This document shows, one piece after another, positions 1 through 64,000 of a DNA stretch of 64,000 bases. Location: assembly GCF_026241205.1 (NCBI RefSeq), contig NZ_JAPFQM010000001.1:1860001-1924000 (forward strand), given 5' to 3'. The notes beneath the pieces were generated by a model. The model was not told the origin of the DNA. It searched no databases and saw only the letters and a program-made list of their open reading frames with translations. The translations under genes and the position numbers were made by a program. This stretch comes from Thermomicrobium sp. 4228-Ro. GTDB lineage: Bacteria; Chloroflexota; Chloroflexia; Thermomicrobiales; Thermomicrobiaceae. Each line of letters starts with the position of its first letter. Position 1 is the stretch's first letter.

Positions 1-91
1 GGTTATGGACGATGACCCGGTGACCGCCCTGCAAAAGGCGGCGAGCCATGTTGCTGCCCATCCGGCCGAGTCCAACGATCGCGAGTTCCAT
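1..91 (-). CDS. gnd: 6-phosphogluconate dehydrogenase, N-terminal fragment
   Basis: Only the first 30 codons are in the window; the gene continues past base 1. The visible N-terminus reads MELAIVGLGRMGSNMARRL, the GxGxMGxNxA NADP-binding fingerprint of 6-phosphogluconate dehydrogenases. This enzyme would oxidatively decarboxylate 6-phosphogluconate to ribulose 5-phosphate in the cytosol. The ATG is at 89-91, preceded by a GGGAGAGG ribosome-binding site. It lies 24 bases after the Tal-Pgi fusion gene on the same strand, so the two probably form a pentose-phosphate operon. A related beta-hydroxyacid dehydrogenase cannot be excluded from so short a stretch, but the neighbour supports gnd. Confidence 0.75.
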   Translation of the reverse strand, partial: MELAIVGLGRMGSNMARRLLQGGHRVIVHN

Positions 92-115
92 GTCGACCTC
101 TCCCGTTTTTCTCCT

Positions 116-2944
116 TCAGCGCGCAGCAGTGACGACCAGTTCCTGCTCCAGGCGTTCCAACGCAGCGACTGGGTCGCCACGGAGCGTGATCTGAAGGACC
201 GGTCGTCGCCGCTCGGTGAGCGCCGCGAAGTCGCCGTCGGCTTGTGCCAGGAACAAGGTGCGGAACGAATAGGGCTCACCGGGAATCGGCAGATCGTACT
301 CCGGTTCGCTAACGAGTTGCAGGAAGACACCGGTATCGGGACCACCCTTGTAGAGCTGGCCGATCGAGTGCAGATAGCGCGGTCCGATGCCGAGCGTGGT
401 CGCGACGCGGAGTCGTTCCGCGAGTAGTTGGCGGATCGTGTGCAGCCGATCGAGCATGTCCGAGTTCGGATCCACGAAGGCCAGGATACCGAGATAGCCG
501 GAGGAGGAGATTCGGGAGAAGAGCTCAGTGAGGGCGCTCCGGAGATCGGTCGCTTCGGTCCCCGCGACAGTGAGGGAGCCCTCGGTAAACGCGACTGCCG
601 GACGGACGAGTTCTCCGGAGTGCCGGTAATGCTCGAGGAGCATCGCGGTGCGTTCCTTGCTCGCGCGGACATCAGGCTCGTCGAACGGGTCAATACCGAG
701 CACGCGTCCAGCGATCGCGGTGGCGAACTCCCAGCGGAGCATTTCGGCACCGAGTTCCCAGAGGTTCCAGAGCTGTGTACGCAGGATCGGGTGCCCGAGC
801 GTCTCGGCGGCCTTGAGGAGCGCTTCGGTCGGTTGATATGGCTGCAAGGCGAGATCGATGCCGACGAAGACGCGGTCAGGACCGTACTGCTCCGGTGGGA
901 GATGCGGCTCGTGCACGATCGGCACGAGGCCGGTTCCTTGCTTCCCCGTGCTCTCAGCCAAGAGTTGCTCGAGCCAGTCGCCGAACGGGGCGACCGCCGG
1001 TTCGAGTAAGAAGGTGACCTTATCGCGGCCCAGCTGCGCGAGTGTCGCCAGAGCAGCTCCCAGCCAGAGACCGGGGTTCTCTCCGTTCGGACGGTGCAGC
1101 CGTTCGACCATCGGATTCACACGGTCGAGGAGCGCTTCGATCGAGAGGCCGATGACACTGGCCGGTACCAGCCCGAAGTAACTCAGCGCACTGTACCGGC
1201 CGCCGATGTCGGGTGGGTTGAGGAAGATCCGCCAGGCCTGATGGCTGCGTGCCCATGCTTCCAGAGGAGTACCCGGATCGGTGATCACGACGAGGTGGTT
1301 CCCAGCCCTGTCACCGAGTTCGCGTTCGAGTTCGCCGAACCAATAGGCGGCGAGGCTGGTCGTTTCGATCGTCGTGCCGGACTTCGAGCTGACGATGACC
1401 AGTGTCTGGGTGAGGTTGACGCGTTCACGCACGCGCTTGATCGTGTCGGGGTGGGTGGTGTCGAGGACGATCAGTTCCGGATGCCCCGCGTCGTTTCCGA
1501 GTACACGCTGGAAGACCTCCGGCGCGAGACTGCTCCCGCCCATACCCAGCAGGAGCGCATGTGCGAACCGACGTTCGCGAACCTCGTGGCGGAAGACAAT
1601 GAGTTCCTCGAGTCGCTCGCGGATCCAGTCGACGATCGCCAGCCAGCCCAGTCGCTGGGCGATACGACGCTGGCGTTCCGGATCGTCCGTCCAGAACGAA
1701 GCGTCTCGTTGCCAGACGCGTTCGACCGCCTTTGCCGCGACGAGTTCCTCGACGGTGCGCTCGATATCCTGGCTATACGCGCCGAGGTAGCTTCCGCGGC
1801 GCTCGCTCGCGGCGATGAGGTGGCGTCGCCGCTCGGCGATACGCTGGAGTGCACTCACGTAGGATTCCTCGAAGAGCCGCACGCCATCCTCTTGCAGCTT
1901 GGCGGTAACCTCCGTGTACGAGATACCGAGTTCTTCCAGCCGCTGAAGGACTGTGGCAGCGTCCTCGACTCCCTCCTCGACGGTATTCGGCCGCGGGTGC
2001 CCATGGTCACGATAGGCTTCGACTGTGACTGGAGCCATCGTCTGCACGGTGTAGGGGCCGATAAGATGCTCGACATACATGACGTCGGAGTAAGCCGGGT
2101 TCTTCGTGCTGGTACTGGCCCAGAGGATGCGCTGGATCTGCGCGCCGTGTTCACGCAAACGGGCGAATCGCGCACCCTCGAGGAACACGCGCTTGAACCG
2201 CTGATACGCCAGCTTCGCATTGGCGATCGCGGCCTTCCCCTTGAGCGATTCGACCAGCACTCTCCGCTCCGGATCGCGCTCCTGCTCCAGCAGCTGGTCG
2301 AGACGACGATCCACCTCCGTATCGACGCGTGAAACGAAGAAGCTCGCGACGGAGGCGATCCGATCGATGGCGAGACCCTCGACCAGCCGGCGCTCGAGTC
2401 CGCGCAGGTAGGCTTCCATCACCTGCTCGTAGTTCTCGAGCGAGAAGAGCAAGGTGACATTCACGTTGACACCATCAGCAATCAGCTGCTCGATCGCTGG
2501 GATACCCGGTGGTGTTCCGGGAACCTTGATCATCGCATTAGGACGGTCGATCCTCGCGAAGAGCCGCCGTGCTTCGGCAATCGTTCGTTCGGTGTCGTAG
2601 GCGAGTGCCGGTGGGAGCTCGAGCGAGACGAAGCCATCCTGCCCTTGTGAGGCTTCGTAGACGAGCCACAGCAGGTCACAGGCCTTCTGGACGTCGTGAA
2701 CAGCGAGTTCCTCGAAGATTCGCTCGTCGGACAGTCCCTGTGCGGCCAGTTCAGCGATCTCCTGGTCGTATTCGTCGGTTCCGGCGATCGCCTTGTCGAA
2801 GATCGTCGGATTCGAGGTGACGCCGCGGAGGCCATCTTCCTCGATCAACCGGGCGAGCTCGCCCGAAGTGATCAGCGGACGACTCAGGAAGTCCAACCAG
2901 AAACGTTGGCCGTAGCTTGCGAGTTGACGGAGCGGGTTCGTCAT
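116..2944 (-). CDS. tal-pgi: Bifunctional transaldolase / glucose-6-phosphate isomerase
   Basis: A 942-residue fusion of two sugar-phosphate enzymes. Residues 1 to about 370 are transaldolase: GVTSNPTIF at 41-49, and NAMIKVPGTP with the Schiff-base lysine at K140. Residues about 390-930 are glucose-6-phosphate isomerase, with GMGGSSLAPEVF and the sugar-phosphate binding SSKSGTTIET. The two activities link the non-oxidative pentose-phosphate pathway to glycolysis. The ATG at 2944 follows a GGAGGG ribosome-binding site. The gene is directly upstream of the 6-phosphogluconate dehydrogenase start. Such Tal-Pgi fusions are known in several bacteria, so the call is firm; both halves look full length. 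Confidence 0.96.
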   Translation of the reverse strand: MTNPLRQLASYGQRFWLDFLSRPLITSGELARLIEEDGLRGVTSNPTIFDKAIAGTDEYDQEIAELAAQGLSDERIFEELAVHDVQKACDLLWLVYEASQGQDGFVSLELPPALAYDTERTIAEARRLFARIDRPNAMIKVPGTPPGIPAIEQLIADGVNVNVTLLFSLENYEQVMEAYLRGLERRLVEGLAIDRIASVASFFVSRVDTEVDRRLDQLLEQERDPERRVLVESLKGKAAIANAKLAYQRFKRVFLEGARFARLREHGAQIQRILWASTSTKNPAYSDVMYVEHLIGPYTVQTMAPVTVEAYRDHGHPRPNTVEEGVEDAATVLQRLEELGISYTEVTAKLQEDGVRLFEESYVSALQRIAERRRHLIAASERRGSYLGAYSQDIERTVEELVAAKAVERVWQRDASFWTDDPERQRRIAQRLGWLAIVDWIRERLEELIVFRHEVRERRFAHALLLGMGGSSLAPEVFQRVLGNDAGHPELIVLDTTHPDTIKRVRERVNLTQTLVIVSSKSGTTIETTSLAAYWFGELERELGDRAGNHLVVITDPGTPLEAWARSHQAWRIFLNPPDIGGRYSALSYFGLVPASVIGLSIEALLDRVNPMVERLHRPNGENPGLWLGAALATLAQLGRDKVTFLLEPAVAPFGDWLEQLLAESTGKQGTGLVPIVHEPHLPPEQYGPDRVFVGIDLALQPYQPTEALLKAAETLGHPILRTQLWNLWELGAEMLRWEFATAIAGRVLGIDPFDEPDVRASKERTAMLLEHYRHSGELVRPAVAFTEGSLTVAGTEATDLRSALTELFSRISSSGYLGILAFVDPNSDMLDRLHTIRQLLAERLRVATTLGIGPRYLHSIGQLYKGGPDTGVFLQLVSEPEYDLPIPGEPYSFRTLFLAQADGDFAALTERRRPVLQITLRGDPVAALERLEQELVVTAAR

Positions 2945-2974
2945 CGTGGTACCCTCCGGTCATCGGGTGGTTGT

Positions 2975-2992
2975 CGCTCGGTGCACCGAGCG
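2975..2992. promoter_or_regulatory. 18-base perfect palindrome upstream of tal-pgi
   Basis: CGCTCGGTGCACCGAGCG is a perfect palindrome about 30 bases before the tal-pgi start codon, between the DUF385 gene and tal-pgi. There is no T-run after it on the minus strand, so it looks more like a protein-binding operator than an intrinsic terminator. A compact RNA hairpin remains possible. Confidence 0.45.
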
Positions 2993-3054
2993 GCCGATCC
3001 GTGTCGTGACGAAGACCGGCTCTCAATCTTAGCGCACGGAGGACGCGCGGTCCT

Positions 3055-3579
3055 TCAGCCACAGGTCGGAAGCTCGGTATGGGGACGAAGCTCGATTACT
3101 GGCAACGCTTCGGCGTGTCGCAAGGCGAAAGCGATTTCGGCGTCGTAGTCGAAGATCCGGAGCAGCCGCAGGAGTGGCCGGGTTGGGACTGGCGGGCCAC
3201 AGCGGCGCGAGTAAACCGCCATGCGTTCCATCAGGGCACGGCGCTCGGCAGGATCGGCGACGACCCGGGCCGTGGCCCGCCAGCACCGGTGCCCGTGGCG
3301 GACGATCACCTCGGGATGCGCGACGATGTTCCGATACCAGTCGGCTCGGACGCCAGCGAACCCGGCGAAGACGACGAACCGGTCATCGAGGCGCATCGCG
3401 CTGACGGCCGTCCGGCGTGGCAGACCCGTCTTCCGGCCGATCGTCGTGAGCAGGATGACACAGCGCCAGGCGAGCAGACTGGCGAGCGGTCCTCGATACA
3501 GGTAGACCGGTAAGCGAAACAGGAACCGCTGAAGACCACGTGGCCGGTGTCGTACGAGTGTCGGCGGTTGCACCGTCAT
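3055..3579 (-). CDS. Nitroreductase/deazaflavin-dependent oxidoreductase (DUF385 family)
   Basis: A 174-residue protein with the hallmark TIGRKTGLPRRTA strand and the RADWYRNIVAHPEV segment of the DUF385 (Ddn/FDR-A-like) split-barrel family. Many members bind coenzyme F420 or related deazaflavins and reduce small organic substrates; the substrate here is unknown. Its ATG overlaps the stop of the upstream acyl-CoA synthetase by four bases (ATGA), implying translational coupling. Its presence suggests, but does not prove, that the organism makes F420. Confidence 0.75.
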   Translation of the reverse strand: MTVQPPTLVRHRPRGLQRFLFRLPVYLYRGPLASLLAWRCVILLTTIGRKTGLPRRTAVSAMRLDDRFVVFAGFAGVRADWYRNIVAHPEVIVRHGHRCWRATARVVADPAERRALMERMAVYSRRCGPPVPTRPLLRLLRIFDYDAEIAFALRHAEALPVIELRPHTELPTCG

Positions 3580-5540
3580 CGTTCGTTGTCCTCTCCCGTG
3601 GAAGCGCGGTACATGCGTCCGATTGCCGCGATCTCCTCGACCGCTGCCGGGTTCTCCAGCGCGGAGAGATCGCCAGGATCCTGCCCGAGATAGACAGCCC
3701 GGATGACTCGTCGCATGATCTTCGCATTCCGAGTCCGCGGTAGCTCGCGGACGACGTGAACCCGTTCCGGACGTAACGGCTTGCCGAGCCGCTCGGTGAT
3801 GCGGTCACGGATCTCCTCGAGGAGCTCGGCTGAGGGTTCAACGCCTTGCCGGAGCTGGCAGAACACGACGAGGGCCTCCCCCTTGACTGGGTCGGGGATA
3901 CCGATGGCAGCGGCTTCCTGGACAGCAGGATGGGAGACGGCGATCGATTCCACTTCAGCTGGGCCGAGGCGCTTGCCGGCGATCTTCAGTGTGTCGTCCG
4001 AGCGACCGAGGATGTACCAGAAGCCATCGGTATCGATCAGAGCCCAGTCACCGTGTACCCACATGTTCGGCCAGCGTGACCAATAGGTCGCAAGGTACCG
4101 TTCAGGATCGCGCCAGAAACCAGCGGTCATACCGACCCAGGGCTGCCGGAGGACGAGCTCGCCCACTTGTCCGCGCACCGGGCGACCTTCGTCGTCGACG
4201 ACATCGGCAGCCATGCCCGGAACCGGTCCGGTGAAGGCACACGGTACCTGCGGCTCGATCGTCGTGCAGCTGAGGATGCCGCCAGCGATTTCCGTCCCTC
4301 CAGTGTAATTGATGATCGGGACACGTCGTTGGCCGACGGTCTCGAAAAGCCACCACCAGGGTGTGGGATTCCACGGTTCGCCGGTCGACCCGAAGGCTCG
4401 GAGCGACGAGAGATCGTGCCGGTCGTCTGGGGAAGCGCCGCGTGCCATTGCAGCGCGGACGACGCTCGGCGTGAGGCCGAGGACCGTGATCCGGTGACGG
4501 GAGACGAGCTGCCAGAGCCGATCCGGCGTCGGCCAGTCGGGCGTACCCTCATAGAGCACGACCGTGGCACCGAGCAGCAAGGTCCCCTGGATGAGCCAGG
4601 GGCCCATCATCCAGCCCAGATCGGTGAGCCAGAGAACGCGATCGTCCGGTTGGACATCGAAGCAATAGGCGAGATCGTGCGCAGCTTTGATCGGAAAACC
4701 AGCCTGGACATGGACGGTTCCCTTCGGGCGTCCGGTCGTGCCGGAGGTGTAGATCAGCATGCAGGGTGCCGTCGCGCCAGTAACAGCCGGTTCGGCTCGG
4801 GAGTCGTTCTGCTCGAGCAGGTCGTGCCACCAGACGTCGCGGCCTGGGATCCAAGACGTTGCAGTACCGGTACGCCGAACCACTACGACGTGCTGGACAC
4901 TCGGGCAGCGCTCGAGAGCCTGGTCGACGATTGCCTTGAGGGCGATCAGTCTGCCCCGTCGGGGGAACGCGTCGGCAGTCATGACGAGCGTCGCTTCGGC
5001 GTCCTGGAGGCGCGTCGCCACGGGATCGGGACCGAAGCCCGAGAAGATTGGCACGACGAGAGCCCCGAGCCAGCTCGCGGCGAGGACGGCAAGTGCCGTT
5101 TCGGGTAGCATCGGCAGGAAGATGCCGATGCGATCACCAGGCGATACACCAAGAGCGGCGAGCCCAGCAGCGAGTCGGGGAACGAGCCGCGCGAGGTCGG
5201 TATACGCGAATGCGGCAGTTGTTCCGTCGTCACCCTCCCAGATGAGCGCTGGCCGATTACTGCTTCCCCAGCGCTCCAGAATGTCAGCGACGTAATTGTA
5301 GTGTGCATCTGGGAAAAAGCGTGCCCACGGTAAACCGTCGGACAAATCGAGGACTGTTGTCGGAGGCTGTTGCCACCGGATACCTAAGTCATGGACAGCA
5401 ACGTTCCAATACCAGGCAGGGTCTGCTGCACTCCGCTCGCGCAACTCGGTCAGCGAAGCCAGGCCGAGCGAGCGGTAGAAGCGATAAAGACGACTGCGGG
5501 CCAGCTCAGCTTCCGACGGTACCCAGGCGAGTGTCTCCAT
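3576..5540 (-). CDS. AMP-forming acyl-CoA synthetase (acetoacetyl-CoA synthetase-like)
   Basis: A 654-residue ANL-superfamily ligase. It has the P-loop-like YTSGTTGRPKG at about 264-274, the adenylate-binding YTGGTEIAG, the WVHGDWALIDTDGFWYILGR hinge region, and a C-terminal LPRTRNAKIMRR carrying the catalytic lysine, where acetyl-CoA synthetases usually have PKTRSGKIMRR. The length and N-terminal aromatic-rich region fit the acetoacetyl- or propionyl-CoA synthetase branch; the exact acid is not determinable. The ATG at 5540 is chosen because AAGGAG lies eight bases upstream. An in-frame start 12 codons earlier (5576) has no comparable site. It overlaps the DUF385 gene downstream. Confidence 0.85.
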   Translation of the reverse strand: METLAWVPSEAELARSRLYRFYRSLGLASLTELRERSAADPAWYWNVAVHDLGIRWQQPPTTVLDLSDGLPWARFFPDAHYNYVADILERWGSSNRPALIWEGDDGTTAAFAYTDLARLVPRLAAGLAALGVSPGDRIGIFLPMLPETALAVLAASWLGALVVPIFSGFGPDPVATRLQDAEATLVMTADAFPRRGRLIALKAIVDQALERCPSVQHVVVVRRTGTATSWIPGRDVWWHDLLEQNDSRAEPAVTGATAPCMLIYTSGTTGRPKGTVHVQAGFPIKAAHDLAYCFDVQPDDRVLWLTDLGWMMGPWLIQGTLLLGATVVLYEGTPDWPTPDRLWQLVSRHRITVLGLTPSVVRAAMARGASPDDRHDLSSLRAFGSTGEPWNPTPWWWLFETVGQRRVPIINYTGGTEIAGGILSCTTIEPQVPCAFTGPVPGMAADVVDDEGRPVRGQVGELVLRQPWVGMTAGFWRDPERYLATYWSRWPNMWVHGDWALIDTDGFWYILGRSDDTLKIAGKRLGPAEVESIAVSHPAVQEAAAIGIPDPVKGEALVVFCQLRQGVEPSAELLEEIRDRITERLGKPLRPERVHVVRELPRTRNAKIMRRVIRAVYLGQDPGDLSALENPAAVEEIAAIGRMYRASTGEDNER

Positions 5541-5632
5541 CGCGCCTGCTCCTTGTCCGATCGTGCCGTTTCGCATTCATCGTAGACGGGAAGGGACCAT
5601 CTTGGCTAGCGATGGAATCTCGGTGTGCCCAC

Positions 5633-5662
5633 TTGACAGCCAACGCAGTCTTCGCGTAGCCT
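5633..5662 (+). promoter_or_regulatory. Candidate promoter of the sugar ABC operon
   Basis: TTGACA at 5633-5638 is a perfect -35 box, followed after 18 bases by the weak -10 candidate TAGCCT at 5657-5662. It lies about 130 bases before the binding-protein start and points toward it. The -10 is poor, so the call is tentative. Confidence 0.35.
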
Positions 5663-5710
5663 GGGGCTGGAGCCGAAGAGCGTCGATTGGTGGACGTCAT
5701 ACCGTAAGGT

Positions 5711-5726
5711 GTCCGATATTTCGGAC
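5711..5726. promoter_or_regulatory. Inverted repeat, possible operator of the sugar ABC operon
   Basis: GTCCGA-TATT-TCGGAC is a perfect 6-base inverted repeat between the candidate promoter and the ribosome-binding site of the solute-binding protein gene. It could be a repressor operator or a small leader hairpin. Confidence 0.35.
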
Positions 5727-5790
5727 TTTCGGGGACGTCAACGACGACGTGAAGGCTGCGGGATGGTCAGTCGTGCGAGGAGGTCAGAGG

Positions 5791-7239
5791 ATGAGCCGGA
5801 AACCGGATGACCGCTGGATGCGGAGCACGCTGTCTCGGCGGGCTCTGGTGCGTGGCCTCGTCGGTGGCCTAGCAGTGCCGGCCGTGAGCGCGCTGCTTGC
5901 GGCCTGCGCCGGTCAGGCTACTCCGACGCCAGCACCGCAACCCACGCCGACAACTGCGCCGGCGCAACAACCGTCGCCGACGGCAGCTCCTGCGGCGACG
6001 ACGGCACCCGCGGCGACACCCACAGCGACGCCGGTGGTCCTCAAGGGAACGAAACTGAACATCCTTATGGGAACGTTCTTCGTTCCAGAGACCCAAGACT
6101 TGATGAAGAAGCAACTCGAGGAGTTCGGGAAAGAGACCGGTGTCGAGGCGACGATCGACTTCATCAACTGGCCGGACTTGCAACCGAAGATCAGTGCGGC
6201 TGTGCAGGCAGGTGCTGGTCCGGACATCGTCGGGATGTGGGATACGTGGCCCTCGCTGTACAAGGATGCGCTGGTGGATGTACACGAGATCGTGGAGAAG
6301 CGCATCAAGGGCGAGGGTGACTACTTCGACTGGGTGAAGAAGACCGTCCTCGTCGGAGACCAGTGGTTGAGCATCCCGATCGGAGCACCGACCAGCGCCC
6401 AAGTGTTCCGGAAGAGCGCGCTTGAAAAGGCCGGGTGGCCTGATCCCAACAATCCACCGGACACCTGGGAGGATCTCTTCAAGGTCGGTGTCGAGATGAA
6501 GAAGAACGGGATGCCGCTCGGACAGGCCTTCGGTCACTCGACGGGCGATCCGCCTTCGTTCTGCTATGCCTTCATGTGGGCGTACGGGGCAATGGAAGTG
6601 GAGCAGGACGGCAAGACTGTCGCCTTCAACAAGCCACAGTTCGTCGAGGGGATGAAGCTGTTCTTGAGTTACTGGAAGCAGGCGTTCGACGAGACCGGCC
6701 TTTCCTGGGATGACGCGACCAACAACCGGGCCTTCCTGGCGGGACAGATCGGCTGGACGTTCAACGGAAGCAGCATCTACATCGCTGCGAAGAAGCAGGC
6801 ACCGGATATTGCGCAGGATATTGTCCATCACATCTTCCCGAAGGGACCGGCAGGTCGTTTCAATAACCTCGGTAGCTGGTCAGTGGGTATCGTGAAGTAC
6901 TCCAAGAATATCGCAGGGGCGAAGGCATTTCTCGAATGGTGGACTGCCCCCGAGCAATTCCGGAAGTGGTTGGAAATCCAGCAGGGATATCAGGTTGCGC
7001 CGACTCAGTACTACCTCGATGATCCGTACTACAAGGCTGATCCCAAACTGGTGCCGTACGTCGAGGCTGCCAAGTACGGTCGGAACAAGGGGTACGCTGG
7101 GCTCGGCAACGAAAAGGCGGCTGAGGCGTTCGCTCGGTATATCGTGGTCGATACCTTCGCGCGCGCGATCCAGTCGGGGAATGCGGAGGAAGCGATCCAG
7201 TGGGGTGCTAGTGAGCTGCAGAAGATCTACGGAGCGTGA
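5791..7239 (+). CDS. ABC transporter sugar-binding lipoprotein
   Basis: A 482-residue family-1 extracellular solute-binding protein. The N-terminus has a twin-arginine-like SRRALVRG (15-22), a hydrophobic stretch and a lipobox ending LLAAC (Cys39), so it is probably Tat-exported and lipid-anchored. A Pro/Thr/Ala-rich linker (about 45-80) precedes the binding domain. The start at 5791 is chosen for the GAGGAGG site just upstream; an open frame extends further 5' but lacks one. It is the first gene of a four-gene importer operon. The family and the UgpC-type ATPase suggest an oligosaccharide or glycerol-phosphate-like ligand, which is not identifiable here. Confidence 0.92.
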   Translation: MSRKPDDRWMRSTLSRRALVRGLVGGLAVPAVSALLAACAGQATPTPAPQPTPTTAPAQQPSPTAAPAATTAPAATPTATPVVLKGTKLNILMGTFFVPETQDLMKKQLEEFGKETGVEATIDFINWPDLQPKISAAVQAGAGPDIVGMWDTWPSLYKDALVDVHEIVEKRIKGEGDYFDWVKKTVLVGDQWLSIPIGAPTSAQVFRKSALEKAGWPDPNNPPDTWEDLFKVGVEMKKNGMPLGQAFGHSTGDPPSFCYAFMWAYGAMEVEQDGKTVAFNKPQFVEGMKLFLSYWKQAFDETGLSWDDATNNRAFLAGQIGWTFNGSSIYIAAKKQAPDIAQDIVHHIFPKGPAGRFNNLGSWSVGIVKYSKNIAGAKAFLEWWTAPEQFRKWLEIQQGYQVAPTQYYLDDPYYKADPKLVPYVEAAKYGRNKGYAGLGNEKAAEAFARYIVVDTFARAIQSGNAEEAIQWGASELQKIYGA

Positions 7240-7249
7240 ACTGGTATCT

Positions 7250-7280
7250 GGGGTAGGGGTGTCGCGCCCCTACCCCTCTT
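7250..7280 (+). terminator. Intercistronic hairpin (attenuator) after the binding-protein gene
   Basis: GGGGTAGGGG (7250-7259) and CCCCTACCCC (7267-7276) form a perfect 10-bp stem with a 7-base loop, followed by TCTTT. It sits 10 bases after the binding-protein stop and before the first permease. Such leaky terminators commonly make binding protein more abundant than membrane components. Confidence 0.7.
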
Positions 7281-7316
7281 TGCGATGACCGGCAGTGTGC
7301 GTGGCGAGGTGCGACG

Positions 7317-8261
7317 ATGACGACTGCTCCGGCCGGTACGGTCACCCAGGTTGTTCCGCTCAGTCTCCGTGAGCGCGTCCGGCAGTGGCTCGACAGCGAG
7401 CCGGTGCTCGCCTATCTCTTCATGTCACCGGGATGGCTCATCTTGCTTCTCTTCATGAGCTACCCGTTCTTTCTCGGGCTCTGGATTTCGTTGACTGACC
7501 GGACGGTCGGGCTTCCTGGTGGCGAGTTCGTCGGTCTACGGAACTATGCGGAGCTTCTGCGGGATCGGACTTTTCACCTGACGGTCATGAATACGTTCAT
7601 CTACGGCTTCGTGACCGTACCGTTCAAGCTGCTGCTCGGTCTCCTGCTGGCGCTGCTCCTGAACCAGGTCTTCCCCCTGCGCAACGTCCTGCGCGCGGCG
7701 CTCCTGTTGCCTTGGATCGTGCCGACGGCGCTCTCGAGCCTCGCCTGGTTGATGTTATACGACGCTGTTTTGAGCCCGTTTTCGTGGATCCTGAAGAACT
7801 GGGGACTGATCGAGTCGAACATCGCGTTTCTCGGCACCCGAACGAACGCGATCATCTCGCTCTGTCTTGCCAACATTTGGCGCGGTACGCCGTTCTTCGC
7901 CGTCGCCATTCTCGCTGGCCTGCAAGCCGTGCCGCAGGAGCTCCACGAGGCAGCGGCGATCGAGGGGGCCAATAGCGTGCAGCGGTTCTTCGCCGTCACG
8001 TTGCCGGTGATCAAGGGAATCCTCGTCATCACGACGCTGTTTTCGATCATCTGGACCTTCGCTGACTTCCAGCTCGTTTACGTGTTGACCAAGGGTGGAC
8101 CAGCCAACTCCACCCATATCTTCGGTACCTACGCTTGGCAGATCGGAATCGGTGGGGCTGGAAAGCTCGGAATCGGTGCCGCGATTTCGCTCTACATGTT
8201 CCCAGTGTTGGCTGTCCTCTCAGCGATCCTGTTGCGCTACGTGCGTTCCCAGGAGGCATGA
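7317..8261 (+). CDS. ABC sugar transporter permease (MalF/UgpA-like)
   Basis: A 314-residue inner-membrane permease of the binding-protein-dependent transport family, with about six hydrophobic segments. It has a typical cytoplasmic EAA loop reading EAAAIEGANSVQRFFAVTLPVI in two parts, which contacts the ATPase. It starts after the attenuator hairpin. Its stop overlaps the next permease start (ATGA at 8258-8261). With that permease it would form the heterodimeric channel for the upstream binding protein. Confidence 0.92.
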   Translation: MTTAPAGTVTQVVPLSLRERVRQWLDSEPVLAYLFMSPGWLILLLFMSYPFFLGLWISLTDRTVGLPGGEFVGLRNYAELLRDRTFHLTVMNTFIYGFVTVPFKLLLGLLLALLLNQVFPLRNVLRAALLLPWIVPTALSSLAWLMLYDAVLSPFSWILKNWGLIESNIAFLGTRTNAIISLCLANIWRGTPFFAVAILAGLQAVPQELHEAAAIEGANSVQRFFAVTLPVIKGILVITTLFSIIWTFADFQLVYVLTKGGPANSTHIFGTYAWQIGIGGAGKLGIGAAISLYMFPVLAVLSAILLRYVRSQEA

Positions 8262-9109
8262 CGGTGGTCGGCAGCAATCGCTTGCGTAATCGGCTCCTCT
8301 TCCTCTACTTCCCACTCGCCTTGTTCACGATATTTCTGTTGTTTCCCTTCTATTGGATGTTCATCATTTCGGTGAAGCCCAATAGCTTACTTCTCAACAT
8401 GAAAGTCAATCCCTTGTACCTGACGCAGTTCACGCTCGAGCACTATCGCTATCTCCTCTCGAACACCGATTTTCCTCGCTGGGCACTGAATACGGCCATT
8501 GTGACCTTTGGGGCCACATTTCTCTCGCTGACGAGTAGTATTCTGATGGGGTACGCGTTGGGGCGTTTCCGGTTCCGTGGTGGGAACGTTGCTGGCACGC
8601 TCATCTTCCTCGCCTACCTCATTCCGCCAACGCTGCTCTTCATACCGCTCAGTCAAGTCGTTGCGCGCTTCGGTCTCTACAACACCTACTGGGCGCTGAT
8701 TCTCACCTATCCGACCTTTCTCATTCCTTTCGCATCGTGGCTCCTCATGGGCTATTTCCGAACGATTCCACGCGAGCTCGAAGAATGCGCGATGATCGAC
8801 GGGGCGAGCCGTTTTCAGGCGATGTGGCGGATCATCCTGCCTCTCGCCCTGCCCGGTGTGCTGTCAGCTGGAATTTTCTCGTTCACGCTGTCTTGGAACG
8901 AGTTCTTGTATGCCCTCGTCTTCATGGGTTCTGGTGAGATGAAGACGATCCCCGTCGGTACGGTCAGTGACCTCATCCGGGCTGACGTCTTCCAGTGGGG
9001 ACCGTTGATGGCAGCGGCCATGCTCGGGTCGGTGCCGGTGGCCGTCGCCTACATGTTCTTCGTGGATCAGTACGTGTCAGGACTCACGGCTGGCGCCGTG
9101 AAGGGATGA
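8258..9109 (+). CDS. ABC sugar transporter permease (MalG/UgpE-like)
   Basis: A 283-residue permease, partner of the preceding gene. It shows six hydrophobic segments and the EAA motif ECAMIDGASRFQAMWRIILP. The start at 8258 is chosen because AGGAGG lies immediately upstream and the ATG overlaps the previous stop. A longer open frame starting at 8135 would overlap the previous gene by more than 120 bases and is unlikely. Second membrane half of the carbohydrate importer. Confidence 0.92.
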   Translation: MTVVGSNRLRNRLLFLYFPLALFTIFLLFPFYWMFIISVKPNSLLLNMKVNPLYLTQFTLEHYRYLLSNTDFPRWALNTAIVTFGATFLSLTSSILMGYALGRFRFRGGNVAGTLIFLAYLIPPTLLFIPLSQVVARFGLYNTYWALILTYPTFLIPFASWLLMGYFRTIPRELEECAMIDGASRFQAMWRIILPLALPGVLSAGIFSFTLSWNEFLYALVFMGSGEMKTIPVGTVSDLIRADVFQWGPLMAAAMLGSVPVAVAYMFFVDQYVSGLTAGAVKG

Positions 9110-9188
9110 CCTCGGTTGACCGTGTATACTGTGCATGGGCGGTCTCCGGTCGAGAACGGTCGGGAATCACGCACGACGGAGGGTGCGT

Positions 9189-10283
9189 ATGGCGCAGGTG
9201 ATCTACGATCATGTGACCAAGCGATTCGATGGCGTCATCGCTGTCAATGACCTCAATCTGGAGGTCAGGGACGGTGAGTTCCTCGTTCTCGTCGGACCGT
9301 CCGGGTGTGGAAAGACGACAGCCCTGCGCTGTCTCGCTGGGCTCGAGGAAGTCACGAGTGGGGACATCATCATCGGCGATCGCGTCGTTACCCATATCCC
9401 ACCGAAGGACCGCGATATCGCGATGGTCTTCCAGAACTACGCCTTGTACCCGCACATGACGGTGTACGAGAACATGGCCTTCGGTCTCAAGCTCCGTAAG
9501 GTGCCGAAGCAGGAGATCGATCGGCGGGTCAAGGAAGTCGCCGAGATGCTCGGCATTCAAGACCTTTTGAACCGGAAGCCACGCCAGCTCTCCGGCGGCC
9601 AGCGGCAGCGTGTCGCGCTCGGCCGGGCGATCGTGCGTGAGCCTCAGGTGTTCTTGATGGACGAGCCGCTCTCGAACCTGGACGCCAAGCTGCGTGTCCA
9701 GACGCGTGGTGAGCTCATCAAGCTGCAGCGTCGGCTCGGCGTTACGACAATCTACGTGACGCACGATCAGGTCGAGGCCATGACGATGGGGCACCGGATC
9801 GCGGTGATGAACCAGGGTGTCCTGCAGCAGCTCGATACCCCAGAAAACCTCTACGATCATCCGGCCAACTTGTTCGTGGCGACCTTCATCGGGAGCCCGG
9901 CGATGAATATCTTCCCGGCTCAGGTCGTTACCGGTGAGGGAACCGTGCGGCTCGTGGCGGGCGACATCACGCTGGAAGCTCCAGCTGAGCAGCGCAGCCG
10001 TCTCGCGGAGTACAGCGGGCGTGAGGTACTGGTCGGCATCCGCCCGGAGGATCTCATCGTCCAACCTGGCACGGTGGCGGAAGATCGTCAGTTGCGTCTG
10101 CCGGTGGAAATCGTCGAGCCGCTCGGCTCGGAGACACTTGTGCATTTGCGTGGACCGAACGGAGCGCTCGTCGCCAAGGCAGAGCCGCACGTGCACTTCT
10201 CGGTTGGTGAGCTCGCTTCCGTGCGCGTGCGAACCGAGCACCTACACGCGTTCGATCCGCAGACTGAACTGGCACTCTTCTGA
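9189..10283 (+). CDS. Sugar ABC transporter ATPase (UgpC/MalK/MsmX-like)
   Basis: A 364-residue ATPase. Walker A GPSGCGKTT at 36-44, Q-loop FQNYALYPHMTV, signature LSGGQRQRVALGRA, Walker B VFLMDEPLSNLDAK and switch VTHD are all present. The C-terminal third is the TOBE-type regulatory domain typical of carbohydrate importers. The ATG at 9189 has GGAGGG upstream and gives the conserved N-terminus MAQVIYDHVTKRF; an earlier in-frame start at 9135 is not favoured. A TATACT box at about 9124-9129 could be a weak internal promoter. Last gene of the importer operon. Confidence 0.95.
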   Translation: MAQVIYDHVTKRFDGVIAVNDLNLEVRDGEFLVLVGPSGCGKTTALRCLAGLEEVTSGDIIIGDRVVTHIPPKDRDIAMVFQNYALYPHMTVYENMAFGLKLRKVPKQEIDRRVKEVAEMLGIQDLLNRKPRQLSGGQRQRVALGRAIVREPQVFLMDEPLSNLDAKLRVQTRGELIKLQRRLGVTTIYVTHDQVEAMTMGHRIAVMNQGVLQQLDTPENLYDHPANLFVATFIGSPAMNIFPAQVVTGEGTVRLVAGDITLEAPAEQRSRLAEYSGREVLVGIRPEDLIVQPGTVAEDRQLRLPVEIVEPLGSETLVHLRGPNGALVAKAEPHVHFSVGELASVRVRTEHLHAFDPQTELALF

Positions 10284-10304
10284 CGATAGCTGCCGACTGA
10301 GGAA

Positions 10305-10342
10305 TGACCCCACCGAGCGCCGCTCGGTGGGGTCACTCTTTT
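10305..10342 (+). terminator. Rho-independent terminator of the sugar ABC operon
   Basis: TGACCCCACCGAGCG at 10305-10319 pairs perfectly with CGCTCGGTGGGGTCA at 10321-10335, followed by CTCTTTT. It lies 21 bases after the ATPase stop. Confidence 0.85.
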
Positions 10343-10421
10343 CGCGGGGACGTCAATGCTCCGTTAGATGAGAACGGCTCGTGATGAGGAACCTTTGCCG
10401 CGGTCCCGGAGACGTGCTCGC

Positions 10422-11552
10422 TCACGCTCGGCCCAGTTCTGCCTCGATGCGAGCGGCGACCAACTCGGCCTCGCCGTGTTCGAGTGTCTCTGCTGTCAGG
10501 GAGAGGTGTCGTTCGTCATGCAAGGCGACAGCGATACGAGGATCGCCCTCCCAAAGACGATCTCTCAGCTCGCGTGCCGTCATACCGCAGTGCAGTGGAT
10601 CGAGTTCCAGGACGAGGCGGGGCAGGGGCTGCCCCGCTTCGTTGGGGAAAGCACGATAGGCGCGCACACCCGGCAACTGCGCGAACCGAGCGATCCACCT
10701 CGCGATCGTTTCCTCGCAGGCTCGCGTGCGGGCGGCATGATCCAATCGCAGGTAGCGATCCACCGCGGCCAGCAGGCCGATCAGCTCCTCGCGGCTGACT
10801 TTGAAGGGTCTCCCGAGTCGCTGATTTGGCGGCCCGTGCAGGGCAATCGCCTCGATCAGCTCGGCTCGCCCCACGATCAAACCGGTCGATTGTGGTCCGG
10901 CGAGATCCTTGCCGCCGCTGAAAATCGCCACATCGGCGCCCATGTCGCGTGTGAAGCGCCAGAGATTCTCGGGCGGTGGAAGCTGTGCTGCAGCATCGAC
11001 GATCACCGGTACGCCGTGCGCGTGGGCGATTTCGACGACCTGCTCGAGCGGTAGAGCACCGCGCGACAGATGGGCCCCCGCGACGTAGAGGATCGCTGCC
11101 GTGCGCTCGCTCAGGGCAGCCTCGAGTTCAGACGGCTCCGTCCTGAGAACGTTTCCGACTTGAACGAGTCGGACGCCAGCGAGCCGGACAGCCGGATCGT
11201 AGGGAATGCGGTGAGCGACGTGTATCACGACGTCTGTTTTGAAGCCGGTCAGATCAGGAAACTGCTGTTGAAGCCTAGTGATCGCTCGGGGGTCGGGACC
11301 AGTGAGACACGCGAGGGTGACGAGCGTCAGACCAGCGGCAGCGCCGGCGGTCACGTAGGCTGCTTCGTTGTTCGTCAGTTCGGCGAGTCTTCGGCCTACC
11401 GCTCGTTGGAGTTCGACGAGATCGACATACCATCCGGCTGCCTCGTGCATCGCCTGCAGCACTTCTGGCGGCATGATGGAGCCACCGAGGCGTGTCAAGC
11501 GAGCGTCCGCGTTGATCACTCGTCGAACTCCCAGTCGCTCGTACCACATCAT
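10422..11552 (-). CDS. SelA-like PLP-dependent enzyme (selenocysteine synthase/DgaE fold)
   Basis: About 376 residues of the fold-type I family that includes SelA and D-glucosaminate-6-phosphate ammonia-lyase. It opens with YERLGVRRVINADARLTRLGG, matching the family's VINAxGxxTxLGG start, and has SGGKDLAGPQSTG with the probable PLP lysine, preceded by the cofactor Asp region VIVDAAAQLPP. AAGGAG lies just upstream of two adjacent ATGs (11552 and 11549); either may be used. No selB, selD or tRNA-Sec is in the window, so a catabolic amino-sugar or amino-acid role is likelier than selenocysteine synthesis. The substrate is unknown. Confidence 0.8.
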   Translation of the reverse strand: MMWYERLGVRRVINADARLTRLGGSIMPPEVLQAMHEAAGWYVDLVELQRAVGRRLAELTNNEAAYVTAGAAAGLTLVTLACLTGPDPRAITRLQQQFPDLTGFKTDVVIHVAHRIPYDPAVRLAGVRLVQVGNVLRTEPSELEAALSERTAAILYVAGAHLSRGALPLEQVVEIAHAHGVPVIVDAAAQLPPPENLWRFTRDMGADVAIFSGGKDLAGPQSTGLIVGRAELIEAIALHGPPNQRLGRPFKVSREELIGLLAAVDRYLRLDHAARTRACEETIARWIARFAQLPGVRAYRAFPNEAGQPLPRLVLELDPLHCGMTARELRDRLWEGDPRIAVALHDERHLSLTAETLEHGEAELVAARIEAELGRA

Positions 11553-11595
11553 CGTCTCCTTTTCGTTTCTCGTACGCGAGCTGCTGTGACCCACC

Positions 11596-12069
11596 TTACC
11601 GGCGCCGTCGCTTCGGCACAACGGTAATCGAACCGTCCGGTTCGAGCATGACGAGTGCTGCTTCCGAGACATCGGTGAGGCCAGCTCGGTGCACTGCCGC
11701 GAGTGCCTCATCGAGATCGATCCCCTCGCGAGCCAAAGCTCGCACGTCCCATTGCCCGTCCCGTGCCAGGATCGTCGGCGGCGGTTCGAGGAGCCGCCGG
11801 AAACGGGGATGGCGGGAAGCGAGCTGGGCGACGATCCAGTTTACGGTAAAGAGCGTACCGGTGATGACGAGTCCTCCGGTGAGCGAGTTGTCGGGACCAG
11901 TCATCGCTGGCTGGAGTGCGTTGGCGGCAAGCAGGAGCATGGCGAGATCGTAGACGGTGAACTGGCCGAGTTGTCGCTTTCCGAACAGCCGAAGCGCGAC
12001 GAGAAATGCACCGTAGATCAGGAGACTGCGGGCGATGAGCTCCCAGAGGGGAACTGCGAGGTGCCACAT
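11596..12069 (-). CDS. DUF421 (YetF/YcaP-like) membrane protein
   Basis: A 157-residue protein. The first 80 residues hold three hydrophobic segments and the family-typical LRLFGKRQLGQFTVYDLAML sequence. The C-terminal part is a small soluble domain (ILARDGQWDVRALAREGIDLDEALAAVHRAG). Function of the family is poorly known; some members appear in spore-envelope and stress contexts. The ATG at 12069 is chosen for the GGGAGGG site. The open frame continues upstream to 12153, but that part runs through a terminator hairpin. Confidence 0.82.
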   Translation of the reverse strand: MWHLAVPLWELIARSLLIYGAFLVALRLFGKRQLGQFTVYDLAMLLLAANALQPAMTGPDNSLTGGLVITGTLFTVNWIVAQLASRHPRFRRLLEPPPTILARDGQWDVRALAREGIDLDEALAAVHRAGLTDVSEAALVMLEPDGSITVVPKRRRR

Positions 12070-12103
12070 ACGACCCTCCCGATCATGCTGTGTCTCGATC
12101 GAC

Positions 12104-12139
12104 AAAAAAGCGTCCAGGCTGGAAGGTCGCCTGGACGCT
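12104..12139 (-). terminator. Rho-independent terminator after the yebC-like gene
   Basis: On the minus strand AGCGTCCAGGC and GCCTGGACGCT (arms at 12129-12139 and 12109-12119) form an 11-bp stem with a 9-base loop, followed by a T6 run (A6 at 12104-12109 on plus). It lies 23 bases after the YebC stop and separates that gene from the DUF421 gene. Confidence 0.85.
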
Positions 12140-12161
12140 TCGGGAAAAGCCATCTGCCGCT

Positions 12162-12908
12162 TCAGGCCGCGCCACGTACCTCGGCCGGAAAGCTCGCGTT
12201 GGTGTAAACCTCTTGGACATCGTCGAGATCCTCGAGCGCCTCGAGCAGCTTGAGCGCACTCTGTGCCTGGCTGCCGTCGAGTTCGACTGTGGTGGTCGGT
12301 ATGCGTTGGATGTCGGCCTGCCGGATTTGATAGCCGGCTTCCTGGAGCTTTTCGACGATGTCGCTCAGCTGGTCGGGATCGGTCGTGATGACGACCGCAT
12401 CGTCCTCGACCTCGAAGTCGCGTGCACCAGCGTCGATCGCCATCAGAGCGATTTCCTCTGGATCGTGTCCATTGGTGGCGACGACGATCTGGCCGAGCGT
12501 CTCGAACTGCCAGGCGACGGAACCGGTCTCACCGAGCGAGCCACCGTACTTCGAGAAGGTGTGCCGAACGACCGACGCAGTCCGGTTGCGATTGTCCGTT
12601 AGGGCGATAGCCATGATGGCGATACCACCTGGGCCATACCCTTCGTAGACGACCGTTTCGTATTCGGTCGCACCGCCCGCTGCTCCGCTAGCCTTGGCGA
12701 TCGCGTTCTCGATCGTGTCCTTCGGCATTCCCTCGCGCTTGGCGCGTTCGATCGCCATGCGGAGGCGCACGTTCGTCTCCGGATTCAGTCCACCCTCGCG
12801 CACGGCGACATGGATCTCTCGGGCGAGCTTGCTGAAGATCTGCCCTTTCCTGAAGTCGGCGGCCTGCTTCTGCCGCTTGATCTGGGCCCACTTGGAATGC
12901 CCTGCCAT
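12162..12908 (-). CDS. YebC/PmpR/TACO1-family regulatory protein
   Basis: A 248-residue protein with the unmistakable start MAGHSKWAQIKRQKQAAD and the conserved REGMPKDTIENAIAKASG segment. Members bind DNA as regulators or assist translation of proline-rich stretches at the ribosome; which role applies here cannot be read from sequence. The canonical ATG at 12908 is used; a GTG three codons upstream is possible. A clear terminator follows, so the gene forms its own transcription unit or ends one. Confidence 0.93.
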   Translation of the reverse strand: MAGHSKWAQIKRQKQAADFRKGQIFSKLAREIHVAVREGGLNPETNVRLRMAIERAKREGMPKDTIENAIAKASGAAGGATEYETVVYEGYGPGGIAIMAIALTDNRNRTASVVRHTFSKYGGSLGETGSVAWQFETLGQIVVATNGHDPEEIALMAIDAGARDFEVEDDAVVITTDPDQLSDIVEKLQEAGYQIRQADIQRIPTTTVELDGSQAQSALKLLEALEDLDDVQEVYTNASFPAEVRGAA

Positions 12909-13136
12909 CGTTCTCACGCTCCCCTCACGTCGCTACCCCCTCGCGCAGCACGATGCAGTACTCCGCATATCGACAGAAGAACCGGTACCTTGTCTCGGCA
13001 TGAGAAGGCTCCGGAGTACCGCACCGTCCGCGTGCTTGCCGGTCGAGTGGCCGGTTGATTCCGCCTCGACGGCACATGGGGCCTCGACCTTGTCAGGAAA
13101 AGTCTGCCAGAAAGACGCCGAAACCGGCAAGTCCGG

Positions 13137-14750
13137 TCAGCGAGCCTCCCGTACAGGCGCGTGGACAGGGATGGGGCGGCCGCGCCAGCCCGCCCGAGCG
13201 AGCGCCGCCACTACCCGGTCGGCGGCCTGGACCGGAACCTCGACCAGGGTGAAGCGATCGGCAATCTCGATTTGTCCGATAGCCCGAGCAGAGAGACCGG
13301 TCGTGCTGGCGATCATTCCGACGATGTCACTGGGGCGCAACCCGTCACGCCGACCGAGTTCGAGGCGGAGACGCACCATACCGGTTTCCGGTCTGTCCTC
13401 TTCGACCGACTCCAGCATCTGCAGTCGTCCAGGCTCGATACCACGTTCGCGCAGAGCGAGGGTTACCGCTGCCGCGGCGACATCCATCGCGTCATGATAG
13501 GACAGTAGCTGGTTGACGATATGGCGCCCCGTCTCGAGATCACCTCGTTCGATCAGTTCGAGGAGCGACGTTCCGAGGAGTTCGCGCTGTCGCCGAACGA
13601 TCTCCTCGCGGGTTGGAATGCGTCTCGCGGTGAGACGCTTGCCGACCGCACGCTCGATAGTGCGCAGAAGCCAGCGTTCACGCGGTTCGACGAGTGTGAT
13701 CGCGATACCAGTGCTACCAGCACGTCCTGTACGGCCGATCCGGTGAACATACGACTCAGGATCGCCCGGGATATCGAAATTGATGACGTGGCTGACCTGC
13801 GGGATATCGAGACCGCGTGCCGCGACGTCCGTTGCGACGAGAAGATCGACCTGGCCGCCACGGAAGCGCTGCATCGCTCTATCACGCATCGCCTGACTGA
13901 GGTCGCCGTGAATCGCCTCGGCGGCATACCCGAGCGCCTGCAATCGATGAGCGAGCTCGTCGGCGCCGCTCTTCGTGCGGACGAAGACGATGGCCGAGGC
14001 GGGAGCTTCATAATCGAGAATGCGAGCCAGTGCCTCAACCTTTGCCGAACTGGCAACTTCGTAGACGAATTGTTCGATCTGCGGCACCGTGACGCGTTCC
14101 GGATGGATCGCGATCGTGACCGGATTACGAAGGTATCGACGCGCGAGTTGCCGGATACGTTGCGGGATCGTGGCCGAAAAGAGCGCTGTTTGTCGATCGG
14201 CTGGAGCTCGCTCGAGGATCCACTCGACGTCCTCGAGGAAGCCCATGTCGAGCATCTCGTCGGCCTCGTCCAGCACCACCATCCGGACCGAATCCAAGCG
14301 GAGGGTCTCGCGGCGAAGATGATCCATGATGCGTCCCGGAGTGCCGACGACGATGTCGACCGGATGGCGTAGGGCACGCAACTGTCGTTCGATCGGTTGC
14401 CCACCGTACAGGGCCAGGACCCGGGCATCGAGGTAACGGCCGAGCCGGTGGATCGTCTCGGCGACCTGGACGGCCAGTTCGCGAGTCGGTGCGAGAACGA
14501 GCGCTTGCGGTCCCTGACGATCGGGCTCGAGACACTGCAGAATCGGGAGAGCGAATGCGGCTGTCTTGCCCGTGCCGGTATGCGCTTGGACGATCGCGTC
14601 GTGGCCTGCTAGGAGAACGGGAATCGTTTCGCCCTGTACCGGCATCGGCTGTTCAAAGCCGACGTCGCGAAGGGCCTCGAGCAAAGGTTGACTCAATCCG
14701 AGCGCCGCGAACGCACTCGGCTGAGCAGGTCGAGTCATGGTCATGTTCAC
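13137..14750 (-). CDS. DEAD-box RNA helicase with DbpA-type RNA-binding domain
   Basis: About 537 residues. The helicase core has a Q-motif upstream of AHTGTGKTA (motif I), PTRELA (Ia), TPGR (Ib), VLDEADEML (II), SAT (III), ATDVAARGLDIP (V) and HRIGRTGR (VI). The C-terminal 75 residues (RLRLELGRRDGLRPSDIVG onward) match the DbpA/CsdA RNA-binding domain, suggesting a role in ribosome assembly or cold-shock RNA remodelling. A GTG at 14750 has GAGGAG six bases upstream and is preferred; an ATG two codons later (14744) has a 12-base gap to that site. The long upstream open frame to 15101 is rejected. Confidence 0.93.
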   Translation of the reverse strand: MNMTMTRPAQPSAFAALGLSQPLLEALRDVGFEQPMPVQGETIPVLLAGHDAIVQAHTGTGKTAAFALPILQCLEPDRQGPQALVLAPTRELAVQVAETIHRLGRYLDARVLALYGGQPIERQLRALRHPVDIVVGTPGRIMDHLRRETLRLDSVRMVVLDEADEMLDMGFLEDVEWILERAPADRQTALFSATIPQRIRQLARRYLRNPVTIAIHPERVTVPQIEQFVYEVASSAKVEALARILDYEAPASAIVFVRTKSGADELAHRLQALGYAAEAIHGDLSQAMRDRAMQRFRGGQVDLLVATDVAARGLDIPQVSHVINFDIPGDPESYVHRIGRTGRAGSTGIAITLVEPRERWLLRTIERAVGKRLTARRIPTREEIVRRQRELLGTSLLELIERGDLETGRHIVNQLLSYHDAMDVAAAAVTLALRERGIEPGRLQMLESVEEDRPETGMVRLRLELGRRDGLRPSDIVGMIASTTGLSARAIGQIEIADRFTLVEVPVQAADRVVAALARAGWRGRPIPVHAPVREAR

Positions 14751-15175
14751 AGAATACTCCTCAGATCTGGTTGCATTTGTCAGTCGTGCGACCTCACGTG
14801 GGGTGCACAACCACTTCAGTTTACCACAGAGATGACGGTCAACTGCCGACGGATCGCAGCGTTTTCCAATTCCTGTTCTTGGCAGCACGTCTGTGCCCGA
14901 AGGCCGGGGGATGTACAGGAGGAGGCTTCGTGAGGCGCACGGACCGATCGTGGCCGTCGATCCGGTAGATTCGACGGGGCGGGCAACAGGCCCAGCACTG
15001 TGCAGCAGATCGCTGCGCAGTGCCTCTACGGCAGGCCGTGCCACGCGTCTTAAAGATGGGGACGGCCGCGACACTCGGGTCTCTCGTCCTTTCCGCCACA
15101 CGTGTGAACATGGTGTGTACTAAACCGGAGACTTGAGTTCATGCGCATCCGCGGATCTATGCGCATGCGGGCTGA
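14751..15175. other. Intergenic region between helicase start and MFS stop
   Basis: About 425 bases without a convincing gene. It must hold the helicase promoter on the minus strand; TTGACC and TAAACT boxes occur near 14815-14840 but with poor spacing. A 10-base palindrome CACACGTGTG lies at 15097-15106, and the self-palindromic octamer ATGCGCAT occurs twice at 15141-15148 and 15159-15166, able to form an 8-bp hairpin after the MFS gene. Short open frames here lack ribosome-binding sites. Confidence 0.5.
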
Positions 15176-16504
15176 TCAGCTCATTTTGGCGATGTGATTT
15201 CGGTGCTCGCGAGGGAGCGTTTCTGTCATGCGCACGGCCGCAACTACGCCGGACAGTGCTGTCAGTCCCGCCACGGCGATGATTGCTGCGGAAAGCCCCA
15301 GAAGATCGGCCAAGCCCCCAGCCAACAACGCCCCGACTGCGTATCCCTCGTCGCGCCAGAGGCGATAGACGCCCACCGCGGAGGCACGCCAGTGTGGGTC
15401 AGCGACGTCAGAGACTGCCGCAAGCAGCGTCGGATAGACCAGTGCTGTGCCAAGACCGAGGAGTATGGCAGCCCCTGCCCAAATGCTCAGTGAGGACGTC
15501 AGTGGCACGAGCGCAATGCCGAGCGCTTGCAGCCACATGCCGCCGACGATGAGTGGTTTGCGGCCCAGATGGTCGGATAGAGCACCAGTGGCGAGTTGTG
15601 ACACACCCCAAACTGCCGGGTAGAGCGCGGTGAGGAGTCCGATCGTTTCCAGTCGCATACCCGAGGCGGCAAAGAAAACCGGAAACAAACCCCATGCCAC
15701 ACCGTCGTTGAGGTTATTGACGAGGCCGGCCTGACAGACCGAGAAGAGTGTTGGTTGTTTCCAGCTTGTGAGAACTAGTACCTGGCGTAACGTGAGGTTA
15801 TCGGATGCTGTTTGGGGACGATGGACGCGTTGCTCATGCAGCGCATGGTGGAGTGTCTCCCGTACCAGTGTCGCTGAAAAGAGAAGTCCCGCGAGTGCAA
15901 TAGCGATACCGAGCAGGAAAGGATAAGGGCGAAGTGCTGTACTCGCCGCGATAGCCGAAGCGAGGAACGCAAAGAGTGCCACTGCTCCATAGCCGAAAGC
16001 CTCATTCAACCCCATGGCGAGGCCGCGGCGTTGGGGACCAGCGAGGTCGATCTTCATAATGACGGTCGTTGACCAGCAGAGTCCCTGATTCACGCCGAGC
16101 AGGATATTGGCGATGACGATCCGGTTCCAGCTTGGAGCCCAGATGACTAGCACTGGAGCGGGAAGACCAATCAGCCATCCGGCAACGAGGACCGTTTTTC
16201 GTCCGATTCGATCACTGAGGTGACCGGCAAAGAGGTTTGTCAGTGCCTTGGTCAGTCCAAAGCTGAAGACGAAGGCAAGGAGCGCTGTCCGGGAGGCGAG
16301 TCCGAACTCTTGCTCGGCAATGAGTGGGAGCACGGTGCGCTCAATGCCAACCATTCCGCCGACAAAGGCGTTGATGAGGACCAGTAAGCTGAATTGCTGC
16401 CAGTTGGCCAAGATTCCAAGGCGAATCGGAGCTGTGCCGCCAGCAGACGGGTTTACCTCGCGTTTGTGGTTCGCTGCTGCCCGCGACAACAGATCCATCA
16501 TCAT
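15176..16504 (-). CDS. MFS transporter of the sulfur-related operon
   Basis: A 442-residue major facilitator with about 12 hydrophobic segments. It has the loop 2-3 signature GHLSDRIGRKT and a repeat of it, GALSDHLGRKP, in the second half. The start overlaps the stop of the preceding metallo-beta-lactamase fragment (three consecutive ATGs at 16498-16504), so it is translationally coupled. The substrate is unknown. Its place behind an ArsR-rhodanese regulator and a rhodanese-MBL gene suggests export of a sulfur compound or another toxic solute, by inference only. Confidence 0.85.
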   Translation of the reverse strand: MMMDLLSRAAANHKREVNPSAGGTAPIRLGILANWQQFSLLVLINAFVGGMVGIERTVLPLIAEQEFGLASRTALLAFVFSFGLTKALTNLFAGHLSDRIGRKTVLVAGWLIGLPAPVLVIWAPSWNRIVIANILLGVNQGLCWSTTVIMKIDLAGPQRRGLAMGLNEAFGYGAVALFAFLASAIAASTALRPYPFLLGIAIALAGLLFSATLVRETLHHALHEQRVHRPQTASDNLTLRQVLVLTSWKQPTLFSVCQAGLVNNLNDGVAWGLFPVFFAASGMRLETIGLLTALYPAVWGVSQLATGALSDHLGRKPLIVGGMWLQALGIALVPLTSSLSIWAGAAILLGLGTALVYPTLLAAVSDVADPHWRASAVGVYRLWRDEGYAVGALLAGGLADLLGLSAAIIAVAGLTALSGVVAAVRMTETLPREHRNHIAKMS

Positions 16505-17094
16505 GCTCCCTGGACTGCACAGCGGTTCGGTCCGGCCTCGAGTTCCAGGAAGGATGCCAGCTCGCTTGGCAACACACCGAGCTCGTTTGCGCGGGTGATC
16601 TGGTCAGTATTCGGAGGCGGAGGTGGAAGGTATCGGAGCAACGCTCCGGCGAAGCGGTCTGGCCGCTCGAACGGCGCAACAAAGCGTTTGTAAAGCTCAT
16701 CGAGCCGACCGGTCACTAGTGGCTCACCAACAGCGAGTGGGACTCCAACGTGGCTCGGGAGAACCCAGAGTGAGCCGGAGAGTGTGCCGAGCCGTTGCAA
16801 GGAGTCGAACAGCGCATATGCCTTGCGCTCGCGTTCATCATCCCCTGCTTTGAGGTCGGGACGCCCGACACCGTCGGTGAACAGTGTGTCGCCCGTGAAG
16901 AGCGCGTGATCGGGAAGGAGGTAGCTGGTACTCTCCCACGTATGCCCAGGAGTGGAGAGGGCAATCAGCTGGAGCGAGCCGACGGTGATCACATCACCGT
17001 CGGTCACTGGGGTATAAGTGAAACGGATGCGATCGGTGGCGGGAATGCGGTAGGGAGCTGCCGCTGCCTCAGAGAGCAACCGACCGCGACTCAC
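16501..17094 (-). CDS. Metallo-beta-lactamase fold, C-terminal fragment of a frameshifted rhodanese-MBL gene
   Basis: A 197-residue open frame starting at a GTG that overlaps the upstream stop (GTGA). It contains STPGHTWEST and GDTLFTDGVGRPDL, which carry the His and Asp metal ligands of persulfide-dioxygenase-like MBL enzymes, and LPSHVGVP near the end. It lacks the first metal motif, which lies just upstream in the same reading frame but before this GTG (HVHACH). Alone it cannot make a normal MBL site; it is really the second half of one gene with 17091-17639. See the slip-site entry for how the frames join. Confidence 0.75.
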   Translation of the reverse strand: MSRGRLLSEAAAAPYRIPATDRIRFTYTPVTDGDVITVGSLQLIALSTPGHTWESTSYLLPDHALFTGDTLFTDGVGRPDLKAGDDERERKAYALFDSLQRLGTLSGSLWVLPSHVGVPLAVGEPLVTGRLDELYKRFVAPFERPDRFAGALLRYLPPPPPNTDQITRANELGVLPSELASFLELEAGPNRCAVQGA

Positions 17095-17639
17095 GTGGCA
17101 AGCGTGAACGTGTGTCTCCAGGACACCGACGATCTTTGCTCCAAGCTTTTTGCGAGTTGGAGATACACATCGGGCTGGAGTGAGGGATCAATGACGAGAG
17201 CCTCACCACTGTCGACGACGAGGTAGGAGAGGCACCCCTTACCCAGCCGCCGTACTTGCAGCACTTGACCAGTGCTGCTGATCGGAAGCGTCGTGACATC
17301 CCACGCCAAACTCCTGGCTTGCATCCCACCGGCGAGAGACGCAGCGCGGATGCCGCGTCGTTGGAGCTCCTGGGCAACACGTGAACTTGTGCGGCCCGCA
17401 TTGCACACCACGACAACGAGAGAATTCTCGGGTACAGCCAACGTGTCGAGCAGATGGAAGTCACCTCGTTGAGCTGCGTCGTACAGGTCAATCCAGAGGC
17501 TGTGCGGGATAGCCCATTCCTCTCGCTCGGTACGGGGACGGATGTCGAGGATGAGGACAGGCTCACCACTTTGCAGGCGCGTGACGAGTTCCTCCGGTCG
17601 TATTTCTGCCGCATTTGGGGAGCGATCGGTGGCTTCCAT
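17091..17639 (-). CDS. Rhodanese domain plus start of MBL domain, N-terminal fragment
   Basis: A 182-residue frame. Residues 10-125 are a rhodanese domain with VCNAGRTSSR carrying the catalytic-type Cys79. Residues 128-165 (LQVRRLGKGCLSYLVVDSGEALVIDP in parts) are the first strands of a metallo-beta-lactamase domain. The frame is then lost at an A5 run, ending in 18 unrelated residues. Intact relatives are rhodanese-MBL fusions linked to persulfide and thiosulfate metabolism. The gene follows the ArsR-rhodanese regulator by 26 bases and has GGAGG upstream, so it belongs to that operon. Confidence 0.78.
   Translation of the reverse strand: MEATDRSPNAAEIRPEELVTRLQSGEPVLILDIRPRTEREEWAIPHSLWIDLYDAAQRGDFHLLDTLAVPENSLVVVVCNAGRTSSRVAQELQRRGIRAASLAGGMQARSLAWDVTTLPISSTGQVLQVRRLGKGCLSYLVVDSGEALVIDPSLQPDVYLQLAKSLEQRSSVSWRHTFTLAT
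17147..17151 (-). other. A5 slippage site joining the two rhodanese-MBL frames
   Basis: On the coding strand GCA AAA AGC TTG is followed out of frame by the missing MBL sequence. A minus-one shift here reads GCA AAA AAG CTT GGA GCA AAG, giving A-K-K-L-G-A-K and then IVGVLETHVHACH, which matches the expected MBL fold. One extra A would do the same. This may be a real deletion, a sequencing error in a homopolymer, or functional ribosomal or transcriptional slippage. Confidence 0.75.
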
Positions 17640-17665
17640 TGTTGATCCTCCTTCCCTGCTCGGGA

Positions 17666-18355
17666 TCAGGCTGCTCCTTCGCTCACAATGGGAAGACCAA
17701 GCAATCGGAAATCAGGCAGACCGAGCCGCAAGCGGTAGGCCCGAAAACCAGCGGCTCGTAAGACTGCTACTGCTTCGTCAGCGTAAACGCAGTGGGGACC
17801 GCGGCAGTATGCCACGACCGTGATGTCGCGTGGGAGAGCGCTCGGTAGTGCTGCCACCCGATCAGGAGGGACAAGCTGTGCGCCGGGCAAATGACCGGCA
17901 CGATATTCCGGCTCGGGTCGGACGTCGAGCAAAAGGATTTCCCCGCGCTCTGCGGCAGCGACGAGCGCTTCGAGATCGGTCTCCAGTTCGTAGTTCGAAC
18001 GGTCACCAAGATAGCGCTTGATGATCATCGAGACCTCGGCGAGTTGTCGCTCCGCCGTTGTCCGTACTGCCCGGAGAAGCCCGAGCACGATGGGGTCGGC
18101 GATTCGGTAGAAGATGTGGCGTCCAGCACGCCGAGTGGTGACCAAGCGAGCCTCGCGCAGTACTCGGAGATGCTGGGAGGTCGCTGGGAGCGGGAGCTGG
18201 AGTTCCCGGGCGAGTTCCTCGACAGTGTGTTCCCCTTGGGCGAGGAGTTCAAGCAGTTGCAGACGGTAAGGACTGGCGATTGCCTGGCCAATCCGAGCGA
18301 GTTCTCCGTAGATCTCTCGCTTGAACTGTCGGTGCTGCTGTGGCGAAAGGCGCAT
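17666..18355 (-). CDS. ArsR-family regulator fused to a rhodanese domain
   Basis: A 229-residue fusion. Residues about 20-85 form an ArsR winged helix (LLAQGEHTVEELARELQLP, SQHLRVLREARLV). Residues about 122-225 form a rhodanese domain with AYCRGPHCVYADEA holding Cys184 and Cys189. Regulators of this architecture are thought to sense persulfide or other reactive sulfur through the rhodanese cysteines. It is first in a minus-strand operon with the rhodanese-MBL gene and the MFS transporter, and probably controls it. The ATG at 18355 is chosen for GAGGA upstream; a TTG at 18394 would run through the AT-rich control region. Confidence 0.88.
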   Translation of the reverse strand: MRLSPQQHRQFKREIYGELARIGQAIASPYRLQLLELLAQGEHTVEELARELQLPLPATSQHLRVLREARLVTTRRAGRHIFYRIADPIVLGLLRAVRTTAERQLAEVSMIIKRYLGDRSNYELETDLEALVAAAERGEILLLDVRPEPEYRAGHLPGAQLVPPDRVAALPSALPRDITVVAYCRGPHCVYADEAVAVLRAAGFRAYRLRLGLPDFRLLGLPIVSEGAA

Positions 18356-18372
18356 GATCGGCCATCCTCGCG

Positions 18373-18408
18373 CGATATTTGCATATTTGCGCAATCATTT
18401 TACAATGA
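18373..18408 (-). promoter_or_regulatory. AT-rich control region with inverted repeat upstream of the ArsR-rhodanese gene
   Basis: This short AT-rich island stands out from the GC-rich surroundings. It contains TTGC-N8-GCAA at 18379-18394 and overlapping ATATTTGCATATTTGC repeats, plus a minus-strand TTGTAA box at 18400-18405. It is a good candidate for the promoter and the ArsR-type operator of the operon, about 20-50 bases before the start codon. Confidence 0.5.
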
Positions 18409-18560
18409 CCCGCAGCTGACGACAAGTGTGAACTACCAGGTGCTCGTGCAAGGCAGACGGGAGGTGTGCTCTCCAGCAGTGGAGTCCCTCTTCACGGCGT
18501 AGCTTGGATCGGGTAGTGTTAGCGCAAAGGGGCGAGGCTGCTGGTAGACCGGAGGAGTTG

Positions 18561-19346
18561 ATGCGAGAGAACACCGCAAAGCGAAAGATGTTCGCAGGCC
18601 AGCCTGCCTTCGGCTACACACTCCAGTTGGGTGCACCGCTGGTCGCCGAGGCACTGGCGAACTGTGGGATCGACTTCATCCTCATCGATACGCAGCACGG
18701 GACGTTCGGGTCGGATACGATCATCGCCACGCTGATGGCCCTTTCCTGCGGTCGAGCTGTCCCGATGGCACGGGTCGCGCGGAACGATTACACCTTGATC
18801 GGGCGCCTGCTCGACGACGGTGCACTCGGGATCATCGTGCCACTCGTGCATACGCGAGAAGACGCTCAAGCTGTCGCCGATGCTTGTCACTTCCCACCGC
18901 TCGGGAAGCGTTCATGGGGGTGGGGGCGTGCCCGGATTTACGGTTCCGACTATCCGGAATGGATCGACCGAGAACTGTTCGTCGCGGTGCAGATCGAGAG
19001 CGCGCAAGCAGTGGAAAACGCCGAGGCGATCCTCTCGGTTCCTGGCATCGACGGGTGCTGGATCGGTCCGGGCGATCTCGCCCTTTCGCTCGGTGTGGAC
19101 CCGCGGCATGCAGCGGAAGACGAGCGGCAGCAACGGGCGATCGAGCGGGTTCTCCAGGCCTGTCGGAACACTGGGAAGATCGCAGGTTACGCTGCGTACA
19201 GCATCGAGGATGCGTTGCAACGTGCGGCGCAAGGATTCCGGTTCGTCACGGCTGGCAGTGACATCGGCTTTCTCATCCAGGGTGCGATTCGGGGCGTTCA
19301 GCAGCTGGGATTGAGTGCGCAGATGGGGCGGGGATACGGCGAGTGA
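18561..19346 (+). CDS. HpcH/HpaI-family aldolase
   Basis: A 261-residue class II pyruvate aldolase-like protein. It has IDTQHGTFG, MARVARND, the KRSWGWGRARIYG loop and VQIESAQAVENA, which carries the metal-binding Glu, then GPGDLALSLG with the metal Asp. Relatives (HpaI, GarL, YfaU) cleave 4-hydroxy-2-oxo acids to pyruvate and an aldehyde. The start at 18561 is set by GGAGGAG; the longer frame from 18504 lacks a site. It overlaps the following phosphatidyltransferase gene (GTGA), an unexpected partner. Confidence 0.88.
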   Translation: MRENTAKRKMFAGQPAFGYTLQLGAPLVAEALANCGIDFILIDTQHGTFGSDTIIATLMALSCGRAVPMARVARNDYTLIGRLLDDGALGIIVPLVHTREDAQAVADACHFPPLGKRSWGWGRARIYGSDYPEWIDRELFVAVQIESAQAVENAEAILSVPGIDGCWIGPGDLALSLGVDPRHAAEDERQQRAIERVLQACRNTGKIAGYAAYSIEDALQRAAQGFRFVTAGSDIGFLIQGAIRGVQQLGLSAQMGRGYGE

Positions 19347-20221
19347 TACAGCGAGCCTGCCCGGCAAGCGTGGCCGGACTCGTCCCGCTGTACCGGCAGA
19401 GTCTCAAGTCGAGACCGGCTCCGGAAATCCTGAACGCGCTCCTTTTCCGACCGCTGGGTTTCATCGTGGCGCGCAGCCTTTGGGCAACGCCTATCCGCCC
19501 GATTCATCTCGTACTTCTGCACACGCTGCTCGGTTCCCTCGCTGCTGTCGCGATCGCGTGCCGGTACGATCGACTGGCTGCAGTGCTCCTCCAGTTGGTG
19601 ACGGTCTTGGACAATGCGGATGGGCAATTCGCCCGGCTCACCAGACAAGAGACCGAGCTCGGCCGCTATGCCGATACCGAGCTCGATGCCCTGAAAAATG
19701 CGGCGCTGCTTGGCGCCATCGCCTGGCGAACCAAACGGTGGGTGGAGGCATCAGTTGCTTTTCTCATTCTGACGTTCCTGCTCAGTTGGGATTTCAATGT
19801 CGAATATTTGTATCGGTCCGTGCGAGGCGAAAGCTTTCGTCCTGATGTACGCGATCCGGATGGGCGGTGGGTCGCAATCGGACGAGCGGTCTATCGCGCG
19901 CTCTTTTCCCCACAGGACGCAGCCGTCCGGCGGCTCGAGCGCTGGCTCTATCGTATCCTAACCCAACGAACTGAGGACGACCTCGCTGCTGCGCGGGTAT
20001 GGTGGAATCGGGACGTGGTCTTCATGGGAGCGAATCTGGGGCTGACGACGCAGTATGTGTGGCTCGGGCTGACGCTCCTTCTCCGCACCCCTGGGCGGTA
20101 TCTTCGGATCGCGCTCCTTCAAGGGCTGGTGCCGCTCGCGTCGGTGGTCTGGCGCTCTCTGGTCTGGACGTCTTGCCAGCGATGTCCGATCGGCGCGAGT
20201 CGTCTTCGTGGCATTGGATGA
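19343..20221 (+). CDS. CDP-alcohol phosphatidyltransferase family membrane protein
   Basis: A 292-residue membrane enzyme with a perfect family motif: [18 protein letters not shown] then RYADTELD, i.e. D90, D93, G94, A97-R98, G107, D111 and D115. These residues bind the CDP-alcohol and the metals, so the reaction is transfer of a phospho-alcohol group, with an unknown acceptor. The protein is longer than bacterial PgsA and has a distinct C-terminal half with hydrophobic stretches. It starts with GTG overlapping the upstream aldolase stop. It could make an inositol-, glycerol- or sugar-linked phospholipid. Confidence 0.82.
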
Positions 20222-20324
20222 TGGAAGTCAGCAGTACGACGAGGGACTCTGCTGGTGGCATGATTGCGGACGAAAGAACACGCTGGTTGGTTTTTTCCGG
20301 AGCATCGGAAAATCGGAGTGCTCG

Positions 20325-20948
20325 ATGACACGGCAGGAACGGATCGTCGAATTCGAAGAAACTGGACTCCGCTTCGCGACGGCCTGCGATCTCGAACGGA
20401 TGCAGGCGCTGGTCGCCGAGTGGCTGGAACTCATCGGTGAAGATCCCCAGCGGGAGGGACTCACACGGACACCAGAGCGTGTCGCTGAGACATGGGCATT
20501 CCTCACGCGCGGATACCGACAAGACCTTCAGGAAATCGTGAGCGGTGCAGTCTTCCATGTCGACCACGACACGATGGTCGTCGTCAAAGGGATCGAGTTC
20601 TACTCGCTCTGCGAGCACCACCTGTTGCCCTTTTTCGGCCACGTGCACATCGGATACCTCCCACAGGGGCGGATACTGGGATTGAGCAAGTTCGCCCGCA
20701 TCGTCGATCTCTATGCACGGCGCTTGCAGGTACAGGAACGATTGACGCAGCAGATCGCGCAAGCGATCCAGGACGTTCTCGACCCGCAGGGTGTCGCGGT
20801 CATTGCGGATGGCATCCACCTCTGCATGATGATGCGCGGCGTCGAGAAGCAACACGCCCGAACGACGACGAGCGCGATGCTCGGCGTCTTCGAAACGTCG
20901 GCGAGCGCCCGTGACGAGTTCTACCGTTTGCTGGCGACGACAGCCTGA
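20325..20948 (+). CDS. folE: GTP cyclohydrolase I
   Basis: A 207-residue FolE that converts GTP to 7,8-dihydroneopterin triphosphate at the start of folate or tetrahydropterin synthesis. The zinc ligands are visible: Cys96 and His99 in [18 protein letters not shown] and Cys167 in HLCMMMRG. The conserved [19 protein letters not shown] is intact. The ATG at 20325 has GGAG at good spacing; the open frame further upstream (20208) overlaps the previous gene and is not used. No other folate genes are adjacent. Confidence 0.96.
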
Positions 20949-20965
20949 GAGCGGGTTACCCCCAC

Positions 20966-22141
20966 TTAGCTACGGGTACCGGGATCCTGCGTGAGCCATT
21001 CCGTGAGTTCGGCTTCCATCTGCGCGAAGCCTTCCGTTGTCGGCAGTTGGAAGGTGACTGCTGGCCGCGGTTCAGCCAGGAAATCGCCCTCGATGACCCC
21101 GGCTAATCCGCGCCCGGCGAGGAACCAGCAGCGTCCGAAGGCGCGGACCTCTGGCTCCGGCGCCGCATAACCCAGAGAACGGGCGATATCTCGTGCCGCG
21201 ATTTCTGCCTGCTGCTGCGCGAAGACGGCAGCCTTGGGAACGACGACATTGTCCCGAATCCGGACGGCGGTGACGTCGCCGATCGCCCAGATTCCCTCGA
21301 CCTGTGTCCGCATCGTGTGCAGCATCGCCGGCACCCAATCCCCCTCGACAAGTCCGGCCGTGCGGGCCACTGCAGCAGCCCGGTGCGGTGGAACGACGAC
21401 GAGAAGATCGAACAGCTCCCGCACACCGGAAACGAAGGAGGCTTCGCGATGGCGGAGATCGACGGAAGCGAGGTGTTCACCGGTGCGGACAGCGATGCCA
21501 TGCTCGGACAGATAACGCGTGAGCTGCTCGCCGATCGCCGGGCCGGCGACCGCCAGGGGACTCGGTTCCGGCGTCACCACGACGATCTCGGTCGACTGGC
21601 TGAGGCCGCGCTCTTCGACGAGATCGCGGATGAGGAGCGCTGCCTCATACGGCGCGGGTGGGCACTTGTAGGGGAGGCGTGCGATGACGACCAGGATTCG
21701 TCCACCAGTGAAGCAGCGCAACCGTTCGCGCAACTGGAGTGCTGCCGGAAGCGACCAGCAGTGACCAGCTATCCCGTTCTCGAGCGCACTGGACAAACCG
21801 GGAATCGAATCGGGTGCGAGCTCCGCCCCGGTTGCGAGGAGGAGCGCGTCGTACTGGAAAGAACCGACACTGGTCTGGACGGTCCGCGTGTCCGGGTCGA
21901 TGTGGAGCACCTCAGCTCGCTGGAATTCGGCGATCCCCTGAAGGACGCGTGAGGGGCGGATCGTCACCTGATCGGGATCTCGCCAACCGCGCATGACGAG
22001 AAGCAAACTGACGCCGAGTCGCTGCTCGTCCTGCCGATCGAAGACGACGATGCGATCGTCCGGCGCGAGGAGTGTCCGGAGTGTCCGCGCTGCGGCAATG
22101 CCTCCGGGGCCAGCCCCGAGAATAACGATGGTCTTTCCCAT
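20966..22141 (-). CDS. Sulfide:quinone oxidoreductase-like FAD flavoprotein
   Basis: A 391-residue pyridine-nucleotide-disulfide-type flavoprotein. It has the FAD fingerprint GAGPGG at 9-14, LLLATGAEL, and IWAIGDVTAV followed by VPKAAVFAQQQAE. Three cysteines, Cys128 (GHCW), Cys160 (PYKCPPAPYEAA) and Cys338 (GRCW), sit where sulfide:quinone oxidoreductases have their redox cysteines, and the PYKCPPAPYE loop is typical of that family and of flavocytochrome c sulfide dehydrogenase. It would oxidise sulfide and reduce quinone at the membrane. NADH dehydrogenase type 2 is the alternative, but these lack the cysteines. AAGGAGG precedes the ATG. Confidence 0.8.
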   Translation of the reverse strand: MGKTIVILGAGPGGIAAARTLRTLLAPDDRIVVFDRQDEQRLGVSLLLVMRGWRDPDQVTIRPSRVLQGIAEFQRAEVLHIDPDTRTVQTSVGSFQYDALLLATGAELAPDSIPGLSSALENGIAGHCWSLPAALQLRERLRCFTGGRILVVIARLPYKCPPAPYEAALLIRDLVEERGLSQSTEIVVVTPEPSPLAVAGPAIGEQLTRYLSEHGIAVRTGEHLASVDLRHREASFVSGVRELFDLLVVVPPHRAAAVARTAGLVEGDWVPAMLHTMRTQVEGIWAIGDVTAVRIRDNVVVPKAAVFAQQQAEIAARDIARSLGYAAPEPEVRAFGRCWFLAGRGLAGVIEGDFLAEPRPAVTFQLPTTEGFAQMEAELTEWLTQDPGTRS

Positions 22142-22229
22142 CGACGGCCTCCTTCACTCATTTGCCCTCCGCTCCTACGACAGCATTGTACCGATCCGAG
22201 CTCCAATGGCAGCCTGCTGCGTTGTCAGG

Positions 22230-22259
22230 TTGCTCAGTGGGAGACTCTACGGGTAGAAT
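22230..22259 (+). promoter_or_regulatory. Candidate promoter of the hem operon
   Basis: TTGCTC at 22230-22235 and TAGAAT at 22254-22259 with an 18-base spacer point toward hemCD. The predicted start of transcription (about 22266) leaves a leader of only about 11-14 bases, just enough for the AAAGGAA ribosome-binding site. Confidence 0.5.
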
Positions 22260-22276
22260 CGCCCCGACAAAGGAAT

Positions 22277-24043
22277 GTGGTGAGGTTCGAGCAAATTCGG
22301 CGGGATCGATCAGTGTACGAGCACCCGGTACAGCGACGAGCGAGCGGTGGGGCAGGGGGGATCCGTGTCGGGACCCGGGGCAGTGCACTCGCCCTGGCCC
22401 AGGCGCGTGCTGTCGTTGCGCAGCTCGAACGGATCGAGCCGACCTGTTCATGCTCGCTCGTCGCGGTGACCACCACCGGTGATCGCGATCGGGCGACCTC
22501 GTTGACGATCCTGGGTGGTAGCGGCGTCTTCGTGAAGGAGCTGCACGAAGCGCTCCTCGCAGGTGCGATCGACCTCGCGGTGCACAGTGCCAAGGATTTG
22601 CCGACCGTTCTTCCGTTGGAACTGGAGATCGTTGCCCTTCCGGTACGGGCTGACGTCCGCGACGTCCTCATCACACGTATCGCGTCGTCACTCGCGACGC
22701 TTCCTCCGGCCGCGCGCGTCGGTACGAGCTCGCGTCGTCGTCGAGCGCTCCTCGCCGCTGCGCGACCTGACCTGAAGCTTCTCGATGTGCGCGGCAATGT
22801 CGATACGCGCCTACGCAAACTCGACGATGGATCGTACGACGCACTCGTTCTCGCCGCTGCTGGACTGGAGCGCCTGGATAGACTCGAGCAGGTGACCGAG
22901 TACCTCGACCCGGATGTGTTCGTGCCTGCACCCGGTCAGGGGGCGCTGGCGGTGGTCTGTCGGCGCGACGACCCGTGGCGGGACATCTTCGCACGCATCG
23001 ATGATCACGAGATCCGGCTCGCTGTGACCGTCGAACGATCGTTCCTCGCTGCCTTCGGGAGCGGCTGCACGGTGCCGCTCGGTGCCTATGCGACGGTCGA
23101 AGGCGAGAGAGTGCGGCTGCGTGTAGCCGTGGCTCCCAACGAAAGTGGACCCGTCATTCGCGAAAGCGCGGTGTGGCACCGCGACGAGGCGGTCGAGGGG
23201 GCTGGTGCGCTGGCGCAGGAACTTCTTCGCACGCTCGCAGCAGCAGCTGGCCGGTCGTGGGCACCAGGAGCGAAGCCACTGACCGGTCGTCGGGTTCTTG
23301 TCGTCCGTCCAGCCGGGCAGGAACAGGAGCTGGTTGAGCGTTTACGCCGGCTCGGTGCCGAGGTCGTCGTCGAGCCCTTGATCGCGATCGTGCCACCTGA
23401 GGATTGGCGGGAGATCGATCATACCCTCCTGCGTCTCTCGGACTACGACTGGTTGGTGTTCACGAGCGCCAACGGCGTGCGATCCGTGCTCGATCGCATG
23501 AGCGTTCTCGGTATTCCAGTCGAGATGCTCACGAGGGTGCGGGTGGCGACGATCGGTCCGGCCACTGCACGAGCGCTCCAGGAGTACGGGATCGAGCCGG
23601 CGCTCGTTCCGGATCGCTACGTGGCTGAGGCGGTGGCCGATGCTCTGGTGGCAGCCGGCGTGGCGGGCAAGCGTGTCTTGCTGGCACGGGCAGCTGAAGC
23701 GCGTGACGTCTTACCCCGGAGGCTCGTCGAGGCAGGTGCTGAGGTCGAAGTCGTCCCGGTCTATCGCACCGAACAGCGGCCGCTCTCCGAGTCGGTACGA
23801 AAGGAATTGCAAGGGGGGACGATCGACTGGGTCCTGCTGACGGCGAGCTCGACGGTCCGGAGTCTCGTTGCTGCTCTCGGTGACACGAGTAGCCTGCACG
23901 AGCGTGTCAAGTTTGCGGCTATCGGCCCGGTGACGGCATCCACGGCGCGCGCGTACGGGTTGCGGGTCGCAGTCGTCGCGACCCGGTACACCAGCGAGGG
24001 GTTGGTCGAAGCTGTCGTCCGAGCGGAGAGGAGCGCGCGATGA
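22277..24043 (+). CDS. hemC-hemD: Hydroxymethylbilane synthase / uroporphyrinogen-III synthase fusion
   Basis: A 588-residue fusion. Residues about 28-330 are Hem[16 protein letters not shown], the VHSAKDLPT region, RVGTSSRRR, and [12 protein letters not shown] with the cysteine that carries the dipyrromethane cofactor. Residues about 337-585 are Hem[32 protein letters not shown] and [11 protein letters not shown]. It converts porphobilinogen to uroporphyrinogen III in one polypeptide, avoiding release of unstable hydroxymethylbilane. The start is GTG at 22277 or the adjacent GTG at 22280, behind AAAGGA. It overlaps hemB downstream (ATGA). Confidence 0.95.
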
Positions 24044-25062
24044 CTGAAGGCCCACTCGAATTCCGGCGCTTCCGGCGCCTGCGACGGACTGAAGGCTTGC
24101 GCCGTTTGGTGCGCGAGACACGGCTGAGTGTCGAGGATTTTATCTACCCGCTGTTCGTCGTTCACGGTCGCGGCGTGCGACGCGAGGTGGCTTCGATGCC
24201 CGGCGTCTACCAGCTCAGCGTCGATCAGCTGGGTTACGAGGCGGAAGAGCTCCTCTCGCTCGGGATCGGGGCAGTACTCCTCTTCGGTATCCCGGCGCGC
24301 AAGGACGAGCTGGCCAGTGAAGCGTACGATCCGGATGGTATCGTCCAGCGGGCGGTTCGCGAACTCAAGCGTGTGGCGCCAGAGCTGGTGGTCATCACCG
24401 ATGTCTGTAACTGCGAATACACCTCGCATGGGCATTGCGGCGTCGTTCAGGATGGCCAGATTCTGAACGACCCTACCCTTGAGCTCCTGGCTCGCACGGC
24501 CGTTTCGCACGCGGAAGCCGGGGCCGACATGGTGGCGCCGTCGGACATGATGGACGGGCGCGTGCTCGCGATCCGGCATGCCCTGGATCGTGCCGGATTC
24601 GTGGAACTTCCCATCCTGTCGTACGCAGCGAAGTACGCATCGGCGTTCTACGGCCCGTTCCGGGAGGCTGCCGAGTCGGCGCCGGCGTTCGGTGACCGGC
24701 GCTCCCACCAGATGGATCCCGGCAATCGCCGGGAGGCGCTGCGGGAGATCGCGACAGATATCGAGGAAGGCGCTGATGCTATTATCGTCAAGCCCGCACT
24801 CGCCTACCTCGATGTCATCCTTGCAGCTCGTGAGCGCTTCGATGTTCCGATCGCTGCCTACAACGTGAGTGCCGAGTACGCGATGGTGAAGGCGGCAGCA
24901 CGCAACGGGTGGATCGACGAGCAGCGGATCGTGTTGGAGATCCTCACCGGCATTCGCCGCGCCGGTGCGCACATGATCATCACCTACCATGCCAAGGAAG
25001 CCGCGCGCTGGCTACAGAGCGGACGACTGACTGCTGCAGCGGAAGAAGTGGTAACTCGTTAG
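24040..25062 (+). CDS. hemB: Porphobilinogen synthase (delta-aminolevulinate dehydratase)
   Basis: A 340-residue HemB that condenses two 5-aminolevulinates to porphobilinogen. The zinc-binding cysteine cluster [14 protein letters not shown] is intact, indicating the zinc-dependent type. The two active-site lysine regions, [16 protein letters not shown] and [13 protein letters not shown], are present, as is [19 protein letters not shown]. Its ATG overlaps the HemC-HemD stop by four bases with GAGAGGAG upstream, so the genes are co-translated. Confidence 0.97.
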
Positions 25063-25077
25063 CCTGGGGAGCGTGCC

Positions 25078-26367
25078 ATGTCGCGGACCGCAACGTTGTG
25101 GGAGGAAGCCCAGCGGTATCTGCCGGGTGGCGTCAACAGTCCGGTGCGTGCCTTCCGGGCGGTTGGTGGAGAACCGCTGATCGTGGCACGCGGCGAGGGG
25201 CCGTATCTCGTCGATGTCGATGGCAACCGTTGTCTCGACTACATCTGTTCCTGGGGCGCTCTCCTCGTCGGCCATGCACATCCGCAGGTCGTTGAACGGA
25301 TCAGCGAAGTCGCCCGCGCGGGAATGAGCTTCGGTTTGCTGTCGCCCTACGAGATCGATCTCGCCCGGGCGGTCGTGGAAGCCGTCCCGTCCGTCGAGCT
25401 CGTTCGCTTCGTCAACTCCGGTACCGAGGCGACGATGAGCGCGATCCGCCTGGCGCGCGCGGCGACCGGACGGCCGCTGATCGTCAAGTTCGCTGGATGC
25501 TACCACGGACATGTCGATGCGTTGCTCGTTGCCGCCGGCTCAGGGGTCATGACGTTCGGCATTCCGGGAACACCAGGAGTCACGGCCGGAACCGCGAGCG
25601 ACACGATCGTTGTGCCGTACAACGACGTCGCAATCGTTGAGGAGACGTTCCAGCGTCACGGTGAGCGGATTGCCGCCGTGATCGTCGAGCCAGTAGCGGG
25701 TAACATGGGTGTCGTTCCACCGATGCCTGGTTTCCTCGAGCGTCTACGCGAGTTGACCCGCGAGACAGGAAGCCTGCTGATTTTCGACGAGGTCATTACC
25801 GGTTTCCGGCTCGGGTGGGGCGGTGCGCAAGAGCGGTACGGTATCCAACCGGATCTCACCTGCTTCGGTAAGGTGATCGGCGGGGGACTGCCGGTCGGTG
25901 CCTACGGTGGGCGTCGCGATCTCATGGAGCGTGTCGCGCCGAGCGGACCTGTTTACCAAGCTGGAACACTGGCCGGGAATCCCCTCGCGATGGCGGCTGG
26001 TCTGGCCACGCTCGAAATGGCGCGACAGCCGGGTGCCTACGAACGGCTGGAGCAGTTGGGGAAGCGACTGGAGGAGGGGTTGCGGGAAGCTTTGCGCACC
26101 AGCGGGATACCGGGGGTGGTACAACGCGTCGGCTCGATGCTGACGCTGTTCTTCGCGAGCGAACCCGTGACTGACGCTGCACGGGCAGAAGCGTGCGACA
26201 CTCCATTGTTCGCGCGTTTCCACCGGACGATGCGTGATCGCGGAATTCTCGTGCCACCCTCGCAGTTCGAAGCGTGGTTCGTCTCGCTCGCGCACAGCGA
26301 GGCGGATATCGATCGAACAGTCGAGGCTGCTGCCGAGTCGCTACGCGAGATCGACGGGTGCGAGTGA
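25078..26367 (+). CDS. hemL: Glutamate-1-semialdehyde 2,1-aminomutase
   Basis: A 429-residue PLP enzyme that isomerises glutamate-1-semialdehyde to 5-aminolevulinate. Recognisable features are YLPGGVNSPVRAF near the N-terminus, GCYHGHVDALLVAAGSG, FDEVITGFRLGWGGAQ and CFGKVIGGGLPVGAYGG with the PLP lysine. It starts 15 bases after hemB with GGGGAG upstream. It ends in TGATG, overlapping hemA by one base. HemA and HemL are known to channel the unstable semialdehyde, which fits this coupling. Confidence 0.97.
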   Translation: MSRTATLWEEAQRYLPGGVNSPVRAFRAVGGEPLIVARGEGPYLVDVDGNRCLDYICSWGALLVGHAHPQVVERISEVARAGMSFGLLSPYEIDLARAVVEAVPSVELVRFVNSGTEATMSAIRLARAATGRPLIVKFAGCYHGHVDALLVAAGSGVMTFGIPGTPGVTAGTASDTIVVPYNDVAIVEETFQRHGERIAAVIVEPVAGNMGVVPPMPGFLERLRELTRETGSLLIFDEVITGFRLGWGGAQERYGIQPDLTCFGKVIGGGLPVGAYGGRRDLMERVAPSGPVYQAGTLAGNPLAMAAGLATLEMARQPGAYERLEQLGKRLEEGLREALRTSGIPGVVQRVGSMLTLFFASEPVTDAARAEACDTPLFARFHRTMRDRGILVPPSQFEAWFVSLAHSEADIDRTVEAAAESLREIDGCE

Positions 26368-27581
26368 TGCAACTGGCGAGCGTCGCGATAACACATCGGA
26401 CCGCGCCGATCGAGGTTCGAGAACGGCTCAGCTTTCCGTCCGATCGACAGGTGGAGCTGTTGCGTGATTGGCGAGCAGTCGCTGACGAGGTGGTACTGGT
26501 TGTCACCTGCCACCGGACGGAGTTGTACTGGGTAGGGCGCGATGCCGATCCCCAACAGAGTCTTCAGTGGCTGGCGACCCGAGCAGGACTACCAGTCGAG
26601 TATTTGAGTCGTTTCGCCTGGTGCGGCAGCGGGATGCGAGTGGTGCGGCACCTCATGCGGGTCGCAGCAGGCCTGGACTCGCGGGTCGTCGGAGAGACGC
26701 AGATCCTCGGCCAAGTGCGTCGGGCCCGTGACTTGGCGCACGAGGTGGGAGCGCTCGGGCCGGTAACGGATCGCTTGTTTTCGCTCGCGTTGGCAGCGGG
26801 GCGGGAGGCACGCGTCCGGAGCGGGATCAGCGGCAGCGATCGGTCGCTCGCTCGTGTTGCACTCGACGAGGTAGAGCGACGATTGGGAGATCTCGCGCGG
26901 TTCACGGTTCTCGTGCTCGGTGCTGGCGAGACAGGTCGACTCGTGGTGAGCGCACTGCGCCGGTATCGACCGAAAGCGATCTGGTGGAGCAATCGGTCGA
27001 ATGACCGTTTCCCACGGTGGGCTCACGACGATGGTCTGCGGCTGCTCTACTGGACGAGCTGGCCGAACGTTCTTCAGGAGGTTGATATCGTCTTCGTCAC
27101 TACTGGGGCGCCAGAGCCGGTGCTGACTGCCGCGCACCTACCGAGCGGTGTGCGGGCGCAGTTGATCGTCGACCTCAGTGTGCCGCGTAACGTCGATCCC
27201 GACGTTACCCGGATCACAGGCGTCACGGTGATCACTGTCGACGATCTACCGGAAGACGTTGGGGGAACCGATTCTCGGGAACGCTGGCAGCGCGCAGAAC
27301 TCGTCGTCGAATTGTTCGTTCAGCGCTTCTCTCGCTGGTATCGTGCGCATGCACTCGCGCCGGAGCTGGCTGCGACACAAGCGTTGCTCCGAGCGACGTG
27401 CGGGCGGGAGATCGCCCGCGCGTTCCGGATGGCTGAGAGTGACCCGGCTCGCGTGTCCGAAGTCCTCCAACGCGCTGCCGAGAGCATCACTGGAAAAGTG
27501 CTCGCGCCAGTCTACCACGCCATCGAGAGCGATCCGGAGCAGGCTGCGGCGACCCTCCGCCTACTCCGCTCGTTGCGCTAG
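26367..27581 (+). CDS. hemA: Glutamyl-tRNA reductase
   Basis: A 404-residue HemA that reduces glutamyl-tRNA to glutamate-1-semialdehyde, the committed step of C5 tetrapyrrole synthesis. Cys48 in VTCHRTELY is the catalytic cysteine; the usual motif is TCNRTE, so Asn is replaced by His here. GETQILGQVRRA and DLSVPRNVDP are conserved, and the NADPH domain has VLGAGETGRLV. The ATG at 26367 overlaps the hemL stop and gives the canonical start MQLASVAITHRTAPIEVRE. Last gene of the hem operon; no clear terminator was seen in the 144 bases that follow. Confidence 0.95.
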   Translation: MQLASVAITHRTAPIEVRERLSFPSDRQVELLRDWRAVADEVVLVVTCHRTELYWVGRDADPQQSLQWLATRAGLPVEYLSRFAWCGSGMRVVRHLMRVAAGLDSRVVGETQILGQVRRARDLAHEVGALGPVTDRLFSLALAAGREARVRSGISGSDRSLARVALDEVERRLGDLARFTVLVLGAGETGRLVVSALRRYRPKAIWWSNRSNDRFPRWAHDDGLRLLYWTSWPNVLQEVDIVFVTTGAPEPVLTAAHLPSGVRAQLIVDLSVPRNVDPDVTRITGVTVITVDDLPEDVGGTDSRERWQRAELVVELFVQRFSRWYRAHALAPELAATQALLRATCGREIARAFRMAESDPARVSEVLQRAAESITGKVLAPVYHAIESDPEQAAATLRLLRSLR

Positions 27582-27725
27582 GACGTTCTTCCCGGAGGTT
27601 CTGGTAAAAATGGAGCTCGGTGTGCAGGACGAGTGGCCGATGACCGTTCGCCACTCGTTCGTCGTGATTGTGGAGTGGGCACTGCGCGTGGTGTCGAGCT
27701 GCACGCGTAACGAACGGAGAAGCGG

Positions 27726-29633
27726 GTGTTCGTCCGGCGGCTCGGCAAGGTCGATGAACCGCAGCCTGTTCGAACTCGAGAGCGGCTCGGTGAGGCGCTG
27801 GTCGCTCGCGGGCTCTTGAGCCGAGAGCAGCTCGAACGAGCGCTCGATTACCAGCGCCGGACTGGCGATCGACTCGGTCGCATCCTGATCGCACTCGGGT
27901 ATGTGCGGCGCCAGCAGCTCTATCAGGTTTTGGCGGAGCTGTGGGGCTATCCCTTCGTCGATCTACTCTGTGAGCCCTTGGATCTGCATTTGGCACGTCG
28001 CTTCGATCCCGAGACCCTCGTGCAGCGCCGATGCTTCCCGGTACGGGTGCAAGGTAGCGAGGTTTGGATCGCGACCGCCGAGCCACCGAGTCGCGAGCTG
28101 GAGGAATTCGTGCAGGCCGTCCTCGGCCCCGTGCGGGTACGACCGCTCGTCACGACCGAATGGGATATCGACCACGCGATTCGCCGCGTCTTCCGGGACG
28201 TCGTCCTCGATCGCGCTTCGTTGGGGTTGTATTTCCGGAATCCCGACGAGAGTGCACGCCAGGTTCTGGTTCGCTGGCAAAAGATCCTCCTCTGGTGTGT
28301 CATCGCGGGACTGGTGTTCAGCCTGCTGGTGGCACCACGCCTGACCGCAATCGTCATCTCGGCGGTGGTCAACGGGGCCATGTTCGCCTACGTCGTGTTT
28401 CGCTTCGTTGTCGCGATGGTCGGTGCGCAACACGAGCACGTGCAGGCGATTCAGGACGACGAGGTGCGGGCACTCCGCGATGACGAGTTACCGATGTACA
28501 CGGTACTCGTGCCGGTTTACAGAGAGGCGAACGTCGTCGGTCACCTCATCGAGAACCTGCGTCGGCTGGACTACCCACACAGTAAGTTGGAGATCTTGTT
28601 ACTCATCGAAGAGGACGACGTCGAAACCCTGCACGCTGCGAAAGCTGCTCGGCCGCCCGAGACCGTGACGTTCATCGTGGTACCGGATGGGGTGCCGAAG
28701 ACGAAGCCGAAGGCCTGCAATGTCGGCTTGCTGTTCGCACGGGGTGAGTTCCTGACAATCTACGATGCGGAAGATCGTCCGGATCCGGATCAACTGAAGA
28801 AAGCTGTCGTTGCCTTCCGAAAGGGGCCACCGGAACTCGTTTGCGTTCAGGCCGCGTTGAATTACTACAACGCAACAGAGAATCTGCTGACGCGGATGTT
28901 CACATTGGAGTACTCGGACTGGTTCGACTATGTCTTGACTGGTCTCGATCGGCTTCGCCTGCCGATCCCACTAGGTGGTACGAGTAACCACTTCCGAGTC
29001 GATCGGTTGCGGGAACTCGGTGGCTGGGATCCGTTCAACGTCACGGAGGATGCTGATCTCGGGATCAGAGCGGCCGCACACGGCTATCGAGTCGGGGTCA
29101 TCAATTCGACGACGTGGGAGGAGGCGAACACCCGAGTCGGGAACTGGATTCGGCAAAGGTCACGCTGGATCAAGGGGTACCTGCAAACGCTGCTCGTCCA
29201 TTCACGGCATCCGGTCCGTCTCGTCCGTACGGCAGGGTTACGGAACACGCTCGCTTTCATCTTGCTCATCGGTGGCGCACCATTCGCTTTCTTATCTTTG
29301 ATACCGTTATGGTCTTTGACTTTGGTCTGGGTGATCACCCGTACCCATGCCTTCGATATCCTCTTTCCACCCTTGGTTCTCTACATCAGCCTCTTCAATC
29401 TCCTGATCGGGAACGGGCTGATGATCTATCTCGGCATGATGGCCGGATTCAAGCGGCGACGGTACGAGCTGATTCCGTTCGCGCTCCTGAACCCGTTCTA
29501 CTGGGTTCTCCATTCGATCGCGGCCTACAAGGCAGTGTGGCAACTGATCACGAAACCGTTCTACTGGGAGAAGACACAGCATGGCCTCAGTCGTTATCTC
29601 CAGTCCCGGCCCGTTGCCGAGCACACCAGCTAG
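27726..29633 (+). CDS. Family 2 glycosyltransferase with N-terminal MshEN (c-di-GMP-type) domain
   Basis: A 635-residue membrane protein. Residues 20-43 fit the MshEN nucleotide motif exactly (RLGxxLxxxGxxxxxxLxxxLxxQ), and 49-72 repeat it except for Leu instead of the last Gln. Two hydrophobic segments follow (about 190-240). Then comes a processive GT2 domain with IYDAEDRPDPDQL, TEDADLGIRA and IRQRSRWIKG (the QxxRW signature), and three or four C-terminal membrane segments. It likely makes or exports a polysaccharide at the inner membrane. MshEN domains bind cyclic-di-GMP in secretion ATPases, suggesting second-messenger control. The start is GTG with GGAGA upstream. Confidence 0.87.
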   Translation: MFVRRLGKVDEPQPVRTRERLGEALVARGLLSREQLERALDYQRRTGDRLGRILIALGYVRRQQLYQVLAELWGYPFVDLLCEPLDLHLARRFDPETLVQRRCFPVRVQGSEVWIATAEPPSRELEEFVQAVLGPVRVRPLVTTEWDIDHAIRRVFRDVVLDRASLGLYFRNPDESARQVLVRWQKILLWCVIAGLVFSLLVAPRLTAIVISAVVNGAMFAYVVFRFVVAMVGAQHEHVQAIQDDEVRALRDDELPMYTVLVPVYREANVVGHLIENLRRLDYPHSKLEILLLIEEDDVETLHAAKAARPPETVTFIVVPDGVPKTKPKACNVGLLFARGEFLTIYDAEDRPDPDQLKKAVVAFRKGPPELVCVQAALNYYNATENLLTRMFTLEYSDWFDYVLTGLDRLRLPIPLGGTSNHFRVDRLRELGGWDPFNVTEDADLGIRAAAHGYRVGVINSTTWEEANTRVGNWIRQRSRWIKGYLQTLLVHSRHPVRLVRTAGLRNTLAFILLIGGAPFAFLSLIPLWSLTLVWVITRTHAFDILFPPLVLYISLFNLLIGNGLMIYLGMMAGFKRRRYELIPFALLNPFYWVLHSIAAYKAVWQLITKPFYWEKTQHGLSRYLQSRPVAEHTS

Positions 29634-31092
29634 GACCGAACTGCGGTTGGTCGGCCTTCGCTGGTGGGAACACTCGATTCGGGTCGTGCTCTTCAGTTTA
29701 CCCTTCCTCGGGTTCGCGCTAATGACGCAGCAGCTCGGCTTCGCCACCAACGCGCACGCGCATGTGACGGCGAAGGCACTGCTCGCTCTCGATCGACTGC
29801 GCCTGGAGGTGATCGGTTTCCTCTACCCACCGCTGCCGTTCTTGCTCATCCTGCCTTGGCCACGTCTGGTGACACCGGCACTGCTCGGCAGCATGGCGGC
29901 AGGGGCCACCACTTGGCTCCTGTGGTACGACCTGGAGCGGACAGGTCTTCCACGCTTGTGGCGGGCTCTTACCCTAGCTGCGGTCGTCGCCGTTCCTTCG
30001 ATGCTGTTCCTCGCGACGCAGGCATTTCCGGACATGCTGACACTCCATCTTCTCGTCGTGGCCTGGCATTACTACTGGAACTTCGTACGGTATCGGCACA
30101 CGTTCAGTGGTTTCGTTGCCGGGCTCGTGCTCGGCCTAGCGTTCTATGCGAACTTCTATTCACTGCTCTTCGCTCTCGCACTGGCTTCGCTCGTGCCGCT
30201 CTTCCGCCGGATCGAGAAAGAAGAGGCGGGGCCCCGTGAAGGATGGGCTGCGGCGAGTCAGATCCTGGTTACCGCCTTCCCGGCGCTCTGGGCGGTAGCG
30301 AGCTGGAGCTACGTGAACTGGGTGTTCACCGGAAGCCCGTTCACGTACATTGCCGAGCCAGTCGCGGCTGTGGTCGATCCGGTGCGCTGGACCATGCCAT
30401 GGAGCGCACGCTGGTCATGGCTGCCGGAGTTCGGTCGGGAGTTGCTGAGCCAGCCGCTCCTCCTTGCGGCGTTCGTCCTCAACGCGCGGTACTTCCCACG
30501 GCGTGTCGTTCCTCTGGCGGTGCTGACCGTTCTGCCGGCGATCGCTCGTTTCCTCGGACTCGCGTTTTCCCTGCCGCTCGTCGTCGGGAGCTATGCAGTG
30601 TTGGCCATCCTTGCCTTACCGGAGCGGATACCGCGATGGCTCGGGTCGGTCCTCGTTATCCTCGCGCTCGCGCAAGGAATCGCGGGGACATCACTCGTGC
30701 AGGAGGCGGGAGAAAGCCGCGAGTGGCTGCAGGTCGTGACCACAGGACGGACCCGACCGATCGACCAGCGTGAGGCGGAGCTAGCGAGGCTGTTGCGCGA
30801 AGCGCCAGCTCGGTCGGTTCTGGCCGACGATCGGAGCGCGTATCGCATCGTCGCCCGCACCGGCACGGCACATCCGTTCTTATTGCCAGCCGACCGATCG
30901 TTCGACGCCGCGCTCGACGAACCCGGTCGGTTCGTTCACTACATTCTCGTGACCACAACGCCGTCCGACCGCGACCTGGTGAGCGAGCGCTTCGCTGCGA
31001 GCCCGCCGCCCGGTTTCGTTGTCGACGGCCGCATCGGCGACTGGACGCTCTACCGCCAGAACGAAGCAGCCAGCCTCTTCGTTCGGTCGTGA
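29581..31092 (+). CDS. Polytopic membrane protein of unknown function, partner of the MshEN glycosyltransferase
   Basis: A 503-residue protein with about ten hydrophobic segments between residues 30 and 380, and a C-terminal soluble domain of about 110 residues (from REWLQVVTTGRTRP onward). The layout resembles GT-C membrane glycosyltransferases such as the family 39 group, with a short acidic/aromatic loop after the first helix, but I see no diagnostic motif. Its ATG, with GGGAGAAG upstream, lies inside the end of the glycosyltransferase gene, a 53-base overlap. The two are therefore coupled and probably act together in surface polysaccharide or glycolipid synthesis. Confidence 0.7.
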   Translation: MASVVISSPGPLPSTPARTELRLVGLRWWEHSIRVVLFSLPFLGFALMTQQLGFATNAHAHVTAKALLALDRLRLEVIGFLYPPLPFLLILPWPRLVTPALLGSMAAGATTWLLWYDLERTGLPRLWRALTLAAVVAVPSMLFLATQAFPDMLTLHLLVVAWHYYWNFVRYRHTFSGFVAGLVLGLAFYANFYSLLFALALASLVPLFRRIEKEEAGPREGWAAASQILVTAFPALWAVASWSYVNWVFTGSPFTYIAEPVAAVVDPVRWTMPWSARWSWLPEFGRELLSQPLLLAAFVLNARYFPRRVVPLAVLTVLPAIARFLGLAFSLPLVVGSYAVLAILALPERIPRWLGSVLVILALAQGIAGTSLVQEAGESREWLQVVTTGRTRPIDQREAELARLLREAPARSVLADDRSAYRIVARTGTAHPFLLPADRSFDAALDEPGRFVHYILVTTTPSDRDLVSERFAASPPPGFVVDGRIGDWTLYRQNEAASLFVRS

Positions 31093-31135
31093 GCGGCGAA
31101 TCGCGGACGAGCTCACCGGAATCCCTGCCAGCATG

Positions 31136-33487
31136 TCACTGTGGCACAAGTGTCAGTCGCTCGGCAGCGACCTGGTTCACCGCCTGTTCGGACCAGGCCA
31201 GCGGCACCGTCTCGCCCTGCAGCCAATGGGCGAGAAGATCGTCATAGTGCGGGGATAGGGGGTGTCCGGCTTGCCCGCCAGCTAGGACGATGCGCGCGTT
31301 GTCCCAATCGTCGATCTCTACGGCGAAGCGCAGCGATGCGATGAACTGCACTGCTCCCAACGGATCATGAGCCGAAACGCCACCGGGATTGATGGTGTTG
31401 GCGTCACCACCGATGGCCAGTGGCCCGCGGTCGAACAGCCAGCGGAGCGCGGGAACAGCGCCCAAGGGATGCGTGAGGTACAACGGGCGCACGCTTCCCC
31501 ACGACCAGTCGTGCGGATCGTCTCCGTACCGCTGTGCCAGTGCACGCACGACCTCGCTGAGCGCAGTGGCGATCGCCTCGGCGCGATCGACATCGTCCCA
31601 CTCGCCGGTGGGTTCGGTGAGGACACGTGCGAGGTGTCCGATCCGCCGAACGCCCCAGCTCGTTCCGCCGACCGAATCGTGAAATCCGGCACCGAGAACC
31701 CAGCGCCAGCTGCCGGGCGCCTTGCGCTGGGCCAGAGAGCGCGCCACCTGATGGACTACCAGCTCGAAGACCGTTGCCGCGGGGCTGTCCGCGCGTACAT
31801 ACCCGTCCCAGGCGCGCAGGAGTTCCAGGGCCGCTCGACTCCCCTGATCGCGCGGGGTGACGGAGAGAAACCGCTCGCGGAGATCTTCCCAATGCAGGGC
31901 ATAGGTATCGAGTTGGGCGGCGAGGGTGCTGCCGAGCGTCCAGTCGGTACGGCTGGCGAGAAGACGAGCGATGCCTTCGACGCGGTAATCGTCGAGAAAG
32001 TCTGCTCCGAGCCAGCTCGCGTTTTCCCCGATTCGCGGACGGTTGTTGGCCGTAGCGATGAACCCATCCCGTGGATCGACAGTTCGTGGAAGCTGGTCTG
32101 CCGGGACGTAGCCGGTCCAGGGTTCGGGATTTTCCCAGCCCAGGATGGGAACGAAGCCTGTCGATCGTCGTCGTTGCGGAACGGTTCCAGCGAGCAACCA
32201 GCCGATGCGTCCAGTGCGATCGGCGTAGACGACGTTGAGCGGGAGATGGGGCCAGTCAGCGAAGGTCTCCTCGACCTCCTCGAAAGAGCGAACGCGGTGC
32301 ATGGCGAGGAGTCCCCGAACCGGCAGTGGATCGAGCCAAACCGCGCGCAACGACAGTGCCCAAGGAACGTCGCGCAATGCTGGACTCACGATCGGGCCAC
32401 GACGCGTTTCGAGAACCAGGTCCGTGACCGGCCGCTGTCCCCGGACATGAATGGGTTCCCGGTGGACGAGGCAGGGCACAGGCGTCTCACCTTCGAGAAC
32501 CGATCGACCGTCCGGACCGAGTCGTTCGAGAACGAGGTCGGTGTTGTCGCTCAAACCGGCGGTGACGCCCCAGGCCGCGTAGCCGTTCTGTCCGGCGATG
32601 AACGCCGGTGTGCCGATGAGCGTCGCACCGGCGATCGCCCACTCGGGCGTCCGCAGATGCGCGAGGTACCAGAACGACGGAAGCAGCGGTGACCAGTGCG
32701 GGTCGTTGGCGAGGATCGGGCGCCCGCTCCGCGTGCGACGTCCGGCGATGACCCAGTTGTTGGAGGCGATCGTCCCTGCGAACGCGCGGAGTGCATCGAG
32801 CTGGTGGACGAGCGCGTCGAGATCGAGGTTCGCGAGACCATGGAGCGTGCGAGGCACGGCTTCGGGATCGGTCAGACCGGGATCGAGTGCCTGGAGTGCT
32901 TGCGGCCCGTCCTCGAGGAGAACACGAAGCCGGACGAGTTCCGATGTCCAGTTGGAGGCGAGCGCGAAGGAAAGAAATTTGACGAGCGCGAGCACGTCAG
33001 CGACGTCCCACGGCTGCGGCTCGGTGCGGAGCAGGAAAAACTCGAGCGGGCGGCCGCGTAGCCCATGCTTCAGTCCGGCCCGCATGCCGGTGAGGAACGC
33101 CTCGACCTGGGCGCGGACATCGTGGGCGATCACCGGGAGTTGGCGCAGCGCAGCCCGACGGAAACCGACTCGCCGGGCCAGGCGATCGAAGGTGAGGCCC
33201 GGCGGGCCGAGCACTTCGGCGAGCTCGCCGCGCACCAGGCGACGGAGGAACTCCAGCTGGAAGGTGCGGTCTTGTGCCTGGCAGAAGCCGAGTGCGAACC
33301 ACGCGTCGTGCTCGGCTTCTGCCTCGATGTGCGGGATACCCCAGTGATCTCGCACGATGGTGACCGAAGCTTCGATACCGGGTACGACCACGGTGCCGCG
33401 CGCGATCGGGAGATACCGGGCGAAGACGAGGCGACCGACTGCGCGGAAGAGTGTGCGTGCGAGGTGCGTGGCGAGCTGGTCCTGCAT
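31136..33487 (-). CDS. Penicillin acylase family Ntn-hydrolase
   Basis: A 783-residue protein. The N-terminal segment (IVRDHWGIPHIEAEAEHDAWFALGF in parts) is the acylase alpha-chain signature. ASNNWVIAGRRTRSGRPILANDPH marks the autocleavage point, with Ser242 expected as the new N-terminal nucleophile of the beta chain; the usual preceding residue is Gly, here Ala. The family cleaves amide bonds of penicillins, acyl-homoserine lactones or acyl-peptides. No clear signal peptide is seen. The ATG at 33487 has GAGGAGG upstream and overlaps the stop of the EamA gene (TAATG). The frame continuing 5' to 34360 is not coding. Confidence 0.88.
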   Translation of the reverse strand: MQDQLATHLARTLFRAVGRLVFARYLPIARGTVVVPGIEASVTIVRDHWGIPHIEAEAEHDAWFALGFCQAQDRTFQLEFLRRLVRGELAEVLGPPGLTFDRLARRVGFRRAALRQLPVIAHDVRAQVEAFLTGMRAGLKHGLRGRPLEFFLLRTEPQPWDVADVLALVKFLSFALASNWTSELVRLRVLLEDGPQALQALDPGLTDPEAVPRTLHGLANLDLDALVHQLDALRAFAGTIASNNWVIAGRRTRSGRPILANDPHWSPLLPSFWYLAHLRTPEWAIAGATLIGTPAFIAGQNGYAAWGVTAGLSDNTDLVLERLGPDGRSVLEGETPVPCLVHREPIHVRGQRPVTDLVLETRRGPIVSPALRDVPWALSLRAVWLDPLPVRGLLAMHRVRSFEEVEETFADWPHLPLNVVYADRTGRIGWLLAGTVPQRRRSTGFVPILGWENPEPWTGYVPADQLPRTVDPRDGFIATANNRPRIGENASWLGADFLDDYRVEGIARLLASRTDWTLGSTLAAQLDTYALHWEDLRERFLSVTPRDQGSRAALELLRAWDGYVRADSPAATVFELVVHQVARSLAQRKAPGSWRWVLGAGFHDSVGGTSWGVRRIGHLARVLTEPTGEWDDVDRAEAIATALSEVVRALAQRYGDDPHDWSWGSVRPLYLTHPLGAVPALRWLFDRGPLAIGGDANTINPGGVSAHDPLGAVQFIASLRFAVEIDDWDNARIVLAGGQAGHPLSPHYDDLLAHWLQGETVPLAWSEQAVNQVAAERLTLVPQ

Positions 33488-34602
33488 TATCGCCTCCTCG
33501 AAACGGTCAGACGTTCGACGAATGCGATGCGCTTGACACCGAACACCGTTCGGGGATCGTCGCCGAGCGCGAGGAACGCAAGGCCACTGAGGAGGAGAAG
33601 GGCACCGAACGCGCGCGCCGCACCGAACGGCTCGCCGAGAACGAGTGTCGCGAGAAGGCTCGCGGTGAGGGGTTCGGCGAGTGAAAGGGTCGCTGTCGTC
33701 GCTGCAGGGGTACGCGAGACGCCGCGTGCAAAAAGTATGTAGGCCAGCGCGGTCGCGACGATTCCGAGATGCAGCACGATGACGAGGCCACGCCGCGTGG
33801 TAACCCAGACCGGAGAGTACCAGGTGAGCGTCGGCACGAGCAGCAGCGCTGCAGTGGTGAAGGCGATCGCGACGACATGGTGAGCTGGGACACCTGCCGC
33901 AACGCACCGGCGAGTCGCCAGAACGAAGAGCGCGTAGGCGCAACCGGCACTGAGGCTGGCGAGGAGTCCGAGCGGATGGATGGGACGATCGGTGTTCGGC
34001 TGCACGAGGATCGCCAAACCAGCGATCGTCGAGAGCGTGGCGAGGCACCAGGCGATGGTCGGTCGGTGTCGCTCGAGCGGAACCTGCAGGGCAGCTGCGA
34101 AGAGCGGTGCACTGCCGATCGCCACGAGTGTGCCGATCGCGACGCCGTTGGTACGCACCCCAAGGAAGAAGGCGGGTTGGTAGAAGGCGATCGCGAGACT
34201 CGCAGTGAGCAAGCCAGGGATCGCGGTGTTCGCAAGACGTCGGAATGGACGAAAGAAGAGCAGGAGCAACGGTCCACCGATGAGAAGCCGCAGCGTACCG
34301 ACGGCGATCGGGTGAGCTCCCTGGGGCGCAAGGGCGAGGGCTGTTCCCGTCGTGCCCCACAGGACAGCAGCGGCCAGAATCCAGAGCGGGGCCGTTTTCG
34401 ACGGCCCCGCTTGCTGGCTGCGTGCGGTCAGTGCGGCGAGACGAGTCCCGGTCCAGAAAGCCTCACTCGCCTTCGACGCCGCTTGGCTGCGGCTGGTCGA
34501 GGTAGACGCCGACGCGGAGCATTTCCTTGAGCTGGAGCCAGGCCGCCCGTGCTTCTTCGACACTGCCCTCTTCTTCGATCGTCGAAATATCGCCCGGATC
34601 AC
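33487..34602 (-). CDS. EamA/DMT-family transporter, start uncertain
   Basis: About 300 residues from WILAAAVLWGTTGTALAL onward form ten hydrophobic segments in two EamA repeats, typical of RhaT/YdcZ-like drug/metabolite exporters. The true start is unclear: no ATG, GTG or TTG lies in frame between 34561 and the first membrane segment near 34390. The 5' part of the frame overlaps the acs 3' end, and the stated start is only the first ATG. A 25-base perfect hairpin (34386-34410) falls within the frame. It overlaps the acylase gene downstream by one base. Confidence 0.7.
   Translation of the reverse strand: MIRAIFRRSKKRAVSKKHGRPGSSSRKCSASASTSTSRSQAASKASEAFWTGTRLAALTARSQQAGPSKTAPLWILAAAVLWGTTGTALALAPQGAHPIAVGTLRLLIGGPLLLLFFRPFRRLANTAIPGLLTASLAIAFYQPAFFLGVRTNGVAIGTLVAIGSAPLFAAALQVPLERHRPTIAWCLATLSTIAGLAILVQPNTDRPIHPLGLLASLSAGCAYALFVLATRRCVAAGVPAHHVVAIAFTTAALLLVPTLTWYSPVWVTTRRGLVIVLHLGIVATALAYILFARGVSRTPAATTATLSLAEPLTASLLATLVLGEPFGAARAFGALLLLSGLAFLALGDDPRTVFGVKRIAFVERLTVSRRR
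34386..34410. repeat. Perfect inverted repeat between acs and the EamA membrane domain
   Basis: GCGGGGCCGT and ACGGCCCCGC are separated by five bases, a 10-bp perfect stem. It lies about 50 bases after the acs stop on the minus strand, where a terminator or attenuator would be expected, but has no T-run and falls in the EamA reading frame. Confidence 0.6.
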
Positions 34603-36415
34603 GGTCGAGAATCACAGCCTTCAGGACCCGCCGCATGATCTTACCGCTCCGCGTCTTGGGGAGGGCGCGAACGAAGTTGATCTCGCCGATTACAGCCACT
34701 GGACCGAGTTCGCGCCGGACTGTCTCGATCAACTCGCGTTCCAACTCGGGAGAAGGCTCGTATCCCTGCTTGAGCGTGATGAAGGCGCTGATCACCTCAC
34801 CGCGGAGAGGATCCGGACGGCCCGTGACCCCTGCTTCAGCGACGGCCGGATGGCGGAGGAAAGCGCTCTCCACTTCGATCGTACCGATCCGGTGGTCCGC
34901 GATCTTGATGATCTCGTCGGCTCGGCCGGCGAACCAGAAGTAGCCGTCTTCATCGACCGAAGCGGCGTCACCGGTGAAGTACACGCCCGGGATGCGCTGC
35001 CAGTAGTCGCGGGCATACCGTTCCGGCTCGCCCCAGAGACCTGGTGTCAGCCCCGGGAACGGACGGCGGATGATCACGACGCCGCGTTCTCCCGGTCGAC
35101 ACGGCGTTCCGTCCTCCGGTCGAACGACCGCGACGTCCATACCCGGTAGCGGGAGGCTAGCCGAACCGGGCTTGATCGGGAGCATGGCGATGCCGTATGG
35201 GTTGCCGACGACCGGGCCAGCTGTTTCGGTCTGCCACCAGTGATCGATGACCGGGATACGGTCATGGAACACGTCCTTCTGCAGCCACTCCCACGCCGGT
35301 GGGTTGAGGACTTCGCCAGCGCAGACAACGCGCTCGACCGAGGAGAGGTCGTACTTGCGCGCTGGCTCCGAACCGTACTTCATGAGCAGCCGGACGGCGG
35401 TCGGCGAGGTGAAGATGCCGGTGATACCGTTCTCTTCGATGATTCGATAGGGTGTTTCCGGTGACGGATGATCGAGCGCTCCCTCGAACGCGATCGTCGT
35501 CGCACCCAAGAGCAGCGGTGCATAGACGATATAACTGTGACCGACGATCCAGCCGATATCCGACGTTGCCCACCAGACGTCGCCGGCGCGGAGACCGTGA
35601 CACCACTGCCCAGTGCTGGTGATGCCGACCTGGTAGGGGCCGTGCGTGTGGATGGCGAGCTTCGGCTTGGCGGTCGTTCCCGATGTGGCGAGGATGAACG
35701 CGGGCTCGTTCGATTCCATGACTTCGTGGCTGTCGCTCTGCCCGTCCGCGAGGGAAAGGAAGTCGTCCCACCAGATGTCCCGTCCCGCAGTCATCGGGGG
35801 CTCGCTCGCACCCCGGCGCAGGACGACGACACGCTCGACACTCGGCAGGCCGCTCGCCAGTGCCTGATCGACGATCTCCTTGAGCCGGACCTCGCGTCCC
35901 CGGCGCCAGGTCACGTCGGCGGTAAACACCGCACGCGCACCGGCCATGCCGAGCCGGTCAGCGAGTGCACCAGCGCCGAACCCGGCGAACACCACGATGT
36001 GGATGGCGCCGATTCGCGTTGCGGCAAGCATCAGTGCGATGGCCTCAGGGCACGTGGGCATGTAGATACCGATACGGTCGCCGCGCTGGATGCCGAGCCC
36101 GTGGAGTGCGGCAGCGATACGCCGGACGAGACGCCAGAGCTGCGCGTAGGTGTAGGTGCGGCGCTCGCCCCATTCGGTTTCAGCGATCAGCGCAGCTTGC
36201 CCGCCGCGACCAGCATGGACGTGTCGATCGAGCGCGGCGTAACTCAAATTGGTCTGTCCACCGACGAACCAGCGGAAGGTCGGTGGTTCCCAGACAAAGG
36301 GTTCGTCCCACGTCCGGAACCAGAACGCTTTCTCAGCTGCCCGGGCCCAGAAGCTGACCGGATCGTCGAGTCCTTGCTGGCGCCAATGACTGACGATCGG
36401 GTTCACGACCTGCAT
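34463..36415 (-). CDS. acs: Acetyl-CoA synthetase-like AMP-forming ligase
   Basis: A 650-residue ANL enzyme activating acetate or a similar short acid to its CoA ester. It has LATSGTTAKPKL in place of the more usual YTSGSTG, the WWQTETAG adenylate motif, YFTGDAASVDEDGYFWFAGR, and PKTRSGKIMRR with the lysine that acetylation normally inactivates. The ATG at 36415 has GAGGAGG upstream. It is divergent from the cNMP/CBS/DUF294 regulator and near an ActP-like symporter, a neighbourhood seen in acetate users. Propionyl-CoA synthetase activity is possible. Confidence 0.88.
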   Translation of the reverse strand: MQVVNPIVSHWRQQGLDDPVSFWARAAEKAFWFRTWDEPFVWEPPTFRWFVGGQTNLSYAALDRHVHAGRGGQAALIAETEWGERRTYTYAQLWRLVRRIAAALHGLGIQRGDRIGIYMPTCPEAIALMLAATRIGAIHIVVFAGFGAGALADRLGMAGARAVFTADVTWRRGREVRLKEIVDQALASGLPSVERVVVLRRGASEPPMTAGRDIWWDDFLSLADGQSDSHEVMESNEPAFILATSGTTAKPKLAIHTHGPYQVGITSTGQWCHGLRAGDVWWATSDIGWIVGHSYIVYAPLLLGATTIAFEGALDHPSPETPYRIIEENGITGIFTSPTAVRLLMKYGSEPARKYDLSSVERVVCAGEVLNPPAWEWLQKDVFHDRIPVIDHWWQTETAGPVVGNPYGIAMLPIKPGSASLPLPGMDVAVVRPEDGTPCRPGERGVVIIRRPFPGLTPGLWGEPERYARDYWQRIPGVYFTGDAASVDEDGYFWFAGRADEIIKIADHRIGTIEVESAFLRHPAVAEAGVTGRPDPLRGEVISAFITLKQGYEPSPELERELIETVRRELGPVAVIGEINFVRALPKTRSGKIMRRVLKAVILDRDPGDISTIEEEGSVEEARAAWLQLKEMLRVGVYLDQPQPSGVEGE

Positions 36416-36466
36416 CTGGCACCTCCTCGACTCGGGTGTGACATCGGCTGATCTGCTCGTCAGGCG

Positions 36467-36496
36467 AGTATAATGCGTCTGGATCAGACCTGTCGA
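36467..36496 (-). promoter_or_regulatory. Candidate acs promoter
   Basis: On the minus strand TCGACA (36491-36496) and TATACT (36467-36472) are separated by 18 bases, five of six matches to each consensus box. Predicted transcription starts near 36459, giving a leader of about 45 bases. Its -10 overlaps the plus-strand TATAAT of the divergent gene. Confidence 0.6.
36469..36474 (+). promoter_or_regulatory. Perfect -10 box of the cNMP/CBS/DUF294 gene
   Basis: TATAAT, 24 bases before the ATG at 36498. No good -35 lies 16-18 bases upstream, suggesting dependence on an activator. It overlaps the minus-strand TATACT of the acs promoter. Confidence 0.5.
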
Positions 36497-36497
36497 G

Positions 36498-38420
36498 ATG
36501 GTGAGGTGGCGTGTGGAGGACGTCGTTCTTGGAAGTGTGGTCGAGTTCCTACGCCGAACACCCCCCTTCCAGTTTCTCAGCGAGGAGCGCTTGCGCGAAC
36601 TGGCGAAACGTGTCGAGGTGCACTTCTTCCCGCGGGGGACAGTCGTCATCCGTCGTCGCGAGCGTCCGCCAGAATACCTTTGGGTCGTGGTCCGGGGTGG
36701 CATCAAGAAGTCACTTCGTTCAGCGACCGGCGAGGAACACGTGTTCGAAGTCGCCAGTGAGGGCGATCTGGTCGGTGTCCTCTCCTCTGTCGATGGTGTC
36801 GAAGGGCAACTCGACGATATCGCGATCGAGGATACAGTCTGCTACGCTATTCCCCGTCGAGTGGTGGAGGAACTCATCGCCTCGGAGCCGGCGGTCGCGC
36901 AGTTTTTCCTCGGTGCACTCAGGGAGTGGGTCCGTGCGAGCCTGACAGTTCTCGAACGGCACGAGGAGCCGGGGGATGGAACCTTCGTCCTGTCGGCACC
37001 CTGTCGCGCTGTTGCGCGACGACCGCTCTTGACGTGCTTACCCGAGCTCTCGGTACGCGAAGCCGCTCGACGGATGAGTGCGGAGCGTGTCAACTCGATC
37101 GTCGTCATCGACAACGACGGCAACGGCCTCGGGATCGTCACCGACTGGGATCTCCGCGAGCGCGTGGTCGCGGCTGGCCGCTCGCTGGAAACACCGGTCA
37201 GTGAAGTCATGAGTACACCGCTCGCGACGATCGATGCTGACCGTCTGCTGCTGGAAGCGGTGCGAATGATGATTGCGAGGCGCATCAATCACCTCGTGGT
37301 GACGGAAGAAGGTAAACCGTTCGGGATGCTCACCGCTTTCGACCTACTCGTCCAGCAGGGGACGAGTGCGCTCTTTCTGGCACGGGCGATCGAACGTGAG
37401 ACGCGAACCGAGCGCCTGGCGCAGGTGCTGGAACACGCACAGCTTCAGCTTCTTCCCTTTCTGCTTTCACGCGGCATCCGGGCGTCGGAGATCGCGCAAT
37501 TGGTAAGCGAGGTGAACGACCGGGTGATCGCTCGTGTCCTCGAGCTGCTCGAGCAAGAGCTGGGACGCCCTCCGGTTCCGTACTGCTGGCTCGTTTTCGG
37601 GAGCGAAGGGCGACGCGAGCAGACGATTCGAACCGATCAGGACAACGGAATCCTGTATGCTGATCCACCAGCAGGTGAGGCAGACCAGGTGCGTGGCTAC
37701 TTCGAGCGTCTCGGCCAGTGGGCTGTCGAACGTCTCGTTGCGCTCGGTTTCCCGCCGTGTCCTGGTCGCTATTCGGCTGACAACCCGGAGTGGGTGCAGC
37801 CGCTCAGCAGCTGGCAGCGCAAGTTCCGCAACTGGATGGCGGTACCGGAGCCACAATCCGTCCTGAACTCCTTGATCGTCTTCGATTTTCGAGGCGTCCG
37901 TGGTGAACTCGCGCTGGCAACGGCGTTGCGTGAGTTCGTACGACAGGAGTTATCTCACAGTCCGCGCTTCCTCTTCCATGTGGCAGCTGTTTCGACTGCT
38001 CAACCTCCCCCGCTCGGTTTTCTCGGACGTTTCGTCGTCGAGCGGTCCGGCGAGCACAAGAATCAGCTCGACTTGAAGATGGGTGGAACTGGTGCCATCG
38101 TCAATCTCGTGCGTCTTTTCGCGCTCGAGCACGGTGTCGAAGAGACAAATACACTGGCGCGTTTGCTTGCCTTGCTGGAGGTACAGGCGATCGAACGTCA
38201 ACTCGCAGATGACCTCGCACAGGCGTTCGAGTTCTTGCTCGGCCTGCGGCTGCGCATGCAGCTCGATCAGTTGCAACGTGGCGAGAGGCCGTCGAACCAC
38301 GTCGATCCACGCCAGCTGTCTACCCTGGACCGGACCCTCCTCAAGGAAGCGTTTCGGGTGATTGGGCGGGCACAAGCGGTTGTCCGCGAGCGGTTCCATC
38401 TTGAACAGGCGGGAGAATGA
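36498..38420 (+). CDS. cNMP-binding / CBS / DUF294 nucleotidyltransferase-like regulatory protein
   Basis: A 640-residue cytosolic multidomain protein. A cyclic-nucleotide-binding fold covers about 20-140. Two CBS domains cover about 170-290 (VNSIVVIDNDGNGLGIVTDWDLRE in parts; INHLVVTEEGKPFGMLTAFD). A DUF294 nucleotidyltransferase-like domain follows, with VFGSEGRREQTIRTDQDNGI, then the DUF294 C-terminal domain. The GS-x8-D-x-D pattern is retained. This architecture recurs beside acetate symporters and acetyl-CoA synthetases and is presumed to sense energy state and adjust them; the actual reaction is not known. It overlaps the DnaQ-like gene by four bases. The GTG at 36513 is an alternative start. 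Confidence 0.88.
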   Translation: MVRWRVEDVVLGSVVEFLRRTPPFQFLSEERLRELAKRVEVHFFPRGTVVIRRRERPPEYLWVVVRGGIKKSLRSATGEEHVFEVASEGDLVGVLSSVDGVEGQLDDIAIEDTVCYAIPRRVVEELIASEPAVAQFFLGALREWVRASLTVLERHEEPGDGTFVLSAPCRAVARRPLLTCLPELSVREAARRMSAERVNSIVVIDNDGNGLGIVTDWDLRERVVAAGRSLETPVSEVMSTPLATIDADRLLLEAVRMMIARRINHLVVTEEGKPFGMLTAFDLLVQQGTSALFLARAIERETRTERLAQVLEHAQLQLLPFLLSRGIRASEIAQLVSEVNDRVIARVLELLEQELGRPPVPYCWLVFGSEGRREQTIRTDQDNGILYADPPAGEADQVRGYFERLGQWAVERLVALGFPPCPGRYSADNPEWVQPLSSWQRKFRNWMAVPEPQSVLNSLIVFDFRGVRGELALATALREFVRQELSHSPRFLFHVAAVSTAQPPPLGFLGRFVVERSGEHKNQLDLKMGGTGAIVNLVRLFALEHGVEETNTLARLLALLEVQAIERQLADDLAQAFEFLLGLRLRMQLDQLQRGERPSNHVDPRQLSTLDRTLLKEAFRVIGRAQAVVRERFHLEQAGE

Positions 38421-39094
38421 AGGACGACCGGAAATGGCTTGCACGCCTAACGCGTGCTCTTTCGTGGTATTCCGCTGGTCATCTGTACAGCACGTCGATG
38501 CTCGAGTTGCCGTATACCGTCCTCGATGCAGAGATGACCGGGCTCGATCCGGCCTACGACGAGCTTCTCGCCCTCGGTGCCGTGCGGATGGTCGGGCCAC
38601 GCATCGTACTCGGCGAAACGTTCTACCGTCTGATCCGGCCGGAACGTGAGCATTGGGGCCAGAGTGTCGTAATCCACGGCATCCGTCCGGTCGACGTGGC
38701 GGCAGCACCGCCAATCCACGAAGTATTGCCGGAGTTCGTGCGCTTCTGCGCGGGAACGATTCTCGTCGGGCACGGTGTGGAGGTCGATCGGCGATTTCTC
38801 GAGGGCGCAGCGAGCCGACTCGGCCTTTCGTGGCCGAAGACCCTGTGGATCGATACGGGACGGGTCGCGCGGTGGCTGACGACCCACCACGGTGCCTTGC
38901 CTGAAGCGGGGGCCGATCGAGGGCGATTCTGTCTGGAGGATCTGCTCGCCGCGTACGAGATCGAGCCGCCAGCCCGACATCACGCGCTGGCTGATGCCTA
39001 TGTGACGGCCCTCGTTTGGCAACGGCAATTGACCGAACTGTTCGCTGAGGGTATACACACGCTGCGGGACCTCCGACTGGCTGGGCTCGCCTAG
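38417..39094 (+). CDS. DnaQ-like 3'-5' exonuclease (DEDDh family)
   Basis: A 225-residue exonuclease-fold protein. Exo I is VLDAEMTGLD (Asp37, Glu39), exo II is in LVGHGVEVDRRFL, and exo III is HHALADAYVTALVW, giving the DEDDh metal ligands. It is much smaller than a replicative polymerase subunit. Its coupling (ATGA) to the CBS/DUF294 gene is a recurrent pairing near acetate symporter genes, so a role in nucleotide or RNA metabolism tied to regulation is more likely than proofreading. Confidence 0.85.
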   Translation: MKDDRKWLARLTRALSWYSAGHLYSTSMLELPYTVLDAEMTGLDPAYDELLALGAVRMVGPRIVLGETFYRLIRPEREHWGQSVVIHGIRPVDVAAAPPIHEVLPEFVRFCAGTILVGHGVEVDRRFLEGAASRLGLSWPKTLWIDTGRVARWLTTHHGALPEAGADRGRFCLEDLLAAYEIEPPARHHALADAYVTALVWQRQLTELFAEGIHTLRDLRLAGLA

Positions 39095-39354
39095 GAGGTC
39101 GAGACAAGAACGACGAACAGAGCCAAACGGAGCCCGACGAAGACCGGTATCCACAGTGCGACACGGGCGACAGGGGTTAGGCGTGGGAAGAAACGCTCTC
39201 CAACCCGGTCGAGCGGGACAGTGAGGAAGCGGAACAACCGCCCGATCACCGTTGGGTAACCGCGCGTCAGCACATCCAAGGCCACCCGCCCGATAGCCAG
39301 CCACATGGCAACAGCGAGTATCCAATTGACGAGTTCGACGAGTTCTCGGATCAT
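39091..39354 (-). CDS. Small membrane protein, YggT-like
   Basis: An 87-residue protein with a hydrophobic helix at about 8-27 and another at about 62-85, joined by a loop (LFRFLTVPLDRVGERFFPRLTPVA in parts) resembling the YggT family fLxxxtxPlxxxxRxxxP pattern. The function of that family is not established. The ATG at 39354 has GGGAG upstream; the frame to 39414 passes through a hairpin and is not used. The stop overlaps the end of the convergent exonuclease gene by four bases. Confidence 0.6.
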   Translation of the reverse strand: MIRELVELVNWILAVAMWLAIGRVALDVLTRGYPTVIGRLFRFLTVPLDRVGERFFPRLTPVARVALWIPVFVGLRLALFVVLVSTS

Positions 39355-39378
39355 CTGCTCCCTCTCTGACGAGAGAGC

Positions 39379-39414
39379 GTGCCGGAAGCCGGAAGACGAT
39401 CCGGCTTCCGGCAC
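39379..39414 (-). terminator. Strong hairpin after the symporter gene
   Basis: GTGCCGGAAGCCGGA (39379-39393) pairs with TCCGGCTTCCGGCAC (39400-39414), a perfect 15-bp stem with a 6-base loop, 16 bases after the actP-like stop. There is no T-run; it probably terminates or stabilises the symporter mRNA before the YggT-like gene. Confidence 0.65.
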
Positions 39415-39429
39415 GCGAGCAGGTCTCGA

Positions 39430-41346
39430 TCAGTCTTGACCAGCTGGAGCGACACCGGGCGCCGTACCGGGCGCGGGCCCCGGCGCGGGGAGTCGCATCT
39501 CGCCGACCGGAATCCGCAACTGGTCGACCATGTCTTGGATGTACTTGGGTGCCGGCGCAGTGGCGAGGCTCACGATGATGAGCAAGAGGAAGTTTGCCAG
39601 CATACCGAAGATGCCAGCCGAGAGGTGCGAAAGTCCGAGGACATTGAAGCGAGGATCGACGTAGTTCCACACCATGTACACGATACAGGTGATGAGTCCA
39701 CCGACCATGCCGGCAATCGCCCCGTTGGCATTAGCACGCTTCCAGAATATACCGAGAAGAACCACTGGGAAGAAGGTGGAGGCTGCGAGCGAGAAGGCCC
39801 AGGCGACGAGCTGCACGATGAGCGCGAACTGGGGGATAGCCAGGAGCGCAGCGGTCACAGCAGACACCAGGATCATGATGCGACTGAGAAGGAAGCGGCG
39901 GCCGTACGGTGCGTTGGGATTGATGATCTTCGCGTAGATGTCATGGGCAACCGCCGTCGAAATGACCAAGAGGAGTCCGTCAGCCGTCGACAGTGCAGCT
40001 GCCAGACCACCGGCCGCGACGAGGGCGGCGATCGTGAAGGGCAAGCCAGCGATCTCCGGCGTGGCGAGCACGACGATATCACCGTTTATCGACAACTCGC
40101 TGAATTGCAGGATCCCGTCGTTGTTGGCGTCGGTGATCTTGAGGAGCCCGGTCTTGATCCAGCTGGCTGTCCACGCGGGTAAGGCGTTGATCGGCTGACC
40201 GACGACGTTTTGCAAGACTTCCCAGCGCGAGAAGGCAGCGTAGGCGGGGGCGGTGACGTAGAGCAGCCAGATGAAGAAGAGCGACCAACCGACGCTCATC
40301 CGCGCTTCCTTCGGGCTCGGGACGGTGTAATACCGGATCAGGATGTGGGGCAGGCCGGCTGTACCGGCCATCAAGCAGAGCGTGAGCGCGAGAAACTGCC
40401 ACGGCGTGCCGACCCAATCCTTGACGGTGATGGGCTGCGGTGGCGTCAAACCGATTTGCTTGAAGGCCGTGATCGCGCTCGCATTCGAGAGCGCCTGCTT
40501 GAACGGCTGCACATAGGACGACAAGTTCATCGCCTGCTCGAGCTGGGTGATCTCGCTGAGTGCTTTCCCGTACATGAGCTGCGGGAAGGGGACACCCGTC
40601 AGCTTGGCCGACAGGAAGGTCACCGGGATCAGGTAGGCCACGATGAGAATGAGGTACTGGGCCACCTGCGTCCAGGTAATCGACTTCATGCCACCCAGGA
40701 AGGAGCAGACGAGCACCCCTGCCAGGCCGACAAAGACGCCGATACGGTAGTCTAGACCGAAGAAGCGGCTCATGATGATGCCGACACCGGTCACCTGCGC
40801 CGTGACGTAGGCGAGAGAGACGATGATCGCGCAAATCGCTGCAACGAGGCGGGCGAGGCGTGCTCGCTCGCCGTAACGGGTAGCGACGAAGTCGGGAATG
40901 GTGTACTGTCCGAACTTTCGAATGTAGGGCGCGAACAGGAGGGCGAGCAAGACGTACCCCCCGGTCCAACCCATGATGTAGGCGAGTCCGTCGTAACCGA
41001 GCAGCCAGAGGGTTCCGGCCATGGAGATAAAGGAAGCCGCGCTCATCCAGTCCGCACCGGTGGCCATACCGTTGAAGATCGCTGGCACGCGGCGTCCAGC
41101 CACGTAGTACTCTTCGAGACGCCGGGTGAAGTTGAGGATCCCGATGAATGCGTAGAGCGCGAGTGTCAAGAAGATGAACGCATAGCCGATGAAGCGGTGC
41201 GGTAATCCTGCGCGTTCGAGGAGATAGAGCACGAGGATGAAGGCGATGAGGAAGACGAAGAAGGCACCGTAGTACCGAGCGAGGCGGCGGCGGAATTCGC
41301 TCAGCTGTGCTCGAGTCAGAGGTGTGTAGCCTGCTTCCTGTGCCAT
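39430..41346 (-). CDS. actP: Sodium/solute symporter, cation-acetate symporter type
   Basis: A 638-residue sodium:solute symporter family protein with about 13 membrane segments. It has the typical FNGMATGADWMSAASFISMAG region and GGLAAALSTADGLLLVISTA. The C-terminal tail is Pro/Ala/Gly-rich. It sits eight bases after a DUF4212 small subunit gene, and such pairs form acetate or pyruvate uptake systems. The neighbouring acs and CBS/DUF294 genes support acetate or another short-chain acid as substrate. The ATG at 41346 has GGAGTAGGGTAGGT upstream. The gene symbol is by similarity only. Confidence 0.87.
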   Translation of the reverse strand: MAQEAGYTPLTRAQLSEFRRRLARYYGAFFVFLIAFILVLYLLERAGLPHRFIGYAFIFLTLALYAFIGILNFTRRLEEYYVAGRRVPAIFNGMATGADWMSAASFISMAGTLWLLGYDGLAYIMGWTGGYVLLALLFAPYIRKFGQYTIPDFVATRYGERARLARLVAAICAIIVSLAYVTAQVTGVGIIMSRFFGLDYRIGVFVGLAGVLVCSFLGGMKSITWTQVAQYLILIVAYLIPVTFLSAKLTGVPFPQLMYGKALSEITQLEQAMNLSSYVQPFKQALSNASAITAFKQIGLTPPQPITVKDWVGTPWQFLALTLCLMAGTAGLPHILIRYYTVPSPKEARMSVGWSLFFIWLLYVTAPAYAAFSRWEVLQNVVGQPINALPAWTASWIKTGLLKITDANNDGILQFSELSINGDIVVLATPEIAGLPFTIAALVAAGGLAAALSTADGLLLVISTAVAHDIYAKIINPNAPYGRRFLLSRIMILVSAVTAALLAIPQFALIVQLVAWAFSLAASTFFPVVLLGIFWKRANANGAIAGMVGGLITCIVYMVWNYVDPRFNVLGLSHLSAGIFGMLANFLLLIIVSLATAPAPKYIQDMVDQLRIPVGEMRLPAPGPAPGTAPGVAPAGQD

Positions 41347-41353
41347 ACCTACC

Positions 41354-41635
41354 CTACTCCTCTTCCTCGAAGCCGTACTTCTTGTCGAGCACGTTGTTCA
41401 TGGTCAGGGCATAGATGAAGATCAAGATGACGTAGACGGTGACCGAAAACTGGCTGGAGAGCCAATAGCCGAGCGGGAACCCAGTGAGAATTTTGATCTT
41501 GTTCAACGACGCGGCGAACGGGGGATGGAGATAGGTCACGGCGAACCAGATCGCGAGGAGCGTGAGAATGAGCCGCCAGTGCTCACGCCAGTAGGCGTCG
41601 AGCCGGCTGGTGTCGACCTGCGGTGTACTCGCCAT
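41354..41635 (-). CDS. DUF4212 small subunit of the acetate-type symporter
   Basis: A 93-residue protein with two hydrophobic segments (about 20-38 and 55-78) and an acidic KYGFEEEE end. It fits the DUF4212 (sodium/substrate symporter small subunit) pattern YWREHWRLILTLLAIWF and SSQFSVTVYVILIFIYALTM. It is immediately upstream of the large subunit, in the same operon. The ATG at 41635 has GGAGGG upstream; the longer frame to 41683 lacks support. Confidence 0.87.
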   Translation of the reverse strand: MASTPQVDTSRLDAYWREHWRLILTLLAIWFAVTYLHPPFAASLNKIKILTGFPLGYWLSSQFSVTVYVILIFIYALTMNNVLDKKYGFEEEE

Positions 41636-41878
41636 CGGTCTCCCTCCTACCCTCCGAACCACGCATACTCGCCGGGTGATCAACCCGACCCGATCTCGAC
41701 CACCTTATGACTACAGGTACGACCTACGTCCTGTCGGACTAGGTCACCGATTCACCTCCTCTCCCGATAACCATGCTGCGTATCCAGCGACGTCTCGCGC
41801 CGGATCCGACTCCGTTCGCCACGTCGAGGCGTACCCTCCACTCACTCGATCAGTACCTGACCATACGAGGCTATTTCG

Positions 41879-41907
41879 TCTATAGCGGATCGCTCATGCA
41901 TTGTCAA
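41879..41907 (-). promoter_or_regulatory. Promoter of the DUF4212-symporter operon
   Basis: On the minus strand a perfect TTGACA (41902-41907) is followed after exactly 17 bases by TATAGA (41879-41884). Transcription would start near 41872, leaving a leader of about 237 bases before the DUF4212 ATG. Confidence 0.65.
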
Positions 41908-41914
41908 GAGGGGT

Positions 41915-41937
41915 CGCTTTTATTGCACGATAAAGCG
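41915..41937. promoter_or_regulatory. Inverted repeat just upstream of the symporter promoter
   Basis: CGCTTT-N11-AAAGCG, with an alternative inner pairing TTTAT-N6-ATAAA, centred about 54 bases before the predicted transcription start. Position and AT-richness suit an activator site for the symporter operon. Confidence 0.45.
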
Positions 41938-42101
41938 CCTTTATACGGTATTCCCCGTGGTGGGGGCAAAGACTATTGCAAATCCCGCTCTGTTTCGAAG
42001 TCCGCAAGGCGCCAAGTCGTGAATCGGTGGAGACGAGTCGCACCCGAATGGTGGGTCGTCACTCCCGAGTGCACGTTCGTACACTAGTGCGAGGGGTGAC
42101 G

Positions 42102-44699
42102 ATGACGACGCCGATCCGCCGACAGTATCTCGCGATCAAGCGCCAGGTACCAGACGCGCTTCTCCTGTTTCGCCTGGGTGACTTCTACGAGTTGTTCGAC
42201 GAAGACGCTGAAATCGCAAGCCGCATCCTCGATATCGCCTTGACTTCGCGTGACCTCGGTCGAGGACAGCGCGTCCCGATGGCGGGTATCCCAGCGCATG
42301 CGGCCGAGCCCTACATCGCCAAGCTGGTTGCCGCCGGCTACCGGGTGGCGCTCTGTGATCAAATCGGGACACCGGACGGGCGACGGCTGGTCGAGCGGCG
42401 GATCACGCGTGTGCTCACACCCGGCACGCTCACCGAGCCAGCGATGCTGGACGCAAAACGGAATACGTACGTCGCAGCACTGATCGTAGAAGAGGCCCGC
42501 GCTGGCATTGCCTTTGCTGAACTCTCGACCGGGGAGTTCGCTGCGACTGAAATCGTGAGCACTGCGGGCGAAGATTTCGCGGCAGCTATCGAGCGCGAGT
42601 TGCTCCGGATCGCTCCCGCCGAATTGGTCGTACCGGTGAGCCAGCAGGAACAGGTGCCCGATATCGGGGCGGTCGTGACGCCGACGGAGGACCGAGCGTG
42701 GCGCGAGCGAGCAGCCCGCGAAACGTTGCACGAGCACTTTCGCGTGGCCTCGCTCGAGGCCTTCGGCCTCGAAGAGCGGCCTGCCGCGCTGCGAGCCGCT
42801 GGCGCCTTGCTGCAGTATCTCCAGGAAACGCAGGCCGGCAACGTACCACAACTCGACGATCTCGTCGTGTACCGCACTGACTCCTTCATGACACTGGATG
42901 CCGCGACACGACGGAATCTGGAACTCTTGGAACCTGTCCGGGGTGGACGAGAGAGCGCGCTGATCGCGGTTTTGGATCGGACGCGCACACCGATGGGGGC
43001 GCGGTTGTTGCGGCGTTGGCTGGGGCAGCCTTTACTCGATGTCCGAGCGATCGTGGAGCGACAGGAGCGCGTCGCGGCATTGGTCGAGGAATCGCTGGCC
43101 CGGATGCAGCTCGGGACACTACTTGCCGAAATTGCCGACCTGGAGCGACTGGCGAATCGCCTTTTGACGGAACGAATCACGCCGCGCGAGCTGCAGCACC
43201 TCGGCCGGTCGATCGCTTCGTTGCCGCGTCTCGCTGAGCTCCTCAGGCATCGGCCCGAGCTCGCGGCACTCGTTGCGTTCCCGGATCTTCAGCTGGTCGC
43301 CCAGCTCGTCGAGCGAGCGCTCGTGGACGAGCCCCCGGTCGCGCTCGGCCAGGGTGCAGTGATTCGGCCCGGCTTTGCGCCGGAACTCGACGAGCTCCGC
43401 AGTCGGGCGCACGCGGCGCGTGAGTGGATCGCCTCGCTCGAGCAGCGGGAGCGCGAGCGGACGGGTATCCGCTCGCTGAAGGTCGGCTACAACAAGGTGT
43501 TCGGGTATTACATCGAAGTGAGCAACGCCAACCGGCACCTCGTCCCGGAGGACTACCAGCGCAAGCAGACGTTGGTCGGCGCGGAGCGGTACATCACGCC
43601 GGAACTCAAGGAATACGAGCAGCTCGTCCTCCACGCTGAGGAGCGGATCGCTGCACTCGAATCCGAAGTGTACCGCCGCGTCGTCGGCGAGATCGCAGCG
43701 TATGCCGGCCAGATCAAGCGTGTGGCGCAACAGGTTGCTGAACTGGACGTCTATCGATCCCTGGCCGACCTCGCGGTCGAACGTCGCTATGTCCGACCGA
43801 TAGTCGACGACAGCACGGCCCTCGAGATCATCGGTGGGCGTCACCCCGTGGTCGAGGCGACGATGGAAGCGGGACGCTTCGTCCCCAACGACACCTATCT
43901 GGACACGCAGGAGGAGCAGATCGTCATTCTCACCGGCCCGAATATGGCTGGAAAGTCGACGTATTTGCGTCAGGTCGCACTCATCGTCCTGCTGGCACAG
44001 ATCGGTTCGTTCGTTCCGGCCGAGCGAGCACGCATCGGGCTGGTCGATCGGATCTTCACGCGGATCGGGGCCCAGGACGATATCGCCTCTGGGCAGAGCA
44101 CGTTCATGGTCGAAATGGTCGAGACCGCGACGATCCTCCGGCAAGCGACTCTTCGCTCGCTCGTCGTGCTCGACGAGGTCGGTCGCGGCACCAGCACCTA
44201 CGACGGGCTCGCGATCGCGCGCGCTGTCGTCGAGTACTTGCACAACCACCCGCGGCTCGGTTGCCGGACGCTTTTCGCGACGCACTACCATGAGCTGACC
44301 GAGTTGGAACGTGTCCTGCCGCGTGTCCGTAACTACCGTATGGATGTCTTAGAAGAGGGCGATTCTGTCGTGTTCCTGCACCGGGTCGTTCGTGGGGGTG
44401 CGGACAAAAGTTATGGGATTCATGTCGCGCAGCTGGCTGGTTTGCCGCACGCCGTCGTGCGCCGGGCGCGGGAGATTCTCGCCGAGCTCGAGGCAGCGGG
44501 GAGTGGCGAGCGGGGGCGGCGGCGTCGTGCTCTGGCGACTGCGGTACCGGTGACGGTGCAACTCACGCTCTTCGGCCCGCCGCATCCGGTGATCGAGCGC
44601 CTGAAGGCACTCGAGCTCGATGCCTTGACCCCGCTCGAGGCGCTCACGATCCTCTACGAGTTGCAGCGGATGCTTCAGGAGCACGAGGCGACGAGCTAG
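42102..44699 (+). CDS. mutS: DNA mismatch repair protein MutS
   Basis: An 865-residue full-length MutS1. The N-terminal mismatch-recognition motif GDFYELF supplies Phe28 and Glu30. The ATPase domain has GPNMAGKSTYLRQ (Walker A), the SQSTFMVEM loop, VVLDEVGRGTSTYDG (Walker B) and FATHYHEL. It recognises mismatches in new DNA and, with MutL, starts repair; mutL is not in this window. The ATG at 42102 has GAGGGG upstream, while the frame 5' to it has no site. It ends overlapping the convergent MFS gene. Confidence 0.96.
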   Translation: MTTPIRRQYLAIKRQVPDALLLFRLGDFYELFDEDAEIASRILDIALTSRDLGRGQRVPMAGIPAHAAEPYIAKLVAAGYRVALCDQIGTPDGRRLVERRITRVLTPGTLTEPAMLDAKRNTYVAALIVEEARAGIAFAELSTGEFAATEIVSTAGEDFAAAIERELLRIAPAELVVPVSQQEQVPDIGAVVTPTEDRAWRERAARETLHEHFRVASLEAFGLEERPAALRAAGALLQYLQETQAGNVPQLDDLVVYRTDSFMTLDAATRRNLELLEPVRGGRESALIAVLDRTRTPMGARLLRRWLGQPLLDVRAIVERQERVAALVEESLARMQLGTLLAEIADLERLANRLLTERITPRELQHLGRSIASLPRLAELLRHRPELAALVAFPDLQLVAQLVERALVDEPPVALGQGAVIRPGFAPELDELRSRAHAAREWIASLEQRERERTGIRSLKVGYNKVFGYYIEVSNANRHLVPEDYQRKQTLVGAERYITPELKEYEQLVLHAEERIAALESEVYRRVVGEIAAYAGQIKRVAQQVAELDVYRSLADLAVERRYVRPIVDDSTALEIIGGRHPVVEATMEAGRFVPNDTYLDTQEEQIVILTGPNMAGKSTYLRQVALIVLLAQIGSFVPAERARIGLVDRIFTRIGAQDDIASGQSTFMVEMVETATILRQATLRSLVVLDEVGRGTSTYDGLAIARAVVEYLHNHPRLGCRTLFATHYHELTELERVLPRVRNYRMDVLEEGDSVVFLHRVVRGGADKSYGIHVAQLAGLPHAVVRRAREILAELEAAGSGERGRRRRALATAVPVTVQLTLFGPPHPVIERLKALELDALTPLEALTILYELQRMLQEHEATS

Positions 44700-45928
44700 T
44701 CGTTGGTAGCCGCAGCTGGCGTGTTCGCACCGGTGTGGTGAGGCCGGAACGAACGGAGCGGTACGAGTGCGCTGAGCGCGAGGGCAGCCGAGAGTGCGAA
44801 GACCGCTCGAGGACCGAACATGCCGTATGTGGGGGTATAGACGGCCGGTGCGAGCCCTTGGATGAGAAAGCGTGCTCCCGAGAAGTAGGCTGATGCTGTC
44901 CCGCGATGCGTCGGTGCGGCCTGAACCGCCAGTGTACTGAAGGCTGTCCACGTCAGCATTGCTGCCAACCCCAGTGCGAGGTAGGCGCCGGCGAACACCC
45001 ACGGGTGCGGTGCGAGTGCCATGGTCGCGATGGACAGGCTGACGGCGAAGAGACCGATCGTCGAACCGGTGCGCAGGCCGAATCGCTCGAGGAGGAATCC
45101 CGCCGGCGGGCCGAACAGAATGGCACCCAGACCGTACAGCGAGACGATGACGCCGATGGTCGCGTAGTCCAGTTGCCAGAGGTCGCGGAGCGTTTGCCCG
45201 AGCAAATAGGCCGTACCCATGACGGCGGCGTTGGTCAGAAAGGCCAGGGCGACTACTTGAGCGACCGCGCGATTGAGTGCCCGGGCAAGTTCATGCAGCG
45301 ACGCACGCAGCGACTCCACGCGTGGCCGATCCGGTACGGCTCCCCCGAAGCGACGGAACCAGAAGAACAACCACCCTCCAGCGATCCAGCTCAAGAGCGC
45401 GACCGACACGAAGAAGAGGCGCCAGGACCAGCCGGCAAGAAAGCCGGCGACCAGCGGCCCGAGCAGGTGGCCACTCTGGTTCGCGGCGGAAAAGACCGCG
45501 ACGGTTCTCGGCAGGCGTTGCGGTGGGAGCGCATCACCCAGCGTGGCGAGAAGAATCGGCGTCGTGAAGGCGTTGGTGACACCTAACAGGATGCAGCCGA
45601 GGACGAATACCGGTAAGTTCGGAGCACCCGCGCAGAGCAGTGCTGCGAGCCCGAAGGTCGCGAACCCGACCAGGATGGTTCCCCGGCGCGATGTGAGGTC
45701 AGAGATCGTACCCGAGAAGAACTGGCAGAGACCGAACGTGACGAAATACGCGGGGACGATAACCGAGAGAGTTGCTCGATCGACGTGAAACACGCCCTGC
45801 AGGATCGGGAACACGATCGGGAACCCGCCACCGTTGTAGGGGCCAATCAGCGAACCGAGATGGAAGGGTGCCAGACTCCACTGGCTAAAACGGCAGTGCT
45901 CGACTGCAGCGGATCGTGGCACGCGCAC
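44696..45928 (-). CDS. MFS transporter
   Basis: A 410-residue major facilitator with about 12 membrane segments and the loop 2-3 motif GTISDLTSRRGTILVG. The ending (RPHHTGANTPAAATND) is polar. The substrate is unknown; the overall pattern resembles Bcr/CflA-like and metabolite:proton transporters. I prefer the GTG at 45928, which has AAGGA seven bases upstream, over the GTG at 45979. It converges on mutS with a four-base overlap of stop codons and is transcribed alone. Confidence 0.82.
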   Translation of the reverse strand: MRVPRSAAVEHCRFSQWSLAPFHLGSLIGPYNGGGFPIVFPILQGVFHVDRATLSVIVPAYFVTFGLCQFFSGTISDLTSRRGTILVGFATFGLAALLCAGAPNLPVFVLGCILLGVTNAFTTPILLATLGDALPPQRLPRTVAVFSAANQSGHLLGPLVAGFLAGWSWRLFFVSVALLSWIAGGWLFFWFRRFGGAVPDRPRVESLRASLHELARALNRAVAQVVALAFLTNAAVMGTAYLLGQTLRDLWQLDYATIGVIVSLYGLGAILFGPPAGFLLERFGLRTGSTIGLFAVSLSIATMALAPHPWVFAGAYLALGLAAMLTWTAFSTLAVQAAPTHRGTASAYFSGARFLIQGLAPAVYTPTYGMFGPRAVFALSAALALSALVPLRSFRPHHTGANTPAAATND

Positions 45929-46403
45929 CAGACCGTCCTTCCCCGGCTGAGAGTGTAGTGGACGAGTAGCGTCGCGCACCCGGACCGTTCTGGTTAGCGG
46001 AACGCGGCGCGACCGTTTCGCTGACGCCAGCTTTGGGCGCTAACGGCCGCACCGGATGGTTCACGAGCCGCCCTCGACTAGCAGGAGAGGGGCGATCTCG
46101 GCCAGCGAGATACCAGTGAACCGAGCTGACGCTCGCGGTCGGCTGTGTCCTGCCGTGAAGTCTGGAGAACCTGATCGTTTGTGCTCAATGCACAGTTTAG
46201 TTTCGTCCTTTTCCGCGAGCTGCCCGAGCTGCGGCCGGTTGACTTCGGTACTCTGCACGAACAGAGAGGAGGCTCGAGGGATGAGTGGCGGGACGCTGGA
46301 GCGAGCGCGTGAGCCACCAGAGTGAGCGACCCTCACGTTCGCCGGTACCGAAGGACGGAATGGCCATCAGTGCTGCGATGGAGCAGCGGAAAGGAGCTCG
46401 ACG
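45929..46403. other. Intergenic region upstream of amt
   Basis: About 475 bases between divergent genes. No convincing coding sequence. It contains the small inverted repeat TGTGC-TCAAT-GCACA at 46180-46194, a possible regulator site for the amt-PII operon. No sigma-54-type GG/GC promoter and no strong sigma-70 pair was found. Confidence 0.4.
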
Positions 46404-47696
46404 ATGAGCGAGGGTGCAGGAGCGTGGATGCTCGTGGCGACTGCGTTGGTTCTCTTGATGACCCCTGCGCTCGGTTTCTTCTACGGCGGTCTCGTACGAT
46501 CAAAGAACGTTCTGAACACGATGATGATGAGCTTCGGCGCTCTGGCCGCCGTTGGACTGGCCTGGGTGTTGATCGGGTATTCGCTTGCCTTCTCGTCTGG
46601 CCTTCCGGTGGTTGGTGACCTCTCCCATGCTCTTCTCCGGGGCGTCGGCCTCGAAGAGAACGGCGCGATCCCGCACGTACTCTTCATGTGCTTCCAGGGA
46701 ACCTTCGCGATCATCACGGCAGCGCTCATTTCGGGTGCACTGGTCGAGCGGATGCGTTTCGGCCCGTATCTCGTCTTCATCATGCTCTGGGCCGTGCTGA
46801 TCTACGCGCCGATCGCTCACTGGGTGTGGGGCGGCGGCTGGCTGGCTGAGCTCGGCGCACTCGACTTCGCTGGTGGAACGGTGGTGCACATCAATGCTGG
46901 TATCGCTGCAGTTGTCGGTGCGCTGGTACTGGGTAAGCGGCGCGACTACGGTCGACAGGCGATTCTCCCGCACAACATTCCCTTCACGCTCCTCGGTGCC
47001 ATGCTGTTGTGGCTCGGCTGGTTCGGGTTCAACGCGGGGAGTGCGCTCGCGGCCAACGAGATTGCCGGACTCGCCTTCGCGAACACGATGCTGGCGCCGA
47101 TGGCGACGGCACTCGTGTGGATGATCCTCGACTCGATTCGCGATGGGAAGGTGACTGCTGTCGGACTGGCTACGGCGATCGTCGTCGGGTTGGTGGCGAT
47201 CACCCCAGCGGCCGGGTTCGTCGCACCCCTTTCGGCGATCGCGCTCGGGGCTTTGGCTGCGTTCCCGAGCTACTTCGCCCTCCTCTGGCGCGCACGGACA
47301 CGACTGGACGATTCGCTCGATGTGTTCGCTGCGCACGGTGTGGGTGGGTTGACAGGGGCCGTGTTGACGGGTGTTTTCGCCCAGCAGTCATGGAATGGCG
47401 TTGCCGATGGGCTCCTCTTCGGGAATCCGATGCAAGTCGTCATCCAGATCATCGCGGTTCTTGCTGTTGTTGCCTACACCGCTGCTGGCACCTTCGTCAT
47501 CTTGCGCGCGATCGGTTTGGTGACCGCATTGCGCGTCTCCGAGAAGACGGAGCGGCTCGGTCTGGATGTCGCCGAGCATGGTGAACAGGCCTACACGAGC
47601 GGCGAAGGTGCCGTCCTGCTGCTTCCCTCGGGCCGAGCGAGCGAGGCCGGCTTCATCGGTGAGGCTGTGGCGAAGCGGGTGGGAGGTAACGCATGA
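46404..47696 (+). CDS. amt: Ammonium transporter
   Basis: A 430-residue Amt/AmtB channel with 11 hydrophobic segments. Family motifs are visible: PALGFFYGGLVRSKN at the start, the Phe-rich outer gate region MCFQGTFAIIT, and FAAHGVGGLTG with one of the pore histidines. It conducts ammonium into the cell under nitrogen limitation. AAAGGAG precedes the ATG. The stop overlaps the PII gene start (ATGA), the common amt-glnK arrangement in which the PII trimer plugs the channel. Confidence 0.95.
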   Translation: MSEGAGAWMLVATALVLLMTPALGFFYGGLVRSKNVLNTMMMSFGALAAVGLAWVLIGYSLAFSSGLPVVGDLSHALLRGVGLEENGAIPHVLFMCFQGTFAIITAALISGALVERMRFGPYLVFIMLWAVLIYAPIAHWVWGGGWLAELGALDFAGGTVVHINAGIAAVVGALVLGKRRDYGRQAILPHNIPFTLLGAMLLWLGWFGFNAGSALAANEIAGLAFANTMLAPMATALVWMILDSIRDGKVTAVGLATAIVVGLVAITPAAGFVAPLSAIALGALAAFPSYFALLWRARTRLDDSLDVFAAHGVGGLTGAVLTGVFAQQSWNGVADGLLFGNPMQVVIQIIAVLAVVAYTAAGTFVILRAIGLVTALRVSEKTERLGLDVAEHGEQAYTSGEGAVLLLPSGRASEAGFIGEAVAKRVGGNA

Positions 47697-48043
47697 AACT
47701 GATCGTCGCCATCATTCGACTGGAGAAGCTGAACGACGTCCTGGAAGCATTGTTCCGGGCCGAGGTGCGTGGGTTGACGATTTCCACTGCGCAAGGGCAC
47801 GGTGGGGAGACGGAACAGGTCGAGACGTATCGTGGTACGACCGTGAAGATGGAACTCTCTCCGAAGATTCGTCTCGATATCGGTGTCCCCGATCACTTCG
47901 TCGAGCCGACAGTCCAGGCGATCCTCAGTGCGGCGCGTACCGGAGAGGTCGGCGACGGCAAGATCTTCGTTTTGCCGGTCGAGGCGGTCTATCGGCTCCG
48001 AACCGGTGAGCGCGATGAAGCAGCGGTCACCCCGGTGGCTTGA
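47693..48043 (+). CDS. glnK: PII nitrogen signalling protein (GlnK-like) lacking Tyr51
   Basis: A 116-residue PII protein, a trimer sensing 2-oxoglutarate and ATP/ADP. Conserved are Lys58, GDGKIFVLPVE (residues 84-94) and the YRLRTGE nucleotide-binding end. The T-loop is unusual: Tyr46 is kept, but the uridylylation site Tyr51 is Val, Arg38 is Gly and Gln39, a metal/2-oxoglutarate ligand, is Glu. It is coupled to amt by an ATGA overlap, so it probably gates the ammonium channel. Covalent control by uridylylation is unlikely. Confidence 0.93.
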   Translation: MKLIVAIIRLEKLNDVLEALFRAEVRGLTISTAQGHGGETEQVETYRGTTVKMELSPKIRLDIGVPDHFVEPTVQAILSAARTGEVGDGKIFVLPVEAVYRLRTGERDEAAVTPVA

Positions 48044-48071
48044 TCGAGCAGACACCACATCCCCACCCACC

Positions 48072-48105
48072 AACCAGCCCGCGGGGAGTTTCCCGCGGGC
48101 TGGTT
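48072..48105. terminator. Bidirectional terminator between glnK and gltB
   Basis: AACCAGCCCGCGGG (48072-48085) pairs with CCCGCGGGCTGGTT (48092-48105), a perfect 14-bp stem with a 6-base loop, between the convergent stops of glnK and gltB. Confidence 0.8.
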
Positions 48106-48127
48106 GCGGCATGGGATGGATGGGAGG

Positions 48128-51100
48128 TCAGTCTGCAACAGCTTGGGTGGCAACCGGTCGCTCGCGGACGCGTCGGGTCGGTCGCTCGTCCGCAGCCTCG
48201 ATCGGCGGATGCGGGACGACCTTCCAGAATGCGCTGCGCAGTTCGTGCCAGCGCTCGAGGATCTCGCGCCCGCGCTGGCTACCGGTCAAGGCGACATGCT
48301 TCGCGATCAACGCGCGCAGCGGCTCGTCGTCGCTGTCGCTGAGTCGCTCGAGCTGCACGTACTCGCGATTCAGCCGGCTCGGGAAGACCCCTTCGGGGTC
48401 GAAGACGAACGCAAGGCCGTTGGTCATTCCGGCTGCGAAGTTGCGGCCGGTCGGACCGAGGACGACGACGATGCCGCCGGTCATGTACTCGCAGCCGTGG
48501 TCACCGACACCTTCGACGACAGCGACAGCGCCGGAGTTCCGGACGGCGAAGCGCTCCCCAGCTTGCCCCGCGACGAAAAGTTCGCCGCCCGTCGCGCCGT
48601 ACAGCACCGTGTTCCCGACGAGCACGTGTGGTCGGGTCGGATCGGCTGGTGGTTCGGGCGAGCGGACGACGATCGTACCGCCGCCCATACCCTTGCCGAC
48701 GTAGTCGTTCGCCTCGCCGGTGAGGACCAGTTTCAGCCCATGCCAGCACCAGGCACCGAAGCTCTGTCCCGCCTCACCCGTTAGCTCGACGGTGATGAGG
48801 CCGTCAGGCGCGTGCGCGCGACCGAAGCGGAAGCTGAGTTCGCCCGCCAGTCGCCCGCCGACCGCGCGGTTGTGGTTCCGGACCGTCGTCGTGATGTAGA
48901 CCGGCTTTCGTTCCTCGAAGGCGGGACGCGCCTGTTCGAGCAGCCACTCGTCCAGTGCCGGGCCGGTCAGGTCGTGGAAGATATTGCGCTCGTAGAGACA
49001 GCGCCGCGGTGCGTTCGGGTCCGGCGGCACGGCGAGGATCGGACTGAGATCGAGGAGCGCGGCTGGTCCCTCGAGATCGGTGCGCTGGGTAAGCAGCTCG
49101 ACGCGCCCGACGATCTCGTCGAAGCGCCGAGCGCCGAGCATCGCCAGGTACTCACGGACCTCTTCAGCGAGCAACGTGAAGTAGTTGATCACGTGCTCGG
49201 GCTTCCCAGCGAACCGCTTGCGCAGGTCCTCGCGTTGGGTGGCGATACCCGTTGGGCAGGTATTGAGGTGGCACTGACGGGCCATGTCGCACCCGATCGC
49301 GACGAGTGCAGCGGAGCCGAAGCCGAATTCCTCGGCACCGAGCAGCGCGGCGATGATGATATCGCGCGCCGTCTGCAGTCCTCCGTCGGTGCGGAGCCGG
49401 ACGCGACTGCGCAGGTCGTTGAGGACGAGCGTCTGCTGTGTTTCTGCCAGGCCGAGTTCCCAGGGCACACCAGCGAACTTGATCGAGGAGAGCGGCGAGG
49501 CGCCCGTGCCGCCGCTGTGACCGCTGATCAGGATGTAGTCGGCGTGCGCCTTGGCGACACCAGCCGCGATCGTGCCGACTCCCGCCTCGGCGACGAGTTT
49601 GACGCCGACGCGCGCCCGTGGGTTGACCATCTTGAGATCGTAGATCAGCTGGGCGAGGTCCTCGATGCTGTAGATGTCGTGATGCGGCGGCGGCGAGATG
49701 AGCTGGATACCCGGGATGGCGTGGCGGAAGCGTGCGATGATGGCTGTCACCTTGTGGGCAGGCAGCTGGCCACCCTCGCCAGGCTTCGAGCCCTGCGCGA
49801 TCTTGATCTCCAGTTCCTCTGCCCGAACCAGGTACTCGGCAGTCACGCCGAAGCGTCCGCTCGCCACCTGCTTGATCTTGTTGTGCGGGACGTCGGTGCC
49901 GCCTTCGTAGTACCAGTCAGGATCCTCGCCCCCCTCACCGCAGTTCGAGCGCGCGCCGATGCGGTTCATCGCGATCGCCAACGTGCGATGTGCTTCCGGT
50001 GAGAGGGCACCGAGCGACATGGCCGTGACGACGAACCGCTTGACGATCTCCTCGGCCGGCTCCACTTCCTCGATCGGGACGGGCTGGGTCGGCCGGAACG
50101 TCACGAGGTCGCGCAACGCCATGGGGCGGCGGTTCTGAACGAGTTCGACGAACTGGTGGTAGGCCTCCCGGTCGCCGGTCTGCGCAGCGTGCTGGAGCGC
50201 ACGGACGTTGGTCGGGCTGAACGCGTGGTACTCGCCGTCCTTGCGGAAACGCACGAAGCCCCAGTCGGGCAACTTGTCGACCGGCTGCTGGAAGGCAGCA
50301 GCGTGTCGTGCCAGGGCGCGTTCGGCGATGCCGGTGAGGTCCAGGCCGCCGAGACGCGACGGCGTGCCGGTGAAGAACTCGTCCACGACGTCCTGGGAGA
50401 GGCCGAGAATCTCGAAGAGCTGCGCCCCCTGGTAGCTGGCGAGCGTCGAGATTCCCATCTTGGACATGATCTTGCGCAAGCCCGACTCGAGCTGCTTGAT
50501 GTAGTTCTTGGCGAGCTGATCTGGTGTGAGGTCGCCAGCGGTGCGACTTCCAGCGAAGCTCCGAGCAACGGAGAGCGCGAGATACGGATGGACTGCCGCA
50601 GCACCGTAGCCGATGAGGACGGCCGCCTGATGCACGTCCCAGACGTCACCGGTATCGCAGACGATCGATGCGCGCATCCGCTTGCCGGCGCGGATCAAGT
50701 GGTGGTGCACTGCGCCGATTGCCAGCGCCATCGGAATCGGCGCGTGCGCAGCGTCGACCGCGCGGTCGCTCAGGATGAGCAGACTCGCGCCGCTGTCGAT
50801 TGCCTGTTCCGCGTTCCGGAGCAGTTCGCGAAGCGCCTGCTCCAGGCCAGCAGGACCAGCTGCGATCGGGAACACGGCTTCGAGCGTCGCTGCCTTCAGG
50901 TCCGGATGGTGCGTCAGGGCAGCGAACTGCTCTTCGAGGAGGAAGGGGCTCGACAGATGGAGCAACCGGGCGTGCTCTGGCGTCTCGGTGAGGAGGCTCG
51001 CTCGCGGGCCGAGGTAGACGTCGAGCGACATCACGAGCTTCTCGCGATAGGAGTCGATGGGTGGGTTGGTGACCTGCGCGAAGCGCTGACGGAAGAAATG

Positions 51101-52654
51101 GGCCAGCGGGCGCGGAAACTCCGAGAGGACCGCCAGTGGCGTGTCGTCGCCCATCGACCAGAGCGGCTCCTTGTTCTCGATCGCCATCGGCTGGACCACT
51201 AGCCGCTGGTCCTCGGCGGTGAGCCCGAAGGCGATCTGTCGCCGTAGCCACTCGGTCTCGTCGATTTCCTGACCGTTTCCGTCGACCGGTGCGGCCCCGA
51301 GCCGGATCCGGTGCTCGGCCAGCCAGGCCGCGTAGGGTTGCCGGGTCGCCAGCAACTGCTTGATCTCCGTATTGCGGTAAACGGCACCGGTTGCCGTATC
51401 GGCAACCAGCATCTGACCAGGGCCGAGCCGGCCACGCTCGACGATGCGGCGCTGCGAGAGATCGATCACACCGGTCTCGCTGGCCAAGACGACCAACCCG
51501 TCTTCGGTGATCGAGTAGCGAGCGGGACGTAGGCCGTTGCGGTCGAGCACAGCTCCAGCGACGCGTCCGTCGGTGAAGGCGATCGCCGCTGGCCCGTCCC
51601 ACGGTTCCATGAGGCCAGCATGGTAGTCGAAGAAGGCGCGGATCTCCGGCGAGAGATCGTCCATCTGTTCCCAGGCTTCCGGAATCAGCATGGCCACTGC
51701 ATGGACGATGTCGCGACCGGAGAGTTCGAGCAACTCCAGAACCTGGTCCAGGCTCATCGAGTCGGATCCGTCCGGATCGATGAGCGGGAGAAGCTCGGCC
51801 AGGCGGTCACCCCACAGTGGCGAGGACAGTTCCGGTTCGCGGGCCCGCATCCAGTTCCGATTACCCTGGAGCGTGTTGATTTCGCCGTTGTGCGCGATCC
51901 GGCGGAAGGGCTGGGCGAGCTGCCAGGTCGGGAACGTGTTGGTGCTGTAGCGCTGGTGGAAGAGCGCGAGCGCACTCTCCATCAGCGGATCCTGGAGATC
52001 GGTATAGAATGCCGCCAGATCCTGGGCGACGAACAGCCCTTTATACACGATCGTTCGACAGGAGAGCGACGGCACGAAAAAGTCGCGTGCCCCGATCTCC
52101 TTGGCGACCCGCTCGGCGCGTCGTCGAGCGAGGTAGAGGCGCCGCTCGAACTCCATGGCGTCGATGTCAGCTGGTCGTACGGCGATCACCTGCTCGATGC
52201 GCGGCATCGTCTGCCGAGCTTGCTGGCCGAGGACATCCGGGTCGATCGGGACCTCGCGCCACCAGATGTCGGCGATACCGTGAGCCTGCAGGGCTTCGGC
52301 CAGTGCCTGCTTGCACCGTGCTGCGACGGTCGGATCGCTGGCTGGGAGGAACACAAGTCCAGCAGCCAGACGCTCAGGCTCGACGGTGAGGCCGTACAGG
52401 CGAGCCAGTTCACGAGCCAAGAGCTTTCGCGGCAATTGTACCGTGATGCCGGCGCCATCGCCCGTCTTGGCGTCCGCGGAGACGGCACCGCGATGGGTGA
52501 GATTGACGACCGCCTCCAGTGCGTAGCGCACGATCGCGTGGCTCGGCTTCCCGCTGAGGTCGGCGACGAAGCCGGTTCCACAGGCGTCGTGCTCGTACTC
52601 CGAGCGGTACAGTGGTGCGTGCTGTCGGCGCTCTTCTACCGTCATGCGCTTCAT
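48128..52654 (-). CDS. gltB: Glutamate synthase large subunit
   Basis: A 1508-residue enzyme making two glutamates from glutamine and 2-oxoglutarate. The N-terminal class II amidotransferase domain begins after a 24-residue propeptide at Cys25 (EHDACGTGFVADL). The central and FMN synthase domains follow. The 3Fe-4S motif is Cx5Cx4C in IGCDMARQCHLNTCPTG. The C-terminal GXGXG beta-helix ends the protein. The electron donor is unclear: no gltD is in this window, so a ferredoxin-dependent or separately encoded small-subunit form is possible. ATG at 52654; GGGAG is about 10 bases upstream; another ATG lies three codons on. Confidence 0.95.
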   Translation of the reverse strand: MKRMTVEERRQHAPLYRSEYEHDACGTGFVADLSGKPSHAIVRYALEAVVNLTHRGAVSADAKTGDGAGITVQLPRKLLARELARLYGLTVEPERLAAGLVFLPASDPTVAARCKQALAEALQAHGIADIWWREVPIDPDVLGQQARQTMPRIEQVIAVRPADIDAMEFERRLYLARRRAERVAKEIGARDFFVPSLSCRTIVYKGLFVAQDLAAFYTDLQDPLMESALALFHQRYSTNTFPTWQLAQPFRRIAHNGEINTLQGNRNWMRAREPELSSPLWGDRLAELLPLIDPDGSDSMSLDQVLELLELSGRDIVHAVAMLIPEAWEQMDDLSPEIRAFFDYHAGLMEPWDGPAAIAFTDGRVAGAVLDRNGLRPARYSITEDGLVVLASETGVIDLSQRRIVERGRLGPGQMLVADTATGAVYRNTEIKQLLATRQPYAAWLAEHRIRLGAAPVDGNGQEIDETEWLRRQIAFGLTAEDQRLVVQPMAIENKEPLWSMGDDTPLAVLSEFPRPLAHFFRQRFAQVTNPPIDSYREKLVMSLDVYLGPRASLLTETPEHARLLHLSSPFLLEEQFAALTHHPDLKAATLEAVFPIAAGPAGLEQALRELLRNAEQAIDSGASLLILSDRAVDAAHAPIPMALAIGAVHHHLIRAGKRMRASIVCDTGDVWDVHQAAVLIGYGAAAVHPYLALSVARSFAGSRTAGDLTPDQLAKNYIKQLESGLRKIMSKMGISTLASYQGAQLFEILGLSQDVVDEFFTGTPSRLGGLDLTGIAERALARHAAAFQQPVDKLPDWGFVRFRKDGEYHAFSPTNVRALQHAAQTGDREAYHQFVELVQNRRPMALRDLVTFRPTQPVPIEEVEPAEEIVKRFVVTAMSLGALSPEAHRTLAIAMNRIGARSNCGEGGEDPDWYYEGGTDVPHNKIKQVASGRFGVTAEYLVRAEELEIKIAQGSKPGEGGQLPAHKVTAIIARFRHAIPGIQLISPPPHHDIYSIEDLAQLIYDLKMVNPRARVGVKLVAEAGVGTIAAGVAKAHADYILISGHSGGTGASPLSSIKFAGVPWELGLAETQQTLVLNDLRSRVRLRTDGGLQTARDIIIAALLGAEEFGFGSAALVAIGCDMARQCHLNTCPTGIATQREDLRKRFAGKPEHVINYFTLLAEEVREYLAMLGARRFDEIVGRVELLTQRTDLEGPAALLDLSPILAVPPDPNAPRRCLYERNIFHDLTGPALDEWLLEQARPAFEERKPVYITTTVRNHNRAVGGRLAGELSFRFGRAHAPDGLITVELTGEAGQSFGAWCWHGLKLVLTGEANDYVGKGMGGGTIVVRSPEPPADPTRPHVLVGNTVLYGATGGELFVAGQAGERFAVRNSGAVAVVEGVGDHGCEYMTGGIVVVLGPTGRNFAAGMTNGLAFVFDPEGVFPSRLNREYVQLERLSDSDDEPLRALIAKHVALTGSQRGREILERWHELRSAFWKVVPHPPIEAADERPTRRVRERPVATQAVAD

Positions 52655-52814
52655 CGCGTTCTCGACTCCCTTCCCTCTCCAGCGAGGTGGCCGCTCACGG
52701 GCTCGGAGCGACTTCGATCGAATCCGTATCGTCCCTCGTCTCTTCACAGCCATCAGCCAGGAGTAGTTTCTGGTTGTGGACGGCGCCGGGCGGATCTGGT
52801 CATGATCCGGAAGC

Positions 52815-52851
52815 CACGAGCTCGTGACGAGGCGATACTTACAGTCGCCTC
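52815..52851 (-). promoter_or_regulatory. Hairpin pair in the gltB leader
   Basis: GAGGCGA and TCGCCTC (52829-52851) form a 7-bp stem whose loop contains the stop codon of the leader ORF. Directly downstream on the minus strand is the 12-base palindrome CACGAGCTCGTG (52815-52826). The arrangement resembles a translation-dependent leader, though no T-run follows. Confidence 0.45.
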
Positions 52852-52949
52852 AGCACGCGATTACGAGGTGTCGGCCTCTGAGGGGAACAGGTAGGGGATG
52901 CGTGACAGCGATTCGGTTCCGGACAGCAAAGCCGCGCCATTGCAGCCAT
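52839..52949 (-). CDS. Candidate Cys-rich leader peptide upstream of gltB
   Basis: A 36-codon frame with a very strong GGAGGAGGAAG site before its ATG (52949). The peptide is MAAMARLCCPEPNRCHASPT followed by C and an Arg/Pro-rich tail ending VLRRL; it has four cysteines in 14 residues. It lies in the predicted gltB leader, about 60 bases after the proposed transcription start, and its stop falls in the loop of a hairpin. I do not recognise the peptide. It could be a regulatory leader, a small metal-binding protein, or a chance frame. Confidence 0.4.
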   Translation of the reverse strand: MAAMARLCCPEPNRCHASPTCSPQRPTPRNRVLRRL

Positions 52950-53015
52950 CGTCGCTTCCTCCTCCACCGCTCGCGCGCCGTTGCGCGGGCAACGCATCGA
53001 GGACTTCAGCTCGCT

Positions 53016-53044
53016 ACTATAGCATTCAGGCACGGTGAGCGCAA
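53016..53044 (-). promoter_or_regulatory. Candidate gltB promoter
   Basis: On the minus strand TTGCGC (53039-53044) and TATAGT (53016-53021, five of six consensus) are separated by 17 bases. The start of transcription would be near 53009, giving a leader of about 355 bases. Confidence 0.55.
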
Positions 53045-53388
53045 GACCTTTCCTCGCTTTCTGTGCAGGACTGAAGTCTCTTTGCCTGTTGTGCTGCAGG
53101 TGAGACGGCTCGCGAACAGTCCGTGCAAGGTGCCCTGCCCACCGCACTGGGCACCAGGCGATGTTCGAACGGGCGAAACGAACCATCGCGCGCAACGTGC
53201 CGAGCGATTCCAGTTTCGATTCGTGCGTGGCGTGCCGATCGCGTGAAGAGTGTTGAGCATCTTGTCTCCATCCGAGAATTGTGTGACACTGCTCGGTGCG
53301 GATCGGTGGGTCGTCGGAGAATCAAGACCCGCTAGCGAGCCACACGTACCACAGACCGAGTGGTGACGAGGACACATGGGGGTGTCGA

Positions 53389-54783
53389 ATGACCGAGCAG
53401 GTGAAACTGCATCCAGAGCCGCGGACTGCTGTCGATTTCGAACACGAGGCGCTCAAGCATGTCTGGATTCATTCCGCCGAGTGGATCAGGCTGGCTGAAG
53501 AGCGTGGCTTTCGTGTTTTCGAGCGAGCCTACGGCAGTACGCTCGTCGATGTGTACGGGCGCGAATACATCGACGGGCTCTCGGGCTTGTGGGTAGTGAA
53601 TGCGGGCCACGGTCGGCGTGAAATAGCCGAAGCGATGGCCGCGCAAGCAGCCAAGATCGCGTACGTCTCCTCGGCGAACCACACGACCGTTCCCACTGTC
53701 CGGCTCGCGCACGAGCTCGCTGAGCGTCTCCCTGGCGATCTGAACCGCGTCTTCTTCTGCTCGGGCGGATCGGAAGCGGTGGAGAGCGCGATCAAGATCG
53801 CGAAGCAAGTGCAGGCCATGCGCGGATTCCCGAAACGGTACAAGATCATCGCCCGGCGTGGCAGCTACCATGGGATGACCTATGGCGCGATGTCGCTGAC
53901 GCAGTCCCGGAGCGAGAAGTTCTTCGGGCCCTTCATGTACGGCGTCTACTACGTGCCGTCGCCCAACCGCTACCGCAACGACTTCGGACTGGAGGGTGAA
54001 GACGGTGACCTGATGTGCGCGAACTACGTCGAGCAGGAGATCCTCTATCAGGACCCGGAAACCGTCGCAGCCGTTATCGGCGAGCCGATCTCGACCTCGA
54101 ACGGTGTCCATGTTCCGTCCCCGAAGTATTGGCAGCGTTTGCGGGAGATCTGCGACAAGTACGGTGTGCTGCTCATCATGGACGAAGTCATCAACGGATT
54201 CGGGCGGACCGGCAAGATGTTCGCGGCCGAGCACTTCGGGATCGTACCCGATTTGATGACGATGGCCAAGGGGATCACCTCGGGCTATGCCCCGATGGGC
54301 GCAGTCGCAGTCCGCGACAGTGTGTTCGAGATCTTTCAGGAGCAGAAGGAGGTACCGCTTGGCCATCTGTTGACGTTCGGCGGCCATGCTGTCGCGGCAG
54401 CAGCTGCGCTCAAGAACTTGGAGATTTTCGACCGCGAGGGCCTGGTGCAGCAGAGTGCCGAAAAAGGGGCGTATCTCCTCCAGCAGCTGCGTGAGCTCCT
54501 CCGTCATCCGACGGTCGGGGATGTGCGGGGCCTCGGGCTCATGTGCGGGATCGAGCTCGTCAAGAGCAAGTCGACCAAGGAAAAGTGGCCACGGAACAGC
54601 GCCTTCATCAAAGCACTCGAGCGGCGGATGAACGAGAAGGGACTCCTCACGCGGGTTTGGGAGATCGTCCACGTGGCCCCGCCCCTCGTTGTCACCAAAG
54701 AGGAGATCGACCGGATCGTCGCGATCATCGACGAGGCACTCACCGAGACCGAGGCGGAGTTCGCGAGCGAGATCACTGACTGA
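53389..54783 (+). CDS. Class III aminotransferase (omega-amino acid:pyruvate type)
   Basis: A 464-residue PLP enzyme. It has the FFCSGGSEAVESAIKIAKQ motif, GSYHGMTYGAMSLT, LIMDEVINGFGRTGKMFA with the cofactor Asp, and MAKGITSGYAPMGAVAV with the PLP lysine. Relatives transfer amino groups from omega-amino acids, polyamines or beta-alanine to pyruvate. It stands alone after a long intergenic region. The ATG at 53389 has GGGGGTG upstream; the longer frame from 53296 is not supported. The substrate is not determinable. Confidence 0.9.
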   Translation: MTEQVKLHPEPRTAVDFEHEALKHVWIHSAEWIRLAEERGFRVFERAYGSTLVDVYGREYIDGLSGLWVVNAGHGRREIAEAMAAQAAKIAYVSSANHTTVPTVRLAHELAERLPGDLNRVFFCSGGSEAVESAIKIAKQVQAMRGFPKRYKIIARRGSYHGMTYGAMSLTQSRSEKFFGPFMYGVYYVPSPNRYRNDFGLEGEDGDLMCANYVEQEILYQDPETVAAVIGEPISTSNGVHVPSPKYWQRLREICDKYGVLLIMDEVINGFGRTGKMFAAEHFGIVPDLMTMAKGITSGYAPMGAVAVRDSVFEIFQEQKEVPLGHLLTFGGHAVAAAAALKNLEIFDREGLVQQSAEKGAYLLQQLRELLRHPTVGDVRGLGLMCGIELVKSKSTKEKWPRNSAFIKALERRMNEKGLLTRVWEIVHVAPPLVVTKEEIDRIVAIIDEALTETEAEFASEITD

Positions 54784-54789
54784 GCGCTC

Positions 54790-55407
54790 TCACGAGGCGG
54801 CGAGGCGCTCGAGCAGCCCAGCGAATCGATCCGGATCGAGCGCTTCGTCGCGAACGAGAAAGGCGAGTCGCCCTTCCTGATCGAGCACGTACGTGACCGG
54901 CGTGTGCAGGAGCGTCACCTGCCCGCTCGCCGCCGGAACCTGCTCGACGGTGATCGCGAAGCCGGACCATACTGGCTCGAGCGCCTGCCGGGCACCGGTC
55001 AGAAAGAGGATGTTGTCCAGACCGTTCGCCTCTACATACTGCGCCATACGGTCCACTGTATCGTGCTCCGGATCGACGGTGATGGCGACGAGCTGTACTT
55101 GTTGTCGGAGGTCTGGCGGAAGTTCCCGGTGTGCAGTTGCCAGCTTGTGGAGCGTGAGCGGACACGTCTCTGGACAGGAGGTAAACACGAACGTCACGAC
55201 CGTGATCCGACCGGTAAAGTCTTCGAGACTGACCGTTTGTCTACGGTGATCGGTGAGCGTGAAGCTCGGTGCTGGACGGCCGTCGAGTTCGAGCGCCCAC
55301 GAGTCGGACTGCTGAGCCTGATACCAACGATACAGGTGTCCTGCACCTGTGGCGAGTAGGGAGACGAGCGCGACCACCCACAACACCGTGCGCAATAGCC
55401 GGAGCAT
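54790..55407 (-). CDS. SCO1/SenC-family copper chaperone
   Basis: A 205-residue thioredoxin-fold protein anchored by one N-terminal helix (about 5-22). The copper site is visible: Cys78 and Cys82 in FTSCPETCPLTL and His168 in LLHTPVTYVLD. SCO proteins deliver copper to the CuA site of cytochrome oxidase or act as thiol reductants for it. The ATG at 55407 has GAGGAGG upstream and overlaps the previous stop (TAATG). Last gene of the minus-strand copper/oxidase-assembly operon. Confidence 0.92.
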   Translation of the reverse strand: MLRLLRTVLWVVALVSLLATGAGHLYRWYQAQQSDSWALELDGRPAPSFTLTDHRRQTVSLEDFTGRITVVTFVFTSCPETCPLTLHKLATAHRELPPDLRQQVQLVAITVDPEHDTVDRMAQYVEANGLDNILFLTGARQALEPVWSGFAITVEQVPAASGQVTLLHTPVTYVLDQEGRLAFLVRDEALDPDRFAGLLERLAAS

Positions 55408-55973
55408 TACCGCCTCCTCGTTCGACCCGTGGCTCCAGTGGGGGGTTCGGCTCGTTCCGGAACAGGAGCAGCGAAGAGCCGCCACAGAAAGATCACGGCA
55501 GCCACACCGACGAGCCCCCAGAACCACCAGGAGCGCCAGAATCCGGTGCCGGCACGCTCGACCGTGGCCGTGAAGGTGACGCTACCGGCTCCCTCAGGCG
55601 CCTGGATCTCCAACTGGAACAGGTATTCGCCGGGTTGGTCGATCGAGAACTCGGCAGCATAGTAGAGCTTGTTCGTCGCCTGATCGCGCGTCACAGGGTA
55701 CCGGAGCGAGGTGCCACCGCCCACCGGCGCGACCGAGAGCACGAGCTCGGCACCATCGACGATTTCCTTCGTGTCGGCGCGCTGGAGGAGCACGCTCACG
55801 TCGATGGTGCCGGTGCGGAGCGGGACTGGGCTGGTGAAGACGGTAACTTCGTACGGCCCCACTGGCTGGTTGGCGATGCGTACCTGCCCACCGTTCGCGT
55901 CAACCGTCGAATGGGTGGCCAACAGCAGGGTTCCGAGCACGGTCGCGATCATGAGTAGGCTGATGTGGCGCAT
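55407..55973 (-). CDS. Membrane-anchored FixH-like secreted protein
   Basis: A 188-residue protein with a signal peptide (about 1-26). A beta-rich extracellular domain (TVFTSPVPLRTGTIDVSVLL; QPGEYLFQLEIQAPEG) is followed by a C-terminal helix (FWGLVGVAAVIFLWRLF) and a basic tail. The beta domain resembles FixH/YtkA-type folds found beside CcoG. The function is probably help in oxidase or copper assembly, by context. It overlaps SCO1 by one base and follows the polyferredoxin by 13 bases. Confidence 0.65.
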   Translation of the reverse strand: MRHISLLMIATVLGTLLLATHSTVDANGGQVRIANQPVGPYEVTVFTSPVPLRTGTIDVSVLLQRADTKEIVDGAELVLSVAPVGGGTSLRYPVTRDQATNKLYYAAEFSIDQPGEYLFQLEIQAPEGAGSVTFTATVERAGTGFWRSWWFWGLVGVAAVIFLWRLFAAPVPERAEPPTGATGRTRRR

Positions 55974-55986
55974 CCGATCCTCGCTC

Positions 55987-57438
55987 TCAGCCGAGGAGTG
56001 TACCGCGCATTTCCATCGGTTGACCGAGTAGCCAAATTCCGAACAGGAACAGCAGCGTGTTCAGACCGAGCCAGGGGAGGAGCGCGATGAAGCCGAGACG
56101 ATACCGGCTGCCAAGCCGCATCGTCCAGAACAGCGAGCCGAAATACCCGAGTGCCAGGACGATGACGACGAGGTCGGTCGTGGCGGCGACCGAGAGCAGG
56201 CTCGCCAGGTGCCAGGCTGGTTGCCCGAGCAGAGCGCGACCCGTCACGTCGACCGCGAACTGCTGTGCCAGCGGTAGCACGGTCAGGGCCCCGGTGAAGA
56301 AGTGGAAGAGGTAGTGTGCCGACCACATACCGAAACCGAGCGGTGCGAGCGTGTAGACGAAGCGCATCCCGGACCAGCGCGGACTAGGCGTGGGCAGGAG
56401 CCAGCGTGTCGCCAGGCTCGCCAGCGTGACACACGTCGCCAGTACAGCAAGGCCGCCGGCGAACACGATGGCCAGGAGCACGGGTTCGCGGGTGACGTGC
56501 AGCGTCTGGCTCAGCCAGCGCAGGAAGTGGTACACCGGGCTGACCATGCCGAACGCGTTGAGGAAGCCCAGAGCGGTCAAGACGACGACGAGCGTCGCCC
56601 AGTCGTGCCTGCCGCTCAGGCGGCCGATGCCGGAACGGAGACTGTCCGGATCTGTCTCAGCACGAAGTGGGAACCGCCAGCGGATGCCGACGTTCTGATG
56701 CGGACACGCGTGCAGACAATCGAGGCAGAACGTGCAGTCGAGGTTCCCGACCTTGGCCGGCTGGAAGAGGCCGAGTTCGCAGCCTCGCTGGACGAGTCGC
56801 CCGTCCCGATCGAAGCGACCGCGGATACAATCTTTAGTCCGACATCGCTGGCAGACCGAGGCATCGCGAATGCGGACCTCGGTCGGCGAGACGAGGGAAC
56901 CGATGAAGTTGAACTGCCCGATGGGGCAGACATGCTTGCAGAAAGCTGCTCCCCGGAAGAACCCGTCGATCGCGAAGGCGGCAACGAAATACGCGAGCGC
57001 GACCCACGCAGTGAGCAAGGGGCTGGCCCACAGGTCGAACGCCTCGTAGGCCCAGAAGAACGTCACGAGGAGCACGATGGCGACCCACTTGCCTGGGAGC
57101 CAGCGCGGCCAGGAGCGCCTGGGCCGGAAGAGGAGCTGAGCGAGCCGTCGCGGCAGCATGAAGGGGCAGGCGAAGCAGAAGAGATTGCCCGCCAAAAGCA
57201 GAGCGAGTACGACGAGCCCACGCCAGTGGACCCACGGCAGGACCCCTGCCAGGTTCTTCGGTGCGATGGGTGGGCCGAAGAAGCCATCGTAGAGGACGAG
57301 TGCCGCGAGCACCAGCAAGACGGTTTGGGCTATCGTTCGGGCGTGGCGCAGGCGGAGAAAGCGGCCGAGCAGTGGCCATCGGGTGAGATCGCTCCAGCGT
57401 GGGTGAGAGAGCGTGATCGGCACTCCCGAGCGACTCAT
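55987..57438 (-). CDS. CcoG/NosR-like polyferredoxin membrane protein
   Basis: A 483-residue membrane protein with about nine hydrophobic segments. Iron-sulfur and metal motifs are CFACPFMLP, CKHVCPIGQF, CQRCRTKDC and a ferredoxin-type CTFCLDCLHACP. This resembles CcoG/RdxA, which reduces copper for cbb3 oxidase assembly, and NosR/NapH membrane ferredoxins. It probably moves electrons to copper or a periplasmic partner. The start overlaps the YtkA-like lipoprotein stop by four bases. No nosZ or napA is present in the window, so the oxidase-assembly role is favoured. Confidence 0.82.
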   Translation of the reverse strand: MSRSGVPITLSHPRWSDLTRWPLLGRFLRLRHARTIAQTVLLVLAALVLYDGFFGPPIAPKNLAGVLPWVHWRGLVVLALLLAGNLFCFACPFMLPRRLAQLLFRPRRSWPRWLPGKWVAIVLLVTFFWAYEAFDLWASPLLTAWVALAYFVAAFAIDGFFRGAAFCKHVCPIGQFNFIGSLVSPTEVRIRDASVCQRCRTKDCIRGRFDRDGRLVQRGCELGLFQPAKVGNLDCTFCLDCLHACPHQNVGIRWRFPLRAETDPDSLRSGIGRLSGRHDWATLVVVLTALGFLNAFGMVSPVYHFLRWLSQTLHVTREPVLLAIVFAGGLAVLATCVTLASLATRWLLPTPSPRWSGMRFVYTLAPLGFGMWSAHYLFHFFTGALTVLPLAQQFAVDVTGRALLGQPAWHLASLLSVAATTDLVVIVLALGYFGSLFWTMRLGSRYRLGFIALLPWLGLNTLLFLFGIWLLGQPMEMRGTLLG

Positions 57439-57881
57439 GGTGTGGCCGTCCCGTGCTGGTGACCCGGACTACCCGCACTGCTGCGGACGCCGGAAAGCTC
57501 GAACCGGGTTTCGAAACGCTCTCCGTTCCGTGTACCGCGCACGATGACGATCCAGTCTCCGGCCATGGTGAACCGAAACCCTTCCGTCACATAGATGCCG
57601 TCTTCCTCTTCGCGTGCGGTCGTGATGACAGGCTCCATGCCGGCGTGCGACATTGTTCCTTCGACTTCGACCGTACCCAGCCCGGTCACCGGTCTTCCGT
57701 CAGTACTGTCGAGCAGGCGGAAACGCAGCGTAGCCGGACCGACGGCCGGCGGATCGGGTTCGATCGCTGCGAGCTCGGCCCGCACGTGCGTCGTCGCTTC
57801 TCCCCGTCGGCAGGCTGCGGTCAGCGGTACGAGGAGCACGAGCGAGAGGAGCAGGAACAGCTTTGTCCACCGTAGGCCCAT
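57435..57881 (-). CDS. YtkA-like lipoprotein with possible copper site
   Basis: A 148-residue lipoprotein: hydrophobic signal and lipobox ending LTAAC (Cys24), then a YtkA/FixH-like beta domain (ATLRFRLLDSTDGRPVTG; EGFRFTMAGDWIVIV) and a His-containing tail (GHQHGT). The MSHAGMEP segment has the Met/His spacing seen in periplasmic copper proteins. It lies 52 bases after the His-rich gene and overlaps the polyferredoxin gene. A role in handling copper outside the membrane is inferred. Confidence 0.75.
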   Translation of the reverse strand: MGLRWTKLFLLLSLVLLVPLTAACRRGEATTHVRAELAAIEPDPPAVGPATLRFRLLDSTDGRPVTGLGTVEVEGTMSHAGMEPVITTAREEEDGIYVTEGFRFTMAGDWIVIVRGTRNGERFETRFELSGVRSSAGSPGHQHGTATP

Positions 57882-57933
57882 TTGACCCTCCTCGCGATGT
57901 TCTCTGCCTGGTGTCGGTCGACGAGGTAGGGCC

Positions 57934-58287
57934 TCATGGGCGAGGTGGAGGTGGTTCGGGGGCCGGTGACCACCGGGGAGGGATCTCCTCTCTCCCTACG
58001 GGAACGTGTTGGGCGGTCGAGACGAGGTACAGCGTGATGAAGCCAAGCAACGTGGACCAGGCCATGATGGAACTCGGTTGTCCGTTCGGCACGGCAGCGC
58101 GCGTCGCGGCGGGGCGCTCGTCCGTCTCGTGGTGGATGTGTGGACCGTGGTGATGGCCCGGGAGCGTGAAGAGCGCGTGCGGATGCGGTTCGACGGCTCC
58201 GCAGGAACACTCAGTGGGGAAGAGGAACAAGCCGAAACACGTCACGAGAACGAGGAGTACGACGTTCGCCGAGAGCCACCGACGCAT
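57934..58287 (-). CDS. Small His-rich membrane protein, first gene of the copper operon
   Basis: A 117-residue protein with an N-terminal helix (about 5-24), a CSC pair, then PHPHALFTLPGHHHGPHIHH, a dense histidine cluster likely to bind metal, a second helix (SIMAWSTLLGFITLYLV) and a Pro-rich tail. I do not recognise a family. The context (SCO1, CcoG-like, FixH-like) suggests copper binding or sensing at the membrane. The GGGAG ribosome-binding site is buried in a strong hairpin stem (58293-58323). Confidence 0.7.
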   Translation of the reverse strand: MRRWLSANVVLLVLVTCFGLFLFPTECSCGAVEPHPHALFTLPGHHHGPHIHHETDERPAATRAAVPNGQPSSIMAWSTLLGFITLYLVSTAQHVPVGREEIPPRWSPAPEPPPPRP

Positions 58288-58292
58288 GCCAC

Positions 58293-58323
58293 GCTCCCAG
58301 CGGCTGCATCAGCCGCTGGGAGC
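58293..58323 (-). promoter_or_regulatory. Hairpin that contains the ribosome-binding site of the His-rich gene
   Basis: GCTCCCAGCGGCTG and CAGCCGCTGGGAGC form a perfect 14-bp stem with a 3-base loop. The GGGAG site for the ATG at 58287 is in the proximal arm. It lies 28 bases after the racemase stop with no T-run, so it may terminate that gene or block translation of the next. Confidence 0.6.
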
Positions 58324-58351
58324 AAGTCTACTCATTCGCCGAACCCCGTGA

Positions 58352-59095
58352 TCAGGGCGCAGCCGAACCGGGCGTCGGGAGCGGTGGCGGCAAGGGGCGA
58401 ATTCCGAGACCGATCGCGACTGCGACATCGGCGAGAAGCGACGTTGTATCAACCAGTGGAGAGTCGGATCGCTCCTCGAGCAGAATGAGCGACAGTTCCG
58501 TGCAGCCGATGACGATGGCGGCGACTTCTCCTTTTGCCATCCGTTCGACGGTGAGGGAGACGAGAGCCGTTGTCTCCTCATCGAGGCATCCCTGCTTGAT
58601 ACGCGTGATCACCCGATCGACGAGGCACTGGCCGGCTTCGTCCGGTACGAGGACTCGGAGACGCTGCCGGGAGAGCGCACGTTCGTAGAGCCCGGCCGCG
58701 ATGGTTCCCCTCGTGGCGAGTAAGCCGAACGGTGTGTCAGGCGGATAGCGGCGCGCGAGTTCAAGAGCGGCCTCTCCGATCATGTCGACGATCGGTATGC
58801 CGATCGCTGCCTGCACTGCAGGCAGAAACGTATGGGCGGTGTGGCAGGGTACGACCAGAAAGTCAGCACCGGACGCTTCGAGGCGCCGCGCTGCGGCGAT
58901 CAGGCGCGGTGTGGGATCGGCACCGCGCTCGACCAGTGCTGCCGTACGGTCGGGTATCGTGGGGTCGGCGTCGATCACGACGTGCAGATGGTCCTGATCG
59001 GATCGAGCGGGTGTGCGTGTGACGACCCGCCGGTAGAACTCGACCGTGGCGAGCGGCCCCATGCCGCCGAGTATCCCGATCGTCCGTCGGTGCAT
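58352..59095 (-). CDS. Aspartate/glutamate racemase family protein
   Basis: A 247-residue protein with the family start TIGILGGMGPLATVEFYRR. The two catalytic cysteines are in VVPCHTAHTF and VIGCTELSLIL, and the DADPTIPDRTAAL segment is conserved. It would interconvert L- and D-aspartate (or glutamate). It ends in a Pro-rich tail. The ATG at 59095 gives the canonical N-terminus; the GGAGG site is about 12 bases upstream, somewhat far. Hydantoin racemase or another family member is less likely. Confidence 0.9.
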   Translation of the reverse strand: MHRRTIGILGGMGPLATVEFYRRVVTRTPARSDQDHLHVVIDADPTIPDRTAALVERGADPTPRLIAAARRLEASGADFLVVPCHTAHTFLPAVQAAIGIPIVDMIGEAALELARRYPPDTPFGLLATRGTIAAGLYERALSRQRLRVLVPDEAGQCLVDRVITRIKQGCLDEETTALVSLTVERMAKGEVAAIVIGCTELSLILLEERSDSPLVDTTSLLADVAVAIGLGIRPLPPPLPTPGSAAP

Positions 59096-59259
59096 CGGTC
59101 CGCGCCACCTCCTTTTCGACAGTGTACTGGTTTGCCGGGGGTCGGCTGCGGGACAGTGCCTGACCCAGCGTCCTGGCAAACCGGGTCGGAACTGGTGCGT
59201 GGTTGACGCTCGTTCGGTCGACGACGCAGGATAGCGGGAAGAGTAGACGGGGGAGGCCG

Positions 59260-59553
59260 ATGTTCGTGGATCTGAGCTTCTTCGAAGTCGAGGAAGGTAT
59301 GCAGCCCGAGTTCGAACGGGCTTTTCGTGTCCTGATCGCTGCGGCGCGTGAGGCTGAAGGCTGTGTTTCTTCCGAACTCGTCCGACTGGACGAAGAGCAG
59401 CGTTACGTGTGGGTCGAGCGCTGGGTGAGCCGCGAGGCACATAACGCGTTCAACGAGCGTTTGTTCGGGGAGTTGTTGCCGCGGTTACCTGATTTCGAGC
59501 GCTACGCGCGTCGTCTCGTGGACCGTGACGGCGAGGGGTACGTTGTCATCTGA
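59260..59553 (+). CDS. Antibiotic biosynthesis monooxygenase (ABM)-like dimeric barrel protein
   Basis: A 97-residue single-domain protein: FFEVEEGMQPEFERAF, AREAEGCVSSELVR and RYVWVERWVSREAHNAF follow the ABM pattern. Members act as small cofactor-free monooxygenases, haem-degrading enzymes or quinone-handling proteins; nothing here decides. The ATG at 59260 has GGGAGG upstream; the earlier ATG at 59203 is not supported. It stands alone between convergent and divergent neighbours. Confidence 0.82.
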   Translation: MFVDLSFFEVEEGMQPEFERAFRVLIAAAREAEGCVSSELVRLDEEQRYVWVERWVSREAHNAFNERLFGELLPRLPDFERYARRLVDRDGEGYVVI

Positions 59554-59576
59554 CGCCGCTCGCGCGACACCCCGGA

Positions 59577-60764
59577 TCACTCGAAGAGCACTGGATCGAC
59601 CTGGTCGACAGGCCCGACGAGCGGGAGCGCGTACTGGCGGAACGCGGCAGCGATACTCCGGCCGTCACGATCGATCCAGGTCTCGGGAAGCCGTCGCTCC
59701 TGAGCAGCGACCGCCGCGATGCCGACCGGTCGGAATTCCGCACGATACGGATCATCGGCGAGTCGCCGGATGGCAACCATGACAGCCTGCCGGCCCATTC
59801 GCGCCCAGGTAACCGCTGTCCGGCCGATCGCTCGTGCCTCTTCGCGGTCGAGCTCGCACGGTGCGGCTGCGAATGACCGGGCGAGAGCATTGGGTCGGAT
59901 GACGCGCACCCGTGTGCCGAACCGAGCGGTGAGAACACCCGCGAGCCGTTCGCCCGGGCTTGCTGGGTAGGCGTGTCCATGGGGATCGGTCCAGCGCGGT
60001 TCTAGACCAGCGATCGGCTGTCCGAGCTGGTCGCGCAGCGTTTCCGGGATGACGGCGAGCAGCCAGCCGTGCGCTCGCTGTGCCTCGAGCAGCTCGGCGA
60101 TAAGGCCGTCGAGGGAATCCGGTGGACGCTCGGGAAAGAACAGCAGCAGATGCTCGAGCAGCGTGGGTGGAGACGCCAGTGCGCAGGCTGCGGTCAGCCA
60201 CCCCGCATTGCGGCCTTGCACCTCGAGGAGTGTGACGGGATAGAGGTTGCGGACCGACCAGGTGTCGATGAGGAGGTCGCGAGTCGCCAGCGCGAGGAAA
60301 CGAGCTGCCGACGGGTAACCGGGCGTATGATCGGTTTCGGGAAGATCGTTGTCGATCGTCTTCGGGGCGTGGACGACGACCAGTGGCCGGTTCGCTTCCG
60401 TCGCGGCGACGTGGAGGGCTTGGGCGTTCGCCGCGGTGTCGTTCCCGCCGATAACGATGAGCGCGTCGATGGCTTGTCGGTCCAGGATGCGGAGCACCTG
60501 CTGGGCGGAACGTGCGTCCAGACGATCGCGCGAAGTACCCAGGGCTGCGCCGGGGGTTCGGGCCAGTCGCTCGAGTCGTTCGCCGGTGAGCGCAGTCAGG
60601 TCGATGAGGCGCTCGGCCAGGAGACCACCGAATCCCTGCAAGGCGCCCAGCACCCGGGCGAAGCCCTGTTCACGGGCAGCTTCGAGCACGCCAGCGAGCG
60701 TTGCGTTGATGACTGCTGTCGGCCCGCCGCTTTGGAGGACGAGGAGATGCGGCGGCACCGTCAC
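59577..60764 (-). CDS. 6-phosphofructokinase, probably pyrophosphate-dependent
   Basis: A 395-residue group A phosphofructokinase. The nucleotide/PPi site is GGNDT with Asp109, where ATP enzymes have GGDG, and the catalytic loop is PKTIDND with Lys135, where ATP enzymes have PGTIDND. Asp and Lys at these points mark PPi specificity. It would phosphorylate fructose 6-phosphate reversibly, sparing ATP. It starts with GTG overlapping the amidohydrolase stop (GTGA). Together with Tal-Pgi elsewhere in the window it serves central sugar metabolism. Confidence 0.87.
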   Translation of the reverse strand: MTVPPHLLVLQSGGPTAVINATLAGVLEAAREQGFARVLGALQGFGGLLAERLIDLTALTGERLERLARTPGAALGTSRDRLDARSAQQVLRILDRQAIDALIVIGGNDTAANAQALHVAATEANRPLVVVHAPKTIDNDLPETDHTPGYPSAARFLALATRDLLIDTWSVRNLYPVTLLEVQGRNAGWLTAACALASPPTLLEHLLLFFPERPPDSLDGLIAELLEAQRAHGWLLAVIPETLRDQLGQPIAGLEPRWTDPHGHAYPASPGERLAGVLTARFGTRVRVIRPNALARSFAAAPCELDREEARAIGRTAVTWARMGRQAVMVAIRRLADDPYRAEFRPVGIAAVAAQERRLPETWIDRDGRSIAAAFRQYALPLVGPVDQVDPVLFE

Positions 60765-61756
60765 TGCTCCATCCCGATCGGAAGGCGGAAGAGGCGTCGA
60801 GCGTTTTCGCTGAGGATCTTGTTCTTGGCGTGCGGCGAGATCGGGAGTTCTTCGATCACGCGAGGGGCACGCTCGATATCACCGACTTGATGGGGGTGGT
60901 CGCTGCCGAGGATGAGCCGATCTTCCCCAGCGAACGCGAGGCCGAGGAGCAGACAAGCCGGGTCGAACAGAACTGTGTCGAAATACATGTCGCGGAAGTA
61001 GTCCAGGGGATCGCGACGGAGACGACCCTGCAGTTCGGGATAGGCACGGTAGCCGCGCTGGATACGTTCAGCCAGATAGGGGAGCGCTCCGCCCAGATGG
61101 GTCTGCACGAGTGTCAAGCGCGGGAAACGGTCGAGAACTCCGCCAAGCACCATGCGGGCAGCGACCATCGTCGTATCGTAGGCGAACCCGAGCAATGCGA
61201 CGAGCCGGTAGTCCGCGAGGACGTCAGCGAAGGATGGTGCCGTCGGGTGGATCACGAGCGGGACGCCGAGTGCCTCAGCAGCTTCGTAGATCGGCCAGAA
61301 CTCCGGCAGGTCGATCGGTTTTCCGTTCACGTTCGAAAAGAGCATCGCTCCGACCAGCCCCAGCTCGCGCGTGGCGCGCTCCAGTTCGCGAGCAGCTCGT
61401 TCCGGAGCTTGCAGCGGCAAGGTGGCCAGACAACGGAAGCGGTCGGGATACTGCCGCTGGATCGTCGCGAATTCATCGTTGACGAGCGTTGCGAGCGCAA
61501 CGCCACGCTCCGTTCGTTCCACGTGCACGCCCGGGGTCGTGAGCGAGAGAATCGCGAAGTCGATGCCGGCTCGCTCCATGTCGGCCAGGCGAGCCTCGAG
61601 CGAATGGTGGGCAGGCGCGAGCACGTTGTAATCGCCAGCGTAGGCGAGAACCAGTGTACCGTCGCGTTCTCGGCGGAGTACGGCGTGATCGCTCGAACGC
61701 TCGATCGCCGCGAGAAACCCAGCTGGATAGAAGTGCGTGTGGCAGTCGATACGCAT
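60761..61756 (-). CDS. Amidohydrolase (aminocarboxymuconate-semialdehyde decarboxylase-like)
   Basis: A 331-residue TIM-barrel protein of the ACMSD/amidohydrolase-2 family. It begins MRIDCHTHFYP, giving the HxH metal pair, has VIHPTAPS and VQTHLGGALPYLAERI with further His ligands, and LILGSDHPH with the metal Asp. Family members decarboxylate or hydrolyse aromatic-derived acids; the substrate is unknown. The ATG at 61756 has GGGGAG upstream; the frame to 61810 is not used. Coupled to the phosphofructokinase gene downstream, with no obvious functional link. Confidence 0.85.
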   Translation of the reverse strand: MRIDCHTHFYPAGFLAAIERSSDHAVLRRERDGTLVLAYAGDYNVLAPAHHSLEARLADMERAGIDFAILSLTTPGVHVERTERGVALATLVNDEFATIQRQYPDRFRCLATLPLQAPERAARELERATRELGLVGAMLFSNVNGKPIDLPEFWPIYEAAEALGVPLVIHPTAPSFADVLADYRLVALLGFAYDTTMVAARMVLGGVLDRFPRLTLVQTHLGGALPYLAERIQRGYRAYPELQGRLRRDPLDYFRDMYFDTVLFDPACLLLGLAFAGEDRLILGSDHPHQVGDIERAPRVIEELPISPHAKNKILSENARRLFRLPIGMEQ

Positions 61757-61928
61757 CGTGCCGGCTCCCCTCGATTCGCTCACCGGCTGCAGCCTAGCAG
61801 AAAGACGCACCGAACGGAAGTCGATCGAGAGCCGCGCCGGAGTCCGTGTTCGGACTGTGGCACATGCGAGCTGCCATTCGACCGGTACCGGACAGCTTTC
61901 GTTGTGGGCGATCGTTCCGCCCGGACAC

Positions 61929-62684
61929 TCACCAGCGAACCGATACGTGGCTCGGGCGGCGCAGACGGTGGACCGTTACGACGACCGGGCTGTCACTGGC
62001 ATCGGGCCACGGTCCCGTCCAGGTGTCCTGTTCGTCGTGCCAGCCGGCAGTACGAAGCTGTTCGACGAAGTCGGCCGCCGTCTGCCGGCCCGGCTCGGCG
62101 AGCCACAGGAGCCCCCCTGGAGCGAGAATGCGTTCGATCAAGACGAGCAACGGCTCGAGATCGCGCCGCTCGTAGAGCACATCGGCCGCGAGCACGACCG
62201 GCACACCAGTGCTACCGAGTGCCGCGAAAAAGTCTGGACTGGGCCGTCGCCAGTTGAGCTGCATGACTGCCGGTTCCCGGCCGACGTTGCGCCGGCAATT
62301 CCAGCGCGTGAGCAGCAGAGCCGCTTCGCTGTAATCGGTGGCGACGAGCTGTGCGCCTGCTCGTAGCGCAGCTGCGGCCGTCAGACCAAGTCCGCAACCG
62401 AGTTCGACGACGGTGGTGCCGCGCACTGTTCCAGGGTCGAGGAGGATCGCGTCAGCCAGGGCGATGCCGCTCGGCCACAGTTCCGCCCAGTACGGAAGAT
62501 GCTCCTCCGGATCGTTCGCAGCGAACTCGAGCAGCCGGTCGAAGTCGACTGGTTGGAGGAGACGGAAACCCTGGCCTGTCCGTGGAAGGACGATCCTGCG
62601 CTCGCGCAAGGGGCCGAAACGTTCCCGATCCCAACCCGGGATGGTGACGGTACTGGGTTGGGATCGGGGCGCTGGCTGGAACAT
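61929..62684 (-). CDS. Class I SAM-dependent methyltransferase (METTL21/nicotinamide N-methyltransferase-like)
   Basis: A 251-residue Rossmann methyltransferase: motif I is VVELGCGLGLTAAAAL, motif II is around LVATDYSEAALLL, and VVLAADVLYERRDLEPLL is the DVLY-type post-motif seen in lysine protein methyltransferases of the METTL21 group. It probably methylates a protein lysine or small molecule. The ATG at 62684 has GAGGAG at good spacing. A GTG at 62705 overlapping the ileS stop is the alternative. Adjacent to ileS on the same strand. Confidence 0.82.
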   Translation of the reverse strand: MFQPAPRSQPSTVTIPGWDRERFGPLRERRIVLPRTGQGFRLLQPVDFDRLLEFAANDPEEHLPYWAELWPSGIALADAILLDPGTVRGTTVVELGCGLGLTAAAALRAGAQLVATDYSEAALLLTRWNCRRNVGREPAVMQLNWRRPSPDFFAALGSTGVPVVLAADVLYERRDLEPLLVLIERILAPGGLLWLAEPGRQTAADFVEQLRTAGWHDEQDTWTGPWPDASDSPVVVTVHRLRRPSHVSVRW

Positions 62685-62701
62685 CGGTTGGGCTCCTCGT
62701 C

Positions 62702-64000
62702 TCACCGGCGAGTCTCGGCCAGCCGGCCGACCCGACGGAGCGAGACGACGAAGCGCTCACGCCCGACGCGCACTTCCTCGAGGTGTCCGTCTTCTCGCTC
62801 CGGTTCACCTGCTCGCAACTCGACCGCGAGGGTCTCGTGAGCGATGTAATCCCGGAAGCGCTCGATGGCCTCCGCCAGGTCTCCGGACGCGCGGTAGACG
62901 ATGACGATGGTGTCGTCGATCTCGAACCCCGCGTTCTTGCGCGCTTCCTGGACGCCACGCACGAAGTCGCGCGCCAGTCCCTCGAGCTTCAACTCGGGCG
63001 TAATCGTGAGGTCGATCGCGACCAGGAGGTCCCGGTCCTCGAAGGCGGCGAATCCGGGTCGATCGATCGTCTCGACGAGGAAGTCGTCCGGTCCGAACTC
63101 TTCCTCCTGTCCGTCGATGAGCAGTGTGATGCGATGGCCGAGCCGCAACTGGCGGGCCAGCTGATTGTGATCCAGCTCAGCCAGGAGCTTCTGGAGTGCC
63201 GGTAGTTTGGCACCCAAACGAGGACCGAGAACCGGCAGATTCGGCTTCACCCGGTACGAGAGGTAGTCCTCCGGCCGGTCAGCGAACTCGACGGCCTTGA
63301 CGTTCAGCTCGTCCATGAACTGGTCGAGCAACCGCTCGATCGCACGACGAGCTGTAGCGTCGCGTGCAGCGACGACAGCCCGCGGTAGCGGTTGGCGCAC
63401 TTTGACGCCCGCTTTGTTGCGGGCTGCTCGGCCGAGTTCGACGGCTCGCAGGAGCCAGTTCATGTCCTCGATAAGGGCGAGGTCGATCTTGCCGGGATCG
63501 GCTTCCGGATAGTCCGTGAGGTGAACCGACTCCGGTGCCTGCGGATCGACCCGGCGGACCAGATTCTGGTACATGAGTTCGGTCGTGAACGGGATGAAAG
63601 GAGCGAGCAGCTTCGCGAGCGTGACGAGGACTTCGTAGAGCGTGAGGTAAGCGGCTGCTTTGTCCTGGTCACTCTCCGTCTTCCAGAACCGTCGCCGGTT
63701 ACGACGGATGTACCAGTTCGAAAGGTCCTCGACGACGAAGTCCTGGAGCGCCCGCGCTGCATTCATCGAGTCGTAGTCCTGGATACGGTCGCGGACGGTC
63801 GCGATGACCTGCTGCAGTCGTGCGAGGATCCAGCGATCGAGGAGTGTCCGCTCCGCGAGCGGCACGTCGTGCTGGCGGGGATCGAACCCGTCGAGGCGGG
63901 CATAGTTGGCGAAGAAGGCGTACGAATTCCAGAGCGGCAGCAGGAATGTCCGGCGAACTTCGTCGAGCAAGCGCCAGCCGAAGTTCAGGTTTTGGGCCGG
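62702..64000 (-). CDS. ileS: Isoleucyl-tRNA synthetase, C-terminal part
   Basis: The last 432 codons; the gene continues beyond base 64000. AQNLNFGWRLLDEVRRTFLL is the end of the catalytic region. The anticodon-binding helical domain follows, with WILARLQQVI and DLSNWYIRRNRRRFW, then a long C-terminal domain (VKVRQPLPRAVV; TPELKLEGLARDFVRGVQEARKNAG in parts), typical of the longer IleS type without the C-terminal zinc cluster. It charges tRNA-Ile in the cytosol. The HIGH and KMSKS motifs lie outside the window. The stop overlaps a possible GTG start of the methyltransferase gene. Confidence 0.94.
   Translation of the reverse strand, partial: PAQNLNFGWRLLDEVRRTFLLPLWNSYAFFANYARLDGFDPRQHDVPLAERTLLDRWILARLQQVIATVRDRIQDYDSMNAARALQDFVVEDLSNWYIRRNRRRFWKTESDQDKAAAYLTLYEVLVTLAKLLAPFIPFTTELMYQNLVRRVDPQAPESVHLTDYPEADPGKIDLALIEDMNWLLRAVELGRAARNKAGVKVRQPLPRAVVAARDATARRAIERLLDQFMDELNVKAVEFADRPEDYLSYRVKPNLPVLGPRLGAKLPALQKLLAELDHNQLARQLRLGHRITLLIDGQEEEFGPDDFLVETIDRPGFAAFEDRDLLVAIDLTITPELKLEGLARDFVRGVQEARKNAGFEIDDTIVIVYRASGDLAEAIERFRDYIAHETLAVELRAGEPEREDGHLEEVRVGRERFVVSLRRVGRLAETRR

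Follow-up and report, generated by a model that had tools for sequence, protein, structure and literature searches.

The open reading frame 27726-29633 (+), in the window of Thermomicrobium sp. 4228-Ro DNA analysed here (the whole 64-kb stretch), joins an MshEN domain to a GT2 glycosyltransferase, and raises the question of whether polysaccharide synthesis is gated by c-di-GMP at this locus by a route other than PilZ. This idea, put forward in the original prediction, is supported by the profiles, orthologues, structure prediction and GGDEF proteins described below, but its implied novelty was too high, because NfrB has been shown to be an MshEN-controlled GT2 (PMC8669469), the possibility of fusing MshEN with glycosyltransferases was already stated by Wang et al. 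2016 (PMC5013675), and Sfz2 has been described (PMC8250860). The principle is thus known from NfrB and from Wang et al.; what is less known is the XagB/Sfz2-type family, along with its GT-C partner and the connection to stalk genes. In the set of papers searched, nothing turned up on tandem MshEN, on an MshEN domain in Chloroflexi, or on Thermomicrobium exopolysaccharide together with c-di-GMP.

Domain organisation and predicted structure

The gene (27726..29633, +; identified from the open reading frame, Pfam/NCBIfam, an AF2 model and homology) starts with a GTG codon and encodes a 635-residue putative MshEN-GT2 polysaccharide synthase of the XagB/Sfz2 type. The predicted fusion was borne out by the profiles: the NCBIfam c-di-GMP motif domain NF053729 matched residues 20-71 (70.3 bits against a cut-off of 38, E 8.8e-20), Pfam MshEN (PF05157) matched residues 73-158 (56.6 bits against a cut-off of 23.1), which covers the second subdomain too, and the Pfam GT2 profiles matched residues 256-536. 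Neither a PilZ nor an ATPase domain was found in the 635-residue protein by Pfam or NCBIfam. Among solved MshEN structures, phmmer matched MshE (5htl, E 1.7e-12) and PilF (6f8l, E 4.6e-27). The region has the sequence features of an MshEN domain, with two 24-residue motifs, a 5-residue spacer and then the MshEN_C subdomain (residues 73-158, 27942..28199, +; Pfam match and phmmer alignment to 5htl).

Two predicted membrane helices (residues 183-235, 28272..28430, +; AF2 model) link this sensor to the GT2 catalytic domain (residues 256-484, 28491..29177, +; Pfam, motif alignment and fold search), which is followed by C-terminal helices, mostly in the membrane (residues 505-609, 29238..29552, +; AF2 model). 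The catalytic motifs DAED, TED and QRSRW are intact (D347/E349, T440-E441-D442, Q477-R480-W481), and, as expected of a processive GT2, the D, DxD-type, TED and QxxRW motifs lie between membrane helices. The AF2 model of the 635-residue protein, built from 31 sequences (pLDDT 88.5, pTM 0.88), shows in order four helices, an alpha/beta subdomain (87-155), the helices 183-235, the GT domain and the C-terminal helices. Since two helices separate them, the MshEN and GT domains would lie on one side of the membrane. The predicted four-helix part (21-27/33-46/50-56/62-73, pLDDT ~95) would fit MshEN_N; the whole-model fold searches list GT2 structures alone and are uninformative on the MshEN part. The best Foldseek matches were BcsA (E 1.8e-14) and hyaluronan synthase (E 1.0e-13), and the top match of VIA-align 2 was PcManGT (Z 28.1, rmsd 4.0, 338 aligned), with BcsA at Z 23-26 (rmsd 3.2-4.3, 363-394 aligned) and the synthase matches as a whole at Z 22-26. 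The predicted cellulose-synthase-like fold is therefore no proof of a processive enzyme.

The putative c-di-GMP site

Motif I (R20-Q43, RLGEALVARGLLSREQLERALDYQ; 27783..27854, +; NCBIfam and pattern scan) agrees with the strict 24-residue pattern, as had been predicted, and is the sole strict match when the 64-kb window is read in all six frames; in 20,000 shuffled versions of the protein, neither a strict motif nor a tandem pair under the relaxed pattern arose. It is separated by exactly five residues (44-48, RRTGD; 27855..27869, +; pattern scan) from motif II (R49-L72, RLGRILIALGYVRRQQLYQVLAEL; 27870..27941, +; NCBIfam and 5htl alignment). Motif II had been described as exact except for the change of its last Gln to Leu; the L72 replacement was found, but there is a second departure at Y59, a position held by L/V/I in the general pattern, making two places and not one. 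The pattern of Vibrio MshE itself permits I/F at the position matching Y59 (PMC5013675). The numbering of Arg20 and Arg49 is supported by the profiles and the orthologue alignment. Eleven of the 12 c-di-GMP-contact residues are present, the sole exception being Leu72; in the phmmer alignment with Vibrio MshE (5htl), L72 corresponds to Gln61 and E119 to Asp108, the latter an additional ligand contact in MshE (PMC5013675).

Motif conservation, on which the prediction depended, was found among the orthologues, which come from five other genomes of the genus, from two other genera of the same family and, at 43%, from the class: ten contact residues (R20, L21, G22, L36, L40, Q43, R49, G51, L65 and L69) are unchanged in 10 aligned orthologues with 42-85% identity, and the variable contact positions are 50 (L or I, with I50 in three congeners) and 72. 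Gln72 is absent from most Thermomicrobiaceae orthologues; because an orthologue from the same family (G035, locus L015) keeps it, together with 12/12 contact residues, its loss is confined to part of the family. On the same 12-residue scale NfrB scored 10/12, with a spacer of 4 residues, and NfrB binds c-di-GMP with a Kd of 1.0 uM (PMC8669469).

c-di-GMP signalling in the genome

The genome (3.07 Mb, 99.9% complete) encodes five GGDEF, four EAL and one PilZ domains, and the MshEN domain of the synthase is its only one by Pfam; the ligand is therefore plausibly available in the cell, and the synthase is one of the few obvious candidate c-di-GMP receptors. The one T2SSE-type ATPase over the cut-off is encoded elsewhere and has no MshEN domain. 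A second protein with c-di-GMP motifs, the DUF4388 protein L120 (G000:C6:123632-123796, minus), carries a two-motif MshEN_N within the DUF4388 match, with a spacer of 7 residues.

Gene neighbourhood and the GT-C partner

The synthase gene overlaps by 53 bp the downstream gene (29581..31092, +), which encodes a 503-residue polytopic protein identified as a conserved partner by neighbourhood clustering and a structure model. No family was matched for this protein in Pfam or NCBIfam; its model (pLDDT 86.8) matched GT-C enzymes, with ArnT, whose structure was solved with undecaprenyl phosphate, in first place (Foldseek E 9.6e-6). The cluster of this predicted GT-C protein is present at 63 of 84 loci from several phyla, loci which are not independent, many being from Mucilaginibacter. 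The GT-C gene is mostly directly downstream of the GT2 gene and nearly always in the same direction; it lies just upstream in some Actinomycetota.

In another Chloroflexota family (f30) the same GT2 occurs without MshEN, fused in a single polypeptide to a PMT_2-like GT-C domain. The PMT_2-like part resembles the GT-C partner weakly by profile (hhalign E 8e-5, probability 60%), and the fusion therefore supports a joint function and does not prove common descent. Two proteins with this GT2 and no MshEN, L157 (G271) and L158 (G264), have a 590-residue C-terminal extension, and that of L157 matches a PMT_2-like GT-C domain.

A BcsB-like gene precedes the GT2 gene in many relatives, including Anaerolineae and Thermoflexus; in the Thermomicrobiaceae its place is occupied by heme genes, and a BcsB search of the Thermomicrobium sp. 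4228-Ro genome gave no match. Adjacent GT-C-fold and BcsB-like genes are each common, not universal, in the XagB/Sfz2 family: the former is present here and the latter was not found, hemA being upstream; many members are without BcsB. The upstream run (22277-27581) holds genes which, by sequence recognition, we take to be hemC (fused to a uroporphyrinogen-synthase part), hemB, hemL and hemA, and among the loci compared it adjoins the synthase only in Thermomicrobiaceae.

Comparison with known synthases

NfrB of E. coli (NF008411) also has a GT2 and an MshEN domain on one membrane protein, and its polysaccharide output requires c-di-GMP binding (Kd about 1 uM; PMC8669469, PMC8669472). In NfrB, however, MshEN is C-terminal, whereas it is N-terminal here; the GT halves are 24% identical (E 2e-4), the MshEN parts align (hhalign E 6.5e-12), and the partner of NfrB is the outer-membrane NfrA, as against GT-C/BcsB in the XagB/Sfz2 family. 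Identity with NfrB was rejected (38 bits against the NF008411 cut-off of 1170, with the MshEN part alone matching and the domain order reversed). Given the C-terminal position of its MshEN and the only marginal similarity of its GT domain, NfrB does not belong to this synthase family. BcsA cellulose synthase shares the membrane GT2 fold, TED/QxxRW, the c-di-GMP control that is probable here and, with the relatives, a BcsB partner, but carries a C-terminal PilZ domain in place of MshEN; identity with BcsA was likewise rejected, as the 635-residue protein lacks PilZ and scored 55 bits with the CelA model TIGR03030 against a cut-off of 699.1. The regulatory domains of MshE, PilB and PilF (5htl, 6f8l) have the same two-motif c-di-GMP-binding domain and MshEN_C, fused there to secretion/pilus ATPases and here to a glycosyltransferase.

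The most closely related proteins that have been studied belong to biofilm and stalk loci. The presumed XagB of Xanthomonas cucurbitae (xagABCD in Xanthomonas) has an N-terminal MshEN and a GT2 and aligns end to end with 48% identity, but it scores lower for the c-di-GMP site (8/12, 41 bits against a cut-off of 38) and no GT-C gene was found among its clustered neighbours; xagB is a biofilm polysaccharide gene, and XagB is needed for the raised biofilm of a Xanthomonas rpfG mutant (PMC3609779). The Mariprofundus ferrooxydans PV-1 protein in the sfz2 position, presumed from gene order and size to be Sfz2, is 45% identical over 607 residues. The sfz2 gene of the twisted-stalk cluster of stalk-forming Zetaproteobacteria is xagB-like (PMC4643136, PMC8250860), and the stalk paper described Sfz2 as a T2SS-type N-terminal domain with a GT2, discussed a translocation role, which it regarded as questionable, searched for other kinds of c-di-GMP motif and listed sfz3 as 'unknown' (PMC8250860). 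By its sequence, the 'T2SS-type' domain of the presumed Sfz2 is an MshEN domain, with a partly eroded site in Mariprofundus (7-8/12 in the two members scored). The order of GT2 and then GT-C homologue is the same as here (the presumed Sfz3, from the sfz3 position, aligns with the GT-C partner over 422 columns, hhalign E 5e-16); the Sfz cluster differs in having BcsB (Sfz1) upstream instead of hem genes.

Distribution of the family and loss of the site

Relatives were gathered by a scan of genome contigs with the full protein, and their MshEN site was scored out of 12. The architecture was found in Chloroflexota, where the original prediction had proposed to search for it, but is not confined to them: the XagB/Sfz2-type family with an N-terminal MshEN spans about ten phyla. 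At the Chloroflexota level 54 of 400 genomes had a match passing E 1e-60, and about 20 of the matches listed included the MshEN part. Sites of at least 7/12 were found in Chloroflexota, Actinomycetota, Aquificota, Gemmatimonadota, Synergistota, Atribacterota, Bacillota, Acidobacteriota and Pseudomonadota; the site is decayed or missing in Bacteroidota, Ignavibacteriota, Cyanobacteriota, some Actinomycetota and some Pseudomonadota. The GT motifs hardly vary, QxxRW and TED being kept throughout the family, and the c-di-GMP site ranges from 12/12 down to 0/12 (scores being nominal where the N-terminus is missing or unalignable, e.g. L066, L069, L071, L077, L078, L098, L104). On the GT-domain tree the site switched between the intact state (9/12 or above) and the lost state (5/12 or below) at least six times.

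An intact site was present in 27 of the 47 genomes with GGDEF and in 0 of the 10 without, all 27 members scoring 9 or more being from genomes with GGDEF. We do not take the Fisher p of 9e-4 as strong evidence, because a tree-based test left no informative independent pair: the four changes in GGDEF presence all fall within clades already without the site. The association is consistent with c-di-GMP sensing, not proof of it.

Proposed mechanism and alternatives

We consider it probable that the protein is a c-di-GMP-gated membrane polysaccharide synthase. An inner-membrane, cellulose-synthase-like GT2 would make a surface polysaccharide and would be switched by c-di-GMP binding to the cytoplasmic N-terminal MshEN domain; we infer that MshEN binds c-di-GMP, that binding activates rather than inhibits, and that the product is an exported polymer, which the GT-C partner (29581-31092) may modify or help to assemble via a lipid-linked sugar. 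In BcsA, the PilZ domain moves relative to the GT active site on c-di-GMP binding. Binding could shift the MshEN domain against the GT active site in this protein also, because both would be on the same membrane side, and a comparable movement has been proposed for the C-terminal MshEN of NfrB. There are points against this gated synthase: Leu72 would remove one of the two glutamines that contact ribose/phosphate, and Tyr59 departs too; MshEN may persist for other reasons, as many relatives retain an MshEN-like region with the site lost; and the search here gave no BcsB, which goes with the synthase in related Chloroflexota.

Another reading has a non-polymerase GT2, which would make a polyprenyl-phosphate sugar (or add one sugar) for transfer by the GT-C partner, so that c-di-GMP, the sensing of which is compatible with this reading, would gate the glycosylation of a lipid, protein or glycan. 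It would fit the most conserved neighbour having a GT-C fold nearest to ArnT, the f30 GT2 fused to a C-terminal PMT_2-like domain with its weak match to the partner, PcManGT as top VIA match, and the failure to find BcsB in this genome; QxxRW and TED kept family-wide, the BcsA/HAS-like membrane fold and the BcsB gene adjoining the synthase in many relatives argue for a polymerase, and we regard the non-polymerase as unlikely. Alternatively, MshEN might be a structural or docking module (for the GT-C partner or a cytoplasmic protein) that no longer binds c-di-GMP here, its residues persisting by recent ancestry. Many relatives have 0-5/12 contact residues beside an intact GT, with the repeated changes on the tree; one Mucilaginibacter member matches the PilB N-terminal region and not the c-di-GMP motif model; and Gln72 is gone from most of the family's orthologues. 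Yet the invariant columns of its own lineage, over 42-85% identity, include the contact residues, while free decay is seen in other lineages, and c-di-GMP enzymes are encoded in the genome, which makes a docking module rather improbable. MshE also binds cGAMP, more weakly (PMC5013675), but with the same contact residues as the c-di-GMP-specific MshE and five GGDEF proteins in the genome, another cyclic dinucleotide such as 3',3'-cGAMP is very improbable as the main ligand. It is scarcely credible that the N-terminal domain is part of a secretion ATPase powering export, as was considered and called questionable for Sfz2 (PMC8250860): the domain owes its first name to type II secretion ATPases, but the protein has no ATPase domain and the match is limited to the c-di-GMP-binding regulatory part.

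Implications and variant architectures

If the gated synthase is right, MshEN control of polysaccharide synthesis reaches beyond NfrB, one proven enterobacterial protein, to a different synthase family in about ten phyla; in Sfz2, the proposed stalk synthase, the 'type II secretion' domain gains a function in c-di-GMP sensing, not secretion, and the neighbour of Sfz2, Sfz3, gains a fold (GT-C); and responders and non-responders to c-di-GMP among the family members become predictable. For a wider picture we put the chances at about even. In it, the c-di-GMP-gated exopolysaccharide synthases would include another widespread class, the XagB/Sfz2-type proteins, with an N-terminal MshEN, a GT-C partner and sometimes BcsB, and with an origin separate from BcsA-PilZ and from NfrB. 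One of its members, directly controlled by c-di-GMP, would make the twisted stalk of iron bacteria; in some Chloroflexota the signal would be integrated via 5-6 tandem MshEN domains; and lineages dropping c-di-GMP would have kept the synthase with a dead sensor.

Several relatives depart from the common architecture. Apparent C-terminal extensions of L049/L050 were rejected as an artefact of reading past the stop, and an in-frame TAG in two genomes as a natural stop ahead of the model's tail. Three Chloroflexota proteins of 1296-1347 residues (L151, G275; L154, G173; L156, G219) carry 5-6 tandem MshEN ahead of the GT2, and most motifs seen in these arrays are degenerate. L165 (G024, 7474-10278) extends the MshEN-GT2 plan at both ends, with an additional N-terminal segment and a C-terminal GAF domain, and the Mariprofundus MshEN-GT2 L090 (7785-9854) has an extra MshEN_N motif pair before the main one.
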